NCBI RefSeq assembly: GCF_000226565.1
Contig: NC_016041.1
Coordinates: forward strand, 2,728,001 to 2,792,000
Reading direction: 5' to 3'
DNA length: 64,000 nt
From: Glaciecola nitratireducens FR1064
GTDB lineage: Bacteria; Pseudomonadota; Gammaproteobacteria; Enterobacterales; Alteromonadaceae
The position numbers and the translations under genes were made by a program. Positions 1 through 64,000 of the stretch are shown here, piece after piece; positions within the stretch are counted from its first letter, which is position 1; each line of letters starts with the position of its first letter. The notes under the pieces were generated by a model. That model searched no databases. It was not told where the DNA came from and worked only from the letters and a program-made list of their open reading frames with translations.

Positions 1-725
1 TTTCAGAGCCGAGTATTATTGCTGCAGAGCCCCCCAATGCCATAGTCAACGAACTGATTATAATGCCTGACATAGAAAAACGTCTGGAAGCCTTTGTGCG
101 AATTTCTCACGGCATTGTGATATTTCCAGGCGGAGCAGGCACTGCAGAAGAGTTGCTGTATCTGCTGGGCTTATTAATGGATGAACAGAATAAAGACCAA
201 GTTATTCCACTCATATTGACTGGCCCGGAGAATAGCAAAGCGTATTTTGAAGCTATCGATCAATTCATTGGCGATATATTAGGCACTGAAGCACAAGAAA
301 AATACACCATCATTGTTGGCGATGCATACAAGGTAGGCGCCTTAATGGCAAAACAAAAAGTGCTAGTGGAAGACGATCGCCTCAGAACTGGAGATTCACT
401 GAATTTTAACTGGACGCTGCACATTTCAGAAGACTTTCAAACACCATTTGCGCCAACTCATAAAAACATGAGTGCCTTAGACTTAAGGCTAGACCAGCCT
501 AAATCAACGCTAGCGGCAACGCTGCGCAAATGTTTTTCTGGTATTGTTGCTGGCAATGTCAAAGTTGAGGGTGTTGCAGAAATTAAAAAACACGGGCCCT
601 TTGAGCTTACTGGCGATGCAGCCTTGATGCAGAAAATGGATATACTGCTACAATCATTCGTAGATCAAGGCAGAATGAAACTGCCTGGCAGCCACTACGA
701 GCCCTGTTATAAAATTTCAATGTAA
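1..725 (+). CDS. ppnN: PpnN (YgdH) nucleotide 5'-monophosphate nucleosidase, 3' part
   Basis: This is the C-terminal part of a pyrimidine/purine nucleotide 5'-monophosphate nucleosidase, a cytosolic enzyme that splits NMPs into base and ribose 5-phosphate. The frame is open from base 3 with no start, so the gene begins upstream of the window; the ATG at 63 is internal, because the residues before it (ending [16 protein letters not shown]) continue the family sequence. The LOG-family motif [16 protein letters not shown], which forms the phosphoribosyl and catalytic site, lies at about 41-56 counted from that ATG. The tail carries the PpnN-specific C-terminal domain down to the end YKISM. E. 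coli PpnN is about 454 residues, so roughly half is present. The assignment is from motif and overall similarity recalled from the family. Confidence 0.9.
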
Positions 726-1004
726 GACTAAATGCTAAAGGAAATCTAACAGCTGGCGTTGTAAGGTATCCTTTGAAAATTGAAAACGCGTTTATATCAG
801 TCCACGTTATATTTGGGCTACTGATGTCAGTGCTGCGAAGCGATATAAACGCCATGAATATTGGCGATAGAGGCTATACCTGACGCGGTCTTTACGGTAG
901 TATGCGCGCGACAAAATGATTAACTGGCAGCAACAATTTCTTCACAACGTTTTGCGAAAACCAGATTACATAAACTCTAACGACACTAAACTGGAGTGCA
1001 CTTC

Positions 1005-2018
1005 ATGAACCCAACACAGCAAAGCATTACCGTTATACGCGGTGATGGCATCGGCCCTGATATCATTGATGCCGCAACGAAAATTCTCGATAAAGTAGGC
1101 TGTAACTTCAAATACGAATACGCAGACGCAGGCTTAATGGCCTTGGAAAATCACGGTGAACTTCTACCGCAAGAAACCCTCGACCTCATTGCAAAAAATA
1201 AAGTGGCGCTTAAAGGCCCACTAACTACGCCTGTAGGTGAAGGCTTTACGTCTATTAACGTAAGCTTGCGTAAACAATTCAAACTATACGCTAACTTACG
1301 CCCTGTTCTGTCGTTTAAAGGCACCAAAGCGCGCTACGAAGACATCGACATTATTACCGTGCGTGAAAACACACAAGGTATGTATTCAGGCTTAGGACAG
1401 GTTGTTTCTGAAGATGGCAACGAAGCTGAAGCCACAAGTATCATCACACGAGAAGGCGCAGAGAAGATTCTGGTGTTTGCATACGAATTAGCGCGCCGAG
1501 AAGGCCGCAAGAAGATTACTGCCGTGCATAAAGCCAACATCTTGAAGTCTACATCGGGTTTATTCTTAAAAGTCGCCAGAGAAGTTGCTGAGCGTTACCC
1601 TGACATAAAATCAGAAGAAATGATTGTGGATAACTGCTGCATGCAGTTAGTCATGAACCCTCATCAGTTTGACGTGATTGTCACCACCAACTTATTTGGC
1701 GATATCATCTCTGACTTATGCGCAGGCTTAGTTGGCGGACTGGGCATGGCACCAGGTGCAAACATTGGCGAAGACTGCGCCATTTTTGAGGCTGTACATG
1801 GCTCAGCGCCTGATATTGCGGGAATGAACTTAGCTAACCCTACTTCTGTTATTTTAGCGTCTATTCAAATGCTAGAGTACTTAGATATGGCGGATAAAGC
1901 AGAGCGCATTCGTGCTGCACTGAAAGACGTGATTGAGTCGGGCGACCGTACTACTCGTGATTTGGGTGGTGAGAGCGGTACGACTGAGTTTACTGAGGCT
2001 GTTTTAGAGCGTTTGTAG
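1005..2018 (+). CDS. Isocitrate dehydrogenase, NAD-type (isocitrate/isopropylmalate dehydrogenase family)
   Basis: A 337-residue beta-decarboxylating dehydrogenase. It opens with the family motif ITVIRGDGIGPDI and carries the substrate loop NVSLRKQFKLYANLRPV, in which the Arg residues bind isocitrate. Further on are TVRENTQGMYSGL and the metal-binding segment TTNLFGDIISDLCAGLVGGLG. The short length and LYANLRP signature fit the NAD-dependent isocitrate dehydrogenase type rather than the 415-residue NADP Icd of E. coli; isopropylmalate or homoisocitrate activity is less likely but not excluded. I chose the ATG at 1005 over the in-frame GTG at 996 because GGAG at 993-996 sits 8 bases before it. 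The gene is monocistronic, ending at a strong terminator. Confidence 0.85.
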   Translation: MNPTQQSITVIRGDGIGPDIIDAATKILDKVGCNFKYEYADAGLMALENHGELLPQETLDLIAKNKVALKGPLTTPVGEGFTSINVSLRKQFKLYANLRPVLSFKGTKARYEDIDIITVRENTQGMYSGLGQVVSEDGNEAEATSIITREGAEKILVFAYELARREGRKKITAVHKANILKSTSGLFLKVAREVAERYPDIKSEEMIVDNCCMQLVMNPHQFDVIVTTNLFGDIISDLCAGLVGGLGMAPGANIGEDCAIFEAVHGSAPDIAGMNLANPTSVILASIQMLEYLDMADKAERIRAALKDVIESGDRTTRDLGGESGTTEFTEAVLERL

Positions 2019-2060
2019 GCTTTCGCTTTAGTGTATAGAAAGTACATCAAAATTGCTGAA

Positions 2061-2087
2061 AAGGAGAGCTTAGGCTCTCCTTTTTTG
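2061..2087 (+). terminator. Rho-independent terminator of the isocitrate dehydrogenase gene
   Basis: A perfect 9-base-pair stem (AAGGAGAGC 2061-2069 with GCTCTCCTT 2074-2082) with a TTAG loop, followed by a T run, about 40 bases after the stop codon at 2018. Confidence 0.9.
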
Positions 2088-2296
2088 TGTCTGTTTTATA
2101 CCACCCGCCTCCCTGTAATCCTCCCCCAAAATTCACACCACATAAACTAGCCATCTAGTCAGTTTCACCTTTCGCAGAATCAGCTTAAGCTTTGATCGTG
2201 CGTTTGCGCTTTGGTTCTGTCGCTGCTAATGCGTTGGCAAGTTGCATTCAAGCATAAAAAGGAAAACATTATATTTAACACTTAAAAGGAATTATC

Positions 2297-2602
2297 ATGA
2301 AAAAATTAAAATATTTAATACTTAGCGCTGCCTTGGTTTCAGGTTGTGCGTTCATGCCAGCACAGGCGGCGGAAACAGCGCCAAAAGAAGTCATGACCCA
2401 AGCATTTGAGGCAAAATTAGACATTAACAAGGCGAGTGCTGAGGAGTTGACGGCGCTTCCGGGCGTTGGCATGAAGAAAGCTGCCGAAATTGTGAAGTTT
2501 CGTGAGTTGAACGGTAACTTTAAAAGCGTAGATGAATTGGTTAATGTAAAAGGTATTGGGGTGAAAATGGTGGCCAAGATTAGTGGTTTGGTAAAGGTTT
2601 AG
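2297..2602 (+). CDS. ComEA-like helix-hairpin-helix protein, exported
   Basis: A 101-residue protein with a signal peptide (MKKLKYLILSAALVSGCAFM..AQA) followed by a tandem helix-hairpin-helix domain. LDINKASAEELTALPGVGMKKA and FKSVDELVNVKGIGVKMVAKI are the two hairpins typical of ComEA/YbaV-type DNA-binding proteins. The Cys in VSGC could be a lipobox, but the downstream AQA-A site suits signal peptidase I; the sequence does not decide. The likely role is periplasmic binding of double-stranded DNA, as known for ComEA in natural transformation. The ATG at 2297 has AAAGGA about 7 bases upstream. It converges on galU. Confidence 0.85.
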   Translation: MKKLKYLILSAALVSGCAFMPAQAAETAPKEVMTQAFEAKLDINKASAEELTALPGVGMKKAAEIVKFRELNGNFKSVDELVNVKGIGVKMVAKISGLVKV

Positions 2603-2619
2603 GGGCTCAGTTTTGCTTT

Positions 2620-2660
2620 TAATAGCCGGCGATCGAGCAATGCCCGATTGCTGGCTATTA
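2620..2660. terminator. Bidirectional terminator between comEA-like gene and galU
   Basis: A long stem (TAATAGCCGGCGATCG 2620-2635 with CGATTGCTGGCTATTA 2645-2660, two wobble positions) flanked by T-rich sequence on the left and A-rich on the right. It lies between the two convergent stop codons, so it can serve both strands. Confidence 0.8.
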
Positions 2661-2675
2661 AAATAAACATTTGAT

Positions 2676-3563
2676 CTACAACGTTTTCAAATACTCAGTA
2701 AACTCCACACCTAACTCAGGATGACGCATTGCGTATTCTACGTTAGCTTTCATGTAACCAAGTTTACTACCACAATCATGGCTTTTGCCTTTCATGTAGT
2801 ATGCGTCAACTTGCTCGTGCTCCATAAGTGCATCAATAGCGTCAGTTAACTGAATTTCACCGCCAGCACCTGGAGGCGTTTTGGCTAATAAATCCCATGT
2901 TTTTTCAGATAGAACATAACGACCTACAACGGCTAAATTAGAGGGAGCCTCTTCTAAATCAGGTTTTTCAACCATTCTAAACATCTTGCAAGACTCACCA
3001 GGGGCGAGCTCCTTTCCTTCTAAATCGACAATACCAAATTTAGATACGTCTTCTTCAGCCACTTTTTCAACCATTACTTGGCTAACGCGACTGGTGTTAA
3101 ACTTCGCGACCATATCAGCAAGATTGTCTTTTTTGAGGTTACTTGCTACATCGTCAATGATTACGTCAGGTAGCACAACAGCAAAGGGTTCGTCACCAAT
3201 CAGTGGGTATGCACACATAATTGCATGACCAAGGCCACTGGCAACGCCTTGACGCACGTGCATTATCGTTACATCTTTAGGGCAAATAGCTTTAACTGCA
3301 TCGAGAAGCTGGCGTTTAACACGCTTCTCTAGGGTGGCTTCCAGTTCGAACGATGTATCAAAGTGGTTTTCAATACTATTCTTACTCGCGTGAGTCACTA
3401 GAATAATTTGCTTAATACCCGCTTGCACACACTCATTCACCACGTACTGAATAAGAGGCTTATCAACTACCGGCAGCATTTCCTTTGGTATCGCTTTTGT
3501 CGCTGGTAGCATTCTTGTTCCCAAACCAGCTACAGGTATTACTGCCTTTTTCACTTGACTCAT
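2676..3563 (-). CDS. galU: UTP-glucose-1-phosphate uridylyltransferase
   Basis: GalU makes UDP-glucose from UTP and glucose 1-phosphate in the cytosol. The 295 residues match the family length. The nucleotide-binding signature [23 protein letters not shown] is at about 7-29, followed by [12 protein letters not shown] and the later [11 protein letters not shown] and [10 protein letters not shown] motifs. It is the last gene of the minus-strand polysaccharide cluster, directly after ugd (72-base gap), so the two together supply UDP-glucose and then UDP-glucuronate for the glycosyltransferases encoded upstream. AAGGA precedes the ATG by about 11 bases. Confidence 0.97.
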
Positions 3564-3635
3564 AATTCAATTCATCCTTATTTGTTTTTTCACTCATGCA
3601 ACATAATGGCGTAAAATTAAGTTTGTAAAAGTTGG

Positions 3636-4976
3636 CTACAGCCCTTTTACTGATAAACCTCTACCAATAGCATAGTAATGCAATCCGTATTCCGAAATTA
3701 GACTTGGGTCAAATAAATTACGACCATCAAAAATAACATCGTCTGCAAGTTGTGTTTTAATCATGTCAAAGTCTGGCGCTCTAAAAACCTGCCATTCAGT
3801 ACATATCACCAAACAGCTCGCGCCAGACAATGTACTTTCTTTCGTACCCATCAACTTTAAATCTGAACGAGAGCCGTAAATGCGCTGAGTTTCTTCCATC
3901 GCTTCTGGGTCGTAGGCCTGCACAATTGCGCCCTGCTCCCACAGCTTTTCCATCAATACGCGGGATGATGCTTCACGCATATCATCAGTATTTGGTTTAA
4001 ACGATAACCCCCATAGTGCGATGGTCTTGCCTTTTACATCACCGTTGTAATGGTTCATGATGTAGTCAAACAATTTTTCTTTTTGACGATAGTTTACAGC
4101 TTCAACCGCTTCCAAAATTTTAGCAGTATAACCGACACCCGTTGCACTACGAACGAGCGCTTGCACATCTTTGGGGAAACAAGAGCCTCCGTATCCGCAA
4201 CCTGGGTAAATGAATTGATAACCAATTCGCGGGTCGCTGCCGATACCTTTTCGCACATTTTCAATATCCGCACCCATTAATTCCGCTAAGTTAGCCATCT
4301 CATTCATGAAGCTAATTTTAGTGGCTAGCATGCAGTTGGCAGCATACTTGGTGAGTTCCGCGCTGCGCACGTCCATCACAATGATTTTGTCATGGTTGCG
4401 ATTGAATGGACTGTAGAGCTCTCGTAGTTTCTTTTCTGCATACTCACTATCAGTACCAAGAATAATTCGGTCAGGCCGCATACAGTCATTAACTGCAGCC
4501 CCTTCTTTTAAGAACTCAGGGTTTGAGACCACATCAAACGTTAGTTCTTTTTTTAATGCTTTAAGCGTTGCGCTCACAGTTGCAATCACTTTGTCTGCGG
4601 TACCCACTGGCACAGTTGACTTATTGATGATAATTTTGTGCTTTTGCATGTGAGTAGCAATAGTTTTAGCAACTGCTTGTACGTATTTCAAGTCAGCTGA
4701 GCCATCTTCGTCTGGTGGTGTACCCACAGCAATGAAGATAACTTCACCATGCATTACGCCACGCTCAGCATCAGTCGTAAATTTAACTCTGCCCTGCTCG
4801 AAATTTGAATTCACTAAAGGAGTTAAACCCGGTTCGTAGATTGGAATGATTCCTTTTTCCAAATTATCTACTTTGTTTTGGTCTACATCGACGCAAACTA
4901 CATCGTGACCGACTTCTGCTAACACAGCAGCTTGCACTAGACCGACGTAGCCGATGCCAAAGACTGTTACTTTCAT
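3636..4976 (-). CDS. ugd: UDP-glucose 6-dehydrogenase
   Basis: This enzyme oxidises UDP-glucose twice to UDP-glucuronate using NAD. The 446-residue protein has the N-terminal Rossmann motif [28 protein letters not shown] and the catalytic cysteine in [14 protein letters not shown] near residues 255-268. The C-terminal UDP-binding domain includes [19 protein letters not shown]. This form, with CFPKD at the active site, is the Ugd/TuaD/AlgD type rather than the WecC type also present at 25471-26748. An AGGG lies 7 bases before the ATG. Its partner galU follows. Confidence 0.95.
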
Positions 4977-5053
4977 TGGGGTTCCCTTTTCATTTCACGA
5001 TACATCCTAAATTTCTAGGAAGTATTATATTTATGCGATTTAGTTATTCAAAT

Positions 5054-7024
5054 TTAATTAATACGATCCTTCGTTCTTCGCAAGTTTATCACTTCAGCAG
5101 ATTGAGTTTGAGACTCGACTGGATTTCGTGCAAGCCATACTAAATCACAAATACCATCAGAAGGATTAAAACCAGTAGGGGCGTTTAGTAATATTTCTCT
5201 GATACCTTCGTGGTCAAAGTTATGGCACATTTGTTCCAACTCATCAAGCATCGGCTCCAAGTCTTGCCAAGTCAACATAGCTTCATTTGCCGTCATGATA
5301 CGCTCATGAAAAGTGTCGTGAACATTGTCGCCAATCAGCAGTTCTTCAAATAGCTTTTCGCCTGGACGAAGTCCTGTATATTCGATTGAAATGTCACCAT
5401 TCGGGTTCGAGTCGTCTTTAATTTCTAGTCCAGACAAACGGATCAACTTTTCAGCTAGGTCTTTTATTTTTACGGAATCACCCATGTCCAACACAAAAAC
5501 ATCACCACCTTTACCCATAGCACCAGCTTGAATAACAAGCTGCGCAGCCTCTGAATTTGTCATGAAGTATCTGGTAATGTCTTCATGTGTAAGGGTTATA
5601 GGTCCACCTTCCTTAATCTGACGTCTAAATAGCGGTAATACAGATCCTGATGAGCCCAGCACGTTGCCGAAGCGGACCATGCAAAATCTAGTGTTTTTAT
5701 TGAATGATGCCTGCGATAACGCCTGTAAGACTAATTCAGCCATTCGTTTCGAAGCGCCCATGACGCTGGTTGGACGTACCGCTTTATCGGTAGAAACAAG
5801 CACAAAAGTTTCTGCTCCCGCATTGATTGCTGCTCTAGCAGCATAGTATGTGCCAAATACATTGTTTCTTATTCCTTCAACGACGTTGTGTTCAACCAAT
5901 GGAACATGCTTGTATGCCGCTGCGTGGTAAATGGTATTGATATTGAAAGCTCTCATCACGTTTTCGACGCGATTGATGTGCTGCACCGAACCTAGAAGTG
6001 GATAAAGCTTAATTTTCAGCCCATTTTTAGTTATATATTCGCTGAGCTCTTTTTCGATTTCATACAAAGCAAATTCAGATAGCTCAAGGAGCACTAGTGT
6101 AGTAGGTTTGAACTTAATAATTTGACGACACAATTCAGCACCAATTGACCCGCCAGCCCCACTCACCATAACGTTTTTAGCGGTAATATTTTGCGCCATT
6201 AACTGTGGTAGAGGAATCACCGGTTCGCGTCCTAGTAAGTCCTCAATTTCAACGTCAACGAATTCTGCTGGGTTAATATTTCCCTCTATGACATCTTTTA
6301 TGCCCGGGATTGTTTGAACTTGAACTTGATATTTTTCCAAAGAATTAATAACGCGGTTTCGTTCAGAACGACTGGCGCTCGGCAACGCTAGTAAAACTTT
6401 GGTCGCTTTCCCAGCTTCTACAAGTGATTTCAATTCAAAGAGTGATATTACTGGAACACCCTGGATGACAGAACCATGTTTGCTCTTATCATCGTCGATA
6501 AATGCAGAAACATAGAACTCTAATCCTGTGGCAATACCTGTCGCCAACTGACGGCCTGCTGACCCTGCACCGTATATAACTACCGGAAGCTTATTTAAAC
6601 CGGTAAACTGGGTCACTAGAGCTCTGACCAACAGTCTAGCGCCGCCAACTGACAACAAAATAAGGGCACAGTATATTAAAGGCATTGTTCTAGGAACTGC
6701 CGTTGACGAGAAAAACGCTATAAGTACCAATGCTGCGGTAGATAACATTGTTCCAGCTACGACAGCCCAAACGGCCTGAGAACTCATATATCGAAGTACA
6801 GCACGATATAGACCTAACTTTATAAATATTATAAGGCTGACTGGCAATAATCCGCAGAGTATCAACCAATAGCTAGCATTAGAAAACCCAGACAGATTGT
6901 CCAAGCGGATTACCAGTGAGGCCCAGAACGAGCATATTATAAATAGCGAGTCCACTGATAAAGTAATAATTCTTTTTGTTTTCCTTTTTGAATTTAAAAC
7001 TCTACTAAGCATTTGTGAGACCAT
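5054..7024 (-). CDS. WbpM/CapD/PglF-type nucleotide-sugar 4,6-dehydratase, membrane-bound
   Basis: A long (about 656 residues) polysaccharide-biosynthesis dehydratase. Four or five membrane segments (roughly 22-42, 54-74, 86-110 and 116-132) are followed by a first Rossmann fold (VVIYGAGSAGRQLATG, about 150-165) and a catalytic SDR domain beginning VMVSGAGGSIGAEL (about 288-300). The latter contains STDKAVRPTSVMGASKRMAE with the SDR lysine. The family converts UDP-GlcNAc to its 4-keto-6-deoxy sugar, the first step to QuiNAc, FucNAc or bacillosamine-type residues. Of the tandem ATGs, the third codon (7024) was chosen because AAAGG abuts the first one and is 6 bases before this one. The neighbouring epimerase and small sugar transferase fit one pathway in which the modified sugar starts the repeat unit. 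Confidence 0.92.
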   Translation of the reverse strand: MVSQMLSRVLNSKRKTKRIITLSVDSLFIICSFWASLVIRLDNLSGFSNASYWLILCGLLPVSLIIFIKLGLYRAVLRYMSSQAVWAVVAGTMLSTAALVLIAFFSSTAVPRTMPLIYCALILLSVGGARLLVRALVTQFTGLNKLPVVIYGAGSAGRQLATGIATGLEFYVSAFIDDDKSKHGSVIQGVPVISLFELKSLVEAGKATKVLLALPSASRSERNRVINSLEKYQVQVQTIPGIKDVIEGNINPAEFVDVEIEDLLGREPVIPLPQLMAQNITAKNVMVSGAGGSIGAELCRQIIKFKPTTLVLLELSEFALYEIEKELSEYITKNGLKIKLYPLLGSVQHINRVENVMRAFNINTIYHAAAYKHVPLVEHNVVEGIRNNVFGTYYAARAAINAGAETFVLVSTDKAVRPTSVMGASKRMAELVLQALSQASFNKNTRFCMVRFGNVLGSSGSVLPLFRRQIKEGGPITLTHEDITRYFMTNSEAAQLVIQAGAMGKGGDVFVLDMGDSVKIKDLAEKLIRLSGLEIKDDSNPNGDISIEYTGLRPGEKLFEELLIGDNVHDTFHERIMTANEAMLTWQDLEPMLDELEQMCHNFDHEGIREILLNAPTGFNPSDGICDLVWLARNPVESQTQSAEVINLRRTKDRIN

Positions 7025-7148
7025 GACCATCCTTTCTGCGATTTAACTTCTTGTTATTATCGAACGAGCTCGTTTATACATCTAGAATTATATGCCTAAT
7101 TCACACTAATACAATAAAAATGCCTTATGTGCCTCAAAGTTAGACGCT

Positions 7149-7697
7149 TTACTTCATTCTATCACCACTTCCTCTGCCTAAAACTGTTAGCATTACGTAT
7201 TTAAAGTAATTTTTTATTGTAAAGTTATCAATCATATCTTTATCAGTTTTAGCTAATAGTTCGGGCGTTGACATATCAATACTGTTTACCTGTGCAAGTC
7301 CAGTGATACCAGGGCGAATTGCATAAACATTTCTTGCACTGCGAGCTTTAGTTAACTCCTCTTGATTATATAAACCAGGTCGAGGCCCCACTAGACTCAT
7401 TTCTCCGATTAGCACATTCCACAGCTGCGGCAGTTCATCTAGTTTTGTTCTGCGTAAAAAGCTTCCTAGAGGGGTTATCGAGGCAGTGCTTGCCAAGTGC
7501 GTCGCAACCGAAATAGTGTTTAGTTTCATCGTTCTAAACTTAATCAAAATGAACGGTTTTTGATCTCGTCCAACTCGCTCTTGTTTGAATATAGGGGAAC
7601 CTGTATCGAATAAACCTATAACGAATATTATGAGTAAAACAGGAGAGCTTAGTACCAGTCCGAGCAAAGAGAATATTAAGTCGAATGCACGTATCAT
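7149..7697 (-). CDS. Bacterial sugar transferase initiating O-antigen/capsule repeat (WcaJ/PglC-like)
   Basis: A 182-residue polyprenyl-phosphate phosphoglycosyl transferase of the small PglC/WbaP-core type. It has one N-terminal re-entrant hydrophobic helix ([21 protein letters not shown]) and the conserved blocks [37 protein letters not shown] and MSLVGPRPG. The catalytic Asp-Glu dyad lies in TKLDELPQL. It transfers a sugar 1-phosphate from its UDP donor to undecaprenyl phosphate on the inner membrane. With the epimerase immediately upstream (3-base gap) and the WbpM-like dehydratase downstream, the likely donor is a UDP-N-acetyl-6-deoxyhexosamine; that specificity is inferred from context. 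Confidence 0.92.
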
Positions 7698-7700
7698 TAT

Positions 7701-8639
7701 TTATGAGCCTACCCTTTGTTTTGCAGCAAGGCTGAAACCCTCTTCTACCGTGTGGGGTGGTTTCCAATCAAGCGTGTTTTTTGTATGCGAAATATCGACT
7801 TGAAGCGAACCTGTAAGCCGCTCAACGAGGTCATTTTTGTTTATGAGTTTGCCCACTAGTGCAAAGCACCATTGTGGGACAGGTAAGGCAAGACTCCTCT
7901 TACCTTGCGCTCGAGCCATTAGTGAAACCATTTGGGCAGTTGATAAATCACTATCATCAGAAACCAAGAACACTTGATTCACTGCTTTAGGATGCTCAAT
8001 ACAGAGGGTGATTAAGTTAATTAAATTGTAGACAGACACGAGACTACGCTGGTTATACTTAATTAACCCAAATGGAAGAGGTAAGCCTCGGGCAACCAAT
8101 TTCATCAGCGATGCAAAATTTGCTTTTACGCCTTCTCCATATACAAGCGGAGCACGAATTATAACAATTTCTAAACCTGTTTGCTTACCCAGCTCTATTA
8201 GTTGATCTTCAGCCTCAGCTTTTGATATTGCATATGCATCTTCTGGAGCAGGCTTGTCTTGAGCGCAAAAAGGACGATTATTCGATGTTCTTTCCCCATT
8301 TACTTTAATTGAGCTCAAAAATATGAAGCGTTTGGCTCCAGCTGCAGCAGCTTGGGTTGCAATTTCCAAAGTGGCTTTCGTATTCATCGTTTTAAATTCG
8401 TGTAGTGTTTTGCTCGCTGAACCATTCATTACATGCACACGGGCAGCTAAATGGATTACTGTTTTCACTGATTTTAAAGATTCAAACAAAACGGCTTTAT
8501 TAATCGCGTTTAAATCGAATTCACAAAAGCGATGACCGTCATCAGTATCGTTTCGTCCTAGCAGCAAGCATTCATATTCGCTTAAATTGGCAAGCAAGTG
8601 CCGACCTACAAAACCTGAGTATCCTGTTATCGCAATCAT
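7701..8639 (-). CDS. NAD-dependent epimerase/dehydratase (extended SDR, WbpV/WbpK-like)
   Basis: A 312-residue extended short-chain dehydrogenase. It has the cofactor motif AITGYSGFVGRHLLANL at the N terminus, HLAARVHVM, FLSSIKVNGE and the catalytic YAISKAEAE (Tyr-x-x-x-Lys). Proteins of this size between a WbpM-type dehydratase and a small sugar transferase typically reduce or epimerise the 4-keto intermediate (WbpK or WbpV roles). Which reaction it performs cannot be read from the sequence. It lies 3 bases before the sugar transferase and 6 bases after the glycosyltransferase, so it is co-transcribed with them. Confidence 0.85.
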   Translation of the reverse strand: MIAITGYSGFVGRHLLANLSEYECLLLGRNDTDDGHRFCEFDLNAINKAVLFESLKSVKTVIHLAARVHVMNGSASKTLHEFKTMNTKATLEIATQAAAAGAKRFIFLSSIKVNGERTSNNRPFCAQDKPAPEDAYAISKAEAEDQLIELGKQTGLEIVIIRAPLVYGEGVKANFASLMKLVARGLPLPFGLIKYNQRSLVSVYNLINLITLCIEHPKAVNQVFLVSDDSDLSTAQMVSLMARAQGKRSLALPVPQWCFALVGKLINKNDLVERLTGSLQVDISHTKNTLDWKPPHTVEEGFSLAAKQRVGS

Positions 8640-8645
8640 TCGCTT

Positions 8646-9527
8646 CTACTTGTTATTATCCTTCCAATTATCTGAGAAGGATCCCCTTTTATTCGTTAAA
8701 CCATCCCACAAGCCGCAAAGCATGTACCTAAAACGTTTACGCTTTTGTGTCTGTAACAATGCATTAGCAAAAAAGCGAATAGGTAACACTAAGATGTTTC
8801 GAGTCTTCCAATAACTTGGAACATAGCCTCTTCGGGCAAGCAATAAAATATTTCGGAACTGATAGTATAGTCGAATTGGAGAGCCTACTTTGTATGTTAC
8901 ACCGGCAAACTTGCTGCGCGCATCACCTAATCGATGGACCATTTCAATTTTATCTGCTATCGCTACCATATAATCATGCGTTCTAGCACGCCAGCACCAC
9001 TCATGGTCAACCCCATCTATAAACAAGGTTTCATCTTTGAAACCAACTAAATCCAATTTAGATAGATCAATCATCATTCCCGATGAAATTATCTGGGTAA
9101 CACACACGATGTCTTCGTAGACGAGTATTTCTCTCTGCACTCGGGGCTTGACGGCCTTTTCCGAGAATGAACAGATAACTCTGGGGCCAATGGCAATAAT
9201 AGGCTGTTCGTTGATTTTAGAAGCAACTAATAGACTCGACAACCTAAACACAAAATCAGGGTCTATTTGGCTATCTTGATCTAACAGAAGTGCGTATTCA
9301 CACCCCAAAACTTGCAACTCTTTTAAGCCGACATTTTGAGCCTTCGCAATACCAACATTAGTTGGAAAGTGATGGTAATGCAGCTTTTTGGTAGCTATTT
9401 TTAAACTTGTGGGCATAGGAGAATTGTCGATAACACAAAGCACGTCGACTTGTTGCAAAACAGATTCTATTAAACGATAAGTAATATCTGAATCAGGTTG
9501 ATATAAAATGATCGCTGCGCCAATCAA
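8646..9527 (-). CDS. Family 2 glycosyltransferase (rhamnosyltransferase-like)
   Basis: A 293-residue GT-A glycosyltransferase. The start GAAIILYQPDSD with VLCVIDNSP, and the metal-binding region ALLLDQDSQIDPDF (a DxD-type site), resemble WbbL/RfbF-like rhamnosyltransferases. These add a sugar to a lipid-linked repeat unit at the cytoplasmic face. FIDGVDHEWCWRAR is the usual acceptor-side motif. The start is TTG, overlapping the stop of the upstream glycosyltransferase by 4 bases (TTGA), which indicates translational coupling. The sugar specificity is not known. Confidence 0.88.
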   Translation of the reverse strand: MIGAAIILYQPDSDITYRLIESVLQQVDVLCVIDNSPMPTSLKIATKKLHYHHFPTNVGIAKAQNVGLKELQVLGCEYALLLDQDSQIDPDFVFRLSSLLVASKINEQPIIAIGPRVICSFSEKAVKPRVQREILVYEDIVCVTQIISSGMMIDLSKLDLVGFKDETLFIDGVDHEWCWRARTHDYMVAIADKIEMVHRLGDARSKFAGVTYKVGSPIRLYYQFRNILLLARRGYVPSYWKTRNILVLPIRFFANALLQTQKRKRFRYMLCGLWDGLTNKRGSFSDNWKDNNK

Positions 9528-10420
9528 TCGTGAACTACCTTTTTATTTAACAAATATCTATCTAGTTTATACGCAAGCTTTACTATTCGTCCCGGCATTA
9601 ACCTCATTGTTAATACGACAAAAGCATACAAAATATTACCAAAGCTATATCTCTTTAGCACTTTCATAGTGTAAAAACGCGCTTTAAATTCGTTTATCGA
9701 CTTGCTGAGCCCACGCCTTTTATAAAAGTCATTGACCCGACGAAACTTAAGTAATTCATCACTTAAATTAGCAAACTTAAAGCCTGCAGCTGCTAAATCA
9801 GCCCAAAAAAAATAGTCTTGAGTGTTCATTAAGTTTTCACGATAACGAAAACCTCGCTTGAAAACATTCATTCGAATAGCAACAGTGGGATGATTGATTG
9901 AACAACGTTTTGGTAAATAGCGTATTATTTCACCATGCTTTTGGGGAAGTTTTCGATGCCCCACTATTTCGCCCTGCTCGTTTACTTCGAAAAGACCACA
10001 CCCCAAAATTGAAATTTTAGGGTGTGTTTCTAAGAAACTAACCTGTTTTTCTATGCGTTGGGGGGCGGAGATATCATCGGCATCCATTCGGCAAAAGTAT
10101 TTGACGCCTGCAACATTGGATAAAGACCAATTAACTACAAAATTCATACATGCACTCAAACCTCTATTTGCATCCCCCCGAACTAACAAAATATTGTCTA
10201 GCAACCTTGAGACATTTAAGAGCTGAGTTAAAATTTCGTCATGAACGTACCCATCGATAACGATGACGATGATATGGTTTTCGTAGGTCTGGCATACTAG
10301 GCTGTTTACCGCCTCTTCTACCCAAACTGATTTATCGCCTGCATATACGGCCATCGCTATAACCGTATCAACTGATGATCGCAGATGAACATCAGACAAT
10401 AATGTAAATTTACTTGTCAA
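9524..10420 (-). CDS. Family 2 glycosyltransferase
   Basis: A 298-residue GT2 enzyme with the N-terminal nucleotide-binding strand VIAMAVYAGDKSVWVEEAVNSLVCQTY, the DxD-type motif CRMDADDISAP (about 108-118) and INHPTVAIRM followed by QDYFFWADLAAAG. This is the layout of O-antigen/capsule glycosyltransferases of the WfgS/LgtA kind. It is the first gene of the minus-strand cluster in this window. Its start is uncertain: the longest form begins at a TTG at 10420 without a clear ribosome-binding site, giving about 18 residues more than is usual before the first strand. Confidence 0.85.
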   Translation of the reverse strand: MTSKFTLLSDVHLRSSVDTVIAMAVYAGDKSVWVEEAVNSLVCQTYENHIIVIVIDGYVHDEILTQLLNVSRLLDNILLVRGDANRGLSACMNFVVNWSLSNVAGVKYFCRMDADDISAPQRIEKQVSFLETHPKISILGCGLFEVNEQGEIVGHRKLPQKHGEIIRYLPKRCSINHPTVAIRMNVFKRGFRYRENLMNTQDYFFWADLAAAGFKFANLSDELLKFRRVNDFYKRRGLSKSINEFKARFYTMKVLKRYSFGNILYAFVVLTMRLMPGRIVKLAYKLDRYLLNKKVVHD

Positions 10421-10729
10421 TTTTTACAAAAACCTTTTTGAATTTAAAATTATTAGCGATTACTTCGAATAAACAGTCGCGTATCAGTATACCAATATTT
10501 CGGTATAAAACGCGAAAAAATGTGGCTATCTCTTGTTTTGATTCTTACATGTGCTCGATACTGTGATAAGTGCATGAGGATTGACATCACAATAGCTATG
10601 GCTATATGCTCAAACTAGCACCAATATGACAGATGACGCTATAAAAATTAACGCTATTGTTTTTATTATGCTGTTCTTTATTTCTCACATCATAAGTAAA
10701 TTAATTATTTCAATTACAGGTTTAAATGC
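10421..10729. promoter_or_regulatory. Divergent intergenic region (polysaccharide cluster / sulfatase)
   Basis: About 310 AT-rich bases between the first glycosyltransferase (leftward) and the sulfatase (rightward), so promoters for both are expected here. The only structure I see is a short inverted repeat, TATACC (10488-10493) with GGTATA (10502-10507), which could be an operator or chance. I find no sigma-54 element or coding frame. Confidence 0.4.
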
Positions 10730-12901
10730 ATGCGACTCTACGTAACAATCCTATCGATATTCTTGCTAATTTGTTCGCATGCAGCAAACGCAAAGCCACA
10801 AAATATTGTATTTATATTAGCTGATGATCTTGGTTGGAATGACACCAATATTTTTCAGCAAAGCCAGTTTATCGAGACACCTAACATAGATGCGCTCGCA
10901 GCAAGAGGAATCGTTTTTGACCACGCTTTTACGAATAGTCCTCTATGCTCTCCCACACGCGCCTCGATATTAACAGGACAGACTCCAGCTAGACATGGCT
11001 CAACAACCCCGAATCATCATTTGCCATTAGTAAGACTCCAACCATCGATGCCTGACACAGCGGCAACAAACAGAAAATCAATTGCCCCTGAAACGGTTAC
11101 CCGGCTTGACACAAATTTACCCACTTTATCTTCCATCCTCAAAGCAAATAATTATAACACTGCGCACTTTGGAAAATGGCACCTAGGTGCAAGTCCATAC
11201 AGTCCGCTACAGCATGGTTTTGATATTGATATTCCGAATTATGCGGGACCGGGCCCAACAGGTGGTTTTCTGGCTCCGTGGAGCTTTGCACCTGACATCA
11301 AACCACAAAAGCCGGGCGAACATATCGACGTACGACTAGCTGAAGAGGCCAGTAAATGGGTCAAAAGCGTTAAAGATGACGGTCCTTTCTTTTTAAATTT
11401 TTGGGCATTTTCTGTTCACGCCCCCTTCAATGCTGACCCAGAGATAATCGATTACTTCGTCGCCAAACGCACTCCATTTCATAGCCAACGCAGTGCCACC
11501 TACGCTGCTATGGTGAAGCAGTTTGATGATGCAGTAGGTATTTTGTGGGAAGCTCTTGTTGAAGCTCAGGTTGAGGACAATACGATTATCATTTTCACCT
11601 CAGACAATGGTGGCAACATGTATGACGTATTGGGAACGATCCACGCTACGAGTAATTTTCCGCTCAGAGGTGGCAAAGCTACTAATTATGATGGTGGATT
11701 GCGAGTACCAACAGCCATTATTTGGCCTGGACTGACTCAACCGAATACGCTCAGTAACGCACCAATTCAAACCGTCGATTATTTTCCGACATTGCTAAAT
11801 GGCTTAGATTTAACATGGCCGTCATCGCATGCTATAGATGGGAACGATATACGTCCTTTACTGAGAGGCGAAACGTCAGTCACTCGCCCCATTTTTTCCT
11901 ATTATCCAGCAGAACCAAGAGTGCCTGACTGGTTGCCTCCATCGGTAACAGTCACGCAGAATGGGTGGAAACTTATACGTTCGTTTCATTATGGCAAAAT
12001 CAATGGCCACTTTTATCAACTATACGATCTTAATACAGATCCTTCTGAATCAATAAATCTTGCTGAGATACATACTGATAAACTCGACGAACTTGATTCT
12101 CTTATAGATGCACACCTATTAGAGAGTGAGGCGGTGACTCCCAACGTCAATCCCAACTATCGCACGGGTACTTTTAATTATGACCAAATGGGTTTAGCAA
12201 GAGAGGAGTTTCAATTGCCAGAAGAGAAGATGCAGATTGATTTCCAATTTCAGTTAGATATTGACCAGCAAATAGTCGAGGCTGGAAGCACAGCAAAAAT
12301 TACTTACCACCTTGCAGATGCCAGTAATCTAGCATCGGTAAGATACAAGCAGTTCATGGGAACACCTGTAGATGTTATTGAAACAGGTAACAGCATCACC
12401 TTTGTGGCTCCAAGCGTGTCGCAACCTGAATATATTGCGTTTGCTTATATTGCCAGAGATGGTAACCAAACTATCAGACAACAAGCAGGTATACGCATAA
12501 CGCCAGCGCCAGTTGCTCCGGTGTTGTCAGTTGCATTAAAGAGTCTAAAAGTAACTAAAGGGAGTGCTGCTAGCTTTATGATTGAAGCATTTGATGCCAA
12601 TAAAGATTTTCTTCATATGACTGTTACAAGTGATGATTTGCCTGCAATTTCATTAACTGCACCGCCATCGGTGGGTGAGTATTTAGTTAATATTCCAGCT
12701 AACTTTTCAGGCGATTCGGTCACTTTGGTTTTTTCTGCTGAAGACTCTCAAACTAGCGTTCAACAAACAATTACCTTTGATGTTTTACCTCCCCAACCGG
12801 ATAAGCAAGAAAATTCTGGCGGTAGTACCAATGCGCTGTGGTTATTCCTACTGACTTTGAGCATAATTATTAGAACAAAGGAACAGAATGCTACTACGTA
12901 A
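10730..12901 (+). CDS. Type I sulfatase, exported, with GlyGly-CTERM-like anchor tail
   Basis: A 723-residue exported arylsulfatase-family enzyme. A signal peptide (about 1-21) is followed by IVFILADDLGW, whose Asp32-Asp33 bind the metal. The formylglycine motif CSPTR is at 73-77 in PLCSPTRASILTG, with HFGKWHLG and FTSDNGG further on. A sulfatase domain runs to about 470. Two beta-sandwich-like regions follow (about 500-590 and 600-685). The end is a GlyGly-CTERM-like tail, SGGSTNALWLFLLTLSIII then Arg-Thr-Lys. The family cleaves sulfate esters; a polysaccharide substrate is likely for an exported marine enzyme but cannot be specified. The maturase gene lies 31 bases downstream and would oxidise Cys73. 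The tail suggests rhombosortase processing and surface display, although its basic end is weaker than usual. Confidence 0.92.
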   Translation: MRLYVTILSIFLLICSHAANAKPQNIVFILADDLGWNDTNIFQQSQFIETPNIDALAARGIVFDHAFTNSPLCSPTRASILTGQTPARHGSTTPNHHLPLVRLQPSMPDTAATNRKSIAPETVTRLDTNLPTLSSILKANNYNTAHFGKWHLGASPYSPLQHGFDIDIPNYAGPGPTGGFLAPWSFAPDIKPQKPGEHIDVRLAEEASKWVKSVKDDGPFFLNFWAFSVHAPFNADPEIIDYFVAKRTPFHSQRSATYAAMVKQFDDAVGILWEALVEAQVEDNTIIIFTSDNGGNMYDVLGTIHATSNFPLRGGKATNYDGGLRVPTAIIWPGLTQPNTLSNAPIQTVDYFPTLLNGLDLTWPSSHAIDGNDIRPLLRGETSVTRPIFSYYPAEPRVPDWLPPSVTVTQNGWKLIRSFHYGKINGHFYQLYDLNTDPSESINLAEIHTDKLDELDSLIDAHLLESEAVTPNVNPNYRTGTFNYDQMGLAREEFQLPEEKMQIDFQFQLDIDQQIVEAGSTAKITYHLADASNLASVRYKQFMGTPVDVIETGNSITFVAPSVSQPEYIAFAYIARDGNQTIRQQAGIRITPAPVAPVLSVALKSLKVTKGSAASFMIEAFDANKDFLHMTVTSDDLPAISLTAPPSVGEYLVNIPANFSGDSVTLVFSAEDSQTSVQQTITFDVLPPQPDKQENSGGSTNALWLFLLTLSIIIRTKEQNATT

Positions 12902-12932
12902 CATAATTGCTTTACTCGTTTGGGTCGTGTAA

Positions 12933-13952
12933 ATGAGGCACCTTTTGATAGTGGCCATTGCATCCACTTCTATTGCTTTTATCGCCTACTATTTGACTCT
13001 TACACAGGTATTTGATGCAAAACTTACTCAAAAAAGCCCTAAAACCTGTTCGAATGTTAAGGGGATGGCTTTCATAAAGGGTGGCACGCTTTTCATGGGT
13101 GCTGGCGCCATTTACGAAGAAGAAACGCCGCTTGTAAAACGAAAAATACAAGATTTTTACATGGATCGCCATGAAGTGACGAATGCACAGTTTGCAGACT
13201 TCGTTGACGCGACCGGCTATATAACAGTAGCGCAAAAACTCCCTAACGCTGAACACTACCCCAACATTTCTCCAGAATTACTGAAACCAGGCTCCGCTGT
13301 ATTCGTTAAGTTGTCAGAAGCTGTTGAAGCTGGCTCATTCACTAATTGGTGGCATTTTGTTGAAGGCGCCTATTGGAAAAAACCCTTTGGTCCTAATAGC
13401 AATATTGAAGGCAAAGAGCACTTCCCTGTAATTCATATAGCATATGACGATGCTTTGGCATATGCAGAATGGAAAGGACATCGTCTGCCCACAGAAGCTG
13501 AATATGAATATGCGAGTCGAGGAGGCTTGGACGGGGCCAAATATGCGACTGGGAACACACTGACAGATGATGGACGATATATTGCCAACACATGGCAAGG
13601 TCTATTCCCGTTCACTGATACTGCAGAGGACGGCTACGTTGGCTTAGCTCCCGTTGGCTGCTATCCTCAGAATCATTTTGGCATTCACGACTTAATTGGA
13701 AATGTCTGGGAATGGACTCAAAGCGTATATTACCCGCGTCATTTTGACCCGAAGCAGTTGCCACAAAACCTTCCGCCACAAGGTTATGATCAGAAACAGC
13801 CCGGTGTTGCAGTAGGCGTTATCAAGGGTGGCTCATATTTGTGTGCAGAAGACTTTTGTATGCGTTACCGTCCCGCAGCAAGACTTGCTCAAGATACTGG
13901 ATTGGGAACAAGTCACATTGGTTTTAGAACGGTGAAAGATTTGGCTAACTAG
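12933..13952 (+). CDS. Formylglycine-generating enzyme (sulfatase-modifying factor family)
   Basis: A 339-residue SUMF1/FGE-domain protein with an N-terminal hydrophobic segment (about 3-24, signal or anchor). The domain starts MAFIKGGTLFMGAG and contains VTNAQFADFV, HRLPTEAEYEYASRGG and NVWEWT. It ends GGSYLCAEDFCMRYRPAAR followed by SHIGFRTV. Cys304 and Cys309 have the same five-residue spacing as the copper-binding catalytic pair of human FGE (Cys336/Cys341), so an active oxidase is likely. The ADFV..FTNWWHFVEGAYWKKP region is also typical. It presumably converts the cysteine of the adjacent CSPTR sulfatase to formylglycine before or during export. The pair forms a two-gene operon. Confidence 0.92.
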   Translation: MRHLLIVAIASTSIAFIAYYLTLTQVFDAKLTQKSPKTCSNVKGMAFIKGGTLFMGAGAIYEEETPLVKRKIQDFYMDRHEVTNAQFADFVDATGYITVAQKLPNAEHYPNISPELLKPGSAVFVKLSEAVEAGSFTNWWHFVEGAYWKKPFGPNSNIEGKEHFPVIHIAYDDALAYAEWKGHRLPTEAEYEYASRGGLDGAKYATGNTLTDDGRYIANTWQGLFPFTDTAEDGYVGLAPVGCYPQNHFGIHDLIGNVWEWTQSVYYPRHFDPKQLPQNLPPQGYDQKQPGVAVGVIKGGSYLCAEDFCMRYRPAARLAQDTGLGTSHIGFRTVKDLAN

Positions 13953-13955
13953 GTA

Positions 13956-14030
13956 AGGAAAATTAAAGGGGTCAGGGTGAATTAAATCTGGCGACGCCGG
14001 TTTAATTCACCCTGACCCCTTTATTTTCCT
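13956..14030. repeat. 75-base near-perfect inverted repeat (REP/BIME-like) at a convergent gene junction
   Basis: The left arm (13956-13986) and right arm (14001-14030) pair over about 30 bases with a single-base bulge, and the centre (CTGGCG / CGCCGG) pairs too. The repeated core is AAAGGGGTCAGGGTGAATT. The element fills the whole gap between the stop of the FGE gene (13952) and the stop of mlaA (14029-14031) and could terminate both. The form resembles REP palindromes mobilised by tyrosine (RAYT) transposases; that link is inference. Its AAGGGGTCAG core recurs in the ccmF-ccmG repeats. Confidence 0.8.
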
Positions 14031-14853
14031 ACATATCCTTCAACAAATCCTCAAAGTCAGAAAAATCATCCTCTTCTTCTTCCAACTCCTCTTCTGTTTT
14101 AACACGCACTTTACCATCACTGACTTTAAACGCTAAACGCTGAAAATAAGCATCGCGAACAAACAAATAGCGGTCGAGTGAGCGGTTCAAGGTCTCTTCT
14201 TGATCAAGCAGAGAAGCCCTTACTTCAACTATTTTCACCACATTCGCTGCAATCACGTAGGGGTCATTAATGACCGTCGTTGGCCAATAAACGTTATCGA
14301 CCACTCTGCCAGTGAAGCTTCTAAAATCACTTGGTCCTAGGGCGGGTAGCATTAAGTACGGGCCCGTTCCAACGCCCCATACACCCAACACTTCGCCGAA
14401 GTCTTCTTCTTTCTCTTCTAAGCCCATTTTTGTTGCCACATCAAACAGGCCAACAATACCAATGGTACTGTTCACTAAAAAACGTCCAACGCTGGTAAGT
14501 GATTGAACCGGCTTACCCTGCAGCAAGTTGTTCACCGCGCTGGCAGGCTCACTTAAGTTTTCAGAAGCGTTAAGCAAACCGGTTCTGACGAACTGAGGAG
14601 TGACCGTAATATAGGCAACCGTAACCGGCTTTACCAAAAACCGGTCTAATATTTCATAGTTAAAATCCCAAAAAACACGGTTAATTGGCTCGAATGGGTC
14701 AATATTGTCGTCTTTCTCAACCGCGCTAGTACTTTCAACATCTGCGGCCGCTTGATTATTATCTAACTGCGCTTGTTCACTAGCCGACTGACTTGCGCAC
14801 CCACCTAATCCTAAGGCGAAAATTAACGCAATTATTTTAAACTGATTGATCAC
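14029..14853 (-). CDS. mlaA: MlaA (VacJ) outer-membrane lipoprotein, phospholipid asymmetry
   Basis: A 274-residue MlaA-family lipoprotein. It has an N-terminal lipobox (IFALGLGGCASQ, Cys about 19), then the family core DPFEPINRVFWDFNYEILDRFLVKPV, FVRTGLLNASENLSEPASAVNNLLQGK, SVGRFLVNSTIGIVGLFDVATKMGL and FGEVLGVWGVGTGPYLMLPALGPS. MlaA removes misplaced phospholipids from the outer leaflet of the outer membrane and passes them to MlaC. An acidic tail (EEELEEEEDDFSDFEDLL) is unusual but seen in relatives. The start is GTG, overlapping the ccmI stop (GTGA), so mlaA is the last gene of the ccm operon here rather than with mlaBCDEF. Confidence 0.95.
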   Translation of the reverse strand: MINQFKIIALIFALGLGGCASQSASEQAQLDNNQAAADVESTSAVEKDDNIDPFEPINRVFWDFNYEILDRFLVKPVTVAYITVTPQFVRTGLLNASENLSEPASAVNNLLQGKPVQSLTSVGRFLVNSTIGIVGLFDVATKMGLEEKEEDFGEVLGVWGVGTGPYLMLPALGPSDFRSFTGRVVDNVYWPTTVINDPYVIAANVVKIVEVRASLLDQEETLNRSLDRYLFVRDAYFQRLAFKVSDGKVRVKTEEELEEEEDDFSDFEDLLKDM

Positions 14854-16211
14854 TGTACTTCCTTATTTATGGTTAAAGCGACAGACTGCATGCTGTCATT
14901 GACTTTCACGCTGGCTAGGCTTCCTTGTAACTCGCCAGGGCTGGTCATCACGTCTTCGTCTACTGATATACGCGCAGTTATAGTGACTTGTTCAGCATTT
15001 TTCAATGACATATTTGTAATCATTGCGTCTGCTGCACTCAAAGTCACGGAAATCGGGAACTGCGGTAGGCTTATTTTCTTCACCGCTAGAGGCACTCTGC
15101 TACCAGAAACAGCGTCTTGTGCAAAAACAATCAAGAAACCACTAGCAGGTAATTTACTCACCAAGTCATTCGCAACCGACACCGTCACTTCAAATCCTCG
15201 TTCGCCAGTTTGTGGACCAGAATCATTGATTGCTGCACCCGCTGATGCGTTAGCCCCTGCTAATGACGATTCGCTTTCGTTTGCAACGCCAGTATTTGAT
15301 TGTCTGCCATCTAGCGACAACAACGCTTCGGATGCGCCCATAGAACGAAGCTGACCTACTAACGATTGATACAATGTACTGTTAGCCGACAGCTCATCTT
15401 TAATCAGCGCAAAGTTGGCGAACGCCACTTCGCTATCGTTTAATTGCGCGGCTACCACTGTTAGCAGCAAACGATAATTACGATTTTCAGGCGCCACTTG
15501 CACCAAATAACTCACCTGTCGCTTTGCATTCTGCAAGTTCTCGTCATCGCCAACCATCATCATAGCTTGAGCATATTTCATGCGAATATCTTGAGAATCG
15601 GGGCTTATCTTCAACGCTTTATCGAATGCAGCTACCGCTTCTTCTGTTTGTCCTAAGGACATGCGCAATCTGCCAAGCCACTGCCAACCTGTTGCGTCCT
15701 CTGGGTCTTTTCGTAGCTGCTGACGAATAACTAGCGCGTATTTCTGAAACTCTTCAGGCTGAACGTCGTTAGCAGGCTTTACCAAGATACGCTGGCTGAG
15801 CTCATCTATGTTCTCTGAAGCATTCACTAAGTCTTTCAAACCGGAAAGTTGATTGGCATCCACATATACCCAAACTGCTGCGATGATTGCGGGAATAGCG
15901 CCGACAATTAGCGGGAGCTTCGCTGACTTTGCTGACAAACTGGTACTTCTAGCCACTTTTTCCTGAGCTTCGTGAAATGCGGACTCATCGGCAAGCGCGA
16001 CCTTCATTTCGTTTATCGCAGTTTGCATCTCTTCGGGATCAATTAATCCCTCAGCGGCCTCTCGCTCAATTTCTTGAATACGCTGTTTAATAACATTGGT
16101 ATTGGACACTTCAAAACGCTTCTTCGCGTTTCGATCTTTAAGCCATGGATAAACGATAAAACCAGCAGCAACAAGCGCAAAAAATACGGCAATTAAATAA
16201 AAACTAGTCAC
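14850..16211 (-). CDS. ccmI: CcmI cytochrome c-type biogenesis protein (TPR)
   Basis: A 453-residue membrane protein that holds apocytochrome c for the heme-ligation complex. Its N-terminal helix (FYLIAVFFALVAAGFIVYPWL) is followed by a cytosolic leucine-zipper-like loop (QRIQEIEREAAEGLIDPEEMQTAINEMKVAL). A second helix (LPLIVGAIPAIIAAVWVYV, about 99-117) leads to a periplasmic TPR domain (KDPEDATGWQWLGRLRMSLGQTEEAVAAFDKALKISPDS, about 175-215). The C-terminal part is the CcmI-type beta domain. It overlaps ccmH by 4 bases, in the usual ccm order. Confidence 0.92.
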   Translation of the reverse strand: MTSFYLIAVFFALVAAGFIVYPWLKDRNAKKRFEVSNTNVIKQRIQEIEREAAEGLIDPEEMQTAINEMKVALADESAFHEAQEKVARSTSLSAKSAKLPLIVGAIPAIIAAVWVYVDANQLSGLKDLVNASENIDELSQRILVKPANDVQPEEFQKYALVIRQQLRKDPEDATGWQWLGRLRMSLGQTEEAVAAFDKALKISPDSQDIRMKYAQAMMMVGDDENLQNAKRQVSYLVQVAPENRNYRLLLTVVAAQLNDSEVAFANFALIKDELSANSTLYQSLVGQLRSMGASEALLSLDGRQSNTGVANESESSLAGANASAGAAINDSGPQTGERGFEVTVSVANDLVSKLPASGFLIVFAQDAVSGSRVPLAVKKISLPQFPISVTLSAADAMITNMSLKNAEQVTITARISVDEDVMTSPGELQGSLASVKVNDSMQSVALTINKEVQ

Positions 16212-16723
16212 TTATCATCCTTTAACAATTTATTAGCCGCAGCTAATTTATCTTCAACATCTTCAACTGGTGACACTTTGCGGCGTTTTATAAATACACC
16301 CATCATGATAAAAGCAAACAATACAGGTAGAGCCCAAAGCCATATTGTCACTGGTGTTACCGGAGGTTGATAATAAACGAAGTCGCCGTAGCGCTCTTTC
16401 ATGTAATCAATAACCTGCTGCTCTGAACTCCCCTGTTGCATTAGCTGATAGACTTTTCGACGCATGTCGTGGGCTATCATGGCATCCGAGTCGGCGATGT
16501 TTTGATTTTGACACATTGGGCATCGCAGTTCGGCGGTTAGCTTTAAAAAGGTTTTTCTATCGTTTGGGTCTTCAAAAGAATAGTTCTCGCCCATTTTCTC
16601 GGCTTCAGATACTTTTGCTAAAGCATCGCTAGTGCTTAAATCTTGGGCGAATGCTGACGATGTAGCAAAGCCGAATAGCAGTAATAACGACAATGTCGCA
16701 TTAACTAAGGATACAGTTTTCAT
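16208..16723 (-). CDS. ccmH: CcmH apocytochrome c thiol reductase subunit
   Basis: 171 residues: a signal peptide (about 1-26), the active-site motif LRCPMCQNQNIADSDA (family LRCxxCQ) and a C-terminal membrane helix (VTIWLWALPVLFAFIMMGVFI) with a short cytosolic tail. It corresponds to the N-terminal CcmH domain of E. coli, with CcmI as the separate second half. It keeps the CxxCH cysteines of apocytochrome c reduced for heme attachment. It overlaps both neighbours by 4 bases. Confidence 0.95.
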   Translation of the reverse strand: MKTVSLVNATLSLLLLFGFATSSAFAQDLSTSDALAKVSEAEKMGENYSFEDPNDRKTFLKLTAELRCPMCQNQNIADSDAMIAHDMRRKVYQLMQQGSSEQQVIDYMKERYGDFVYYQPPVTPVTIWLWALPVLFAFIMMGVFIKRRKVSPVEDVEDKLAAANKLLKDDK

Positions 16724-17394
16724 TGCCCTGCTCCCGCACCATTGTTTGCTGACTCATCTTTGGGCATTTCATCTTTAAATAAGTCATTCTTCGGCAGTTT
16801 AAGGTCAATTCCACTCGCCTTTGTCTCAGCCTCGATATCAGCCAGTAGCGGTGCAAATTTATTTCGCCAAACGCGCTCGTTTAAATCGCCTAAATGATGC
16901 ACACGAATAACGCCGTTTTGGTCAACTAAAAAGGTCTCAGGAGCGCCTGTTACGCCTAAATCCAAGGACGTGTCTCGATACACATCGAAGATATTAAACG
17001 CATAAGGGTCGCCGAACTTACCCAATGTTGCGATAACTTCAGTGCGCACTCGCTCAATTGTTTTGGTTCCGAAGTTTGGGTCTAAGTCTTGGTCGTAATA
17101 CAACCCCACAATGCGGTAGCCTCTGTCCTTTAGGCTTTCCAGGTAAGGAAGCTCTATTGCACAAGTGACGCACCACACGCCCCAGACGTTTATGAGCGTA
17201 ACCTGGTCGTCAAAAACGGAGTTGTCATAGATTATCGACTCGTCCATTAAGTCTGGTAATCGAAACTCGGGAAAGGCTTTTGTTACCGCCGTTGAATCTC
17301 GTTCGCGCGGGTCAGAATACAGACCTTGAAACAAGAAAATCGTTAAGCCTAAAAACAATAGCAGCGGCAGCAAAAACCAAGTAAAACGTTTCAT
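16720..17394 (-). CDS. ccmG: CcmG/DsbE periplasmic thioredoxin-like protein
   Basis: A 224-residue membrane-anchored thioredoxin-fold protein. An N-terminal helix (WFLLPLLLFLGLTIFLFQGLY) is followed by FPEFRLPDLMDESIIYDNSVF and the redox site WGVWCVTCAIELPYL (WCxxC). GAPETFLVDQNGVIRVHHLG carries the cis-proline loop (TGAPE) specific to DsbE. It passes electrons from CcdA/DsbD to CcmH. The C terminus (KDEMPKDESANNGAGAGQ) is a low-complexity extension. Its ribosome-binding site, AAGGGG 9 bases before the ATG, is the first unit of the repeat array at 17397-17519. Confidence 0.95.
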   Translation of the reverse strand: MKRFTWFLLPLLLFLGLTIFLFQGLYSDPRERDSTAVTKAFPEFRLPDLMDESIIYDNSVFDDQVTLINVWGVWCVTCAIELPYLESLKDRGYRIVGLYYDQDLDPNFGTKTIERVRTEVIATLGKFGDPYAFNIFDVYRDTSLDLGVTGAPETFLVDQNGVIRVHHLGDLNERVWRNKFAPLLADIEAETKASGIDLKLPKNDLFKDEMPKDESANNGAGAGQ

Positions 17395-17465
17395 GATCTC
17401 TGGCCCCTTGATAATTCACAACGAGTTATGCGTTTCATCGTCTCTGACCCCTTGATAATTTTCAT
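17391..17465 (-). CDS. Possible 24-residue leader peptide between ccmF and ccmG
   Basis: A small frame that starts at the ATG overlapping the ccmF stop (TGATG) and ends in a TGA overlapping the ccmG start (ATGA). The product would be MKIIKGSETMKRITRCELSR then GQRS. An internal ATG (17438) is itself preceded by AAGGGG. It is made entirely of repeat units and has no recognisable function. It could be a translation-coupling peptide, or simply the by-product of duplicated ribosome-binding sites. Confidence 0.3.
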   Translation of the reverse strand: MKIIKGSETMKRITRCELSRGQRS

Positions 17466-17519
17466 CAAACCTGGCCCCTTGATAGCTTGGGTTTCAAGGT
17501 CTCTGGCCCCTTGGTTTTT
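17397..17519 (-). repeat. Four AAGGGG(C/T)CAG units spanning the ccmF 3' end and ccmG ribosome-binding site
   Basis: Read on the minus strand, the core AAGGGG(C/T)CAG occurs four times, covering about 17500-17519, 17469-17488, 17441-17460 and 17397-17416 (steps of 31, 28 and 44 bases). Each is followed within about ten bases by ATGAAA or TTGAAA. The last two units share about 24 bases, including the first codons of ccmG (ATGAAACG). The first two units encode the last residues of CcmF. The arrangement looks like repeated duplication of a ribosome-binding site and start codon. Confidence 0.85.
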
Positions 17520-19489
17520 GATTCGCTGGGTACGTTGCGCCACTTGGCCATTTTCTTGATGCGGTAGCGTTTGTCGCTGATTGAGAAGATGCCGCCGATG
17601 CACATGATTATGGCGCCGCCCCAAATCCATACTACGAAAGGCTTGTAGTAGAGTCGGATGGCCCACGCGTCGTTTGATAGCGGTTCACCCAAGGCAACGA
17701 ACAAGTCGCGGGTTAATGTTGTGTGTATTCCGGCTTCAGTCATTGATGTGCGCTGAACTGGGTAGAAGCGTTTTTCTGGCTCGAGGTGATTTACGAATTC
17801 GCCGTTTTTGTATACGTCAAAAACACCGCGATCGGCGCTGTAGTTGGGTCCTTCAATTTGCTTAACGCCGGTAAAAGAAACCGTATAATCTGCAATTTTG
17901 ACGGTATCTCCTGCGTTCATGCGCACATCACGCTCTAATTCGTAGTTACTGACTAAGGTGATACCAATGAGCGTAACCGCAAAACCGACGTGACCTAAGA
18001 CCATGCCCCAGTGACTTGGCGTTAGCTTTCGCAACGATGCCAACACAGGCTCTGATCTTGTGTTAGATACAACGCGCTGACGCACTTCTAAGATAATCGC
18101 GATTAATATCCAGAAACTCATCACCATGCCGAGCATGCCCATGTAGGTAGGCTCGTCATACGTGAAGTTAATCAACAATCCTGCGGATAGCGCCAAAATC
18201 ATTCCAAACACCAACTGATTTCTCAGTGCTGCGGGCGCCTGCTTTTTCCATCGTGATAGCGGGCCAACAGCCATGAACAGAACGAAAGGCACAATCAGCA
18301 AGGTAAACATTTCATTAAAGAAAGGTGCACCAATCGATATCGTACCTAAGCCGATTTCCTTATGGACTAAAGGTAACAACGTTCCTAGCAGAACGACGAT
18401 GGTCGCTGCTACTAGCAGCACGTTATTGCCCATTAGCATCATTTCGCGAGAGAACATTTCATAACGCCCAACGCTTTTTAACTGCGAAGCACGTAATGCA
18501 TAAAGCAAGAGTGAGCCACCGATAACCACCACGAGTAAGCCTAAGATGAACAGACCACGAGATGGATCGCTGGCAAAGGAATGCACTGAAACCAGTACAC
18601 CCGAACGAACTAAGAATGTACCCAGTAAGCTCAATGAAAATGCTGCGATAGCTAAGAGAACAGTCCAAGACTTAAACACTTTACGTTTTTCAGTGACCGC
18701 TAAGCTGTGCATTAACGCGGTGCCGACCAACCAAGGCATAAACGATGCGTTCTCGACAGGATCCCAGAACCACCAGCCGCCCCAACCGAGTTCGTAGTAA
18801 GCCCACCAACTGCCCAATGCGATGCCCACTGTGAGGAAACTCCACGCAGCGATAGTCCACGGACGCGACCAGCGCGCCCAAGTTGAATCCAGTTGACCAC
18901 CAATTAGCGCGGCAATAGCAAACGCAAACGCAACGGAGAAACCAACGTAGCCCATATACAGCATAGGCGGGTGAATAATCATGCCGAAATCTTGCAGCAG
19001 TGGGTTCAAATCTCGCCCATCTACCGGGAAAAATGGTAATAAGCTGTCGAACGGGTTTGATGTTAGCAACATGAACAAATAGAAACCAATGCTAACCATC
19101 CCTAATACTGACAGCACACGAGCAATCATTGCCTGCGGAATACCTTTCGAAAATGCAGCCACGGCGCAGGTCCACACAGCAAAAATTAGACACCACAAAA
19201 GGAAACTACCCTCATGTCCGCCCCACACTGCCGTTATCTTGTAATAAATAGGCAGCGCACTGTTTGAGTTTTGTGCCACATATTGCACACTAAAGTCGTC
19301 GACCGCGAATGAGTAGGTTAAGCAACCGTAGGCAAATGCGGTAAATAAGAACAAACCGAAACTAAGAGGACGGCCCATTCTCATCATAGTTTGATTGTGG
19401 ATTTGTGCGCCCCAAAGCGGATACACAGCAAGCAGAATAGACAGTGCTAGCGCAATAATAAGCGCAATGTTTCCTAACTCTGGGATCAT
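17465..19489 (-). CDS. ccmF: CcmF heme lyase subunit
   Basis: A 674-residue polytopic membrane protein that attaches heme to apocytochrome c and strips it from holo-CcmE. The family heme-handling motif is present as ELGWGGWWFWDPVENASFMPWL (about 234-255), preceded by HPPMLYMGYVGF (His173) and followed by GTFLVRSGVLVSVHSFASDP (His about 304). A periplasmic C-terminal domain carries VSNYELERDVRMNAGDTV. The last residues (TKGPETLKPKLSRGQV) are encoded by the AAGGGG repeat units and make the protein somewhat longer than E. coli CcmF (647). The start overlaps the ccmE stop. Confidence 0.97.
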   Translation of the reverse strand: MIPELGNIALIIALALSILLAVYPLWGAQIHNQTMMRMGRPLSFGLFLFTAFAYGCLTYSFAVDDFSVQYVAQNSNSALPIYYKITAVWGGHEGSFLLWCLIFAVWTCAVAAFSKGIPQAMIARVLSVLGMVSIGFYLFMLLTSNPFDSLLPFFPVDGRDLNPLLQDFGMIIHPPMLYMGYVGFSVAFAFAIAALIGGQLDSTWARWSRPWTIAAWSFLTVGIALGSWWAYYELGWGGWWFWDPVENASFMPWLVGTALMHSLAVTEKRKVFKSWTVLLAIAAFSLSLLGTFLVRSGVLVSVHSFASDPSRGLFILGLLVVVIGGSLLLYALRASQLKSVGRYEMFSREMMLMGNNVLLVAATIVVLLGTLLPLVHKEIGLGTISIGAPFFNEMFTLLIVPFVLFMAVGPLSRWKKQAPAALRNQLVFGMILALSAGLLINFTYDEPTYMGMLGMVMSFWILIAIILEVRQRVVSNTRSEPVLASLRKLTPSHWGMVLGHVGFAVTLIGITLVSNYELERDVRMNAGDTVKIADYTVSFTGVKQIEGPNYSADRGVFDVYKNGEFVNHLEPEKRFYPVQRTSMTEAGIHTTLTRDLFVALGEPLSNDAWAIRLYYKPFVVWIWGGAIIMCIGGIFSISDKRYRIKKMAKWRNVPSESKTKGPETLKPKLSRGQV

Positions 19490-19959
19490 TAGTAGCCCGC
19501 CTGTTCTGGTTTAACGTGCTTTATGCCTTTGAGCTGCTCTGCCAATTCTGGCGGCATATACTCTTCATCATGTTTAGCTAACACTTCATGCGCAACAATC
19601 AGATTATTGGGTTTTAATATACCGGTAGCGACAATGCCTTGGCCTTCACGAAACAAATCCGGCAAGCTGCCGTTGAACTGGACCGTCACGATTGGCCCTG
19701 TGTCCATTAGGTCAAAACTAACCGCAAGCGTTTCTTCATCGCGCGATACCGAACCCGGCACAACTAAACCACCAATACGTAAACGCTGCCCAACGATGGG
19801 CTTAATCCCCGTTTTGGTTTTTCCTTCAATCACTTCAGTGGGCGTATAAAACACATCAATTGAATCTTGCAAGGCGTATAGCATGAAGCCTATCGCCGCA
19901 ACAAGTAATACACCAACGCTTGTAACTGCGACGAGTCGCTGTTTACGTCTTGGGTTCAT
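19489..19959 (-). CDS. ccmE: CcmE heme chaperone
   Basis: A 156-residue heme chaperone with one N-terminal helix ([22 protein letters not shown]) and a periplasmic OB-fold ([51 protein letters not shown]). The covalent heme-binding histidine is His130 in [12 protein letters not shown], the HxxxY form of the E. coli type. Heme is loaded by CcmABCD and passed to CcmF. It overlaps ccmD by 17 bases, as is common in ccm operons. Confidence 0.96.
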
Positions 19960-20227
19960 CGATTACCTCGGTATGTTCTAAATTATTGGAAATTTGTGCT
20001 TTCGGTTTAGCTTGCTGCTTAAGCTTGCGTGCAGCGCGAGCAGCCATGATCCGCTCAGCTCTCGCTTTCTCTTTTTGTACACCCTGTTTGATTTTTTTGC
20101 TCACAATGACGCTGTGAAATAGCACGCCCGCCATACACAAAAATGTACAGATGAAAGAAGTCCATACGAAAAACGCATAGCCGCCCATGTTGAAAAAGTC
20201 GCTGATACTGTCGAATTGAAATTCCAT
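19943..20227 (-). CDS. ccmD: CcmD small membrane protein
   Basis: A 94-residue single-span protein with the family start [21 protein letters not shown] and helix [18 protein letters not shown] basic cytosolic tail follows ([31 protein letters not shown]), then a polar end. CcmD stabilises the CcmABC complex and helps release holo-CcmE. It is longer than the usual 60-75 residues because of the C-terminal tail, which overlaps the start of ccmE. It abuts ccmC (1-base overlap). Confidence 0.92.
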
Positions 20228-21045
20228 TATTCATTTCCTCCCGACTTTAAGCTCTGCTTTTCATTAGCATCACTCAATTTATCGCTAACTGCGTCGACAG
20301 CAGCAAACTCTGCACCACCAAAACGCTTGGCAACCCAAGGACGATGCAAGTCTCGCAATATAATTTCGTTCTTCATGCGAATAATAGTGACCCAGCCGAT
20401 AAACGCGGCGAAGCCCAAAATACAAACCAGCAGAGGAACGTACATTTCAAGCGCAATGGAAGGCTTGCCAATTTTGGTAATAGACGCACCCTGATGCAGC
20501 GTGTTCCACCACTCCACAGAAAAGTGAATAATAGGAATATTGATAACGCCGACCATCGCCATCACCCCAGCGGCTTTACCCGCCTGCTGTTTGTCTTCAA
20601 ACGCGGTATATAGCGAAATAACGCCTAGGTACAAAAATAGCAAAATGAGCTGCGAGGTGAGTCGTGCATCCCAAAACCACCACGTTCCCCACATAGGCTT
20701 GCCCCACAGTGAACCGGTGAATAAAGATATCAGAGTCATTACCGCGCCTACCGGTGCAATGGCTACCATGAACATATAAGCCGTGCGCCATTGCCAAACA
20801 ATGCCGACCAGCGCCGCTATTGCCATGGCAACGTATGCGCCCATGGCTAAAATAGCACTAGGCACATGAATATAAATAATCCGGTAAGATTCACCCTGCT
20901 GATAATCTGAAGGTGCAAAACCCAAGCCCCAAACCAAGCCAATAGAAAGACTCGCAATAGCGACAAGAGCAAACCAGTTTTGCAAAACGTCACACAGCCA
21001 GTAGGCTTTTTCTGGTTTCGCGAACGAATTAATCCACTTCCACAT
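20227..21045 (-). CDS. ccmC: CcmC heme-handling membrane protein
   Basis: A 272-residue six-helix protein that delivers heme to CcmE. The tryptophan-rich motif WGKPMWGTWWFWDARLTSQL lies between IHVPSAILAMGAY (first conserved His) and HFSVEWWNTLHQGASI (second His). The C-terminal tail (about 230-272) is polar. It overlaps ccmB by one base and belongs to the same transcript. Confidence 0.97.
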   Translation of the reverse strand: MWKWINSFAKPEKAYWLCDVLQNWFALVAIASLSIGLVWGLGFAPSDYQQGESYRIIYIHVPSAILAMGAYVAMAIAALVGIVWQWRTAYMFMVAIAPVGAVMTLISLFTGSLWGKPMWGTWWFWDARLTSQLILLFLYLGVISLYTAFEDKQQAGKAAGVMAMVGVINIPIIHFSVEWWNTLHQGASITKIGKPSIALEMYVPLLVCILGFAAFIGWVTIIRMKNEIILRDLHRPWVAKRFGGAEFAAVDAVSDKLSDANEKQSLKSGGNE

Positions 21046-21710
21046 TAGTTCTGACTCACTTTTAATGAATACGCAATTGCCATTGGAGACAACGCAACTG
21101 AAAACAGGAGCAACGCCGCAATAATAGCAAGTTGCGGGTGATAAGGTAATAACATTGATGCCGATTCGATGGCTGACGTGGCAAAAATAAGCAACGGTAT
21201 AAATATCGGAATTAATAGCAGCGCTAAGAGCACCCCACCGCGATGTAACCCCACGGTCAGAGCAACGCCAATAGCACCCACAAAACTAATCAGCGGCGTA
21301 CCTAATAATAAGGTGAGCATCAACGCCACATACATATCCATCGTGAGATTCAAAAACACCGCAAGCAAGGGCGAAATCAAAAACAAAGGCACGATATGCA
21401 TCAACCAGTGCGTAAAAACCTTCACCACAACAATCATGTACAAAGGCGTGGGTGACAAAATATATTGTTCTAAACTGCCGTCGGCGAAATCGTCGCGAAA
21501 CATTCTCTCCATGCCCAGCAATAACGACAAGATAGCGGCAACCCAAATTACGCCACCACCTATACGCTGCAGCGTTTCAAGGTTCGGTCCCACCGCGAGC
21601 GGAAACAAGGTGATCACCAATACGAAAAACATCAACGGCTGCATCAACTCGGCTCGTTGACGATAGGCAAGCGCCAAATCCTTCAAAAAAACGGCTTTCA
21701 ACGCTACCAT
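21045..21710 (-). CDS. ccmB: CcmB ABC-transporter membrane subunit
   Basis: A 221-residue, six-helix membrane subunit that works with the CcmA ATPase to release holo-CcmE from CcmC. FLKDLALAYRQRAELMQPLMFFVLVITLFPLAVGP at the N terminus and the later DGSLEQYILSP and HWLMHIVPL blocks are diagnostic. Overlaps of 7 bases with ccmA and 1 base with ccmC support co-translation. Confidence 0.96.
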   Translation of the reverse strand: MVALKAVFLKDLALAYRQRAELMQPLMFFVLVITLFPLAVGPNLETLQRIGGGVIWVAAILSLLLGMERMFRDDFADGSLEQYILSPTPLYMIVVVKVFTHWLMHIVPLFLISPLLAVFLNLTMDMYVALMLTLLLGTPLISFVGAIGVALTVGLHRGGVLLALLLIPIFIPLLIFATSAIESASMLLPYHPQLAIIAALLLFSVALSPMAIAYSLKVSQN

Positions 21711-22333
21711 GAATACTCCAAGTGCAAATTGGACATGGGGTAATCGATATTTAAAGCCTGATGCGAAGTCATCACAATCGCACCACCAGCGTTAAGGAAG
21801 ACCGCCATTTTGCTTTCAAGTTCCGCTATTAAGTGAACGTCTAATGCAGTAAAAGGTTCATCTAACACCCACACATTAGCGTCAGTCTTGAGCCAAAGCT
21901 TAGCCAAGGCAACACGACGCTGCTGCCCCGCCGACAAATTCTTTACCGCAATATCTTCTAAGCCGGTCAAGCCTAGTTCTGCCAATGTGGCGTGAATAGC
22001 CGTATCGTTGGTATCAATTGCGTGCTGTTGGCACCAAAACCGCAGATTTTCAGTCGCCGTTAATAACTGACTGATACCCTGTTTGTGGCCAAAATAAAGT
22101 AAGCGTTCGCTAGCGCCATGCACCATTTTTTGGCAGTCATGTCCGTTTATTTCAACGTATCCTGCTGCAGGCTGACTTAAGCCAACCAAAATGCGCAGCA
22201 AACTGGTTTTTCCAGCGCCGTTCTCACCCGTTACGTAAAGTAATTGGCCAGAATGAAGCTCGATATTGATATCCGAAAACAACTGGCGGTCACTTTTTTC
22301 ACAGGCCACTTGTTGTGCTAGCAAAACGCGCAA
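21704..22333 (-). CDS. ccmA: CcmA heme exporter ATP-binding protein
   Basis: A 209-residue ABC ATPase, first gene of ccmABCDEFGHI-mlaA. Walker A is GENGAGKTSLLRIL (about 36-49), the signature is NLSAGQQRRVALAKLWL and Walker B/D-loop is VWVLDEPFTALD. The switch His is in TSHQAL. It powers holo-CcmE release. The operon promoter must lie in the 255-base gap before the divergent FliK-like gene. The complete Ccm system fits the di-heme cytochrome encoded at 40511-41644. Confidence 0.96.
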   Translation of the reverse strand: MRVLLAQQVACEKSDRQLFSDINIELHSGQLLYVTGENGAGKTSLLRILVGLSQPAAGYVEINGHDCQKMVHGASERLLYFGHKQGISQLLTATENLRFWCQQHAIDTNDTAIHATLAELGLTGLEDIAVKNLSAGQQRRVALAKLWLKTDANVWVLDEPFTALDVHLIAELESKMAVFLNAGGAIVMTSHQALNIDYPMSNLHLEYSW

Positions 22334-22588
22334 ATAGAGATACTCGAATTAAGTTGATTATCCGCGGGATATTAGCACAATATTTCGATGTTTTGTGTGC
22401 TTAATCGTCAATGAATGTATGGAATATTCGATGCTATTGCGCAACATCAAACGATGAATTCTGATGATCATTCCATGATCCTTAATTTGGGCGTCTGAAA
22501 AACACATAAAATCCAGTTTTAAAGGAGACAATAGACAAATTAAGATCAAATCATTGCTTTTTGAAGGTCGCGGCCGATAATCTAGGAT

Positions 22589-25072
22589 ATGGCTGAAATA
22601 ACAACCGTCACACTAAACCAATTAAATGCGCTGACTCGTGGATCAGAGACGTCTGCTGTCCGCAGCAATACAAGCGCAAACAACCCACAAACGCTTAATG
22701 ACGTTGCCGCGAAAGTCGTCATTAGCCAAGTATCCCCAAATACAGTGACCTTAACTAACCCACAAACTAGACAGTCGGTTCAATTGCCAGCGGCGGCCCT
22801 TGCGAACTTAGGCAACATGAAAACGGGCCAAGCACTTGAACTCGTCAACGTTGCTAATAAACCCAACACCTACGCCCTAATTCCTGCCGCAGTCACTAAC
22901 CGACAAAGCGCCACTGTTGGTCAGCAATCTCAATTACTGGCGAGCACTAGCATTAACGTAAACGACAATCAGCTTACTGCGCTGGTAGCAAAAGCATCTG
23001 CAGCTGGAGACATTAGCTTTGCGGGCAAGCCAATTGTTAATATCTCAGGTAGGATCACCGCAATTTCGGCTAATCAGGTTACCGTTAACTTTACGGTGCC
23101 TGGTTCAAACTTGCCGGCGCAACTAGCGCAAATAACCTTGAATCAAGCCCAAGTGAGTAGCTTGAGTGTGAACAGTAATGTGAAAATTACGCTGGATGTT
23201 AGCGGCAAACAGCCAAATATCATTTCTTTGAGCAGTGTTAATGTAGCAAGTGCTCAAAATTCTCAAAATGCACAAAGCGTAAACACCATTCTCAATTTAG
23301 GCTCGCAACTAGCAAAATTGAACAACGCAGTGCTGCCCAATAAATTAGTCAGTGCATCGATACTACAGCAGTTGATAGGTTCTTTGCCGCCAGGCAGTTC
23401 AGTAGCGAATAATTTGCAAAACAACGCGTCTTCAGGCTTATCGCAGGTAATTATTCCACTAACTGATGCAAAGTTGGGCGACCTGCCTAAATCACTATTG
23501 TCCTCACTACAAAATGCGATTGCGAGAGTCAACACTACCGCGGCCACACAAGTCTCTCTTCTTGTTGAAGGTACCGGCAACGCGAATTCGTTAAAACTCT
23601 CTGTTTTAGGCAACCTGAGTAAATCCTCTGGAGAACTTAATACTAGTCAAATTCGCACATTATTGGCAACAGCTGAAGGTAAAGCTTTAGGGAATGCGGG
23701 AAATAATAATGTTGTCGATGCGGCAAAGTCTACATTGACGAATAAGCAATTGGCGTCGAATTCAGGCACAGGGTCAGTAGCTGGGGCACTTTCAAATACG
23801 ATTGCGAAACAAGGTTTTATTGCAAGTAGAGCAGAGCTAGGCGTTAATCAAGCGGGCAATCCTACTGTAAGCAATCCACAATCAGCATTGACGGATGCAG
23901 CCGCGGCAAGAAACCCTGCGGCAGCCCTTCCTAACTTCAAAACCGATTTGCTGTTAGAGCAACTTACTAAATTCATTAATACACCCGCTCAAACTTCTCA
24001 GCCTGCTGCCCAGCAAAATCCAACGATACTGACGCAGCTTTTGAGTCAATTACCGAATACAAAAATAAGCTCTATTATTGAACAGCTGAGTAATTTGGCC
24101 GCGACACAAAGAGTGAACCCTGCAACCACTATTGATTCACTAAAAACACAAGTTCAAGCACTTAGCCAATCAACCTTAGCTCAATCCGCTAGCCAGAGCC
24201 AAACTCTCTCATTAGCCAACATTATAAGTGCGTTGAATGCCGATGCAGATATCGCCGAGCTAAGCCCTGAAACGCAGGCGCTATTAAGATATGTAAGAGA
24301 TCAACTGCCTAACACATCAGCTGCTCAGCAAACAGCTATCGATGCTAAGACCATACAGCAGCTGGTTGCTGCGCCGCTAAATAATGCCCCTATTAATGCA
24401 TTATCGCCCACCGCCGTTAGTGGTTTTTTGTCTGGCTTAGTAACATTGCTTCAGGTGAGCTTGGCCTCGAAACTGCAGCGTCAGTCGAATAAACAAGCGA
24501 GCAAAATGCAAGATCAAATTCCCGACGTGATAAAAAGTATAGTGCCTAACGTCACGAGCGCGCAAAGTGCGAAGTTACTGAGTGACTTTAGACAGTTTGA
24601 TGCAAAACACACCCTAAGTGCTGAAGTCGCAAAAATGCTATTTAGCCACCAAAATCACAAGCTCAAGAGCATCGAGTCGTCACTGCAGGGCCAAGATCAG
24701 CTCTACTATGCACTACCCAATGTGTTTGATAAAAATGCGGATGATATTGAATTATTGGTTAAGCGAGAAACACGTGAAAATAAAAATTCCGATAATAATG
24801 AAGGCAGCTCATCATGGTATCTAACGATGAAGTTAGATGTTGGCCCACTGGGGCAAATGTTGGCAAAAACACAGTTGAAAGATGATGAAATCAAGCTGCA
24901 GCTCTATACATCTACAACAGAATTAAAAAATAAGGCCTACGATATGCTGCCTTTCCTACAACGTCGACTTTCGGCACTAGGCATTAATTTAACCGAGAAA
25001 TCGTGTCAACTGGGAAAAATCCCAAAGCAGCTCAAAACCGAGCATTATCAAGTGTTTGAGACGCAAGTATAG
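22589..25072 (+). CDS. FliK-like flagellar hook-length control protein
   Basis: An 827-residue protein with a very long, low-complexity Ala/Gln/Asn/Ser/Thr-rich region (about 1-640) and a compact C-terminal domain (about 720-827). The latter contains YLTMKLDVGPLGQMLAKTQLKDDEIKLQLYTSTTELKNKAYDMLPFLQRRLSALGINL, matching the Flg_hook/FliK C-terminal pattern. FliK is a secreted molecular ruler that switches the flagellar exporter through FlhB. Here the following gene is a stand-alone FlhB-like domain, which supports the family call, yet no other flagellar gene is near. The start has AGGA only two bases upstream, so translation initiation may be weak or the start misassigned. Confidence 0.75.
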   Translation: MAEITTVTLNQLNALTRGSETSAVRSNTSANNPQTLNDVAAKVVISQVSPNTVTLTNPQTRQSVQLPAAALANLGNMKTGQALELVNVANKPNTYALIPAAVTNRQSATVGQQSQLLASTSINVNDNQLTALVAKASAAGDISFAGKPIVNISGRITAISANQVTVNFTVPGSNLPAQLAQITLNQAQVSSLSVNSNVKITLDVSGKQPNIISLSSVNVASAQNSQNAQSVNTILNLGSQLAKLNNAVLPNKLVSASILQQLIGSLPPGSSVANNLQNNASSGLSQVIIPLTDAKLGDLPKSLLSSLQNAIARVNTTAATQVSLLVEGTGNANSLKLSVLGNLSKSSGELNTSQIRTLLATAEGKALGNAGNNNVVDAAKSTLTNKQLASNSGTGSVAGALSNTIAKQGFIASRAELGVNQAGNPTVSNPQSALTDAAAARNPAAALPNFKTDLLLEQLTKFINTPAQTSQPAAQQNPTILTQLLSQLPNTKISSIIEQLSNLAATQRVNPATTIDSLKTQVQALSQSTLAQSASQSQTLSLANIISALNADADIAELSPETQALLRYVRDQLPNTSAAQQTAIDAKTIQQLVAAPLNNAPINALSPTAVSGFLSGLVTLLQVSLASKLQRQSNKQASKMQDQIPDVIKSIVPNVTSAQSAKLLSDFRQFDAKHTLSAEVAKMLFSHQNHKLKSIESSLQGQDQLYYALPNVFDKNADDIELLVKRETRENKNSDNNEGSSSWYLTMKLDVGPLGQMLAKTQLKDDEIKLQLYTSTTELKNKAYDMLPFLQRRLSALGINLTEKSCQLGKIPKQLKTEHYQVFETQV

Positions 25073-25084
25073 TGATAAATTAAC

Positions 25085-25393
25085 ATGAAAGACGACACTA
25101 AAAAGGCCATCGGCCTTAAATACAACACTGAGGAGAATAATTCTCCGACCGTCATAGCGAAAGGCTTTGGCGACTTAGCCGATGACATTATCAAGTTGGC
25201 AAAGCAAAGTGGCGTGCTGATCCATGAAGACCCATATTTAAGTGATTTATTAGCACGGATGGATTTGGGTCAGGAAATACCAGAAAACCTCTATCATGTT
25301 ATCGCAGAGTTAATTGCATTTTCGTATGTACTGCAAGGTAAGTTCCCTGAGTCTTGGTCGAATGTGCATAGTAAAGTGGATTTTAAAGAGTAA
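25085..25393 (+). CDS. Stand-alone FlhB C-terminal-domain protein (YlqH-like)
   Basis: A 102-residue soluble protein matching the cytoplasmic C-terminal domain of FlhB. AIGLKYNTEENNSPTVIAKGFGDLADDIIKLAKQSGVLIHEDPYLSDLLARMDLGQEIPENLYHVIAELIAF follows FlhB across the post-cleavage domain. The self-cleaving Asn-Pro-Thr-His of full FlhB is absent, and so is the membrane part. Such short paralogues (YlqH, FhlX) sit next to FliK-like proteins in other bacteria and may replace the cleaved FlhB fragment in the export gate. It starts 12 bases after the FliK-like gene. Confidence 0.85.
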   Translation: MKDDTKKAIGLKYNTEENNSPTVIAKGFGDLADDIIKLAKQSGVLIHEDPYLSDLLARMDLGQEIPENLYHVIAELIAFSYVLQGKFPESWSNVHSKVDFKE

Positions 25394-25424
25394 CCCGATG
25401 AAACACTCATTGCTCATCGGGTTA
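25391..25424. terminator. Terminator between FlhB-like gene and wecC
   Basis: A perfect 11-base-pair stem (TAACCCGATGA 25391-25401 with TCATCGGGTTA 25414-25424) starting in the FlhB-like stop codon, with T-rich sequence after it. It lies at a convergent junction. Confidence 0.8.
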
Positions 25425-25470
25425 GTTTGATAGTATTTTATAAATTGTGTTTTAGAAAGATGATACCGCT

Positions 25471-26748
25471 CTATTTAAGCTTATAGCCGTCCCAAACACC
25501 TTTGGTATCGATAATCTTACCTTCTGGTCTCGCAATACTCTTAAACTCTTTGTGGTCTACCAACATCACATGAATATCAGCCTCTTTTAAAGCGGTTTCA
25601 AGCGACACTAGATTGATACCATCCAGCTTAGTGTCCAAACTAATATTAGGCTCTACACAAACGCAATTAATATCTCCCAACGTTGATACTAATCTAGCGA
25701 TGGTTAACGATGGGCTTTCTCTTAGGTCATCGATATCTGGTTTAAACGCAAGTCCGTAACAAGCAATCGTAACTTTAGATTTTAACGCCGCAACATTTTC
25801 AAGCAGTAGCTCACCTGCAGCTTGCTTAACCTTTTGTACAACCCACTTAGGCTTGCTGTCGTTTATCTCTCGAGCAGATTTAATCAGGCGTGCAGTAACC
25901 GGCGATTTACTTACTATAAACCAAGGGTCGACAGCGATACAGTGGCCACCAACGCCTGGTCCCGGTTGCAAAATATTCACTCTAGGATGCAAATTTGCTA
26001 ACTCGATAAGTTCCCAAACGTTAATACCCGCTTCATCGCAAATCATCGATAATTCGTTAGCGAAAGCAATACTCACATCTCTTGATGCATTTTCTGTAAG
26101 CTTCGCCATTTCAGCTGTTCGAGCGTTTGTAATAATACAGTCACCTTCAACAAAGGTTTTATAGAGTTCGACTGCACGCTGTGAGCACATTGGTGTTATT
26201 CCACCGATCACCCTGTCATTAGACACGAGTTCTTCTATGACTTTACCGGGTAATACGCGCTCAGGGCAATGTGCAACATTAACGTCAGCTGTTTCATCGC
26301 CATGTTTTGGGAATTTAAGTTCAGGTCGAAGTTCAGCAAGCCACTCGGTTACTTTTTCAGTCGCACCAACAGGTGAGGTGGACTCTAATATAACCAAGTC
26401 TCCCTTTTTCAATACAGGAGCAATCGCTAAACATGCTCTCATTATGTAGCTAACGTCGGGCACCGGAACAGACGAGTCTGTTTTTAAGAATGGCGTGGGA
26501 ACCGCTATCAAAAATGCATCTGCAGGCTCAGGTTGAATCACCGCCATCAACCTTTTTTCTTTGACCGCTTTTGCAACAATAGCCCCAAGTCCTGGCTCAA
26601 CTATGTGAATTTCTCCGCGATTTATAGTGTCTACTGCATGCTGATTGACATCAACGCCAATAACTTTTTTCCCACTAGCGGCAAACATTGCTGCTGTTGG
26701 CAATCCAATATAACCAAGCCCAATAACAGATATGGTTTCAAATGACAT
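25471..26748 (-). CDS. wecC: UDP-N-acetyl-D-mannosamine dehydrogenase
   Basis: A 425-residue UDP-sugar dehydrogenase. It has the Rossmann motif VIGLGYIGLPTAAMFAASGKKVIGVDV, the SPVGATEKV segment and the catalytic cysteine in PGPGVGGHCIAVDPWF, the GGHC form that marks WecC-type enzymes rather than Ugd. GLAFKPDIDDLRESPS is the C-terminal motif. It oxidises UDP-ManNAc, the product of WecB encoded immediately upstream (no gap), to UDP-ManNAcA for surface polysaccharide. There are no other enterobacterial-common-antigen genes nearby, so the acid sugar probably feeds another glycan. Confidence 0.93.
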   Translation of the reverse strand: MSFETISVIGLGYIGLPTAAMFAASGKKVIGVDVNQHAVDTINRGEIHIVEPGLGAIVAKAVKEKRLMAVIQPEPADAFLIAVPTPFLKTDSSVPVPDVSYIMRACLAIAPVLKKGDLVILESTSPVGATEKVTEWLAELRPELKFPKHGDETADVNVAHCPERVLPGKVIEELVSNDRVIGGITPMCSQRAVELYKTFVEGDCIITNARTAEMAKLTENASRDVSIAFANELSMICDEAGINVWELIELANLHPRVNILQPGPGVGGHCIAVDPWFIVSKSPVTARLIKSAREINDSKPKWVVQKVKQAAGELLLENVAALKSKVTIACYGLAFKPDIDDLRESPSLTIARLVSTLGDINCVCVEPNISLDTKLDGINLVSLETALKEADIHVMLVDHKEFKSIARPEGKIIDTKGVWDGYKLK

Positions 26749-27876
26749 TTATAACACTTCCTTCAATAGTTGTTCCGCAATCCGTTTACAAGCATGGCCA
26801 TCCCCGTAAGGGTTATGTGCAAAACTCATGTCTTTATACGCTTGGGTATCCGTTAGTAAGCGCTCCATTTCGAAGCAGATTTTTTCAACATCAGTGCCAA
26901 CAAGCTTTACCGTTCCTGATGACACGGCTTCGGGTCGTTCTGTTGTGTCACGCATCACCAGAACAGGCTTTCCTAATGAAGGTGCTTCCTCCTGAATACC
27001 GCCAGAATCGGTCAATATGATCGTGCTGCGATCCATCAGATAAACAAACTCTAAATATTGCTGAGGTTCAATAAGTTTTATATTTGGTACGTTAGACAGC
27101 AAGCGATTAACCGGCTCAGAAACAGCGGGGTTTAGATGCACCGGATATAAAATTTCGACATCTTCGTATTTACTGGCTATGCGCGCTAACGCTTTGCAAA
27201 TATTCTCAAATCCTTGACCGAAATTCTCTCGACGATGCCCAGTCACTAAAATAAGCTTTTTATTGTCGTCTAAATAAGCGAACTTTTTCGACATTTCAGA
27301 TTGTAAATTTATGTCTATTTTTAGTTTATCTCTTACCAGAAGCAATGCGTCAATAACCGTATTTCCAGTCACGGTGATCGCATCGCTGTGAACATTTTCA
27401 CGTAGTAAGTTATCTTGCGATTCTTTGGTTGGGGCGAAATGATAAGTGGTGATAGCACCGGTTAGTTTTCGGTTGGCCTCTTCCGGCCAAGGAGAGTAAA
27501 TATTGCCTGTCCTCAATCCTGCTTCAACATGTCCTACTGCTATTTGCTCATAATAAGCCGCTAAACTTGTTGCAAAGGTAGTTGCAGTATCACCGTGGAC
27601 AAGAACGACGTCGGGTTTGAAATCCATTAATACAGGCTTCATTTGCACCACTATCTTTGCGGTGACGTCGTTGAGCGTTTGCTTGTGCTTCATGAGATCA
27701 AGATCGAAATCAGGGTGAATATCAAAAAGTTCGAGAACTTGATCAAGCATCTCTCTATGTTGGGCAGTAACACATACCTTTAAGTCAAATCTTGAATCAG
27801 CTTCGAGGTATTTGACTAACGGAGCCATTTTGATGGCTTCAGGACGAGTACCAAATACACATAAGACTTTTTTCAT
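26749..27876 (-). CDS. wecB: UDP-N-acetylglucosamine 2-epimerase (non-hydrolysing)
   Basis: 375 residues, the family length. The N-terminal motif is [18 protein letters not shown], then [42 protein letters not shown] and [27 protein letters not shown]. These cover the UDP-binding and catalytic Asp/Glu/His residues of WecB/MnaA. It interconverts UDP-GlcNAc and UDP-ManNAc in the cytosol. It is the first gene of the wecB-wecC pair; the promoter should lie in the 142-base gap upstream, which contains the imperfect palindrome TGACATGCTTGTCA at 27938-27951. Confidence 0.96.
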
Positions 27877-28018
27877 GAATGCTTAATTTCCTATTAGAAA
27901 ATGCGAATTGAATATTGTCGCAAATCCTACTGAAAACTGACATGCTTGTCACATTTATTTGTTCTAGGCTTTCAAACTATTGCCTTTCAAAAGATACCTT
28001 TAAATTATTGCGATGTTC

Positions 28019-29749
28019 TTATTTTTTAACATTATACCGATAGACAGGCAAATCTGACCCATCATATTCACACTCTTCTTTCTTAGCGGAAGCAGGCAAC
28101 AGCATCCAATGCCTTCTGTGCGCAAATCCTAAATCAATAGCTTGCGCAGTATCAAAGCACGCTGCATCAATTTCAACATCCTCAATCAACAAATATTGGT
28201 TCTCTTGCTGCTGCCACTGATATGCGGCCATGAGTTGTTTTTTAAGAACGGTATGATAGCCAAAATGCACGATAGGGTATGGTGAGAATAAAATGAATTG
28301 TTCAGAAAAATTAATCAATGCTATTTCTGCTCCCTCATCAATATGCAATTGGGCTTCAGCATAAATATTTAAAGGCGTACTCACATCGTTGCGTAAGTAG
28401 TAGCCATAGGTGCTGTAACCTATCCACAATACGCTGAAAAATACAGGCCAAGCTACCCATCGAGAAAAGCCTTTTAACGCGAAGGTTCCCATCACACTAA
28501 ACACACCAATACCCAAAAACAAAAACCATGGTTCAATATCAATCTTGTCCGTGAGCTTGGTAACGGCAGTCACATCCAACAAACCTAGTATAGCGATGAG
28601 AAGCAGAACACTGCCTAACAATAAGCTAAGCCCAAACAGGATATTTTTCACCACTTTTGAGTTCAGCAACACCGAGTAGAAAGGTGCAATAGACAAGGCC
28701 AACATAGGTAAGGCAGGTAAAATATAGACGCCTCGTTTACCGGGGCTGATGCTGAAGAAAACCACCACTAGTAATACCCAGCCAATCGGCAGAATAATGC
28801 GTGCATCTAGTTGTTTGAAGGCCTTATACCAAGGCTTCACCAACCACGGCAGCATCACGCTTAGCGGCAACCAAAACAAAGGAATAACAGAAGTCACATA
28901 ATACCAAGCCGGTTTTATGTGATGCCAAGAATCTGTATAGCGCGTTACCGTTTGCTTAAATAAAATGTTATCCCGGTAGAGCTCCAGTGCTGCGTTATCC
29001 GACGCCCCTACTATAAGTAGCATTGGAATAAACCAAAGACCAATAGCGCCAAGCATAATGAATGGCCCTGCTGACCATGCCCACCAAGGACTGGTTGCAA
29101 TGGATACTTTGTCTCGTGTTTTGAATCGGTAGAACGCATAGGGAATGAGCATCAACAAGGGCAAAAATCCGACGCCTTTCGTGATCACGCCAATACCCAT
29201 GAAAAACCACGCCATGGCGTACCATCTATACTTACCGTCAACTAACCAGAAACGCAATAAGCCATAGCAGCCTATTGTGATAAAAGCACAAACGGTAGCG
29301 TCTATTTGAGCAGTTTTGCTTTGCAATAAAAATTGAATGGTAAATAACAACAACCAGCCTGCAATGAGACCGGTCTTTTTGTCCCAAAGACGCTTTCCGA
29401 TATCAAAAACAAGAAAAATCGTGAGCAAGCCTGCAAGCGCTGAAGGCAGCAAGAATGACAGCCTCAACGAGCCCGTAATCCAATAGAACAAAGCGATAGA
29501 CCACATAAAAATGGGTGGCTTGTCTGGGTAAAACTCTTGGGCTCTTGCTGGGAAAAACCACTGCCCCGTTTCCACCATTTCTTTAGCCACGAGAGCAAAA
29601 CGGGGCTCATCCGCAGGCCAAGGATCTCTCAGCCCAATACCTATAAATATCAGCAGTACTGTAGCAATAAATAAAAACGTGAATGATGTTGATAAGCGCT
29701 CAATCGTTCTCATCGCGCTGGGGCTGAGTTGCAAAAATTGTGAATTCAT
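28019..29749 (-). CDS. ArnT-like GT39/GT83 membrane glycosyltransferase
   Basis: A 576-residue polytopic protein with about 11-12 hydrophobic segments. Its first periplasmic loop carries WPADEPRFALVAKEMVETGQWFFP, where the Asp-Glu is the catalytic motif of ArnT/PMT-fold enzymes. PDKPPIFMWSIALFYWITG and SPGKRGVYILPALPMLALS are further family blocks. Such enzymes move a sugar from a polyprenyl-phosphate carrier to lipid A or another periplasmic acceptor. Together with the upstream DPM1/ArnC-like GT2 (which would charge the carrier), it forms a coherent three-gene operon. The start ATG overlaps the stop of the VTT gene (ATGA). Confidence 0.88.
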   Translation of the reverse strand: MNSQFLQLSPSAMRTIERLSTSFTFLFIATVLLIFIGIGLRDPWPADEPRFALVAKEMVETGQWFFPARAQEFYPDKPPIFMWSIALFYWITGSLRLSFLLPSALAGLLTIFLVFDIGKRLWDKKTGLIAGWLLLFTIQFLLQSKTAQIDATVCAFITIGCYGLLRFWLVDGKYRWYAMAWFFMGIGVITKGVGFLPLLMLIPYAFYRFKTRDKVSIATSPWWAWSAGPFIMLGAIGLWFIPMLLIVGASDNAALELYRDNILFKQTVTRYTDSWHHIKPAWYYVTSVIPLFWLPLSVMLPWLVKPWYKAFKQLDARIILPIGWVLLVVVFFSISPGKRGVYILPALPMLALSIAPFYSVLLNSKVVKNILFGLSLLLGSVLLLIAILGLLDVTAVTKLTDKIDIEPWFLFLGIGVFSVMGTFALKGFSRWVAWPVFFSVLWIGYSTYGYYLRNDVSTPLNIYAEAQLHIDEGAEIALINFSEQFILFSPYPIVHFGYHTVLKKQLMAAYQWQQQENQYLLIEDVEIDAACFDTAQAIDLGFAHRRHWMLLPASAKKEECEYDGSDLPVYRYNVKK

Positions 29750-30441
29750 TTAACGGGACTCGAATCTGCAAGCGTGCTTTGTTCAAGCGAACGTCTGTGT
29801 TTTTTATATAACAAAAAGCTTAGATAACTCGATACAAAAAACAGCAATACACTCACTATAATTTTCCATTCAGAGCCTATCAGCATGCCTTTTCCTAACA
29901 AAGAAAATATAAACATTTGTGGAATATAGCCAATACCAGAGCCAATAAAGAATGCACGAGGACTCACGTTTGTGCTACCCGCAATTAAATTTGTCAGTAC
30001 GTTGCTGCCCAGAGGCAATAAACGAATAATGATTGTTTTTCGGGTTGGCTCTTTCGCCAGGAATGCGTTCACCCGTTCCGATTGCTTGTGAAAATTCCTT
30101 CGAATTAACGGCTTAATGACTATTTTAGATAGATAAAAAGTAACGATACAGCCGCCTAAAGTGGCAGCTGTAGCTAATATCACGCCTGATATTGCACCGA
30201 AAGCATAGCCTCCTAAAAAAGCGACAACTTGTCGCGGTGCACCGCAAGCAGTAATAAAAACGCTGATGCCAAAAAAGTATATCGCGCCCTTCATACCATT
30301 ATCTCTAATGTCCCTGTCAATCCATGTCTGGTTAAAACTTGACACTATGTCCATATAGGTAAACACATAGCCAATGACGACACATAGAACAACCGTCCCT
30401 AAACCTTGTTTATACCATTTTAGTGAGGGCTCCTTAATCAT
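29746..30441 (-). CDS. VTT-domain (TVP38/TMEM64, DedA-like) membrane protein
   Basis: A 231-residue integral membrane protein with the VTT (SNARE-associated, PF09335-like) core. GAPRQVVAFLGGYAFGAISGVILATAATLGGCIVTFYLSKIV is followed by RNFHKQSERVNAFLAKEPTRKTIIIRLLPLGSNVLTNLIAGSTNVSPRAFFIGSGIGYIPQMFIFSLLGKGM, including the conserved Arg and Gly-rich re-entrant loop. DedA/VTT proteins act in lipid or undecaprenyl-phosphate translocation. Its position between a dolichol-phosphate-type GT2 and an ArnT-like transferase suggests flipping or recycling of the lipid carrier; that role is inference. Confidence 0.85.
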   Translation of the reverse strand: MIKEPSLKWYKQGLGTVVLCVVIGYVFTYMDIVSSFNQTWIDRDIRDNGMKGAIYFFGISVFITACGAPRQVVAFLGGYAFGAISGVILATAATLGGCIVTFYLSKIVIKPLIRRNFHKQSERVNAFLAKEPTRKTIIIRLLPLGSNVLTNLIAGSTNVSPRAFFIGSGIGYIPQMFIFSLLGKGMLIGSEWKIIVSVLLFFVSSYLSFLLYKKHRRSLEQSTLADSSPVK

Positions 30442-31180
30442 CAGGAAATAGCTCTCTTACCACGGGCAGTTTATTCCGACGCTGCAGCCACATAACCCCC
30501 AGCATGTCTACTAAACCCGCAAACAACCTACCCCACATGCCGTAGTTAGATTCCCCATGCTGGCGATCTCGATGGCCAACTTCAACCACTACAATCTTAC
30601 CGCCCAATCGTTTTATCAACGATGGTAAGTAACGGTGCATATGATTAAAATAAGGGAGTCGAAGAAAGGTTTTGCGCGGAATCACCTTTAATCCGCAGCC
30701 AGTATCAGGTGTATCATCACCTAACAACGTTGCACGGACACCGTTGGCTACACGAGATTGAAAGCGCTTCCAAGCGGTATCTTTTCTTTTTTTTCTATAG
30801 CCGGCAACACAAAAATCGACGCCTTTTGGAAAAGCTTCGGCAGTTTTAATAAGATTAATCATATCCGCTGGATTATTTTGTCCATCGGCATCAATTGTGA
30901 CAATCAGCTCTCCACAAGCCTGTTTCACACCTGTATAAATGGCAGTACTCTGACCTACAGAACTGTCGTGCTGAATTAACCTAACTTGGTCGGGGTAGCG
31001 TCGCATCAATCCCAATACTTTTTCTGCAGTGGAGTCACTACTTCCATCGTCAATATAGATGATCTCGAATTGATATAATGAATCTAAATGCGTAATGATT
31101 TCGTCGACGAGAATGTCAATATTTTCGGCCTCGTTTTTCGCCGGTACAACTATGCTGATATATTTAGACGACACGTCCAT
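30434..31180 (-). CDS. DPM1/ArnC-like family 2 glycosyltransferase
   Basis: A 248-residue GT2 enzyme with ISIVVPAKNEAENIDILVDEI at the N terminus, IIYIDDGSSDSTAEKV, the metal-binding VTIDADGQNNPADM (DxD region) and DTGCGLKVIPRKTFLRLPYF. It lacks the C-terminal membrane helices of ArnC and so resembles soluble polyprenyl-phosphate mannosyl/glucosyl transferases. It probably makes the lipid-linked sugar donor for the ArnT-like enzyme two genes downstream. It overlaps the VTT gene by 8 bases. Confidence 0.9.
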   Translation of the reverse strand: MDVSSKYISIVVPAKNEAENIDILVDEIITHLDSLYQFEIIYIDDGSSDSTAEKVLGLMRRYPDQVRLIQHDSSVGQSTAIYTGVKQACGELIVTIDADGQNNPADMINLIKTAEAFPKGVDFCVAGYRKKRKDTAWKRFQSRVANGVRATLLGDDTPDTGCGLKVIPRKTFLRLPYFNHMHRYLPSLIKRLGGKIVVVEVGHRDRQHGESNYGMWGRLFAGLVDMLGVMWLQRRNKLPVVRELFPDD

Positions 31181-31390
31181 ATCCTTCGCTTTTCAATAAT
31201 AATGAATTCAGATTACTGCGAAGACTACAATCTGAAACTTAAGTACTCCTTAAGGCAACCTGAAATTTTAACAATGCTGACAATATTGAATATAAAGCTT
31301 TTGTTTTTAGCATAGTCTATGTTGATTAAAACGATGGATTATTTGAAAAATCAGAATAAATGATTTTAGACAAGTTTATAAATACGGGAT

Positions 31391-31418
31391 AAAAAAATGG
31401 CTGAACAAGTCAGCCATT
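31391..31418 (-). terminator. Rho-independent terminator downstream of recA
   Basis: On the minus strand AATGGCTGA (31418-31410) pairs with TCAGCCATT (31405-31397) around a 4-base loop and is followed by a run of T. This is the likely end of the recA transcript, about 120 bases after its stop. Confidence 0.85.
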
Positions 31419-31458
31419 AAAAACCGCCACTAGAAGGCAGCGCTAAATTTGTGCTACG

Positions 31459-31489
31459 CCTCTAGTTTTCGTTTAAGAAAACCTAGAGG
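31459..31489. terminator. Second hairpin downstream of recA
   Basis: CCTCTAGTTTTC (31459-31470) pairs with GAAAACCTAGAGG (31477-31489) with one bulged base. No T run follows on either strand, so it may be an RNA-stabilising hairpin at the recA 3' end rather than a terminator. Confidence 0.5.
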
Positions 31490-31535
31490 CTCAGCAATCT
31501 CGGGAGAGTATCGAGCAGTGTATTATTAATATTGC

Positions 31536-32591
31536 TTATTCTTTCTCTTCAGCATCAAGATCGGCCGTTTCAGCTTCAGCAACTTCTTCTACTTTCTTGG
31601 TCTTAGGCATTAATAATTCGGCACGAATGAGCGCTTCGATTTCTTCTGCCATTCCGACATGTTCTTTTAGATACTTAACGACGTTAGCTTTACCTTGACC
31701 AATTCGTTCGCCATTGTAGCTATACCAAGCACCTGCTTTTTCAACGAGCTTCTGTTTTACGCCTAAGTCAATTAACTCAGCTTCTTTTGAGATACCTTCG
31801 CCATACATAATTTGGAATTCGGCTTGTTTAAACGGAGGGGCTACCTTGTTTTTGACAACCTTCACCCGCGTTTCGTTTCCGACCACCTCATCACCGTCTT
31901 TAATTGCGCCGATGCGACGAATGTCTAAACGAACTGACGCGTAGAATTTAAGCGCGTTACCACCAGTCGTGGTTTCTGGGTTACCGAACATCACACCAAT
32001 TTTCATACGAATTTGGTTAATGAAAATAACCAGTGTGTTTGAACGTTTGATGTTAGCCGTTAATTTACGTAAAGCTTGAGACATCAAGCGTGCTTGCAGG
32101 CCAACGTGTGAGTCACCCATGTCGCCTTCGATTTCAGCGCGAGGCGTTAACGCGGCCACGGAGTCAACAACCACCACGTCAACGGCGTTCGAACGCACGA
32201 GCATGTCACAAATTTCTAGCGCTTGCTCACCGGTATCGGGCTGAGAAACAAGCAAATCATTAATGTTCACGCCTAACTTTTCAGCATAGATAGGGTCAAG
32301 CGCATGCTCGGCATCAACGAAGGCACACGTTTTGCCTTTCTTCTGTGCTTCAGCAATAACTTGCAGCGTTAAGGTTGTTTTACCTGAAGACTCAGGACCA
32401 TATACCTCTACAACACGGCCGCAAGGAAGACCACCTATGCCTAATGCAATATCGATTGTGAGTGAACCGGTTGATATTGCTTCAATATCTAAAGCTTGGT
32501 TGTCACCCAAACGCATAATAGCGCCTTTACCGAATTGCTTTTCTATTTGACCTAGAGCTGCGTCGAGCGCACGACTTTTATTTTCACTCAT
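31536..32591 (-). CDS. recA: RecA recombinase
   Basis: A 351-residue RecA when started at the ATG at 32591 ([21 protein letters not shown]), which has AGAGGA 7 bases upstream. Walker A is [33 protein letters not shown] is the L2 DNA-binding loop, and a typical acidic C-terminal tail ([16 protein letters not shown]) follows. It catalyses strand exchange and stimulates LexA self-cleavage. An in-frame upstream ATG at 32663 also has a good site (TAGGAG, 8 bases) and would add 24 mostly basic residues, so both starts deserve attention. Expression is from an SOS promoter at 32849-32876. Confidence 0.97.
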
Positions 32592-32842
32592 GCCTTTGTC
32601 CTCTTTACCTGTTCTTCTTTCTGGTGCTGTCTTTTTTGTTTTTTCAGCTGATTTTTTTAACATGGCCGTAGCTCCTAGGTGTATTCGATGTTGTTTTGGT
32701 AAGCTTGCAGGCTATGTTAATAGCGCTAACAGTGCTTTTATTGTTTAGCAAATAACGCACTTACCAAACCGTTTATCATTAGTTGTATTTGCCGTTGGGC
32801 CATTTTTTATTATGGGGTAAACCAACACACCTAATCATTTAT
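32592..32842 (-). promoter_or_regulatory. Long recA leader with potential long-range stem
   Basis: If transcription starts about 7 bases after the -10 element, the leader before the RecA start is about 250 bases. GGTTTGGTAAG (complement of 32760-32770) can pair with CTTACCAAAAC (complement of 32693-32703) over 10 of 11 bases, closing a loop of about 56 bases just upstream of the two candidate start codons. This could modulate translation or transcript stability. Confidence 0.45.
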
Positions 32843-32848
32843 ATCGCA

Positions 32849-32876
32849 AGTATACTGTATAACCATACAGTTTCAA
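32849..32876 (-). promoter_or_regulatory. recA SOS promoter with LexA box
   Basis: On the minus strand: -35 TTGAAA (32876-32871), then a 16-base spacer that is exactly a LexA box, CTGTATGGTTATACAG, then -10 TATACT (32854-32849). The box keeps CTGT-N8-ACAG. E. coli recA has the same architecture, with the operator filling the spacer. It lies 3' of pncC (cinA), so recA has its own SOS-regulated transcript. Confidence 0.93.
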
Positions 32877-33022
32877 TACTGAATTTCAAAAAAAATTTAT
32901 CTTTATGTATTTATTGGTATTTTTGTTTTTCGCACTGTTTAACGAGGGTAATTAATAATATGAATGACGACACAAAACTCAGTTTCATACAGTACTTATT
33001 GTTAATATTATCTAAACAAAGC

Positions 33023-33649
33023 TTACGTGTTAACTAGGCTGACGATCAGTTCTTTCAATGCAAGATTGATGGCTTGTTCTCGAACTTGCTGTCTATCGCC
33101 ACTAAAACACCTTGAAAAACAGCGTGTTTGTACCAGATTATTCGAATTACTGAGGGAGTTTTTCGAGTGAAGATTATCGATTTTATTTTTCTGCTCTGCT
33201 TCTAGACCATTGGCTCTGAGAATACCAGCGCTGCCGTTTTTCGCTCTGCGATCATCCACAGTTTTCGCAATAGCAAACCACACCAAACCCACCGGCTTAG
33301 AGGCTGTGCCGCCGCCAGGACCAGCAATACCACTAATAGCAACACATAAATTAGCGCCACTTTTACGCAGTCCGCCCTCCGCCATCTCGTGCACCACCTC
33401 TGAAGAAACAGCGCCGAACTTATCCAAAGTCGCCAAGCTAACCCCCACTTCTTCATGTTTAGCCTGGTTGGAATATGTAACCCACGATTTTTCAAACCAC
33501 TGTGAAGAGCCCGGCACTTCAGTAATGGCATAAGCTACGCCACCACCTGTGCATGACTCAACCGACGCCACTTTTTTGTGAGCAGCAAGCAGGCTTTCAC
33601 CAAGGCTACGAGCGAGTGCTTCAACACTTTTTGTTGTTAAGTTTTGCAA
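33023..33649 (-). CDS. pncC: Nicotinamide-nucleotide amidase (CinA C-terminal domain family) with in-frame insert
   Basis: A 208-residue PncC/CinA-C protein that deamidates NMN to nicotinate mononucleotide. SVESCTGGGVAYAITEVPGSSQWFEKSWVTYSNQAK and ISGIAGPGGGTASKPVGLVWFAIA carry the catalytic Ser and Lys region, and FSGDRQQVREQAINLAL closes the fold. The family is usually about 160-165 residues. The extra length is an insert of about 40 residues (about 135-174), between VWFAIAKT and the FSGDR motif, rich in Asn, Ser, Lys and Gln. The start is TTG with a weak ribosome-binding site. It is the usual upstream neighbour of recA in gammaproteobacteria. Confidence 0.88.
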   Translation of the reverse strand: MQNLTTKSVEALARSLGESLLAAHKKVASVESCTGGGVAYAITEVPGSSQWFEKSWVTYSNQAKHEEVGVSLATLDKFGAVSSEVVHEMAEGGLRKSGANLCVAISGIAGPGGGTASKPVGLVWFAIAKTVDDRRAKNGSAGILRANGLEAEQKNKIDNLHSKNSLSNSNNLVQTRCFSRCFSGDRQQVREQAINLALKELIVSLVNT

Positions 33650-33740
33650 TGTCTATTTATATCCCTGTGGTTTTCATTACAATAGCGACACATATTAAAG
33701 ACAAGCTGAAGTTGTCACAACAGAAACCTGTTTAAAAAGC

Positions 33741-36422
33741 ATGCCAAATAAAAAATCCGATAAAGTTAACGCAAGCGGTCCAGCCAATACCCCTATGATG
33801 ACGCAATATCTAAAGATAAAGGCGGATCATCCGGATATTTTGCTTTTTTACCGCATGGGCGACTTTTATGAGCTGTTTTTTGACGATGCTAAAAAAGCAT
33901 CTAACCTACTTAACATATCCCTCACCGCTCGCGGCAAATCGGGTGGCGAGCCCATTCCAATGGCCGGCGTACCTTATCATGCTGCTGAAAACTATTTAGC
34001 GAAACTGGTCAAAATGGGCGAGTCGGTTGCAATATGTGAACAAATTGGCGACCCGGCCACCAGTAAAGGTCCTGTAGAACGTGCAGTTCAGCGAATTGTA
34101 ACGCCGGGCACGGTCACAGACGAGGCCTTACTAGAAGAGTCAAAAGACTCTGTTTTGTTGGCTATCACCAAAGTAAAAGACGTTTACGGACTTGCATCGA
34201 TCGATATAACAAGCGGCCAGTTCATGATATTTGATGCGCAAAGTGACGAAGCGTTTCAAGCCGAACTTCAGCGTATTCAGCCGGCAGAAATTCTGTATCC
34301 AGAGCAATGCGCCTTTTTTCACTTAATCGAAAAATGCAAAGGCCTGAGAAGACGCCCACAGTGGGAATTCGACACCGACACAGCAAACTTAAAGCTCAAT
34401 ACCCAGTTTGGCACGAAAGAACTTGATGGTTTTGGCATTAACAACCAAGCCGTTGCGATAGGTGCAGCAGGATGTGTATTGCAATATGTGCAAGAAACCC
34501 AGCGCACAGCCCTTCCGCATTTAAGGAAAATAAGTCAGTACCGCGCAGATGAATCGGTGCTCATGGATGCTGCTACTCAACAAAATTTGGAGCTCACCAG
34601 AACCCTCTCTGGCAGTTCAGAAAACACTTTATTTGCCGTATTAAATAATACCTCAACGGCAATGGGGAGTCGCCTGCTGCAACGTTGGTTGCACCGTCCT
34701 ATCACTGACAAGAACAAACTGCTATTCAGACAGAACACCATTGCTGACGTGCAAAGTCACAACTATTCGGTGCTGCAAGACTTCTTAAAACAAATCGGTG
34801 ACGTTGAACGAATATTAGCGCGCATGGCCCTGCGTTCGGCGCGCCCCAGAGACTTTTCAAGGCTCAAAGAAGCTTTAAATATGTTGCCCGATTTACAGCA
34901 GTGGTTACGTGACTGCATTCCATCGTCGCAGCACGACACATTCAGCATGTTTAGCGCTGATATTGGCGAATACCCAAAGGTTGCCGAATTATTAAACAGC
35001 GCTATTATTGACAACCCACCCGTTGTCTTGCGCGATGGCGGTGTAATAGCAGAGGGCTACTCTGCAGAACTTGATGAACTGCGCGCTCTTTCAAAAGGCG
35101 CAACGGACTTTCTTGATCGCCTTGAAGTTAAAGAGCGCGAACGCACCGGCATTCCAACATTAAAAGTAAACTACAACCGAGTGCATGGCTTCTTCATTGA
35201 AGTGAGTCGTGCCAATAGCGATAAAATTCCGCCTGAATACGTTAGACGTCAAACGCTTAAAAACAACGAACGCTACATTATTCCGGAGCTCAAGGCGCAC
35301 GAAGACAAAGTACTAACAAGCCAAAGCAAAGCACTCGCACTCGAGAAAAAACTCTACGAGGCCTTATTTGATGATATCGCTCCTGAGCTGCCAAACTTAA
35401 TGCAAAGCGCAGTGGCTTTAGCCACCTTAGACGTGCTCACAAACTTCGCCGAGCGCGCAGACACCTTGAATTTGCATCGTCCAGAGTTGGTCGATGAAAA
35501 CATCATCAACTATAGCGAAGGTCGCCACTTGGTGGTTGAAGAAGTCATGAACTCACCGTTCATCGCAAACCCGTTATTCATGGATGACAACACGCGTATG
35601 TTGATGATCACCGGCCCGAACATGGGCGGTAAGTCTACTTACATGCGTCAAACAGCACTTATCGTATTACTCGCTTACGTTGGCTGTTATGTGCCCGCAC
35701 AAGACGTGAAAATTGGCCCTATTGATCGTATTTTCACGCGTATCGGTGCGGCTGATGATCTCGCTTCCGGGCGCTCAACCTTCATGGTTGAAATGACAGA
35801 AACCGCCAACATTCTCAATAACGCGACCGCAAATAGCTTAGTGCTAATGGATGAAATAGGCAGAGGAACCAGCACTTACGATGGTTTGAGCTTAGCCTGG
35901 TCTTGCGCTCAATGGCTATCGGAGAAACTACATGCATTCACCTTATTCGCAACTCACTATTTTGAGCTCACTAGCTTGTCGGACAGCATTCCGACAATTA
36001 CAAACGTGCATTTAAGCGCGGTTGAACATAATGATGAAATACGTTTTATGCATCAGGTGCAACAAGGAGCCGCGAGTAAAAGTTATGGTCTACAGGTAGC
36101 TAAACTAGCGGGCGTCCCGAAAGCAGTTATCGACTCAGCAAAGCGCAAATTAGCAGAGTTAGAACGACTTGATGTGGTCAATGCCAACAATGAAAGATCA
36201 CACGCTAACACGAGTGAGCAATCAAGCGATTCTGCAGCTAAGGCGTTGACGTCTAAAAAACATCAACTCACCTCAAACAAAACCAACGAAACCCAATTGA
36301 GCATGGCGTTTGACATTCAAGAGCATTGGCTTGAACAAAAAATCAAACAAATAGATATTGACGATCTCTCGCCAAGAGAGGCGCTAGCCTTGCTTTATCA
36401 ATGGCGCAAAGAAATTAAGTAG
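33741..36422 (+). CDS. mutS: DNA mismatch repair protein MutS
   Basis: An 893-residue MutS. The mismatch-binding Phe-x-Glu is in [14 protein letters not shown] (about 34-47). The lever and clamp regions follow ([30 protein letters not shown]). The ATPase has Walker [18 protein letters not shown], then [14 protein letters not shown], Walker [22 protein letters not shown] and [10 protein letters not shown] Ser/Asn/Thr-rich linker (about 805-850) precedes the C-terminal tetramer/MutL region and makes it about 40 residues longer than E. coli MutS. It is divergent from pncC (cinA) with a 91-base shared promoter region. Confidence 0.98.
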
Positions 36423-36488
36423 TTTTCTCGCGCTTATCATCGATAATCCAAGAGAATGACAGCTAATCACACATTTTTCATTTACTCT

Positions 36489-36516
36489 GCGGGTAGTTTT
36501 TTAGTATACTATCCGC
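36489..36516 (+). promoter_or_regulatory. Hairpin in the pyrG upstream region
   Basis: GCGGGTAGT (36489-36497) pairs with ACTATCCGC (36508-36516), one G-T pair, in the 274-base gap between mutS and pyrG. It overlaps a possible -10 (TAGTAT/TATACT), so it may be a promoter operator or a weak mutS terminator (TTTTTT lies in the loop rather than after the stem). The remaining 180 bases to the pyrG start show nothing else I can name. Confidence 0.35.
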
Positions 36517-36603
36517 CCATCAAAGCACGCCTTCAATGTGCTCAAGGATCCACGATTCGGCCTTAAAAACACGCTTATTTTTAATTCACATTAATTCTAG
36601 TAA

Positions 36604-38325
<1,722 letters not shown>

Positions 38326-38346
38326 GTAGGATATGAAGAGAGCACG

Positions 38347-38364
38347 AGCACGTAAAAGCGTGCT
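38347..38364 (+). terminator. Short hairpin between pyrG and eno
   Basis: AGCACG (38347-38352) pairs with CGTGCT (38359-38364), followed by TTCTT. It is a short stem with a weak T tract, so probably a partial terminator that lets some pyrG transcripts continue into eno. Confidence 0.5.
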
Positions 38365-38374
38365 TTCTTAGTAG

Positions 38375-39715
<1,341 letters not shown>

Positions 39716-39785
39716 TCAGTTGGTAAGGTAGGCCGATAAGGCCAGTTTTACAGGCTATTTGCCAATAAAATTAGAGTAGTTAATG

Positions 39786-39824
39786 AAAGCGGCATCTTTA
39801 TGGTTTAAGATGCCGCTTTGTTTT
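39786..39824 (+). terminator. Rho-independent terminator of eno
   Basis: A perfect 13-base-pair stem (AAAGCGGCATCTT 39786-39798 with AAGATGCCGCTTT 39807-39819), an 8-base loop, then TGTTTTG. Confidence 0.93.
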
Positions 39825-39853
39825 GTGAATATAATAATTTAATTAAGTCAGTG

Positions 39854-40504
39854 ATGAACGACCAGCAACCTAATCAAACCAACATATTTGGCCTAGCAGA
39901 GCAGTTTCCGAACGTCGCTGAGCTGTGTAATGCGTTGTATGAAAGAGAGTTGCTGAGCTTAGCCACGAGCAATATTAAAGATCCTATCCTATTAAAACGA
40001 AAACTCAGTGGCCTGACTTATCATATTAAAAACGCCGCCGAATTTTTGATCAACGAACCGACACCAATAGACGTTGATGTCCATAACGGTACGTGGAAAT
40101 CGAAGCAAGCCAACAAATGCCCCGCAGCTAAACTGGTAGCGGACGAGCAATCGATAGCGAAAGCAGAAACTTGGTTTACCCAACATCACTATCACGGCGC
40201 TGTCGTTTGCGTATACGTAAATGACTATGGCAATGAGCACATCGAGCTTGATTCAATTGATATGTTCGCTAACCCGGTAAGCAAACTACACACGAATAAA
40301 TTTGGTTGGTTTACTTTGAATGGCGAGTCGCTTGAAACAGCAAAAAACCACGTTACTCATCGACTAATTAAGCCAAATAAAGCGATTTTCAGTGCTGCTT
40401 GTAGCGGACATACTTGGAATACCAAGGGTAAGTCGACGCCGCGAGCATTGAGTTTGCGAGAGTTGTTGTTATCGACGAATATTAATTGGAAGACGTTTAG
40501 TTAG
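39854..40504 (+). CDS. Uncharacterised protein
   Basis: A protein of about 216 residues that I do not recognise. It has no signal peptide or membrane segment, so it is probably cytosolic. Visible features: a helical N-terminal half (AEQFPNVAELCNALYERELLSLATSNI), the central strand AVVCVYVNDYGNEHIELDSIDMF and a basic C-terminal part with HTWNTKGKSTPRALSLRELL. I prefer the ATG at 39854 (MNDQQPNQTN) over the TTG 36 bases upstream, because the latter lies in the eno terminator. It converges on the di-heme enzyme gene with a 6-base gap. Confidence 0.65.
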   Translation: MNDQQPNQTNIFGLAEQFPNVAELCNALYERELLSLATSNIKDPILLKRKLSGLTYHIKNAAEFLINEPTPIDVDVHNGTWKSKQANKCPAAKLVADEQSIAKAETWFTQHHYHGAVVCVYVNDYGNEHIELDSIDMFANPVSKLHTNKFGWFTLNGESLETAKNHVTHRLIKPNKAIFSAACSGHTWNTKGKSTPRALSLRELLLSTNINWKTFS

Positions 40505-40510
40505 GTGTTC

Positions 40511-41644
40511 CTACAGCCCCACAAATTCATAATCCGTCAAACTTTCCAAAAAGTTTAACAAATCCTGTTTTTCTTCATCCGTAATATCGAAGCCTTGGAC
40601 AAAAGGACTTTTAAGCGGATTGTTAACCCCATCACCTCTGCCACCAGCCGCATAAATATCAATCACCTCAGACATTGTGGCAACCGAACCATCATGCATA
40701 TAAGGCGCGGTTAGCATGATATTACGCAAAGTAGGCGCCCTGAACTTGCCGCGATGCTTGGGGTTAAAAGTAATGTCAGCAAGGCCCTGATCGCCATTGG
40801 CATAGCTGCCCTTTCCATCGATATTATAAAGCCCAGTATTGTGAAACGACACTAAATCCAAGGTTTGCATGGCATGCTTGCTCGATTGCGTAAAATTAAA
40901 ACCACCGTGACAGTGGAAGCACTCTAGCTTTTCAGAGAAGAACAAGTCCATGCCTCTTATTGCGGAAGGCGTTAATGCCTCGTCTTCATTAAAATACGCG
41001 TAGCGGTCAAAGTCGGAATTAAAGGAGGTTAAACTTCTAACAAACGCGGCAAGTGCTTTAACAATATGATCGAAGTTAATATCATCGTTTCCAAAAACGC
41101 TTTCAAATTCAGGGCCATAGTCGTCTAATTTGGCAAGGATGGCTTTTTCATTGCCCGTCACTCCCATTTCCACCGGCGCTTCATTAAATAAGGGTATCAG
41201 AATTTGATTTTCAACCTTGCCCAAACCATCATGAGCCCAAGTGAAACTGCCGTTGTAAGCCACGTTAACTAGCGCCATGGCATTGCGATTCAACACTTCG
41301 CCCGTAGTGCCAACCGACGTGGTTTTTGGCTCGGCGAACGCGAAGGCTTTCAAATGACAGGAGGCGCATGATTGCTTTGCATTTGCCGACAGTCGCACGT
41401 CGTTAAACAAACGCTCGCCCAGGGCCACTTTCTCTCGTGTCATTGGATTGTCGTCAGGCACATTAGGAGCGGGAAAACCTTCAGGAATGTTCCATTTATA
41501 AGGCGTAGCTGCTTTTTGCGGCGAACAGCCAGCTGTTGCTAACATTGTGATAGCTAAAATTAGGACTACGTTAAAAAAACGACAGCGAGGTCTTAAACGT
41601 CGAATCTGATTTTCACTATAGTCAACCATCTTCTTATTATCCAT
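40511..41644 (-). CDS. MbnH-family di-heme c-type enzyme (MauG/cytochrome c peroxidase superfamily), lipoprotein
   Basis: A 377-residue periplasmic di-heme protein. A hydrophobic segment ending in a lipobox (ITMLATAGCSP) follows an unusually long basic N terminus, so the true start may be internal. Two c-heme sites are visible: QSCASCH (about 90-96) and LECFHCH (about 243-249). Also present are NRNAMALVNVAYNGSFTWAHDG and RGKFRAPTLRNIMLTAPYMHDGS, typical of MauG-like enzymes. The adjacent gene encodes an MbnP-type protein. In the characterised pair MbnH oxidises a tryptophan of MbnP to kynurenine to create a copper site. Heme attachment would use the Ccm system encoded at 14.8-22.3 kb. Confidence 0.88.
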   Translation of the reverse strand: MDNKKMVDYSENQIRRLRPRCRFFNVVLILAITMLATAGCSPQKAATPYKWNIPEGFPAPNVPDDNPMTREKVALGERLFNDVRLSANAKQSCASCHLKAFAFAEPKTTSVGTTGEVLNRNAMALVNVAYNGSFTWAHDGLGKVENQILIPLFNEAPVEMGVTGNEKAILAKLDDYGPEFESVFGNDDINFDHIVKALAAFVRSLTSFNSDFDRYAYFNEDEALTPSAIRGMDLFFSEKLECFHCHGGFNFTQSSKHAMQTLDLVSFHNTGLYNIDGKGSYANGDQGLADITFNPKHRGKFRAPTLRNIMLTAPYMHDGSVATMSEVIDIYAAGGRGDGVNNPLKSPFVQGFDITDEEKQDLLNFLESLTDYEFVGL

Positions 41645-41665
41645 GCGATTGCTTACCTATACAGA

Positions 41666-42631
41666 TTACTTAAAAATCGCATTCAGCTTCAAGTTTTCAA
41701 GCAATTGAGTGCAGGTAGTACTGTCAATACCAGAGAACATACAGCTGTTTTTTCTAGTTGCCTCGATATTACCCAGTATTGCGTCCAAGTGAATACTGAC
41801 CTTAATCTGCAGCCGCTGCGCCTTACTATTCTTATCGTCAGCTTCAACCAGTTGTATTGAATCGAACGGCAGCGTAATTGCTACCGGGATTAAATTAGGC
41901 TGAGCACACGGCTTTTGCGGAGCACGAACCATTGCAGCCGACTCACAGCCCACGCTGCCTAAATGAAACGACCATGGATCGCCAGACTCACTTTGCATAT
42001 CCCAGCGAATAAATTTATAACCATTGCGCCAAACCCAAAACATGGACGAATCATTTAATGGCGACCCTTGTATCAACGGATTCTGGTGATTAACAGCAAA
42101 AGGAACGCCCACATTGAAGGAAAGCGTAATTGGTGTTTTAGCCTTCGCATCATAATTAACCCTGCCCCCATTAATTTTGGCAGTGATCGCTGTATTAGCT
42201 GTTGATTCTTCGCAGTCTATCGCTGGCCTAATCAAAGCAACTTGCTGGCTTTGCCAATCGTTATCGTCTAGGATAAATCGTTCAGAAAAGTTGAGCGAAA
42301 ACTGGCTAAAAAACATCGATAATTCTATTATGCGCCATTGCTCATTCTGAATATTGAGTGCTTGCCCGCATTGAATTTCTTGTTCTTGGAAGTATGGCGT
42401 AAAAATGATCTGAACTTCATTTTGATTTTCTGCATCATGGCTGTTTATTCCGTTTTCAGTCGCATTAATAGCACCATTTGAAGCAGTTGCCGACTCTGGC
42501 GCTGGCGAACAAGCACTCAAAATTAACGCGCATATAAGCACTAAATGTTTTACATTAAGATCTTGTTTGAATGTAGCAGAAAGTTCAGAAAACACTTTTG
42601 ATGTTAATAACTGGTCGAATAAATATGTCAT
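41666..42631 (-). CDS. MbnP-family copper-binding lipoprotein
   Basis: The body matches the MbnP/MXAN_0976 family: CGQALNIQNEQWRIIELSMFFSQFSL at the N-terminal strand, the block SFNVGVPFAVNHQNPLIQGSPLNDSSMFWVWRNGYKFIRWDM, then WSFHLGSVGCE and PCAQPN. The Trp-rich VWRNGYKFIRWD segment contains candidates for the tryptophan converted to kynurenine, and the HLGS..C region is the conserved metal-site block. It is a lipoprotein (ALILSACSP). The start is uncertain: the ATG at 42631 gives a long n-region, and a GTG at 42541 gives almost none; neither has a good ribosome-binding site. It lies 21 bases before its partner MbnH. Confidence 0.85.
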   Translation of the reverse strand: MTYLFDQLLTSKVFSELSATFKQDLNVKHLVLICALILSACSPAPESATASNGAINATENGINSHDAENQNEVQIIFTPYFQEQEIQCGQALNIQNEQWRIIELSMFFSQFSLNFSERFILDDNDWQSQQVALIRPAIDCEESTANTAITAKINGGRVNYDAKAKTPITLSFNVGVPFAVNHQNPLIQGSPLNDSSMFWVWRNGYKFIRWDMQSESGDPWSFHLGSVGCESAAMVRAPQKPCAQPNLIPVAITLPFDSIQLVEADDKNSKAQRLQIKVSIHLDAILGNIEATRKNSCMFSGIDSTTCTQLLENLKLNAIFK

Positions 42632-42656
42632 TGAGTACAAAATAAACGGAATCATT

Positions 42657-45401
42657 ATGAAAAGAATACTCGTTAGTTTACGCATATTGCTTGTAATTAC
42701 CACAGGGATTTGTGTGCAAGCAAACGCTCATACCGAGCATGATAAAGCCCGCTTCGTTGCTGAAAAAGGCGTTGACACAGGTGATTGTAAAAATCGATTT
42801 CGCCCCTGTGCTTCCATTGGTTATGCCGCGCAGCAAGCCAATAAAGGGGACGCCGTTTTAGTGGCTCAGGGCACTTACGAATTAACTGAGTTTGCCGACG
42901 TTTTTTATCTAATCAGTGACGTTGTTCCTGCGCTAGGCGGCTTTCAAACCTTAGACAACTACCAAGTACAAAACCCGCAGGCATTCCCAACCACCTTAAT
43001 TGGCGTGCCGGCACAATATGCTAATCAGCTCTATGAAAAAGGTTTTGATGTTATTGCTGACAAGAAAGGCAACACTGCCGAAAATGCGCTTGATTTAGAT
43101 AAGAGTCTCGATGCCGTTAAAGCCATGTACGAATCACAAGCAGAAACGGCTTGTGTGAATGGCACAGCAGGTAGATTTGCTTGTAATAATATTTCTCTTT
43201 TATCGCACCTCCCTATCAGCGACTTCCCTACCAACAGCACAGGTGCTAACGACATTTGGGGCCATGTCGACCTCAACACCATGAAAGAATACGCACTGTT
43301 AGGGCTCAGACGAGGAGTTGCACTAGTCGACGTATCTGATCCAACAAACCCCGTAATTATTAACGCAATTTCAGGTCAAAATACAACGTGGCGCGATATG
43401 AAGGTATATCAATACTTCAATAGCGATACCAATAAGTGGGAGGCTTATGCCTATGCCACCGCCGATAGCACAACAGAAGGCCTGACTATTATGGATTTAA
43501 GCAATCCTGATGACGGTTTAGTGTTAGTAAGGCGCGATCTTACAGATTCAAAAGCACACAACATCTACATTTCAAACGTCGACTATGGCTTGAACCTACG
43601 TGACAGCGCCGCCGTTCCACAAGTGCATATTCTCGGTGCTGATAACCTAGGCGGCTCAATGCGCAGCTACCGTTTAAGCGACCCGGAACAGCTAGCGCCA
43701 AGTTACTCGCTTTCAGGCGCAACACGCAGCGATTACACTCACGATGCATCATCACTGTTGATCAACGATGCACGCGCCGACCGTGACTGTGTTAACGCCT
43801 CTTCCGCTGGCTGCACGCTCATGCTCGATTTCAATGAACAAACTTTGCGACTGTGGGACCATTCAAACGTTAAAAATGCGGTAGAGTTATCAGCTGTGTC
43901 ATATCCAGATGCAGAATACACGCATTCAGGTTGGTGGACTGAAGACAGACAATATGTGATTTTGCATGATGAACTCGACGAAAGTAACCGAGGCTTGAAC
44001 ACAACCGTTCATGTGTTTGACATTTCTGACCTAAACGACCCTACTCTTGTTTCCACGTGGCGCGGACCAACGCGAGCAATCGACCACAACGGTTTCGTTC
44101 GTGGCAATAAATATTATATGTCAAACTATGAGCGCGGCGTAACAATACTCGATCTGTCAGATCCATTGGCGCCGACAGAAATAGGCTTCTTTGACACTTT
44201 TCCTTCGTCTAATAACGCGGGCTTTAATGGTGTTTGGGGTGTTTATCCTTACCTACCTTCCGGCATTATTTTAGCGAGTGATATTCAAGGCGGCTTGTAT
44301 ATTTTAAAAGACGAGACGCAAAGCGCCGCAAAGGATGATATTCAATTTTCAACAAAAGCCTATGCTGTCACCGAGGGCAACACAGTCGACATCATCGTTG
44401 AACGTTCAGGCACAAGCGCAATATCAGTCGACTATAAAATCATGCGCGGCGCTGTCAGTGTAAGTGACTTTTTTGCTCCCGAGAGCGGCACGCTAACGTG
44501 GAGTGTGGACGACACCGATGCAAAAGTCATTAGCATTGAAGCCTCTAATGACAATATCGACGAAGGTGTTGAGACCATGTTTATTCGCCTAGAAAATGCA
44601 TCAGACAATGCAGAGTTAGGCCTGCCAAACATCGCTAAAATTGATATCCAAAGCTTAAGCGGACTGGCCTCGTCTATTGTCTTAGATGATGACAACGTAA
44701 CTGTAAAAGAAACTGACGGAACGCTAAGTTTAAGCGTCACGAGGTTAGGTGGTTCTGACCAAGCAGCTACCGTTAGTGTGCGCATTGAAAATGACTCAGC
44801 AGAAGATGGCGCCGATGTCAGCTTATCCGCTAATTCATTGGCATGGGCCGCAGGTGAATTGGGTGTAAAAAATATTGACATTAGCATCGTTAACGACGAT
44901 TTGAGTGAAGATAACGAAAGCTTCGCCATCGTTCTTGATAACCCTCAAAATGTCGCAATTTCAGGTTCACCAAGAGTAACCGTCACGATACGAGACGACG
45001 AATCAAACCTTGCACCCGCCATCAATACTGAAACAAGTTTGAATGTGAATACCCGTCAATCGGCTACTTTGACAGCCTCGGCAAGCGATCCTGAGGGTGA
45101 AAGCATGACGTTTGCCTGGGAACAAGCTTCTGGGCCAACAGTTAACTTGTCAAATGCCGACAGTTTGTCTGCCGGTTTTACCGCACCCAATACCGCGGGC
45201 ACCTTAGAATTCACTTTTACCGCAACGGATGACTTCGGCGTCGCCACTTCCATGAGTGTGACAGTCATTGTCGCCGCAGCCCCAGTTTCTGCGCCTCCTA
45301 GCAATTTGAGTTCAGGTGGTGGCGGTGCCATTTGGTTGATGAATATTTTGCTGCTGCTAACCTTATTTAGAAGAGTAAAAGCAGCGCGGCATTCGCGCTG
45401 A
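42657..45401 (+). CDS. Choice-of-anchor-B-like LVIVD-repeat surface protein with Calx-beta domains and GlyGly-CTERM-like tail
   Basis: A 914-residue exported protein, started at the ATG at 42657 (ACGGA 6 bases upstream) because a clean signal peptide follows (MKRILVSLRILLVITTGICV, cleaved after ANA). Residues about 185-555 hold LVIVD-type repeats (YALLGLRRGVALVDVSDPTNP, TVHVFDISDLNDP, GVTILDLSDPLAP) as in choice-of-anchor-B proteins. Two Calx-beta domains (about 560-660 and 673-783) and an Ig/cadherin-like domain (about 785-873) come next. The end is SGGGGAIWLMNILLLLTLF then Arg-Arg, a GlyGly-CTERM-like sorting tail for rhombosortase. It is divergent from the MbnP/MbnH pair, sharing about 115 bases or fewer of promoter region, so a common role at the cell surface is plausible. 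The molecular function is unknown. Confidence 0.82.
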   Translation: MKRILVSLRILLVITTGICVQANAHTEHDKARFVAEKGVDTGDCKNRFRPCASIGYAAQQANKGDAVLVAQGTYELTEFADVFYLISDVVPALGGFQTLDNYQVQNPQAFPTTLIGVPAQYANQLYEKGFDVIADKKGNTAENALDLDKSLDAVKAMYESQAETACVNGTAGRFACNNISLLSHLPISDFPTNSTGANDIWGHVDLNTMKEYALLGLRRGVALVDVSDPTNPVIINAISGQNTTWRDMKVYQYFNSDTNKWEAYAYATADSTTEGLTIMDLSNPDDGLVLVRRDLTDSKAHNIYISNVDYGLNLRDSAAVPQVHILGADNLGGSMRSYRLSDPEQLAPSYSLSGATRSDYTHDASSLLINDARADRDCVNASSAGCTLMLDFNEQTLRLWDHSNVKNAVELSAVSYPDAEYTHSGWWTEDRQYVILHDELDESNRGLNTTVHVFDISDLNDPTLVSTWRGPTRAIDHNGFVRGNKYYMSNYERGVTILDLSDPLAPTEIGFFDTFPSSNNAGFNGVWGVYPYLPSGIILASDIQGGLYILKDETQSAAKDDIQFSTKAYAVTEGNTVDIIVERSGTSAISVDYKIMRGAVSVSDFFAPESGTLTWSVDDTDAKVISIEASNDNIDEGVETMFIRLENASDNAELGLPNIAKIDIQSLSGLASSIVLDDDNVTVKETDGTLSLSVTRLGGSDQAATVSVRIENDSAEDGADVSLSANSLAWAAGELGVKNIDISIVNDDLSEDNESFAIVLDNPQNVAISGSPRVTVTIRDDESNLAPAINTETSLNVNTRQSATLTASASDPEGESMTFAWEQASGPTVNLSNADSLSAGFTAPNTAGTLEFTFTATDDFGVATSMSVTVIVAAAPVSAPPSNLSSGGGGAIWLMNILLLLTLFRRVKAARHSR

Positions 45402-45406
45402 ATAAG

Positions 45407-45440
45407 AAAAGGGTTTACTGATTTAGTGAGCCCTTTTGCT
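45407..45440 (+). terminator. Terminator after the anchored surface protein gene
   Basis: AAAAGGG (45407-45413) pairs with CCCTTTT (45431-45437), and the stem is extended inward by wobble pairs to ACT/AGT around GATTT. It is followed by a T-rich stretch. Confidence 0.75.
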
Positions 45441-45519
45441 TTCTATAGTATATCCTGTGCTATTGCATTCAACGCGCACGTAGCACCATATAATCCAACT
45501 AATCTCAAAAGGCACTTCA

Positions 45520-47340
45520 TTGAACAGCAGCACTTCAATACTTTCATGGCTATTCTCACATTTACGCCCCTATAGCAGCAAAGTTGTTTTTGCTTTAATC
45601 GCCCTCGTTGTTGGCGCAATGTCGTGGTTGATTTTAGGGCAAGGCATCAAGATGGTGGTTGACCAAGGCTTCGTTGCGGGTGATGAATCTATGTTGCTCA
45701 GTTCACTTGTTCTGGTATTAGTTATCGCATTTATTGGCAGCATCGCAACCTATTGCCGGTTTTATCTAATGGTTTGGCTTGGAGAGAGAGTATGCGCCGA
45801 TATCCGCAAAGCCTTGTTTTCGCATTTAGTCACCCTGTCGCCTAGCTTTTATGCAGAATCTCGCACGGGTGAAGTTATTTCCCGATTCACCAGCGACACC
45901 ACGCTATTGCAATCCGTAGTTGGTACTGGCGTTTCAATGGCACTGCGCTCACTTGTTATGTTTATTGGTGCGCTTATCTTAATGGCGATCACCAGCACCA
46001 CGCTCACCGTTTATGTGTTCATTGCCGTGCCCGTCATTTTACTCCCGATAAAATTATTGGGTAAAAAAGTGCGTCATTTTGCCAAAATCAGTCAGGATGA
46101 CGTGGCTAATATGGGTACCTTAATTGACGAAAGCCTACATGAAATACACACCTTGCAGTCCTACAATCACGAACGCCAAAGCGTTAATGACTTTGATGCC
46201 AGCGCAGAACAAATTATGCAAAGCGCGTCAAAACGCATCCACTATCGCGCCCTTCTTATTGCGATGATCATGTTTATCAGCCTAAGCTCAATATTCATTG
46301 TGGGCTGGATTGGTGCCATTGACGTTATTTCCGGCGCTATTACAGCGGGTGAACTTACTGCCTTCGTTTTTTATGCTGTGCTAGCAGGCGGCGCTATAGC
46401 CACCATTAGCGAGGTGATTGGTGATCTACAGAAAGCGGCTGGCGCAAGCGAACGCATTGTCGAGTTGATGAACACCGTATCTGATATACCCATTGACTCG
46501 TCGGCGTCAAACCTCAGCACACAAGCAGATGAGGTCTTTGAAAAACCAGCAGTAAACGTCAATATCAAAGGTTTTAGAATTAATGAACAGGCCTTAGTTG
46601 AGGCTAACAAGCCCATATTAACGCTGCATAATGTAGGTTTTAGCTATCCGAGCGTGCCGGATAAAGAAATCATCCATGAAGTATCTTTCAAGGTGATGCC
46701 CGGCCAAAAAGTGGCCATTGTGGGACACAGCGGCGCAGGTAAATCAACATTGTTTGATTTGCTGATGCGCTTTTACGACATTGATTACGGCGATATTTTA
46801 ATTGGTGATACCGCACAAAAAAGCATAAGCACACATGATATTCGCCGCCAATTTGCATTAGTTCCACAAGATGCCGTCATATTCGCAACGACCGTTTTAG
46901 ACAACATTCGCTTATCCAATCCAGCCGCAAGTAAAGAAGACGTGGTTGAAGCAGCTAAACTTGCCTTTGCGCATGAGTTTATATTAGATTTTGTGGACGG
47001 TTATGAAACGCAGCTAGGCGAGCGCGGCGTGAAGCTGTCTGGCGGTCAAAAGCAACGTATTGCAATAGCACGAGCGATTTTGGCCAAACGCCCTATTCTG
47101 TTATTAGACGAAGCAACCAGTGCATTAGATGCCACCAGTGAAAAATACGTCAAACAAGCCTTGGATTCGCTAATGACCAAAACCACCACCTTAATTATTG
47201 CGCATCGTTTATCAACCGTGATTAATGCTGACAATATTATTGTGCTGGAGAAAGGCAGAGTGCTCGCGCAGGGTAAGCATGCCGAGTTGATGGCAGCGAG
47301 TCCGGTTTATAAGGAATTTGTTGAGTTGCAGTTGAGCTAG
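45520..47340 (+). CDS. MsbA/ABCB-type ABC exporter (fused membrane and ATPase domains)
   Basis: A 606-residue half-transporter: six membrane helices in about 15-300 with the coupling motif ARTGEVISRFTSDTTLLQSVVG-like segment (ESRTGEVISRFTSDT). An ATPase follows, with Walker A GHSGAGKSTLFDLLMRFYD, Q-loop LVPQDAVIF, signature LSGGQKQRIAIARAIL, Walker B ILLLDEATSALD and switch AHRLST. The family exports lipids, drugs or peptides as homodimers; the substrate here is unknown. The start is TTG at 45520 with AAAAGG 7 bases upstream. A linker of about 40 residues (about 325-365) before the ATPase is longer than in MsbA. Confidence 0.9.
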   Translation: MNSSTSILSWLFSHLRPYSSKVVFALIALVVGAMSWLILGQGIKMVVDQGFVAGDESMLLSSLVLVLVIAFIGSIATYCRFYLMVWLGERVCADIRKALFSHLVTLSPSFYAESRTGEVISRFTSDTTLLQSVVGTGVSMALRSLVMFIGALILMAITSTTLTVYVFIAVPVILLPIKLLGKKVRHFAKISQDDVANMGTLIDESLHEIHTLQSYNHERQSVNDFDASAEQIMQSASKRIHYRALLIAMIMFISLSSIFIVGWIGAIDVISGAITAGELTAFVFYAVLAGGAIATISEVIGDLQKAAGASERIVELMNTVSDIPIDSSASNLSTQADEVFEKPAVNVNIKGFRINEQALVEANKPILTLHNVGFSYPSVPDKEIIHEVSFKVMPGQKVAIVGHSGAGKSTLFDLLMRFYDIDYGDILIGDTAQKSISTHDIRRQFALVPQDAVIFATTVLDNIRLSNPAASKEDVVEAAKLAFAHEFILDFVDGYETQLGERGVKLSGGQKQRIAIARAILAKRPILLLDEATSALDATSEKYVKQALDSLMTKTTTLIIAHRLSTVINADNIIVLEKGRVLAQGKHAELMAASPVYKEFVELQLS

Positions 47341-47407
47341 TTTACACGTGACATTATATGTACAAAGTTGCATTATTTACTTCTATTAAAAAATGAGGAC
47401 AAAGCCT

Positions 47408-49045
47408 TTGTCTGATATAACGAAACTATTAGCCAATTTGGTATCGCAAGATGACTTCACGTCTGTTGTTATAAATAGTGCAGAGGCGAGCGAGCTTTAT
47501 TTAAAAGGCACCGAGGGTTTAGAGCGGACTATTTTTGGCGCCATAAAAATCAAACGCAGCGAAGATATTCCACTTGTATTCGCCGCAGTAAATCAGCTTC
47601 AAGACTCCGAGCGCCTTACGCTATATCCCATTTCAACTGGCAACAACTGGGGTTACGGAACGTCACTGCCTAACCAAAGTAATAAAGCAGTCATCCTCGA
47701 TTTATCAGCCTTAACAAAAATTACCGTGGTGAACGCTGAACTCGGCCATATCGCGGTTGAACCGGGTGTGACTCAAGGTTCATTAGCCGATTTTTTTGCA
47801 GACAACAACCTTCCGTTTATGGTACCCGTTACGGGCGCAGGCCCGAGTGTATCTATTTTAGGCAATGCCCTAGAACGAGGTTATGGGATCACTCCGCATC
47901 AAGACCACTTTGGCGCTTTGAACGATCTCAAAGCTTATCTTCCTAATGGAGAGCATTATTTATCGCCGCTGTCAGAGTTACTTGCTAAGGCCAATGCAGA
48001 TGAATTTGGCGTAAACACGTCCTACAAATGGAATGTTGGTCCTTATTTAGATGGATTATTCACGCAGTCTGGCTTGGGGGTCGTTTATGAAGTGACCATT
48101 CGCGTTAAGCGGATAACGGAATCTTTCGATTCGTTTTATATTAACTATCAAAACGACGAAGATATTACTCACGCCTATGATTTTATTAGAGAAACATTAG
48201 AACGCTATGACGGCATAGTTGGCTCCATCAATTTAATGGACAAACGTCGACTAATCTCAATGTTGTCCAAAAATCCAAATTTGATCACATCATCTCTCTT
48301 GAGCCCAAAGCAGATTTCACAAATTTCGAACAAGAAAAGTATTCCCGCTTGGACCGTGGTGGGCACAATTTATGGTGATACCGATATAGTCAAAGCCGTC
48401 AAAAAGAAAGTTAAACTGCTAGCCAAGCTGCATGCCACCAAAGTCATATTCTCAAATGACCTTTTGGTTAAGACCGGTAAAACGGTTTTTAATAAGTTAC
48501 CTAAATTCGTATTTCCCTCCGTGCATAAACAATTGGACTCATTGGCAAGCGGCGTCGAAATAATGCAAGGCAAACCCAATACCATAGCGCTTACCTTAGC
48601 TTATTGGCGAAACAAGCTAACACGCCCCGAAGATAGCGAAAGCCTTGATCCAGCCAAAGACGACTGCGGTCTTCTCTGGTATGCACCATTAATCCCAATG
48701 AATAAAAACAAGTTGATTGAATATGTTGCACACGTGAGGGATATTTGCCGACGATACGGTATTGACTCAATGATCACGTTCACTAACCTAAAACATGATT
48801 TAATCGACAGTACGGTTCCCATTCTCTTCAACAAAAGTGACGCTAAGCAAACTGATTTAGCGCAACGATGTTTAGCCGAATTAGTCGAAAAAGGCTTAGC
48901 CAGAGGATATGTGCCCTATCGCCTTAATATTGAGCAACAACAATTATTGTTCACGGACACAGTTTCAGCTCAGCGGTTAATGCAAGGCATGTATACGCAT
49001 ACCGACCCTAATCGTATCTTGCAACCTGGCCGTTACGGCAAGTAA
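47408..49045 (+). CDS. FAD-linked oxidase (vanillyl-alcohol oxidase / PCMH flavoprotein family)
   Basis: A flavoprotein of about 545 residues. The FAD-binding PCMH fold is seen in LYPISTGNNWGYGTSLPN, VILDLSALTKITVVNAELGHIAVEPGVTQGSLADFF and VPVTGAGPSVSILGNALERGYG. A C-terminal oxidase domain ends in MYTHTDPNRILQPGRYG. This is close to p-cresol methylhydroxylase and vanillyl-alcohol oxidase types, which oxidise phenols, but the substrate cannot be inferred. No signal peptide is seen, so it is probably cytosolic. I prefer the TTG at 47408 because AGGA lies 8 bases upstream; the ATG at 47393 contains that site. It follows the ABC exporter by 67 bases and may be co-transcribed. Confidence 0.85.
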   Translation: MSDITKLLANLVSQDDFTSVVINSAEASELYLKGTEGLERTIFGAIKIKRSEDIPLVFAAVNQLQDSERLTLYPISTGNNWGYGTSLPNQSNKAVILDLSALTKITVVNAELGHIAVEPGVTQGSLADFFADNNLPFMVPVTGAGPSVSILGNALERGYGITPHQDHFGALNDLKAYLPNGEHYLSPLSELLAKANADEFGVNTSYKWNVGPYLDGLFTQSGLGVVYEVTIRVKRITESFDSFYINYQNDEDITHAYDFIRETLERYDGIVGSINLMDKRRLISMLSKNPNLITSSLLSPKQISQISNKKSIPAWTVVGTIYGDTDIVKAVKKKVKLLAKLHATKVIFSNDLLVKTGKTVFNKLPKFVFPSVHKQLDSLASGVEIMQGKPNTIALTLAYWRNKLTRPEDSESLDPAKDDCGLLWYAPLIPMNKNKLIEYVAHVRDICRRYGIDSMITFTNLKHDLIDSTVPILFNKSDAKQTDLAQRCLAELVEKGLARGYVPYRLNIEQQQLLFTDTVSAQRLMQGMYTHTDPNRILQPGRYGK

Positions 49046-49204
49046 GTTAAGAGCTTTTGAAAAATCTTGTAACAATTAAGCAACAATTTTCATTCAAAGC
49101 AAACTAAATTAAGCATCCGAAAGTAGTAATATGCTGAACTTGCTTCAACGAAGCACTCGCGCCTTCGACAGAAAGGCAACATATAACTCGCATTGGAAAG
49201 CATT

Positions 49205-51763
49205 ATGTTTGTAAACCTTACACGTAAATCTTTGCTTGCCGTTTTTTTCTCTTCACTGGTTTTTACCGCCTTTGCTGAAGATAAAAAAGATGACGCAAAA
49301 AAAGATGATGAAAAAGATAAAGAAACACTTACTCAAATACTAGAGAAAAAAGACGCTTTTGACGGTTTCGTCAACATCTATCGCGACAAAGAGGATGGCA
49401 GTGGTTTAGTCGTTTTTGATGAGTCACAGTTAAACAAGCCCTTCCTCTATTTTGTGTCCACTGTTGATGGCGCTGTTGCTGCTGGCACTTTTAGAGGCCA
49501 ATTTAGAGGCTCTCGCTTAATTGAGTTTCGTCGTAATTACGACAGAATCGAAATCATTTCAACTACGCCTAGATTTTACTTTGACCCAGAAAATGCGGTC
49601 AGCAAAGCATCTGATGCGAATATTAGTGAAGCTGTTTTGGTTTCAACAAAAATAGAGCACGAAGAAGACGGTAAAATCGCGATCTCTTTAAGCGATTTAT
49701 TCGCTAATGAAGACTTACACAAAGTATCGCCAACGCCGTCGGACAATCCAGAAGCGGAAAAACGCCGCTTTAAGCCGGGCAAATTGTCAAAAGACAAAAC
49801 CAGCATCAGCGAAATCAAAAACTTCCCGGAAAACACCCACGTTGTGGTTCGCTACGTTTACGAAAACAGCACGCCTAAAGTTGACGGTGGTGATGAAGTT
49901 TCTGACCCGCGTTACACAACGCTACACATTCAGCACGCCTTTATTAAAGCGCCTGAAAACAACTTCAAGCCACGCCGTGACGATGCCAGAATAGGCTACT
50001 TTTCACAGCAGTTTGACGACTTAACGTCTGACCAAACAGCAAACTACCGCGACGTGATCAATCGCTGGGATCTACAAAAGAAAAACCCAGGCGCTGAAGT
50101 TTCTGACCCAGTGAAACCAATCACTTGGTGGATTGAAAACACGACTCCGCTTGAATGGCGTGACACAATCAAAAACGCGACTCTGGCGTGGAACAGCGCT
50201 TTCGAAAAAGCCGGCATTAGCAACGCAATCGAAGTAAAGGTTCAGCCTGACGATGCAACCTGGAGCTCAGACGATGTTCGCTACAACGTATTACGTTGGA
50301 CCTCTTCACCTCGCCCTCCTTTTGGCGGTTATGGACCCAGCATATCGCACCCATTAACAGGGCAGATTATTGGTTCTGACATCATGTTGGAATACAGCTT
50401 TATGAAAGGCCGCTGGATTGCCGGTGAAATGTTCACCGACGGCTATGCTTCGTTAAGCAATAGCTTACAGGGTGACGAGCGCATGAACTGCTCTCTCGGC
50501 CATGAACTCAACCTCGGTATGATGTTCGGTCAGTATGCAGGAATGGCTGACGGCATGGGCAAAATTGAAGAAGAAAAGCTACTGCGCCAATCTATGGCAT
50601 ACCTCATTCTTCACGAAGTAGGCCACACCTTAGGCTTGAACCACAACATGATGGCATCGCAACTGCACGGTCATGAGGAAGCCCACGATGATTCAATTAC
50701 CAAAGGCATTCTTGCTGGCTCAGTGATGGACTATCCATCGGTTAACTATGCACCCGTTGGCAAAGAACAAGGTGACTTCTACACAGAAAAACCGGGTCCT
50801 TATGATGACTGGGCAATTTTATATGGTTACTCAGAAGCACTTGCCGATCCAGAGCAGGAAGAAAAGCGCCTAACAGCTATTTTAAGCCGCTCTGCCGAGC
50901 CAGAACTAGCCTTTGGTAACGATGCCGACGATATGCGCTCTGTTGGCCGTCACGTTGACCCTCGCATCAATATTTTTGATATGTCGGGTGAAGCCGTTGA
51001 TTATGCGCAAGACCGTTTTGAACTTATCAAGCATATGGCTGGCAAGCTAAAAGACAAGACGCTAGTAGACGGTCGTTCTCACAACGATCTCACTGTTGGC
51101 GTTAACGTTCTGTTTGGTGAATTTGCACGCCAAGCTTCTGTTGTTTCACGCTACATCGGTGGTGTTTATTTGAACCGTGCGTTTGTGGGCCAGCCTGGTT
51201 ACACGCAGCCGCTAACACCGGTGCCTGAAGACGAGCAACAAAAAGCGATGAATACGCTAATGAACTTTGTATTCGCACCTGATGCCATTGATGAAATGTC
51301 ACCTTTGTTTGCGTTCATCCAGCGTCAGCGTCGTGGTTTCAGTGGTTGGGGACGCGATGAGTCACCTCGCCTGCACGACATGCTGCTAGGTGCACAAAAG
51401 AACGTACTTGATCATGTTACGCATCCAAATGTGTTAATTCGCCTTACTGACACAACACTTTACGGCAATACTTTTACCGCTGAGAAAATGATGAGCCGAT
51501 TAACGGACGCTATGTTTAAGGCTGATATCAAGGGCGATGTAAATTCGTATCGTCGTAACTTGCAGGTTGAATACGTAGACCGTTTAATCAAAATGTCGGG
51601 CTTAGAGAAAGACAGCGGTTATGACAACTTCGCGCAAGCATCTGCTATGTATGAGCTTGGTCGAATTGCAGATATGGTTGAGAGGTCGCGCGGTGATCAG
51701 GCGACTAAAATTCATAAAGCGTTTTTGAAGGATAGGATTGAGCGGGTTTTTTATAAGGGGTAA
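49205..51763 (+). CDS. Exported zinc metalloprotease with DUF5117-like N-terminal domain
   Basis: An 852-residue protein with a signal peptide (MFVNLTRKSLLAVFFSSLVF..AFA) and a short Lys/Asp-rich linker (about 23-42). The DUF5117-type domain starts DAFDGFVNIYRDKEDGSGLVVFDESQLNKPFLYF. The zincin motif HEVGHTLGLNHNMMAS (HExxHxxGxxH) lies near residue 475, with VMDYPSVNYA acting as a Met-turn-like segment. The C-terminal part resembles DUF4953/5118 regions. It is a periplasmic or outer-membrane peptidase of unknown target. The ATG at 49205 is preceded by GGAAAG and is followed by the signal peptide, which rules out the longer TTG form. Confidence 0.9.
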   Translation: MFVNLTRKSLLAVFFSSLVFTAFAEDKKDDAKKDDEKDKETLTQILEKKDAFDGFVNIYRDKEDGSGLVVFDESQLNKPFLYFVSTVDGAVAAGTFRGQFRGSRLIEFRRNYDRIEIISTTPRFYFDPENAVSKASDANISEAVLVSTKIEHEEDGKIAISLSDLFANEDLHKVSPTPSDNPEAEKRRFKPGKLSKDKTSISEIKNFPENTHVVVRYVYENSTPKVDGGDEVSDPRYTTLHIQHAFIKAPENNFKPRRDDARIGYFSQQFDDLTSDQTANYRDVINRWDLQKKNPGAEVSDPVKPITWWIENTTPLEWRDTIKNATLAWNSAFEKAGISNAIEVKVQPDDATWSSDDVRYNVLRWTSSPRPPFGGYGPSISHPLTGQIIGSDIMLEYSFMKGRWIAGEMFTDGYASLSNSLQGDERMNCSLGHELNLGMMFGQYAGMADGMGKIEEEKLLRQSMAYLILHEVGHTLGLNHNMMASQLHGHEEAHDDSITKGILAGSVMDYPSVNYAPVGKEQGDFYTEKPGPYDDWAILYGYSEALADPEQEEKRLTAILSRSAEPELAFGNDADDMRSVGRHVDPRINIFDMSGEAVDYAQDRFELIKHMAGKLKDKTLVDGRSHNDLTVGVNVLFGEFARQASVVSRYIGGVYLNRAFVGQPGYTQPLTPVPEDEQQKAMNTLMNFVFAPDAIDEMSPLFAFIQRQRRGFSGWGRDESPRLHDMLLGAQKNVLDHVTHPNVLIRLTDTTLYGNTFTAEKMMSRLTDAMFKADIKGDVNSYRRNLQVEYVDRLIKMSGLEKDSGYDNFAQASAMYELGRIADMVERSRGDQATKIHKAFLKDRIERVFYKG

Positions 51764-51771
51764 TTCTAAAT

Positions 51772-51802
51772 CAGCACGGGGCGCAACAGGCGCCTCGTGC
51801 TG
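51772..51802. terminator. Hairpin between the protease gene and the HPr-rel-A operon
   Basis: CAGCACGGGGCGC (51772-51784) pairs with GCGCCTCGTGCTG (51790-51802), one mismatch and a 5-base loop, between two convergent stops. No T run follows on the plus strand, so the type of termination is uncertain. Confidence 0.55.
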
Positions 51803-51830
51803 CACCAATCAGAAGGTATGCAACAAAGCC

Positions 51831-52943
51831 CTACGGGATCATATTCTCACTTTCTACTTTATCTTGCGTGAAAAACTCTTTTAAACGCATCCAACTTTTT
51901 TTAATTAAATGCGGAATGAGTAGCCTCAATGGCATCCTCAATAGATGTCCTCGCCAATATAAAATGAACTGCGCTACAGGCGTCTTCCAGTCGCGACAAG
52001 AGCTATGATTAGGTTGGAATACACTGATAAAACAAAAATCTTGAACAGCCCCCATCAGTTTTGAATTGCATCGTAAACTTTCAGTGTCAAAATTATCTAG
52101 GTTAGTGTTAAAAAGAAGATATGAATAACGCAATGCCAGTCTTACATAATTGTATAGTCCAAGCTCATTGGATCTGGCTACTAACTTAGCAAGGAAATGC
52201 TTCTTTTCGTTCGCATTATATTCTTGCTGAAAATGCTGCAATAACAAATGTATGTCAGACATGTCTCGTAACCCGTGATGAAACTCACTTTCCGTAAACA
52301 AATGTACGGCTGTGTGTATCAGTAAGTCGATATCACTTAGGGTATTCACGCTGCCAACGTGCTCTACCGTGACAATTTCTGTATGAAATTTTGAGGCCTC
52401 TGGACTATCAGCATTTGTCGGAGGAAGTATATTGTGATGCACATCTAGTACCGTGCCCCTGTGTACATGAGTCAGTGGGGGTATTTCATGCATCCACGTT
52501 CGATAATATTCCTCATCATAATCCTCTATTTTGGTTTGTATCCAATTCGAAAACTTTAAGGTTTGTTCTATTTTTTGTAGATCGAATTTTTTAACCAGTA
52601 TATCGATATCGGAAAACGTTCTGCCATTAGAGCAAGGTAAGTTTTTAGTAATATATGCAGCACCTTTCAAAAAAATAGTACTGGTATTTAGGCCATGCAA
52701 GGCTTTAGCTAACTCGTAAAACTCTCTTTCTGCTTGCTTTCGTTGTTTTTGAGCAATTTTATATGCAGAGTCTAGGTGCCAAATGACTCGAGCTGATGGC
52801 GTCACACTTTCAACATCGCATAAATATTTTAAGCGGCCTACTAGCTGGCTAGCGTTAGCCTCTTTTAGAACTTGTTGCCATTGCGCATCGCTCAGGGTTT
52901 TAAGCTTATCTGGAGTTGAGAGCAGAGATATGAGTATCGACAT
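51831..52943 (-). CDS. Nucleotidyltransferase-family protein of the HPr-rel-A cassette
   Basis: A 370-residue protein of the Nucleotidyltransferase_5 type. The region LNTSTIFLKGAAYITKNLPCSNGRTFSDIDILVKKFDLQKIE carries the expected GGSxxR-like and DxD features (SDIDIL). It is followed by a helical C-terminal half with VDVHHNILPP-like and IDLLIHTAVHLFTESEFHHGLRDMSDIHLLL blocks. The family is known as one of the three invariant members of the HPr-rel-A system, but its reaction is unknown. Its ATG overlaps the kinase stop by one base (TAATG), so the two are coupled. The two His-rich segments could bind metal. Confidence 0.85.
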   Translation of the reverse strand: MSILISLLSTPDKLKTLSDAQWQQVLKEANASQLVGRLKYLCDVESVTPSARVIWHLDSAYKIAQKQRKQAEREFYELAKALHGLNTSTIFLKGAAYITKNLPCSNGRTFSDIDILVKKFDLQKIEQTLKFSNWIQTKIEDYDEEYYRTWMHEIPPLTHVHRGTVLDVHHNILPPTNADSPEASKFHTEIVTVEHVGSVNTLSDIDLLIHTAVHLFTESEFHHGLRDMSDIHLLLQHFQQEYNANEKKHFLAKLVARSNELGLYNYVRLALRYSYLLFNTNLDNFDTESLRCNSKLMGAVQDFCFISVFQPNHSSCRDWKTPVAQFILYWRGHLLRMPLRLLIPHLIKKSWMRLKEFFTQDKVESENMIP

Positions 52944-53806
52944 TATAAATCCACCAGCTCGGAGAAAACGTGATTGGCTTCGTCAAAATCGCTGTATTCA
53001 AATTCATAGCATTGTACTTTATTTAGCAGTCTTGATATGAGTTCGAAAGCTTCGACACCAAGAATATGGTAATTAAAACTCTGGTCTATGATAATTTGAA
53101 ATGCAGCCAATTTGTCAATCGGACGTAACGTAGCTTTGCTATTGGCAACATACTTTGGAAACACAAAGCTATGTAATTTCGCTGGCTCAGACATTCTATC
53201 TACACTGTCTTTTGGCGGTTTTAGTAATGAAACCGTTCCTTTATGAGTATCTTTGGCAATTGTGCTAAATACAGAACCCTCGACATAATTCTTAATAACA
53301 TCAATGGAGTTATTTTTTAAGTTAATTGGTCTAGTGCAAGGATAAACAAGCTCATTCAGCAAAGAAATAAGCCCTAATTCGTCCGAAAACAAACGCCAAC
53401 CATTGTATACGAGTGCCGCGGTCAGCGTGCTTTTGCCAGAGCCTGGTGCGGCAGGCATAACAATGACGTGACCATTTTTTTCAATTGTTCCGGCATGTAA
53501 TAATAAAAACTGATGTGCCTTCGTTGCAACACACCAATTCATGCCCCATTCGAGCATGGCGAATGCATTATCTTTAGGTAGAGGTTTGAAGGGCGCAAAT
53601 TCATCTAAGAAAAAGTCTACCTGAGGTTTAATGAAACGGCGAAGCTTTGAACGAGTGGTTATAGTGATATCAAAATCTACAAAGTCGTGTTTATTAACGC
53701 TAGGGTAGTCGCAATACATAGTCCGTACGTTATCTATAACCCGTTGATGATCGGTATTGATGGTAAAAGAAAACGGGCCAATTGGGAGGTTTAATTTAGT
53801 GAACAT
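52943..53806 (-). CDS. HprK-related kinase A (HPr-rel-A system)
   Basis: A 287-residue protein with an N-terminal beta-rich domain (LPIGPFSFTINTDHQRVIDNVRTMY) and a P-loop VMPAAPGSGKSTLTAALVYNGWRLFSDELGLI near 120-150. The P-loop and the following Asp-Glu match HPr kinase/phosphorylase Walker A and B. It lacks the full HPr-binding signature of HprK, so HPr is unlikely to be its target. A phosphorylation of a peptide or cofactor in the cassette is inferred. It is part of the operon Tat-protein/PqqD/kinase/nucleotidyltransferase. Confidence 0.88.
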   Translation of the reverse strand: MFTKLNLPIGPFSFTINTDHQRVIDNVRTMYCDYPSVNKHDFVDFDITITTRSKLRRFIKPQVDFFLDEFAPFKPLPKDNAFAMLEWGMNWCVATKAHQFLLLHAGTIEKNGHVIVMPAAPGSGKSTLTAALVYNGWRLFSDELGLISLLNELVYPCTRPINLKNNSIDVIKNYVEGSVFSTIAKDTHKGTVSLLKPPKDSVDRMSEPAKLHSFVFPKYVANSKATLRPIDKLAAFQIIIDQSFNYHILGVEAFELISRLLNKVQCYEFEYSDFDEANHVFSELVDL

Positions 53807-53868
53807 AGCGTTGAATACGTTACCTGAAGTGCAATAGCAGAAATGTTATATCTGAGACGCAATCGATG

Positions 53869-54135
53869 TTAAATGTCTTTTTCAACGATGATACCAGAGT
53901 TTAATGCTTCTGATATAAATTGTTCAAACTGTTCTTCAAGTTCATCTGTTTGTTCGTTGAATTGTTCACAAAAGACTGTGAAAAGATCCTGCTTTTTTTG
54001 CGGGGCAACCTTCAGTAGGCTTAGTACTAATTCATAAGGAAATTCTAAAAAGTGTGTATCTCCGCTAAAACTATTAAAGAGGGCTAGGCCCTCTTTAAAT
54101 GTGCTTATCGAAATGTCTTGCTCAATACTCAACAA
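53869..54135 (-). CDS. PqqD-like peptide chaperone (HPr-rel-A system)
   Basis: An 88-residue protein similar to PqqD/RRE domains: LSIEQDISISTFKEGLALFNSFSGDTHFLEFPYELVLSLLK, then a helical half with an acidic run (QTDELEEQFEQFISEALNSGIIV). In the family, FN..TGETH-like (FNSFSGDTHFL) and the EF..L..L..GI-like ending are typical. PqqD-like domains bind leader peptides of modified peptides. The start is TTG, 17 bases after the stop of the Tat-signal gene and without a clear ribosome-binding site, so it is probably translationally coupled. Confidence 0.85.
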   Translation of the reverse strand: MLSIEQDISISTFKEGLALFNSFSGDTHFLEFPYELVLSLLKVAPQKKQDLFTVFCEQFNEQTDELEEQFEQFISEALNSGIIVEKDI

Positions 54136-54152
54136 GGTTATTAAATACCAAG

Positions 54153-54797
54153 TTAAAATTTATCTCTATTAGCGTCTTCTAACCAACTTTGCGTTTGTGT
54201 CATTATTTCACTGATCGTTGTGTCAAAATAAAAGTTAGCGTGCAGACCATTGAACTGAGGGCTAAGCTGATTATTCCCTCCGAATAAAAAGTCTTTTTTA
54301 GCAGCCTCCCATAATTGCAGGTTCAATATTGCCACTGTGCGTTGCTTTAACAAACCACTCTCTCTATTTGTAACACCTGTGTTAGCCTTGCTATAACCAT
54401 TTTTCTTGTCGTTTATAGCGTCACCAACGGTCCCGCTCAAATTGCTATAATACATACCTAAGGAACCGGAATAAAGGTCTGAAAGCTTGGTATCTTTCGT
54501 AATTGCGGGAATTAGAGCCCAAAACCCATTATTCATCGCATGGCCATTACTCCACGCGCCTCCACTGTAACCAAGCAGTAAACAAGGACCTGTCATGCCT
54601 TGGCTAGATGTATTATTTGATAAATTTCCAGAGAGTGAACATTGGCCGGCCCAAACGGGACGACTTGATACAGTAGCAATCAATGCTGACCCTGCGACTG
54701 CTTTCTTGAAAAAACCGCGACGACCAGCAGTTTTCACACTATCATCACTTTTCACTTCATTGTCCTTTGACGCCGATGTGTCATTTTTGTGTACCAT
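54153..54797 (-). CDS. Tat-signal exported protein, candidate client of the HPr-rel-A cassette
   Basis: About 214 residues, not recognised as a known enzyme. A charged N-terminal leader (MVHKNDTSASKDNEVKSDDS) of about 25 residues precedes a twin-arginine motif, GRRGFFKKAVAGSALIATVS, with a probable cleavage after VWA. The mature part starts GQCSLSGNLSNNTSSQGMTG and has two nearby Cys, many Asn/Ser/Gly, and LWEAAKKDFLFGGNNQLSPQFNG. The ATG at 54797 was chosen because AGAGGA is 9 bases before it and abuts an upstream ATG. It is first in the operon, directly after a sigma-54 promoter and before the PqqD-like gene. The leader is longer than Tat signals need, so it could be what the PqqD-like protein binds; that is inference. 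Confidence 0.7.
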   Translation of the reverse strand: MVHKNDTSASKDNEVKSDDSVKTAGRRGFFKKAVAGSALIATVSSRPVWAGQCSLSGNLSNNTSSQGMTGPCLLLGYSGGAWSNGHAMNNGFWALIPAITKDTKLSDLYSGSLGMYYSNLSGTVGDAINDKKNGYSKANTGVTNRESGLLKQRTVAILNLQLWEAAKKDFLFGGNNQLSPQFNGLHANFYFDTTISEIMTQTQSWLEDANRDKF

Positions 54798-54881
54798 TTT
54801 CATCATTCCTCTAAAAAATATCCAGCGCGAGTGTCAGTATAATTTACAATCATGCTTTATAACAGCCTATATGCGAGATAT

Positions 54882-54899
54882 AAGCAATTTCCATGCCTA
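54882..54899 (-). promoter_or_regulatory. Sigma-54 (-24/-12) promoter of the Tat-protein/HPr-rel-A operon
   Basis: On the minus strand the sequence is TTAGGCATGGAAATTGCTTA: GG at 54897-54896, then 10 bases, then GC at 54885-54884. Compared with the consensus TGGCACG-N4-TTGC, it keeps GGCA, G at the seventh position and TTGC. Transcription would start about 65 bases before the ATG at 54797. An RpoN activator such as PrsR is expected, as known for PEP-CTERM systems; none is in the window. Confidence 0.75.
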
Positions 54900-54997
54900 A
54901 AAAGCCATAGCAAAAGCTGTCAACACACTTCAAAATTCAAGTCGCATTTTGGGTAAGCGCGACAGCTTAACCGGTTTAATGAAATACAAGGTAAGTG

Positions 54998-56011
54998 TTA
55001 CCGGTAATATGCTTGATACCACTTTACGAACTTCTCAATACCTTCATCTAAAGTGGTGTTCGGACGATATCCCACGTCTTTCACCAAGGCTTCTACATCA
55101 GCATAAGTGTCGGGCACGTCTCCCGGCTGCATTGGCAACAGATTCTTTTCAGCTGTTTTACCAAGGGCTTTTTCGATTGTCTCGATAAACGTAAGTAAAT
55201 GCACTGGCGTTTGTGCACCAATATTATACACTCGCCATGGTCCTTTACTTGAGCTTGGAGAGGGCGACTTAGCATCCCAGTGCAGATTAGGTTTTGCAAC
55301 ATGCATCATGGTTTTAATAACGCCTGATACAATGTCGTCAATATACGTAAAATCACGGCGATGATTACCATAGTTATAAACATCAATGGGTTGGCCTGCA
55401 CTTATCGCTTTCGTAAACTTGAACGGTGCCATGTCTGGGCGTCCCCAAGGCCCATAAACCGTGAAGAAGCGCAAACCCGTTGTCGGTAAATTATACAGGT
55501 GGCTATAGGTATGAGCCATCAATTCATTTGCTTTTTTACTTGCCGCATACAAGGAAACGGGGTGATCAACATTGTCATCAACACTGAACGGCATCGCTTC
55601 ATTGGCACCATAAACTGAGCTAGATGACGCATATACTAAATGCTCAACCTGATTATGGCGGCAACCTTCGAGTATATTCATAAAACCAACAATATTCGCA
55701 TCGATGTATGCGTGCGGGTTTTCAATCGAGAATCGAACGCCAGCTTGGGCCGCTAAATGAATAACGCGAGCGAATTTATGCTCTTTAAACAAGGCTTCCA
55801 TCGGCTCTCGATGTGCAATATCCATTTTAATAAATCGAAAGCGAGCCGCGTTTTCATGCTCTGCAATCCAATCTAAACGTGCGTCTTTAAGCGCTGTATC
55901 GTAATAGTCATTGATATTGTCTATACCAATAATATCCACGTCCATATCGAGCAATTGTCGACATGTGTGAGCACCTATGAAACCAGCAGCGCCTGTTACT
56001 AGAACTTTCAA
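54998..56011 (-). CDS. UDP-glucuronate 4-epimerase-like NAD-dependent epimerase
   Basis: A 337-residue extended SDR with VTGAAGFIGAHTCRQLLDMDVDIIGIDNINDYYDTALKDARLDWI at the N terminus. The NYYD-like (DYYD) segment marks the UDP-glucuronate epimerase (GAE/CapI) group. HLAAQAGVRFSIENPHAYIDANIVGF, YASSSSVYG and the catalytic YAASKKANE follow, then RFFTVYGPWGRPDMA. It would make UDP-galacturonate from the UDP-glucuronate supplied by Ugd. It is a single gene in the PEP-CTERM-associated region, where exopolysaccharide genes are commonly found. Confidence 0.92.
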   Translation of the reverse strand: MKVLVTGAAGFIGAHTCRQLLDMDVDIIGIDNINDYYDTALKDARLDWIAEHENAARFRFIKMDIAHREPMEALFKEHKFARVIHLAAQAGVRFSIENPHAYIDANIVGFMNILEGCRHNQVEHLVYASSSSVYGANEAMPFSVDDNVDHPVSLYAASKKANELMAHTYSHLYNLPTTGLRFFTVYGPWGRPDMAPFKFTKAISAGQPIDVYNYGNHRRDFTYIDDIVSGVIKTMMHVAKPNLHWDAKSPSPSSSKGPWRVYNIGAQTPVHLLTFIETIEKALGKTAEKNLLPMQPGDVPDTYADVEALVKDVGYRPNTTLDEGIEKFVKWYQAYYR

Positions 56012-56144
56012 TATTTTCTTCCCATAATTTGCTTGTGAGTATTGTATCTAGCAGTCCAACGTAATTATAGTGTTAACTTGACTGTAAATGATAAAACAGC
56101 ACTTAGGCAATACCATTTTTCAGTTAAAGCGCTGATATTAAGAA

Positions 56145-56951
56145 CTATAATTTTATGTCAATCGTCTCTGCTAACTTCCTAAGCTCTCGCACTGGAATAG
56201 CATAACTAATACCACTTGGGTTGGTTAATGCAGCTTCTTTACCTTCTGACACAAATACTTTATTGATGACCGCAATAACTTCATTCGTACTGCTATTGAA
56301 AACAGGGCTGCCGCTATTTCCAGGATATGCAGTCGCGTCCAACTGATAGATAAAGAAAGGTGTTTTCAATCGCTTTAACATTTGAACCGTTAATTGGTCG
56401 GCATTTCTCGCAGGGTTTATGTCAGGTGCAATGGCTGCAACAATACCTTGGTGAGTTGCGGGGTAAAGTCCGAGTATTGCCCCTATTGGAAAACCTGTAA
56501 AAAATATTGACGTTCCCTCATCTACTAGCTCATCGCTAGCAATTTTTACTGCAGGCAGCGTGTCGTTAATTGAGAGTATGGCGATATCATGAACGGGATC
56601 AATTGCTAACACTTCCATTGTATGGATTTTAGGAGATGGACCGCTACCGCTTAATGCAACATAGTTCTGCACTATGCTCGGATCTAGCTCCTTTGCTACC
56701 ACATGGTAATTGGTCACTACATACTTGCCATTACCCACCACAAAACCCGTGCCTAACAGCTGAGGTGATCTAGACTGAATGGGAGCATACATAGCAATCC
56801 CAACTACAGAAGGTTTAATTTGTTTGATTGAGTCAACTAATGTACTTTGCTGCAATGCCGAAGCATTCAAAGAAACCATCAAGAAGACTAGTGTCGAAGT
56901 TACTATCACCCCTATGTGCGAGCGGGCTTTTATCCATTTATTATTTAGCAT
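56145..56951 (-). CDS. Trypsin-like (S1C) serine protease, exported
   Basis: About 268 residues with a signal or anchor helix (IGVIVTSTLVFLMVSLNASA). The catalytic triad is visible: His in VVTNYHVVAKE, Asp in IDPVHDIAILSI and Ser in YPGNSGSPVFN. The protein lacks a PDZ domain, unlike DegP/DegS. HtrA-like trypsin proteases without PDZ are seen in exosortase loci, but the substrate is unknown. I prefer the ATG at 56951 (MLNNKWIK); the longest form would begin at TTG 56966. It diverges from the ElyC-like gene, with an 8-base inverted repeat between them. Confidence 0.85.
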   Translation of the reverse strand: MLNNKWIKARSHIGVIVTSTLVFLMVSLNASALQQSTLVDSIKQIKPSVVGIAMYAPIQSRSPQLLGTGFVVGNGKYVVTNYHVVAKELDPSIVQNYVALSGSGPSPKIHTMEVLAIDPVHDIAILSINDTLPAVKIASDELVDEGTSIFFTGFPIGAILGLYPATHQGIVAAIAPDINPARNADQLTVQMLKRLKTPFFIYQLDATAYPGNSGSPVFNSSTNEVIAVINKVFVSEGKEAALTNPSGISYAIPVRELRKLAETIDIKL

Positions 56952-56975
56952 TTCCATTCTCTTCAATGACGTTGT

Positions 56976-57003
56976 AAGTTAGCATAACTAAATTAGCTAA
57001 CTT
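56976..57003. repeat. Inverted repeat between divergent protease and elyC-like genes
   Basis: AAGTTAGC (56976-56983) and GCTAACTT (56996-57003) form a perfect 8-base inverted repeat with 12 bases between, in the 66-base divergent region. It could be an operator for a dimeric regulator of both genes. Confidence 0.45.
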
Positions 57004-57017
57004 ATCCAAATCAAAGA

Positions 57018-57782
57018 TTGCCTGTGCTTAGAGAATTTGCCCATTTACTAACCTCTCCTATTAATCAAACGCTATTAATAGTGCTGGTTATGTATGCTGT
57101 GTCATTCAAGTTTACGCATTCAAATAAAACCATTAAGGTCGTTTCATTGATGGCTGTGTTATGGCTGTACCTTTGCTCTCAGCCTTTTTTCAGCTACATG
57201 TTGATGCAACCGATAGAAAACAAATTTCCAGTTATTAAAGCGAATGACAAGCAGTGGCAATCAGCTGACGCTATTTGGGTGTTAGCTTGCAGTCACTACA
57301 ATAATCAAGCCCTTCCCGATGTTAGCCGCTGGAACGACTGCGCGCTTAAAAGATTAGTGCATGCCTATATGATGTATAAGGTTAAACCAACTACTATTGT
57401 GCTAACTGGCGGAGATTTTAGTGAACAAAGTGACTTCGACTATGCAGAGCGAGCCAAGACCTTTTTAGTATCATTAGGCGTTGAACAGAGCGATATTCTT
57501 ACGATACCAAAAGGCACTCGGACATCTGAAGAACTCAATGCACTGCAGTCAACAGTAACGTTCACCAAACTCGCCGTAGTATCGTCTGCAAGTCACGGAA
57601 TGCGGCTATCCACGCTGCTCGATAATCAAACCACATTTGAATACGTATTTATTCCAGTTGCTCATCTAAACGTAAACGACACGCCAATAAGTTTCGGCCT
57701 ACCTCAACTAGGAAGCATAGAAAAAAGTAGCAGAGCTTTTTACGCTTATTTTGCAAACATTGAGCTTTGGTTTAATGAATAG
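57018..57782 (+). CDS. ElyC/SanA/YdcF (DUF218) envelope protein
   Basis: A 254-residue protein with two N-terminal hydrophobic helices (INQTLLIVLVMYAVSF and VVSLMAVLWLYLCSQPFFSYML) and a DUF218 domain. The domain runs WVLACSHYNNQALPDVSRWNDCALKRLVHAYMMY, IVLTGGDFSEQSDFDYAERAKTFLVSLGV and TRTSEELNALQS, then VVSSASHGMR. This ElyC type influences peptidoglycan or undecaprenyl-linked envelope assembly in E. coli, and members occur in exosortase loci. The usual ExGG... catalytic-like residues are present as TGGD..E. The start is TTG at 57018 or GTG at 57024; the sequence does not decide. Confidence 0.82.
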   Translation: MPVLREFAHLLTSPINQTLLIVLVMYAVSFKFTHSNKTIKVVSLMAVLWLYLCSQPFFSYMLMQPIENKFPVIKANDKQWQSADAIWVLACSHYNNQALPDVSRWNDCALKRLVHAYMMYKVKPTTIVLTGGDFSEQSDFDYAERAKTFLVSLGVEQSDILTIPKGTRTSEELNALQSTVTFTKLAVVSSASHGMRLSTLLDNQTTFEYVFIPVAHLNVNDTPISFGLPQLGSIEKSSRAFYAYFANIELWFNE

Positions 57783-57939
57783 TAAAAATTTTTCAATGAC
57801 TTAAGACTCCTTTATAGGTGCACACTGCTACTTAAACAGCAAAAAAAGTATGTAAATACATCTATTGTATTAATCTCCATACAGTCTACAAATCGCGTTT
57901 ACCGTAGTATAGATATCATATAAGACGGGACGGCAATTT

Positions 57940-58788
57940 ATGAGCATCCATTCAATACAACAACGACTTTTTCCTAACGCTGTGACAAAAAGACGGTCTA
58001 ACAAGCTTGTGGCGTTCATCAAGAAAAGTTGGGGCTCTTACCAAAAATTAAAGGAAGCACACGAAATAAGCTATCACTTTTCTCAGTTTCTAGCGCCTGT
58101 GATTGCCAACTCCCACCACAAAAAACAATGCGTTTACGGACTTAGACACAATGTTTATTGCGAAGAACTTAATTTTGAACCCATTAAAGATGACAAGCAG
58201 GAAATAGACGAGTTTGATGCGTTTTCTGAATACTGCCTTATTCAGCATGTGCATTCAGAGGCATTTGCAGGCACAGTCAGAGTAGTTAGCCCTATGAAAG
58301 AGGGAGAGCTACTGCCGATCGAAAAGTACTGCATGAATACCATTACAGACGATAACTTCTCGCCTACCAACTTCAAAAGAGCGGAAATATGCGAGATTTC
58401 ACGATTAGCAGTACCAGCCGCTTTTAGACGTAGAAAAGCAGATCATTTTATTGGTGCAGCCACTGGAAATATAAATAAATTTATTTATTCAGAAACTGAA
58501 TTGCGGTGCTTTCCCTTTATTGCTGTGGGGCTTTATTTCTCTGCAGCGGCCTTAGCGCTAAAACTAGATAAAAAACACGCGTTCGTTATGATGGAGCCGA
58601 GACTAGCAAAAAGCATGGGCTATGTGGGTATTAAATTTAAACAAATAGGCCCTGTTGTTGACTACCACGGCAAGCGTGCTCCTTACTATATCAATGCGGA
58701 TTTACTTTATTCTAATCTGAGCAAGGGCTTTAAGGTTATGTTAGAGAACATTCAAGAGCATATTGATGGGCAGAAGATAGAACTTTAA
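57940..58788 (+). CDS. PEP-CTERM/exosortase system-associated acyltransferase
   Basis: A 282-residue N-acyltransferase of the family tied to exosortase loci and related to acyl-homoserine-lactone synthases. CVYGLRHNVYCEELNFEPIKDDKQEIDEFDAFSEYCLIQH is the N-terminal motif, followed by FAGTVRVVSPMKEGELLPIEKYC and CEISRLAVPAAFRRRKAD (the Glu-x-Ser-Arg-Leu-x-Val signature). The product may be an acylated signal or lipid but is not known. It stands alone between the ElyC-like gene and the PEP-CTERM gene, with a terminator after it. Confidence 0.9.
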   Translation: MSIHSIQQRLFPNAVTKRRSNKLVAFIKKSWGSYQKLKEAHEISYHFSQFLAPVIANSHHKKQCVYGLRHNVYCEELNFEPIKDDKQEIDEFDAFSEYCLIQHVHSEAFAGTVRVVSPMKEGELLPIEKYCMNTITDDNFSPTNFKRAEICEISRLAVPAAFRRRKADHFIGAATGNINKFIYSETELRCFPFIAVGLYFSAAALALKLDKKHAFVMMEPRLAKSMGYVGIKFKQIGPVVDYHGKRAPYYINADLLYSNLSKGFKVMLENIQEHIDGQKIEL

Positions 58789-58823
58789 TTTGTTCTTTAT
58801 CATTTAGGTTAAAATAAGACATA

Positions 58824-58853
58824 AAAAAACCCGCTCAAATGAGCGGGTTTTTA
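58824..58853. terminator. Bidirectional terminator between acyltransferase and PEP-CTERM gene
   Basis: A perfect 10-base-pair stem (AAACCCGCTC 58827-58836 with GAGCGGGTTT 58841-58850), loop AAAT, with an A run before and a T run after, so it works for both convergent genes. Confidence 0.93.
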
Positions 58854-58867
58854 ATATGTAAGAAGTA

Positions 58868-59767
58868 TTACTTGTTACGACGGCGAGCTGCGAAAGCTAA
58901 GCCGAATAGACCTAAGCCCATGAATGCTAATGTGCTTGGAGCTGAAATTGTTGCAGCTTGGACTGTTCCGTCACCAGTTAATGCATATAGTTTTTGGGTA
59001 GAAAACGTCGGATCATTTCCTTCACTAAAGCTTGAACTCAATCCTCGAGTATTTGCTTCATACATCAAATTGAAAAAAGGCAGGAAATTGTTCTGAGCGA
59101 TTCCACCGGTAACATCAACAAGGAATTGGCTACTACCCGCAGCTAATGCTTGGTCATAAAATAGTGCCCCGAAATCTGGAGTATAACTAAACTCTTCAAG
59201 CATTGTAGACAACCACAATGTACCGTTAGTCGCCTGCCCTACCTCTGTAGCGATTGTAGCCGCATTCGCAGTAGCCGCAGCAGAGACATCAAACTCACCA
59301 GCATTGTCATAATCTAAATATATATTTAACCAAGCTGCGTCAGCATTAATTTGTGGCGTTAAACGTGGACCAAAGACCGTGTCTTCCATTGTGATATCTT
59401 CAAGAAAAATACCACCGAAACTGAACGTCAACTCACAGCCTGAACAGCTTGGGTTACCACCGTTTCCTGTGTTCATCAAGAACTCGCCAATACCTACAAG
59501 CTCTGGCCTGTCACCGAGTAAACTGGTCAAATTCGTCATTGATGGAGTAACCGCATTTGCGTCTACCGCTGAGTTAACACCTGCACCAGTGTCTTGGCCA
59601 GTTGCTGTATTAGTGGTCGTCCACCACTGTGTATAATCTACTGTCGATTCAAAGTTAGGCTGACCTGCAAGTGCATCCCAATAAACGCCACCCGCAGCAG
59701 ATACAACACCTGCATTCGCCGACGAACAAGCTAATGCAAGAGTTGCTGCCAATGCTAGTTTTTTCAT
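58868..59767 (-). CDS. PEP-CTERM sorting-domain surface protein (SAP variant)
   Basis: A 299-residue exported protein with a signal peptide (MKKLALAATLALACSSANA) and a mature part rich in Thr, Asn and Gly. It contains CSGC in NPSCSGCELTFSFGGIFLED. The C-terminal tail SAPSTLAFMGLGLFGLAFAA then Arg-Arg-Arg-Asn-Lys is a PEP-CTERM-type signal in which the usual Val-Pro-Glu-Pro is Ile-Ser-Ala-Pro. An exosortase is expected to cleave it and attach the protein to the surface or exopolysaccharide matrix. The function of the mature part is unknown. The gene has its own sigma-54 promoter and lies downstream of prsT on the same strand, with AAAGGA 7 bases before the ATG. Confidence 0.92.
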   Translation of the reverse strand: MKKLALAATLALACSSANAGVVSAAGGVYWDALAGQPNFESTVDYTQWWTTTNTATGQDTGAGVNSAVDANAVTPSMTNLTSLLGDRPELVGIGEFLMNTGNGGNPSCSGCELTFSFGGIFLEDITMEDTVFGPRLTPQINADAAWLNIYLDYDNAGEFDVSAAATANAATIATEVGQATNGTLWLSTMLEEFSYTPDFGALFYDQALAAGSSQFLVDVTGGIAQNNFLPFFNLMYEANTRGLSSSFSEGNDPTFSTQKLYALTGDGTVQAATISAPSTLAFMGLGLFGLAFAARRRNK

Positions 59768-59809
59768 TTCATTATCCTTTGGTTAAAATTAACTTTCTCT
59801 ATTTAGTCT

Positions 59810-59827
59810 AAGCACACTTCATGCCAA
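59810..59827 (-). promoter_or_regulatory. Sigma-54 (-24/-12) promoter of the PEP-CTERM gene
   Basis: On the minus strand TTGGCATGAAGTGTGCTT has GG (59825-59824), 10 bases, then GC (59813-59812). It matches the TGGCACG-N4-TTGC consensus except for C-to-T at the sixth position and T-to-G in TTGC. The expected start lies about 35 bases before the ATG at 59767. Its GGCATG...TGCTT core is shared with the site at 54882-54899. Confidence 0.78.
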
Positions 59828-59895
59828 TTATTAAGCCGCTGTTTTTAATGGCTATTTTTTTTCAAATTAATTTCGCTGTAAAAAATATCGACACC

Positions 59896-62616
59896 TTACA
59901 AGTACTTTTTCAATCTTAGATTAATTTCAACCTTCAATTTAGGATCTACTGTCCTAATGTTTTTTAGTACTCTTACTGCGTTTTCTTTTTGCCCAACACC
60001 ATATAGTGCATCCGCATAGTTAAAGAAAATATTAATATCCGTCGGGTTATTTTTAAGCGCTAACGCTAAAAGACTTTGCGCAGTTTTGTAGTTCTCTTCA
60101 CGCAAATAGGTTTGTGCTAACGTATCTAAAAAATTGGAGTTAGTTGGAAATAAATCAACAGCCTGTTGCGCAAAATTTCTTGCCTGTGAAATCTCTCCCT
60201 TCTGCAAACTTAGCCAAGCAATATTATTCATCGCTACGGCATTTTTAGGATATTTCTGTAAGAGCATCATATATTCTTCAATTGCAGCGTCAGGATCTGT
60301 CCACATTAATACGTCAGCTTTAAGCATTTTAGCTAGTGCATCATCAGGAAAGCTAATCAAATGACTATTAATTGCTTCAATCGCTTTGTCACTTTGTAAC
60401 ATACCCAAATATGCATTATTTACCTGAGATAAATGAAAAAAGTTGGGTTCATTTTCATATGCAGCAATTAAAAGAGGTAAAGCTTTGTCATACTTTTTTG
60501 TCAGCAGCAAATAACGACCGTACTGATTTTTGTAAAACAGGCTTTTTTGCACCTCAGGAGATATACTTGTCAATACTCTTTTAGCTATCGCTTCATCTCC
60601 CAAGTCAATTGCATATTGTGCGGCGAACAGGCTAAACAATTCGTTATCTTTAAAACGTAAAAGTCCTTCTTTTACCAAATTATAAATTCCAGGAACAAGC
60701 CTTTTTGCTTGAGGTTGAGACAATAGCTTAATATATGCAAAGGCATCATTTGGCTGAATCCTTACCCAAGATTCAAGCAAATTTACGGCATTTTTATGCT
60801 GTTCATTGTAGGTGTATGCATCTGCTAAAAACACCCAAATTGCTCTTGGTGTGTTTGCTGTAAATTGGTGATTTTTTAGAAGCTCAATAACCTTCAAAGA
60901 TAGTTTTGCATCGGTTAGAGCCTGCGCATACCAAAACTTGTATGCCGCTTGATTATCAAATTCGTATGCTTTCTGGAAAAACGGTAAAGAACGCTCTGGC
61001 TCGCCAATTTTAATATTAATAGTTCTCATTGTTTTCAATAGTGAAACATTGAGAATATTGTCGCTAAGCGATTCACTCAGTGTTTTGTATGAAGCATCAT
61101 AATCATTGTTTTCAAATTGCTGTATTGCAATAAAATTTGAGCTTATAGCTTCATTCTTTGACAGTGTTTGAATCTTGGCAGCTATCGCTAAGGCTTCATC
61201 ATTCTCTTCAAGGTTCGCGTGCGATAGCATAAGAGCGTTTAACGCCATTAAAGAGTTTGGCTCAGTCTGCAAATACTTAAGGCTCAATGTTTTGGCTTGC
61301 TCAAAATCTTGACTATTAAAATAATAAGAAACCAACGTGTAAAGGCTATCTGCACTTGGGTTTACTTTAAGTTCATTTTCTACCACTTCAATTGCAGTCA
61401 CGTTACCCATCTTCACCAACGCCCTAGCTATACTAGTATTGCTACTCATACCTTTTTCAATGATCTGTTGTTCGAGTTTTTCAGCCATATCAAACTCGCG
61501 ATTTGCAAGTAAGTTCTCAATTGTCGAAGCCGTGATATTGGGAAATGACTCAACGCCACTCTCGCGTTGCATTAAGGTTTCGGCCACATCGGCTTCATAC
61601 CCTAATTTTAATTTCGTATACAAATAGGCAGCGTTAAACGATGCGTCTCGTTGAATATCGCTCCCCATTGTCTGAAAATGTTGATAAGCAGCTTCGTAAT
61701 TTTGAAGAGACATTGACGATAATGCAGCGATACCTCTGACGGTTGAATCTGAAATTCCATAAGTAATCGCTAGCTCAGAGTTTCTTTTCGCGTTGACATA
61801 ATCCTCGTCCGCATAGTCAATTAAACTAAGTAATTTGGTTACAACGGGTTGTTTTTCGTATTTTTTTGATAGTTTTGCCAGAATAACCTTAGCTTCATCA
61901 TATTTTTGAAATTGTATTAATGCTTCGCTTTTATATAACTTCACTAAGTCAAAATTGATACTCGATTTTAGAATAAGGTTATATTCATCTAGGGCTGCTT
62001 CATTTTCGCCACTTTGATAGTGTGCTAACCCATTAATAACGCTTACAAACGGAAAGTACGCTTCTTTATTTTTGATTTGAGAAAACTGTTCCGTTGCGAC
62101 AGTAAAGTTCTCTAGTGAATAAGCAATCAAACCGTCTAATAATAATTTACTATCCTGCGTTATCAACTGAGGAATAACTGGGTCAACAACATCATTGAAC
62201 CGGTTGGTGGAAGAAAACGTTATGAAAGCTTTTAATACTTTTGATAAATCAGTAGCTTTATCATCCAATTCAATATCGATGATTCTAAATCCATCTTGTT
62301 GAAAATAAATAGCTAACAATAATTGCTCTTGCTCTTTCGGAGTATGTTTTCGCAAGTCCGTAACCCTAATCAACTCCTTTTCGGACTGTATAAAATCACC
62401 ATTTTTAAAATAAGCATCTGCGAGTAAACTCCTCGCATCATCATTGTTCTTATTTTTAACGACAACATCTTTCAGCACGATAATGGCTTCAGCGTAATTC
62501 GACTCTGCAATAAGCTTTTGCGACTGTTCAACTTGCTCTTCCTCTTTGGGCTCAGAACAACCAATTAAGGACACGGTGAATAAAGAAATTAATATAAATG
62601 AGGATAGTTTGCGCAT
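59896..62616 (-). CDS. prsT: PrsT, PEP-CTERM-system TPR-repeat lipoprotein
   Basis: A 906-residue lipoprotein (lipobox SLIGCSEP, Cys about 20) made almost entirely of TPR-like helical repeats. Examples are NYAEAIIVLKDVVVKNKNNDDARSLLADAYFKNGDF near the N terminus and AVAMNNIAWLSLQKGEISQARNFAQQAVDLFPTNSNFLDTLAQTYLREENYKTAQSLLALAL near the C terminus. Length and repeat layout match PrsT, which accompanies exosortase/exopolysaccharide loci and probably acts in polymer export or assembly at the outer membrane. GGAAGAAGG precedes the ATG. No sigma-54 site is seen before it. Confidence 0.9.
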   Translation of the reverse strand: MRKLSSFILISLFTVSLIGCSEPKEEEQVEQSQKLIAESNYAEAIIVLKDVVVKNKNNDDARSLLADAYFKNGDFIQSEKELIRVTDLRKHTPKEQEQLLLAIYFQQDGFRIIDIELDDKATDLSKVLKAFITFSSTNRFNDVVDPVIPQLITQDSKLLLDGLIAYSLENFTVATEQFSQIKNKEAYFPFVSVINGLAHYQSGENEAALDEYNLILKSSINFDLVKLYKSEALIQFQKYDEAKVILAKLSKKYEKQPVVTKLLSLIDYADEDYVNAKRNSELAITYGISDSTVRGIAALSSMSLQNYEAAYQHFQTMGSDIQRDASFNAAYLYTKLKLGYEADVAETLMQRESGVESFPNITASTIENLLANREFDMAEKLEQQIIEKGMSSNTSIARALVKMGNVTAIEVVENELKVNPSADSLYTLVSYYFNSQDFEQAKTLSLKYLQTEPNSLMALNALMLSHANLEENDEALAIAAKIQTLSKNEAISSNFIAIQQFENNDYDASYKTLSESLSDNILNVSLLKTMRTINIKIGEPERSLPFFQKAYEFDNQAAYKFWYAQALTDAKLSLKVIELLKNHQFTANTPRAIWVFLADAYTYNEQHKNAVNLLESWVRIQPNDAFAYIKLLSQPQAKRLVPGIYNLVKEGLLRFKDNELFSLFAAQYAIDLGDEAIAKRVLTSISPEVQKSLFYKNQYGRYLLLTKKYDKALPLLIAAYENEPNFFHLSQVNNAYLGMLQSDKAIEAINSHLISFPDDALAKMLKADVLMWTDPDAAIEEYMMLLQKYPKNAVAMNNIAWLSLQKGEISQARNFAQQAVDLFPTNSNFLDTLAQTYLREENYKTAQSLLALALKNNPTDINIFFNYADALYGVGQKENAVRVLKNIRTVDPKLKVEINLRLKKYL

Positions 62617-62815
62617 AAACCTTCTTCCAGTGAGGTATTGTTAGGGCAAAGGCTATATGAATACTAAAAGTAAATCAATTTACGGTTTAGGAATTCCATT
62701 AACACACAGTTTTCGAAGTATGAAAATAGCAAGTCATACGTAAAATAGTTAACTAAGTGGACATTCATCGCAGTAAACATCAGAATACTGAGAAACTCCA
62801 TATGATTAATTGGCG

Positions 62816-64000
62816 ATGCATCAGATATTTGTAGAGCATAGAAATAGCTATTCAAAAGAAAAACTCAAGCAATTATGGCTGGCTCTATATAAAAAAAGTA
62901 CCCCAAACTTTTTTCTATCTTGGAGTTGGATAGGAAATTGGCTAAATAGCCTCGATGGTGAGTACATTGTTTGTGAGGCAAGAATTAATGATGAAACTGT
63001 TGGCTTAGGGATACTAGTTCAAAAGTCAATTACCCGAAATATTTTCGTTAAATCTAAACAACTTCACTTACATCGAACCGGTAATGAAAAGCTTGATCAA
63101 ACTTGGATTGAGTACAATGATTTTTTGCTTGCTCAAGGCACTGAGAAGGCGGTAAGAAAGTCGATGGTAGACCATTTAGTTCAAAGCGATGAGTGGGATG
63201 AAATTATCATTGGCGCATCTCAAAAAGCAGCCTTAACACCTTTTCATATGGCTAATTTAAATGAACAATTGGTATGGCACAGTCACAGCTACCAAGTTGA
63301 TTTAACTCACTTGCGGGAGACTAAGAAAGAGTATTTAGCTACCCTATCCAAAAATACTCGATATCAAATCAATCGAAGCATCAGGTCATACGAAAAGTTA
63401 GGTGAAATTCAACTAAGTACTGCATCATCATCGCAAGAAGCCCTTTCATGGCTTGCAGAAGCAGCTCCGTTTCACATCAATCGTTGGCGAAACACAACTG
63501 TAGGAAGTGGATTTACTAACCCGGTATTCGTTAAGTTCCATCAAGATTTAATTTCCAAAAACTTTGACAGAGGTTTCGTTGACCTAATAAAAGTCAGTGC
63601 CGGTAAGCATGTTATATGTTACCTATACAACTTTATTCAAGACAATGATGTAAAGTTTTATTTGTCTGCAAATAACTACGACGAAAACGATGCAACCTAT
63701 AAACCGGGTTTAGTGTCTCATTACTTAGCCATCAAACACTACCTAAACAAGGGGTTTGATGTATACGATTTCATGGCTGGAGAAAGTCAGTACAAACGCT
63801 CACTTTCTTCAATGTCATCACCTATTTATTTATCAATATTCAGCAAGCCAAAACTGCGGTTTACACTCGAAAACAAACTGCGTAACTTAAAGGATAAATA
63901 TAAAAAGCGGTCAGCACTCTCAAGCCAAGCAAACGCAATAAAGGTGATTCTGACTGGAGGACAAGAAAACGCGTCAAAAGACGGACCTCAATACAATAAT
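62816..64000 (+). CDS. FemAB/CelD-like GNAT-fold acyltransferase, cut by the window end
   Basis: An open frame of 395 codons that runs off the window, begun at the ATG at 62816 (MHQIFVEHRNSYSKEKLKQL). The protein matches the BioF2/CelD-type double-GNAT acetyltransferases. FFLSWSWIGNWLNSLDGEYIV and VGLGILVQKS fit the first domain; LSKNTRYQINRSIRSYEKLG, RGFVDLIKVSAGKHVICYLYNF and FYLSANNYDENDATYKPGLVSHYLAIKHYLNKGFDVYDFMAGESQYKRSLS fit the second. FemAB-type members of exosortase loci are thought to modify exopolysaccharide or peptides. It is divergent from prsT across 199 bases. The far end is unknown. Confidence 0.88.
   Translation, partial: MHQIFVEHRNSYSKEKLKQLWLALYKKSTPNFFLSWSWIGNWLNSLDGEYIVCEARINDETVGLGILVQKSITRNIFVKSKQLHLHRTGNEKLDQTWIEYNDFLLAQGTEKAVRKSMVDHLVQSDEWDEIIIGASQKAALTPFHMANLNEQLVWHSHSYQVDLTHLRETKKEYLATLSKNTRYQINRSIRSYEKLGEIQLSTASSSQEALSWLAEAAPFHINRWRNTTVGSGFTNPVFVKFHQDLISKNFDRGFVDLIKVSAGKHVICYLYNFIQDNDVKFYLSANNYDENDATYKPGLVSHYLAIKHYLNKGFDVYDFMAGESQYKRSLSSMSSPIYLSIFSKPKLRFTLENKLRNLKDKYKKRSALSSQANAIKVILTGGQENASKDGPQYNN

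Follow-up and report, generated by a model that had tools for sequence, protein, structure and literature searches.

The window analyzed here is a stretch of 64,000 nucleotides from Glaciecola nitratireducens FR1064 (NC_016041.1, positions 2,728,001 to 2,792,000 of the forward strand); coordinates below refer to this window. Four tightly packed minus-strand genes at 51831-54806 form an HPr-rel-A type cassette. In the direction of reading they encode a Tat-signal protein, a PqqD-like protein, an HprK-related kinase A and an NTP_transf_5 nucleotidyltransferase (NTase). The initial annotation had described a tight cluster of these four genes, and the spacing confirmed it: 17 nt lie between the client and PqqD-like genes and 62 nt between the PqqD-like and kinase genes, and the kinase and NTase genes overlap by 1 nt. 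The features are as follows:

51831..52943, minus strand: NTP_transf_5 nucleotidyltransferase, 370 aa (PF14907)
52943..53806, minus strand: HprK-related kinase A, 287 aa (TIGR04352)
53869..54135, minus strand: PqqD-like protein (PqqD_rel_X), presumed client-binding adaptor, 88 aa, TTG start (TIGR04353)
54153-54806, minus strand: Tat-like ORF, 217 aa
54153..54797, minus strand: putative Tat-signal client protein (type A), likely extent, starting at residue 4 of the 217-aa ORF
54648..54722, minus strand: twin-arginine signal region assigned from the sequence, residues 29-53, with cleavage predicted after A53 as judged by eye
54606..54632, minus strand: serine triad S59-x3-S63-x3-S67, candidate modification sites, conserved in an alignment of 66 clients

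Translation of the client more likely begins at an in-frame Met at position 54797, residue 4 of the ORF, than at 54806, because the chosen starts of its relatives align there. Counted from this Met, the leader ahead of the RR pair agrees with the 25 residues given in the initial annotation. The end coordinate given there, 54899, is beyond the Tat-like ORF, which stops at 54806.

Enzymes and neighbors of the cassette

The PqqD-like protein scored 62.9 bits against TIGR04353, exceeding the curated cut-off of 35; NCBIfam labels PqqD_rel_X a PqqD family peptide chaperone. Of the 147 family genomes, only that of the window gave a TIGR04353 score above cut-off; elsewhere the assignment of this gene rests on its position and on an iterative model that we built (82/110 loci). 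The kinase, the single HPr-rel-A type kinase of the window genome (one contig, 4.13 Mb), exceeded the TIGR04352 cut-off of 200 with 361.5 bits. Its predicted structure (mean pLDDT 94.1) matches PEPCK and HPrK folds, and H104, the Walker A motif G122-x-G124-K125-S126-T127 and D142 are invariant among 40 sequences; the window kinase has the fold, Walker A motif and conserved His, Lys and Asp that define the HPrK/PEPCK kinase superfamily. The NTase matched PF14907 with an E value of 1.1e-42, and its catalytic-looking residues K93-G94, R108, D112 and D114 are identical in 75/75 sequences, the window's among them. As judged from these alignments, the kinase and transferase motifs are intact.

Further genes were noted around the cassette. 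A protease-like protein (56145-56966, minus strand), trypsin-like by eye, has relatives in the fetched flanks of 23/80 kinase loci, the highest count among eight neighbors tested, and a PEP-CTERM/exosortase acyltransferase (57940-58788, plus strand; TIGR03694, 227.9 bits) has relatives in 13/80. A PrsT-like TPR protein (59896-62616, minus strand) scored 280.4 bits, below the cut-off of 312.2, and the product of 58868-59767 (minus strand) carries a C-terminal PEP-CTERM-like tail that scored 20.5 against the Pfam cut-off of 20.7. A DUF5117/DUF4953 met-zincin protein (49193-51763, plus strand) is convergent with the cassette.

Co-inheritance and conserved residues of the Tat-signal protein

We examined 147 genomes from the window's family, scoring the kinase against its curated cut-off and the client by A1, an alignment model of 66 type A clients with the window's included (mean column identity 13%). 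The kinase was over cut-off in 65 genomes and A1 matched a client in 65; these positives are partly by construction, since A1 was built from wider-scan loci and holds 9 clients of the first 30 family loci, but the negatives are not. The two sets consist of the same genomes, and neither gene was found in the remaining 82 (Fisher value 2e-43, kinship ignored). All 65 pairs share a contig and strand, with the matches 171-725 bp apart (median 452), and at least seven genera (g8, g17, g24, g36, g42, g50, g52) have both genes in some species and neither in others. Weaker kinase-like matches below cut-off were found in 13 of the 82 kinase-negative genomes, and signal, triad and domain occurred together in 0/82. 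An exosortase match was obtained in 65/65 kinase genomes vs 50/82 of the others (TIGR02602 in the window genome, E 1.3e-60). Conservation of a Tat protein next to the cassette, which the initial annotation had set as a test of its own proposal, was seen in 65/65 kinase-bearing family genomes, in favor of the proposal. We concluded that the proposed role of the Tat protein, the first gene product, as client of the cassette is strongly supported by co-inheritance (65/147, adjacent each time) and by the Tat-like partners in other Proteobacteria described below.

In a wider scan covering named genomes, a client lay within the fetched flanks of 73/80 kinase loci, upstream of the kinase in 71 and past the NTase instead in L041 and L045; these positives are again partly by construction, because ORFs selected for their position seeded the client model used for the locus scan. 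Of the family loci, 30/30 had a client. The window protein alone as query, with no model, found relatives in 30/80 loci, and in 50/110 loci at E <1e-3. Three loci carry two clients each (L042, L096, L106), and two that were scored as client-bearing hold fragments only (L090, L108). No adjoining client was detected within the fetched flanks of 7/80 loci (L043, L049, L082, L086, L102, L104, L109). Among these, the sequence ends near the kinase or NTase in L043, L049 and L104, L086 has a partial kinase match next to masked bases, and L102 and L109, in which the fetched flanks yielded no client, are from Planctomycetia. In L082 (Vibrio hannami) the kinase is kept, the NTase matches are split over two ORFs and the client went undetected in the fetched flanks, possibly reflecting joint decay.

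The window Tat protein matched no NCBIfam or Pfam model, curated Tat models included; its RR pair, hydrophobic stretch and AxA-like site were all recognized by eye, and TIGR01409 matches 4/66 type A clients. Across the type A clients no NCBIfam or Pfam family was found at E ≤0.01 except generic Tat models (at most 4/66) and one DUF6764 match. Conservation of at least 90% is seen in the A1 columns of M4 (the chosen start), R29, R30, S59, S63, S67 and N162; R30 is invariant and R29 nearly so in the 66 clients, and the triad serines are present in 64/66 (S59), 65/66 (S63) and 64/66 (S67). The remaining 32 S/T/Y residues of the mature window protein have a conservation of 0.15 on average and 0.58 at most. 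The exact S-x3-S-x3-S spacing at residues 20-110 was found in 57/66 clients vs a fraction of 0.049 in shuffled sequence, and clients lacking it have different gaps or one residue replaced. The first triad serine lies a median of 7 residues past the cleavage site as called by a simple pattern, and 55% of type A clients have a Cys three residues ahead of it. In the structure model of the client, the triad falls in a low-confidence stretch N-terminal to a helical folded domain. The window client ends in Lys-Phe.

The stretch preceding RR is polar and acidic in composition (D/E 0.16, K/R 0.09), has a median length of 22-24 and is not conserved. Conservation in the alignments points to the region from RR to the cleavage site and to the serines of the mature part, rather than to the charged leader. 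The initial annotation had favored this leader as the PqqD recognition element, an idea that found no support: its length and sequence vary, and [YW]xxP occurs in 0/66. As a conserved recognition element the charged leader was rejected, being polar, variable and motif-free in 74 proteins from the wider-scan loci and in the alignments.

Other client types across the phylum

The phylum sample comprised 398 genomes; a negative in it carries less weight than one in the family, because at most 6 to 8 first-look candidates per genome were scored. On this basis the kinase was over cut-off in 60/398 genomes, for which 53 kinase loci were fetched in addition to seven family loci. Most phylum kinase loci have a Tat-like ORF upstream whose mature sequence is unrelated to type A. 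The tally for the 60 kinase genomes is 11 with type A, 30 with type B adjacent to the kinase (L139 on the opposite strand), 9 with type C adjacent and 3 with other or truncated Tat-like proteins. In six more the client is found elsewhere in the genome (L119, L120, L122, L127, L150, L164), that of G410 being the weakest, and one genome (L156; G332, 57% complete) gave a weak match only and has no clear client.

Invariant residues of type B (model A2, 28 aligned) include C157, W158 and S160, located in a C-terminal SCWxS[FLI], and type C sequences (model A3, 9 aligned) end in FTC[FY]ASLQ followed by a few residues. The pattern [ST]C[WFYLI]xS[FLI] is present in the last 40 residues of 37/37 type B and C sequences, which were chosen after the C-terminal motif had been noticed, and in 0/66 type A clients and at most 0.002 of shuffles. 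Clients located elsewhere in the genome also carry the motif (G213, G225, G166, G269, G357, G410); among the Tat-like proteins adjacent to the kinase, those of L144 (truncated), L148 and L128 (variant C-I-V-S-I) lack the exact motif. Scans of six type B or C clients against NCBIfam and Pfam gave no convincing match. At L167:1667-2567, on a contig different from that of the kinase, G269 has a type B client and, following it, an ORF that looks PqqD-like by eye.

When the type A and type B profiles were compared, the alignment was confined to the signal region (probability 96), and types B and C aligned over the signal and the beginning of the mature part (probability 64). A signal model from 29 type B signals (A4) matched type A clients in 4/65 client-bearing genomes at E ≤0.1 (G074, G045, G080, G129) and had no match in the window's genome; unrelated ORFs score alike. 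The signal region was rejected as a unique tag on this result; it is weakly distinctive, because A4 finds few type A clients and scores unrelated ORFs similarly. We therefore regard the type A and type B signal regions, as compared by profile, as similar without being a diagnostic tag.

With the best 6 to 8 candidates scored per genome, the type B model matched 39/398 genomes, 39/39 of which have the kinase; the matches in G045, G246, G410 and G443 cover mostly the signal region. With the same scoring, A1 matched 4/338 phylum genomes without a kinase over cut-off. In G314, G423 and G476 the match covers the mature domain only, and in G488 it is weak and spans 39 residues at signal positions within a 648-codon frame. 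The type A mature domain (CTxGYWK...LLNA) also ends other exported-looking proteins (L129:1987-2853 and L130:342-2594), where the kinase is below cut-off or absent. These proteins have signal-like N-termini and lack both the triad and a convincing Pfam or NCBIfam name.

Proposed maturation route and related systems

From sequence and from analogy with characterized pathways, the four genes probably constitute a maturation system in which an adaptor-guided kinase and the NTase would modify serines of the exported client before Tat export. The PqqD-like adaptor would bind the N-terminal signal region of the client and deliver it to the HprK-type kinase, which would phosphorylate serines of the mature part in the cytoplasm (S59, S63 and S67 in the window client; for types B and C, a Ser close to the C-terminal end). 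The NTase may then add a second group, a sugar-phosphate or nucleotide, onto the phosphate, and the modified, folded client would exit via Tat, with the signal removed afterwards. The sequences themselves establish the genes, their co-inheritance, the intact kinase and transferase motifs and the serine conservation; the binding, phosphorylation, second modification, order of steps and export route are what we infer. Phosphate-based chemistry on the client serines is probable because the pairing recurs across many genomes with the serines kept, and the order kinase, NTase, Tat is proposed because the parts are the same as in the LPP and lasso systems and the serine positions correspond. The transferase step is the weakest part of the proposal, because lppN deletion made no detectable change to the product in the available text of the LPP study (PMC13381572), and a nucleotidylation route for PsmN is left standing in that of a review (PMC9266682).

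Other explanations were weighed against this maturation route. One possibility is that the kinase and NTase synthesize or activate some small molecule or a precursor of a glycan, with the Tat protein as its periplasmic acceptor or user and not an enzyme substrate. The exosortase match in 65/65 kinase genomes fits such a role, as does the position of the window cassette beside exosortase-linked genes (the TIGR03694 acyltransferase and the PrsT-like protein). We nevertheless consider it unlikely, as it leaves unexplained the PqqD-like adaptor, a peptide chaperone according to NCBIfam, the conservation of the triad serines among divergent clients, and the unrelated Tat-like clients, each with an invariant Ser. 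Somewhat less likely still is that serines and signal are kept for structure or sorting, e.g., surface anchoring or assembly, while the cassette modifies something else and all the genes serve a common surface structure. The triad directly past the signal, in a stretch that is flexible in the model, could host a sorting or assembly motif, and the Cys preceding the first Ser in 55% of clients is consistent with this. Against it, the client is retained in genomes where it lies away from the kinase (G213, G225, G166, G269, G357), the protein with signal, triad and domain occurs in none of the 82 kinase-lacking family genomes, and the four matches among 338 kinase-lacking phylum genomes (best 6 to 8 candidates scored) are limited to the domain (G314, G423, G476) or to a 39-residue stretch (G488).

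Tat substrates that mature in the cytoplasm commonly have dedicated signal-binding chaperones. The PqqD-like protein might be a proofreading chaperone of this kind that holds the client until it folds, with the kinase merely regulating by phosphorylating the chaperone; the signal is indeed what differing clients have in common in the comparison of types A and B. This would leave the NTase without a role and the conserved client serines without a reason, and we give it very little weight.

The analysis thus offers a candidate substrate family for a named modification cassette, defined by co-inheritance, and specific residues as candidate sites. If the maturation route is true, RRE-kinase-transferase chemistry, so far found on short precursors, would extend to full-size exported proteins, and exosortase bacteria would gain a previously unrecognized class of modified proteins. 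It is conceivable, though we hold this tentatively and think it rather doubtful, that HPr-rel-A represents, throughout Proteobacteria, a general RiPP-like pathway working at protein scale. The Tat signal would then serve as leader and whole proteins as interchangeable cores, whose conserved serines would receive a phospho-sugar or nucleotide from the RRE, kinase and transferase before export, yielding phosphoglycosylated surface proteins of exosortase bacteria that may prime or tether matrix polysaccharide.

The cassette agrees with the HPr-rel-A system (TIGR04352, TIGR04353) in that both cut-offs are exceeded, an NTP_transf_5 gene adjoins and the genome has an exosortase. The names of the HPr-rel-A models refer to a PqqD family peptide chaperone and a kinase. 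The clients fall outside nearly all NCBIfam and Pfam families; our literature search, made mostly outside subscription journals, found no client for the cassette and no paper naming HPr-rel-A. According to the available text of the LPP study, the system combines an HprK-like kinase with an RRE and an NTP transferase, LppK places several phosphates on S3, directly after the leader, and LPP and paeninodins are confined to Bacillota (PMC13381572). As far as that text goes, the lpp clusters and the cassette share a discrete RRE/PqqD-like adaptor, an HprK-like kinase, an NTP transferase and a polysaccharide-locus neighborhood, and the LPP precursors (35-200 aa, with a conserved N-terminal region, a variable C-terminus and a Ser directly after the leader) can be likened to the client. 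In contrast to LPP, the cassette is hosted by Pseudomonadota, its clients are roughly 130-300 aa long with a folded domain predicted in the window's client, and a signal-peptidase-like (SpI-like) protease and an MsbA-like transporter are missing among its four genes. Its leader resembles a Tat signal. The [YW]xxP motif of LPP leaders was found in 0/66 type A, 1/28 type B and 0/9 type C clients, and with a following hydrophobic residue in 0 throughout.

In the available accounts of paeninodin-type phosphorylated lasso peptides (PadeK, ThcoK, SyanK) and pseudomycoidin (PsmK, PsmN), an HprK-like kinase likewise modifies a conserved precursor Ser with an RRE protein present, and an NTase homolog is needed for hexoses on the phosphate (PMC8498205, PMC9266682). 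PadeK and PsmK phosphorylate the C-terminal Ser of the precursor. Attachment of one or two hexoses to the phosphorylated Ser requires PsmN, with nucleotidylation followed by host glycosylation retained as an alternative to direct hexose addition (PMC9266682, as far as its available text goes). Unlike the lasso pathways, the cassette has no cyclase or B2 protease among its four genes; the C-terminal Ser motif is found in 0/66 type A clients, and the Ser of types B and C is near, not at, the C-terminus. The cassette is not classed as a member of the LPP or lasso pathways, yet in our reading it works like them: the type A triad matches LppA S3 in position, and the motif of types B and C has a rough counterpart in the C-terminal Ser of the lasso precursors.
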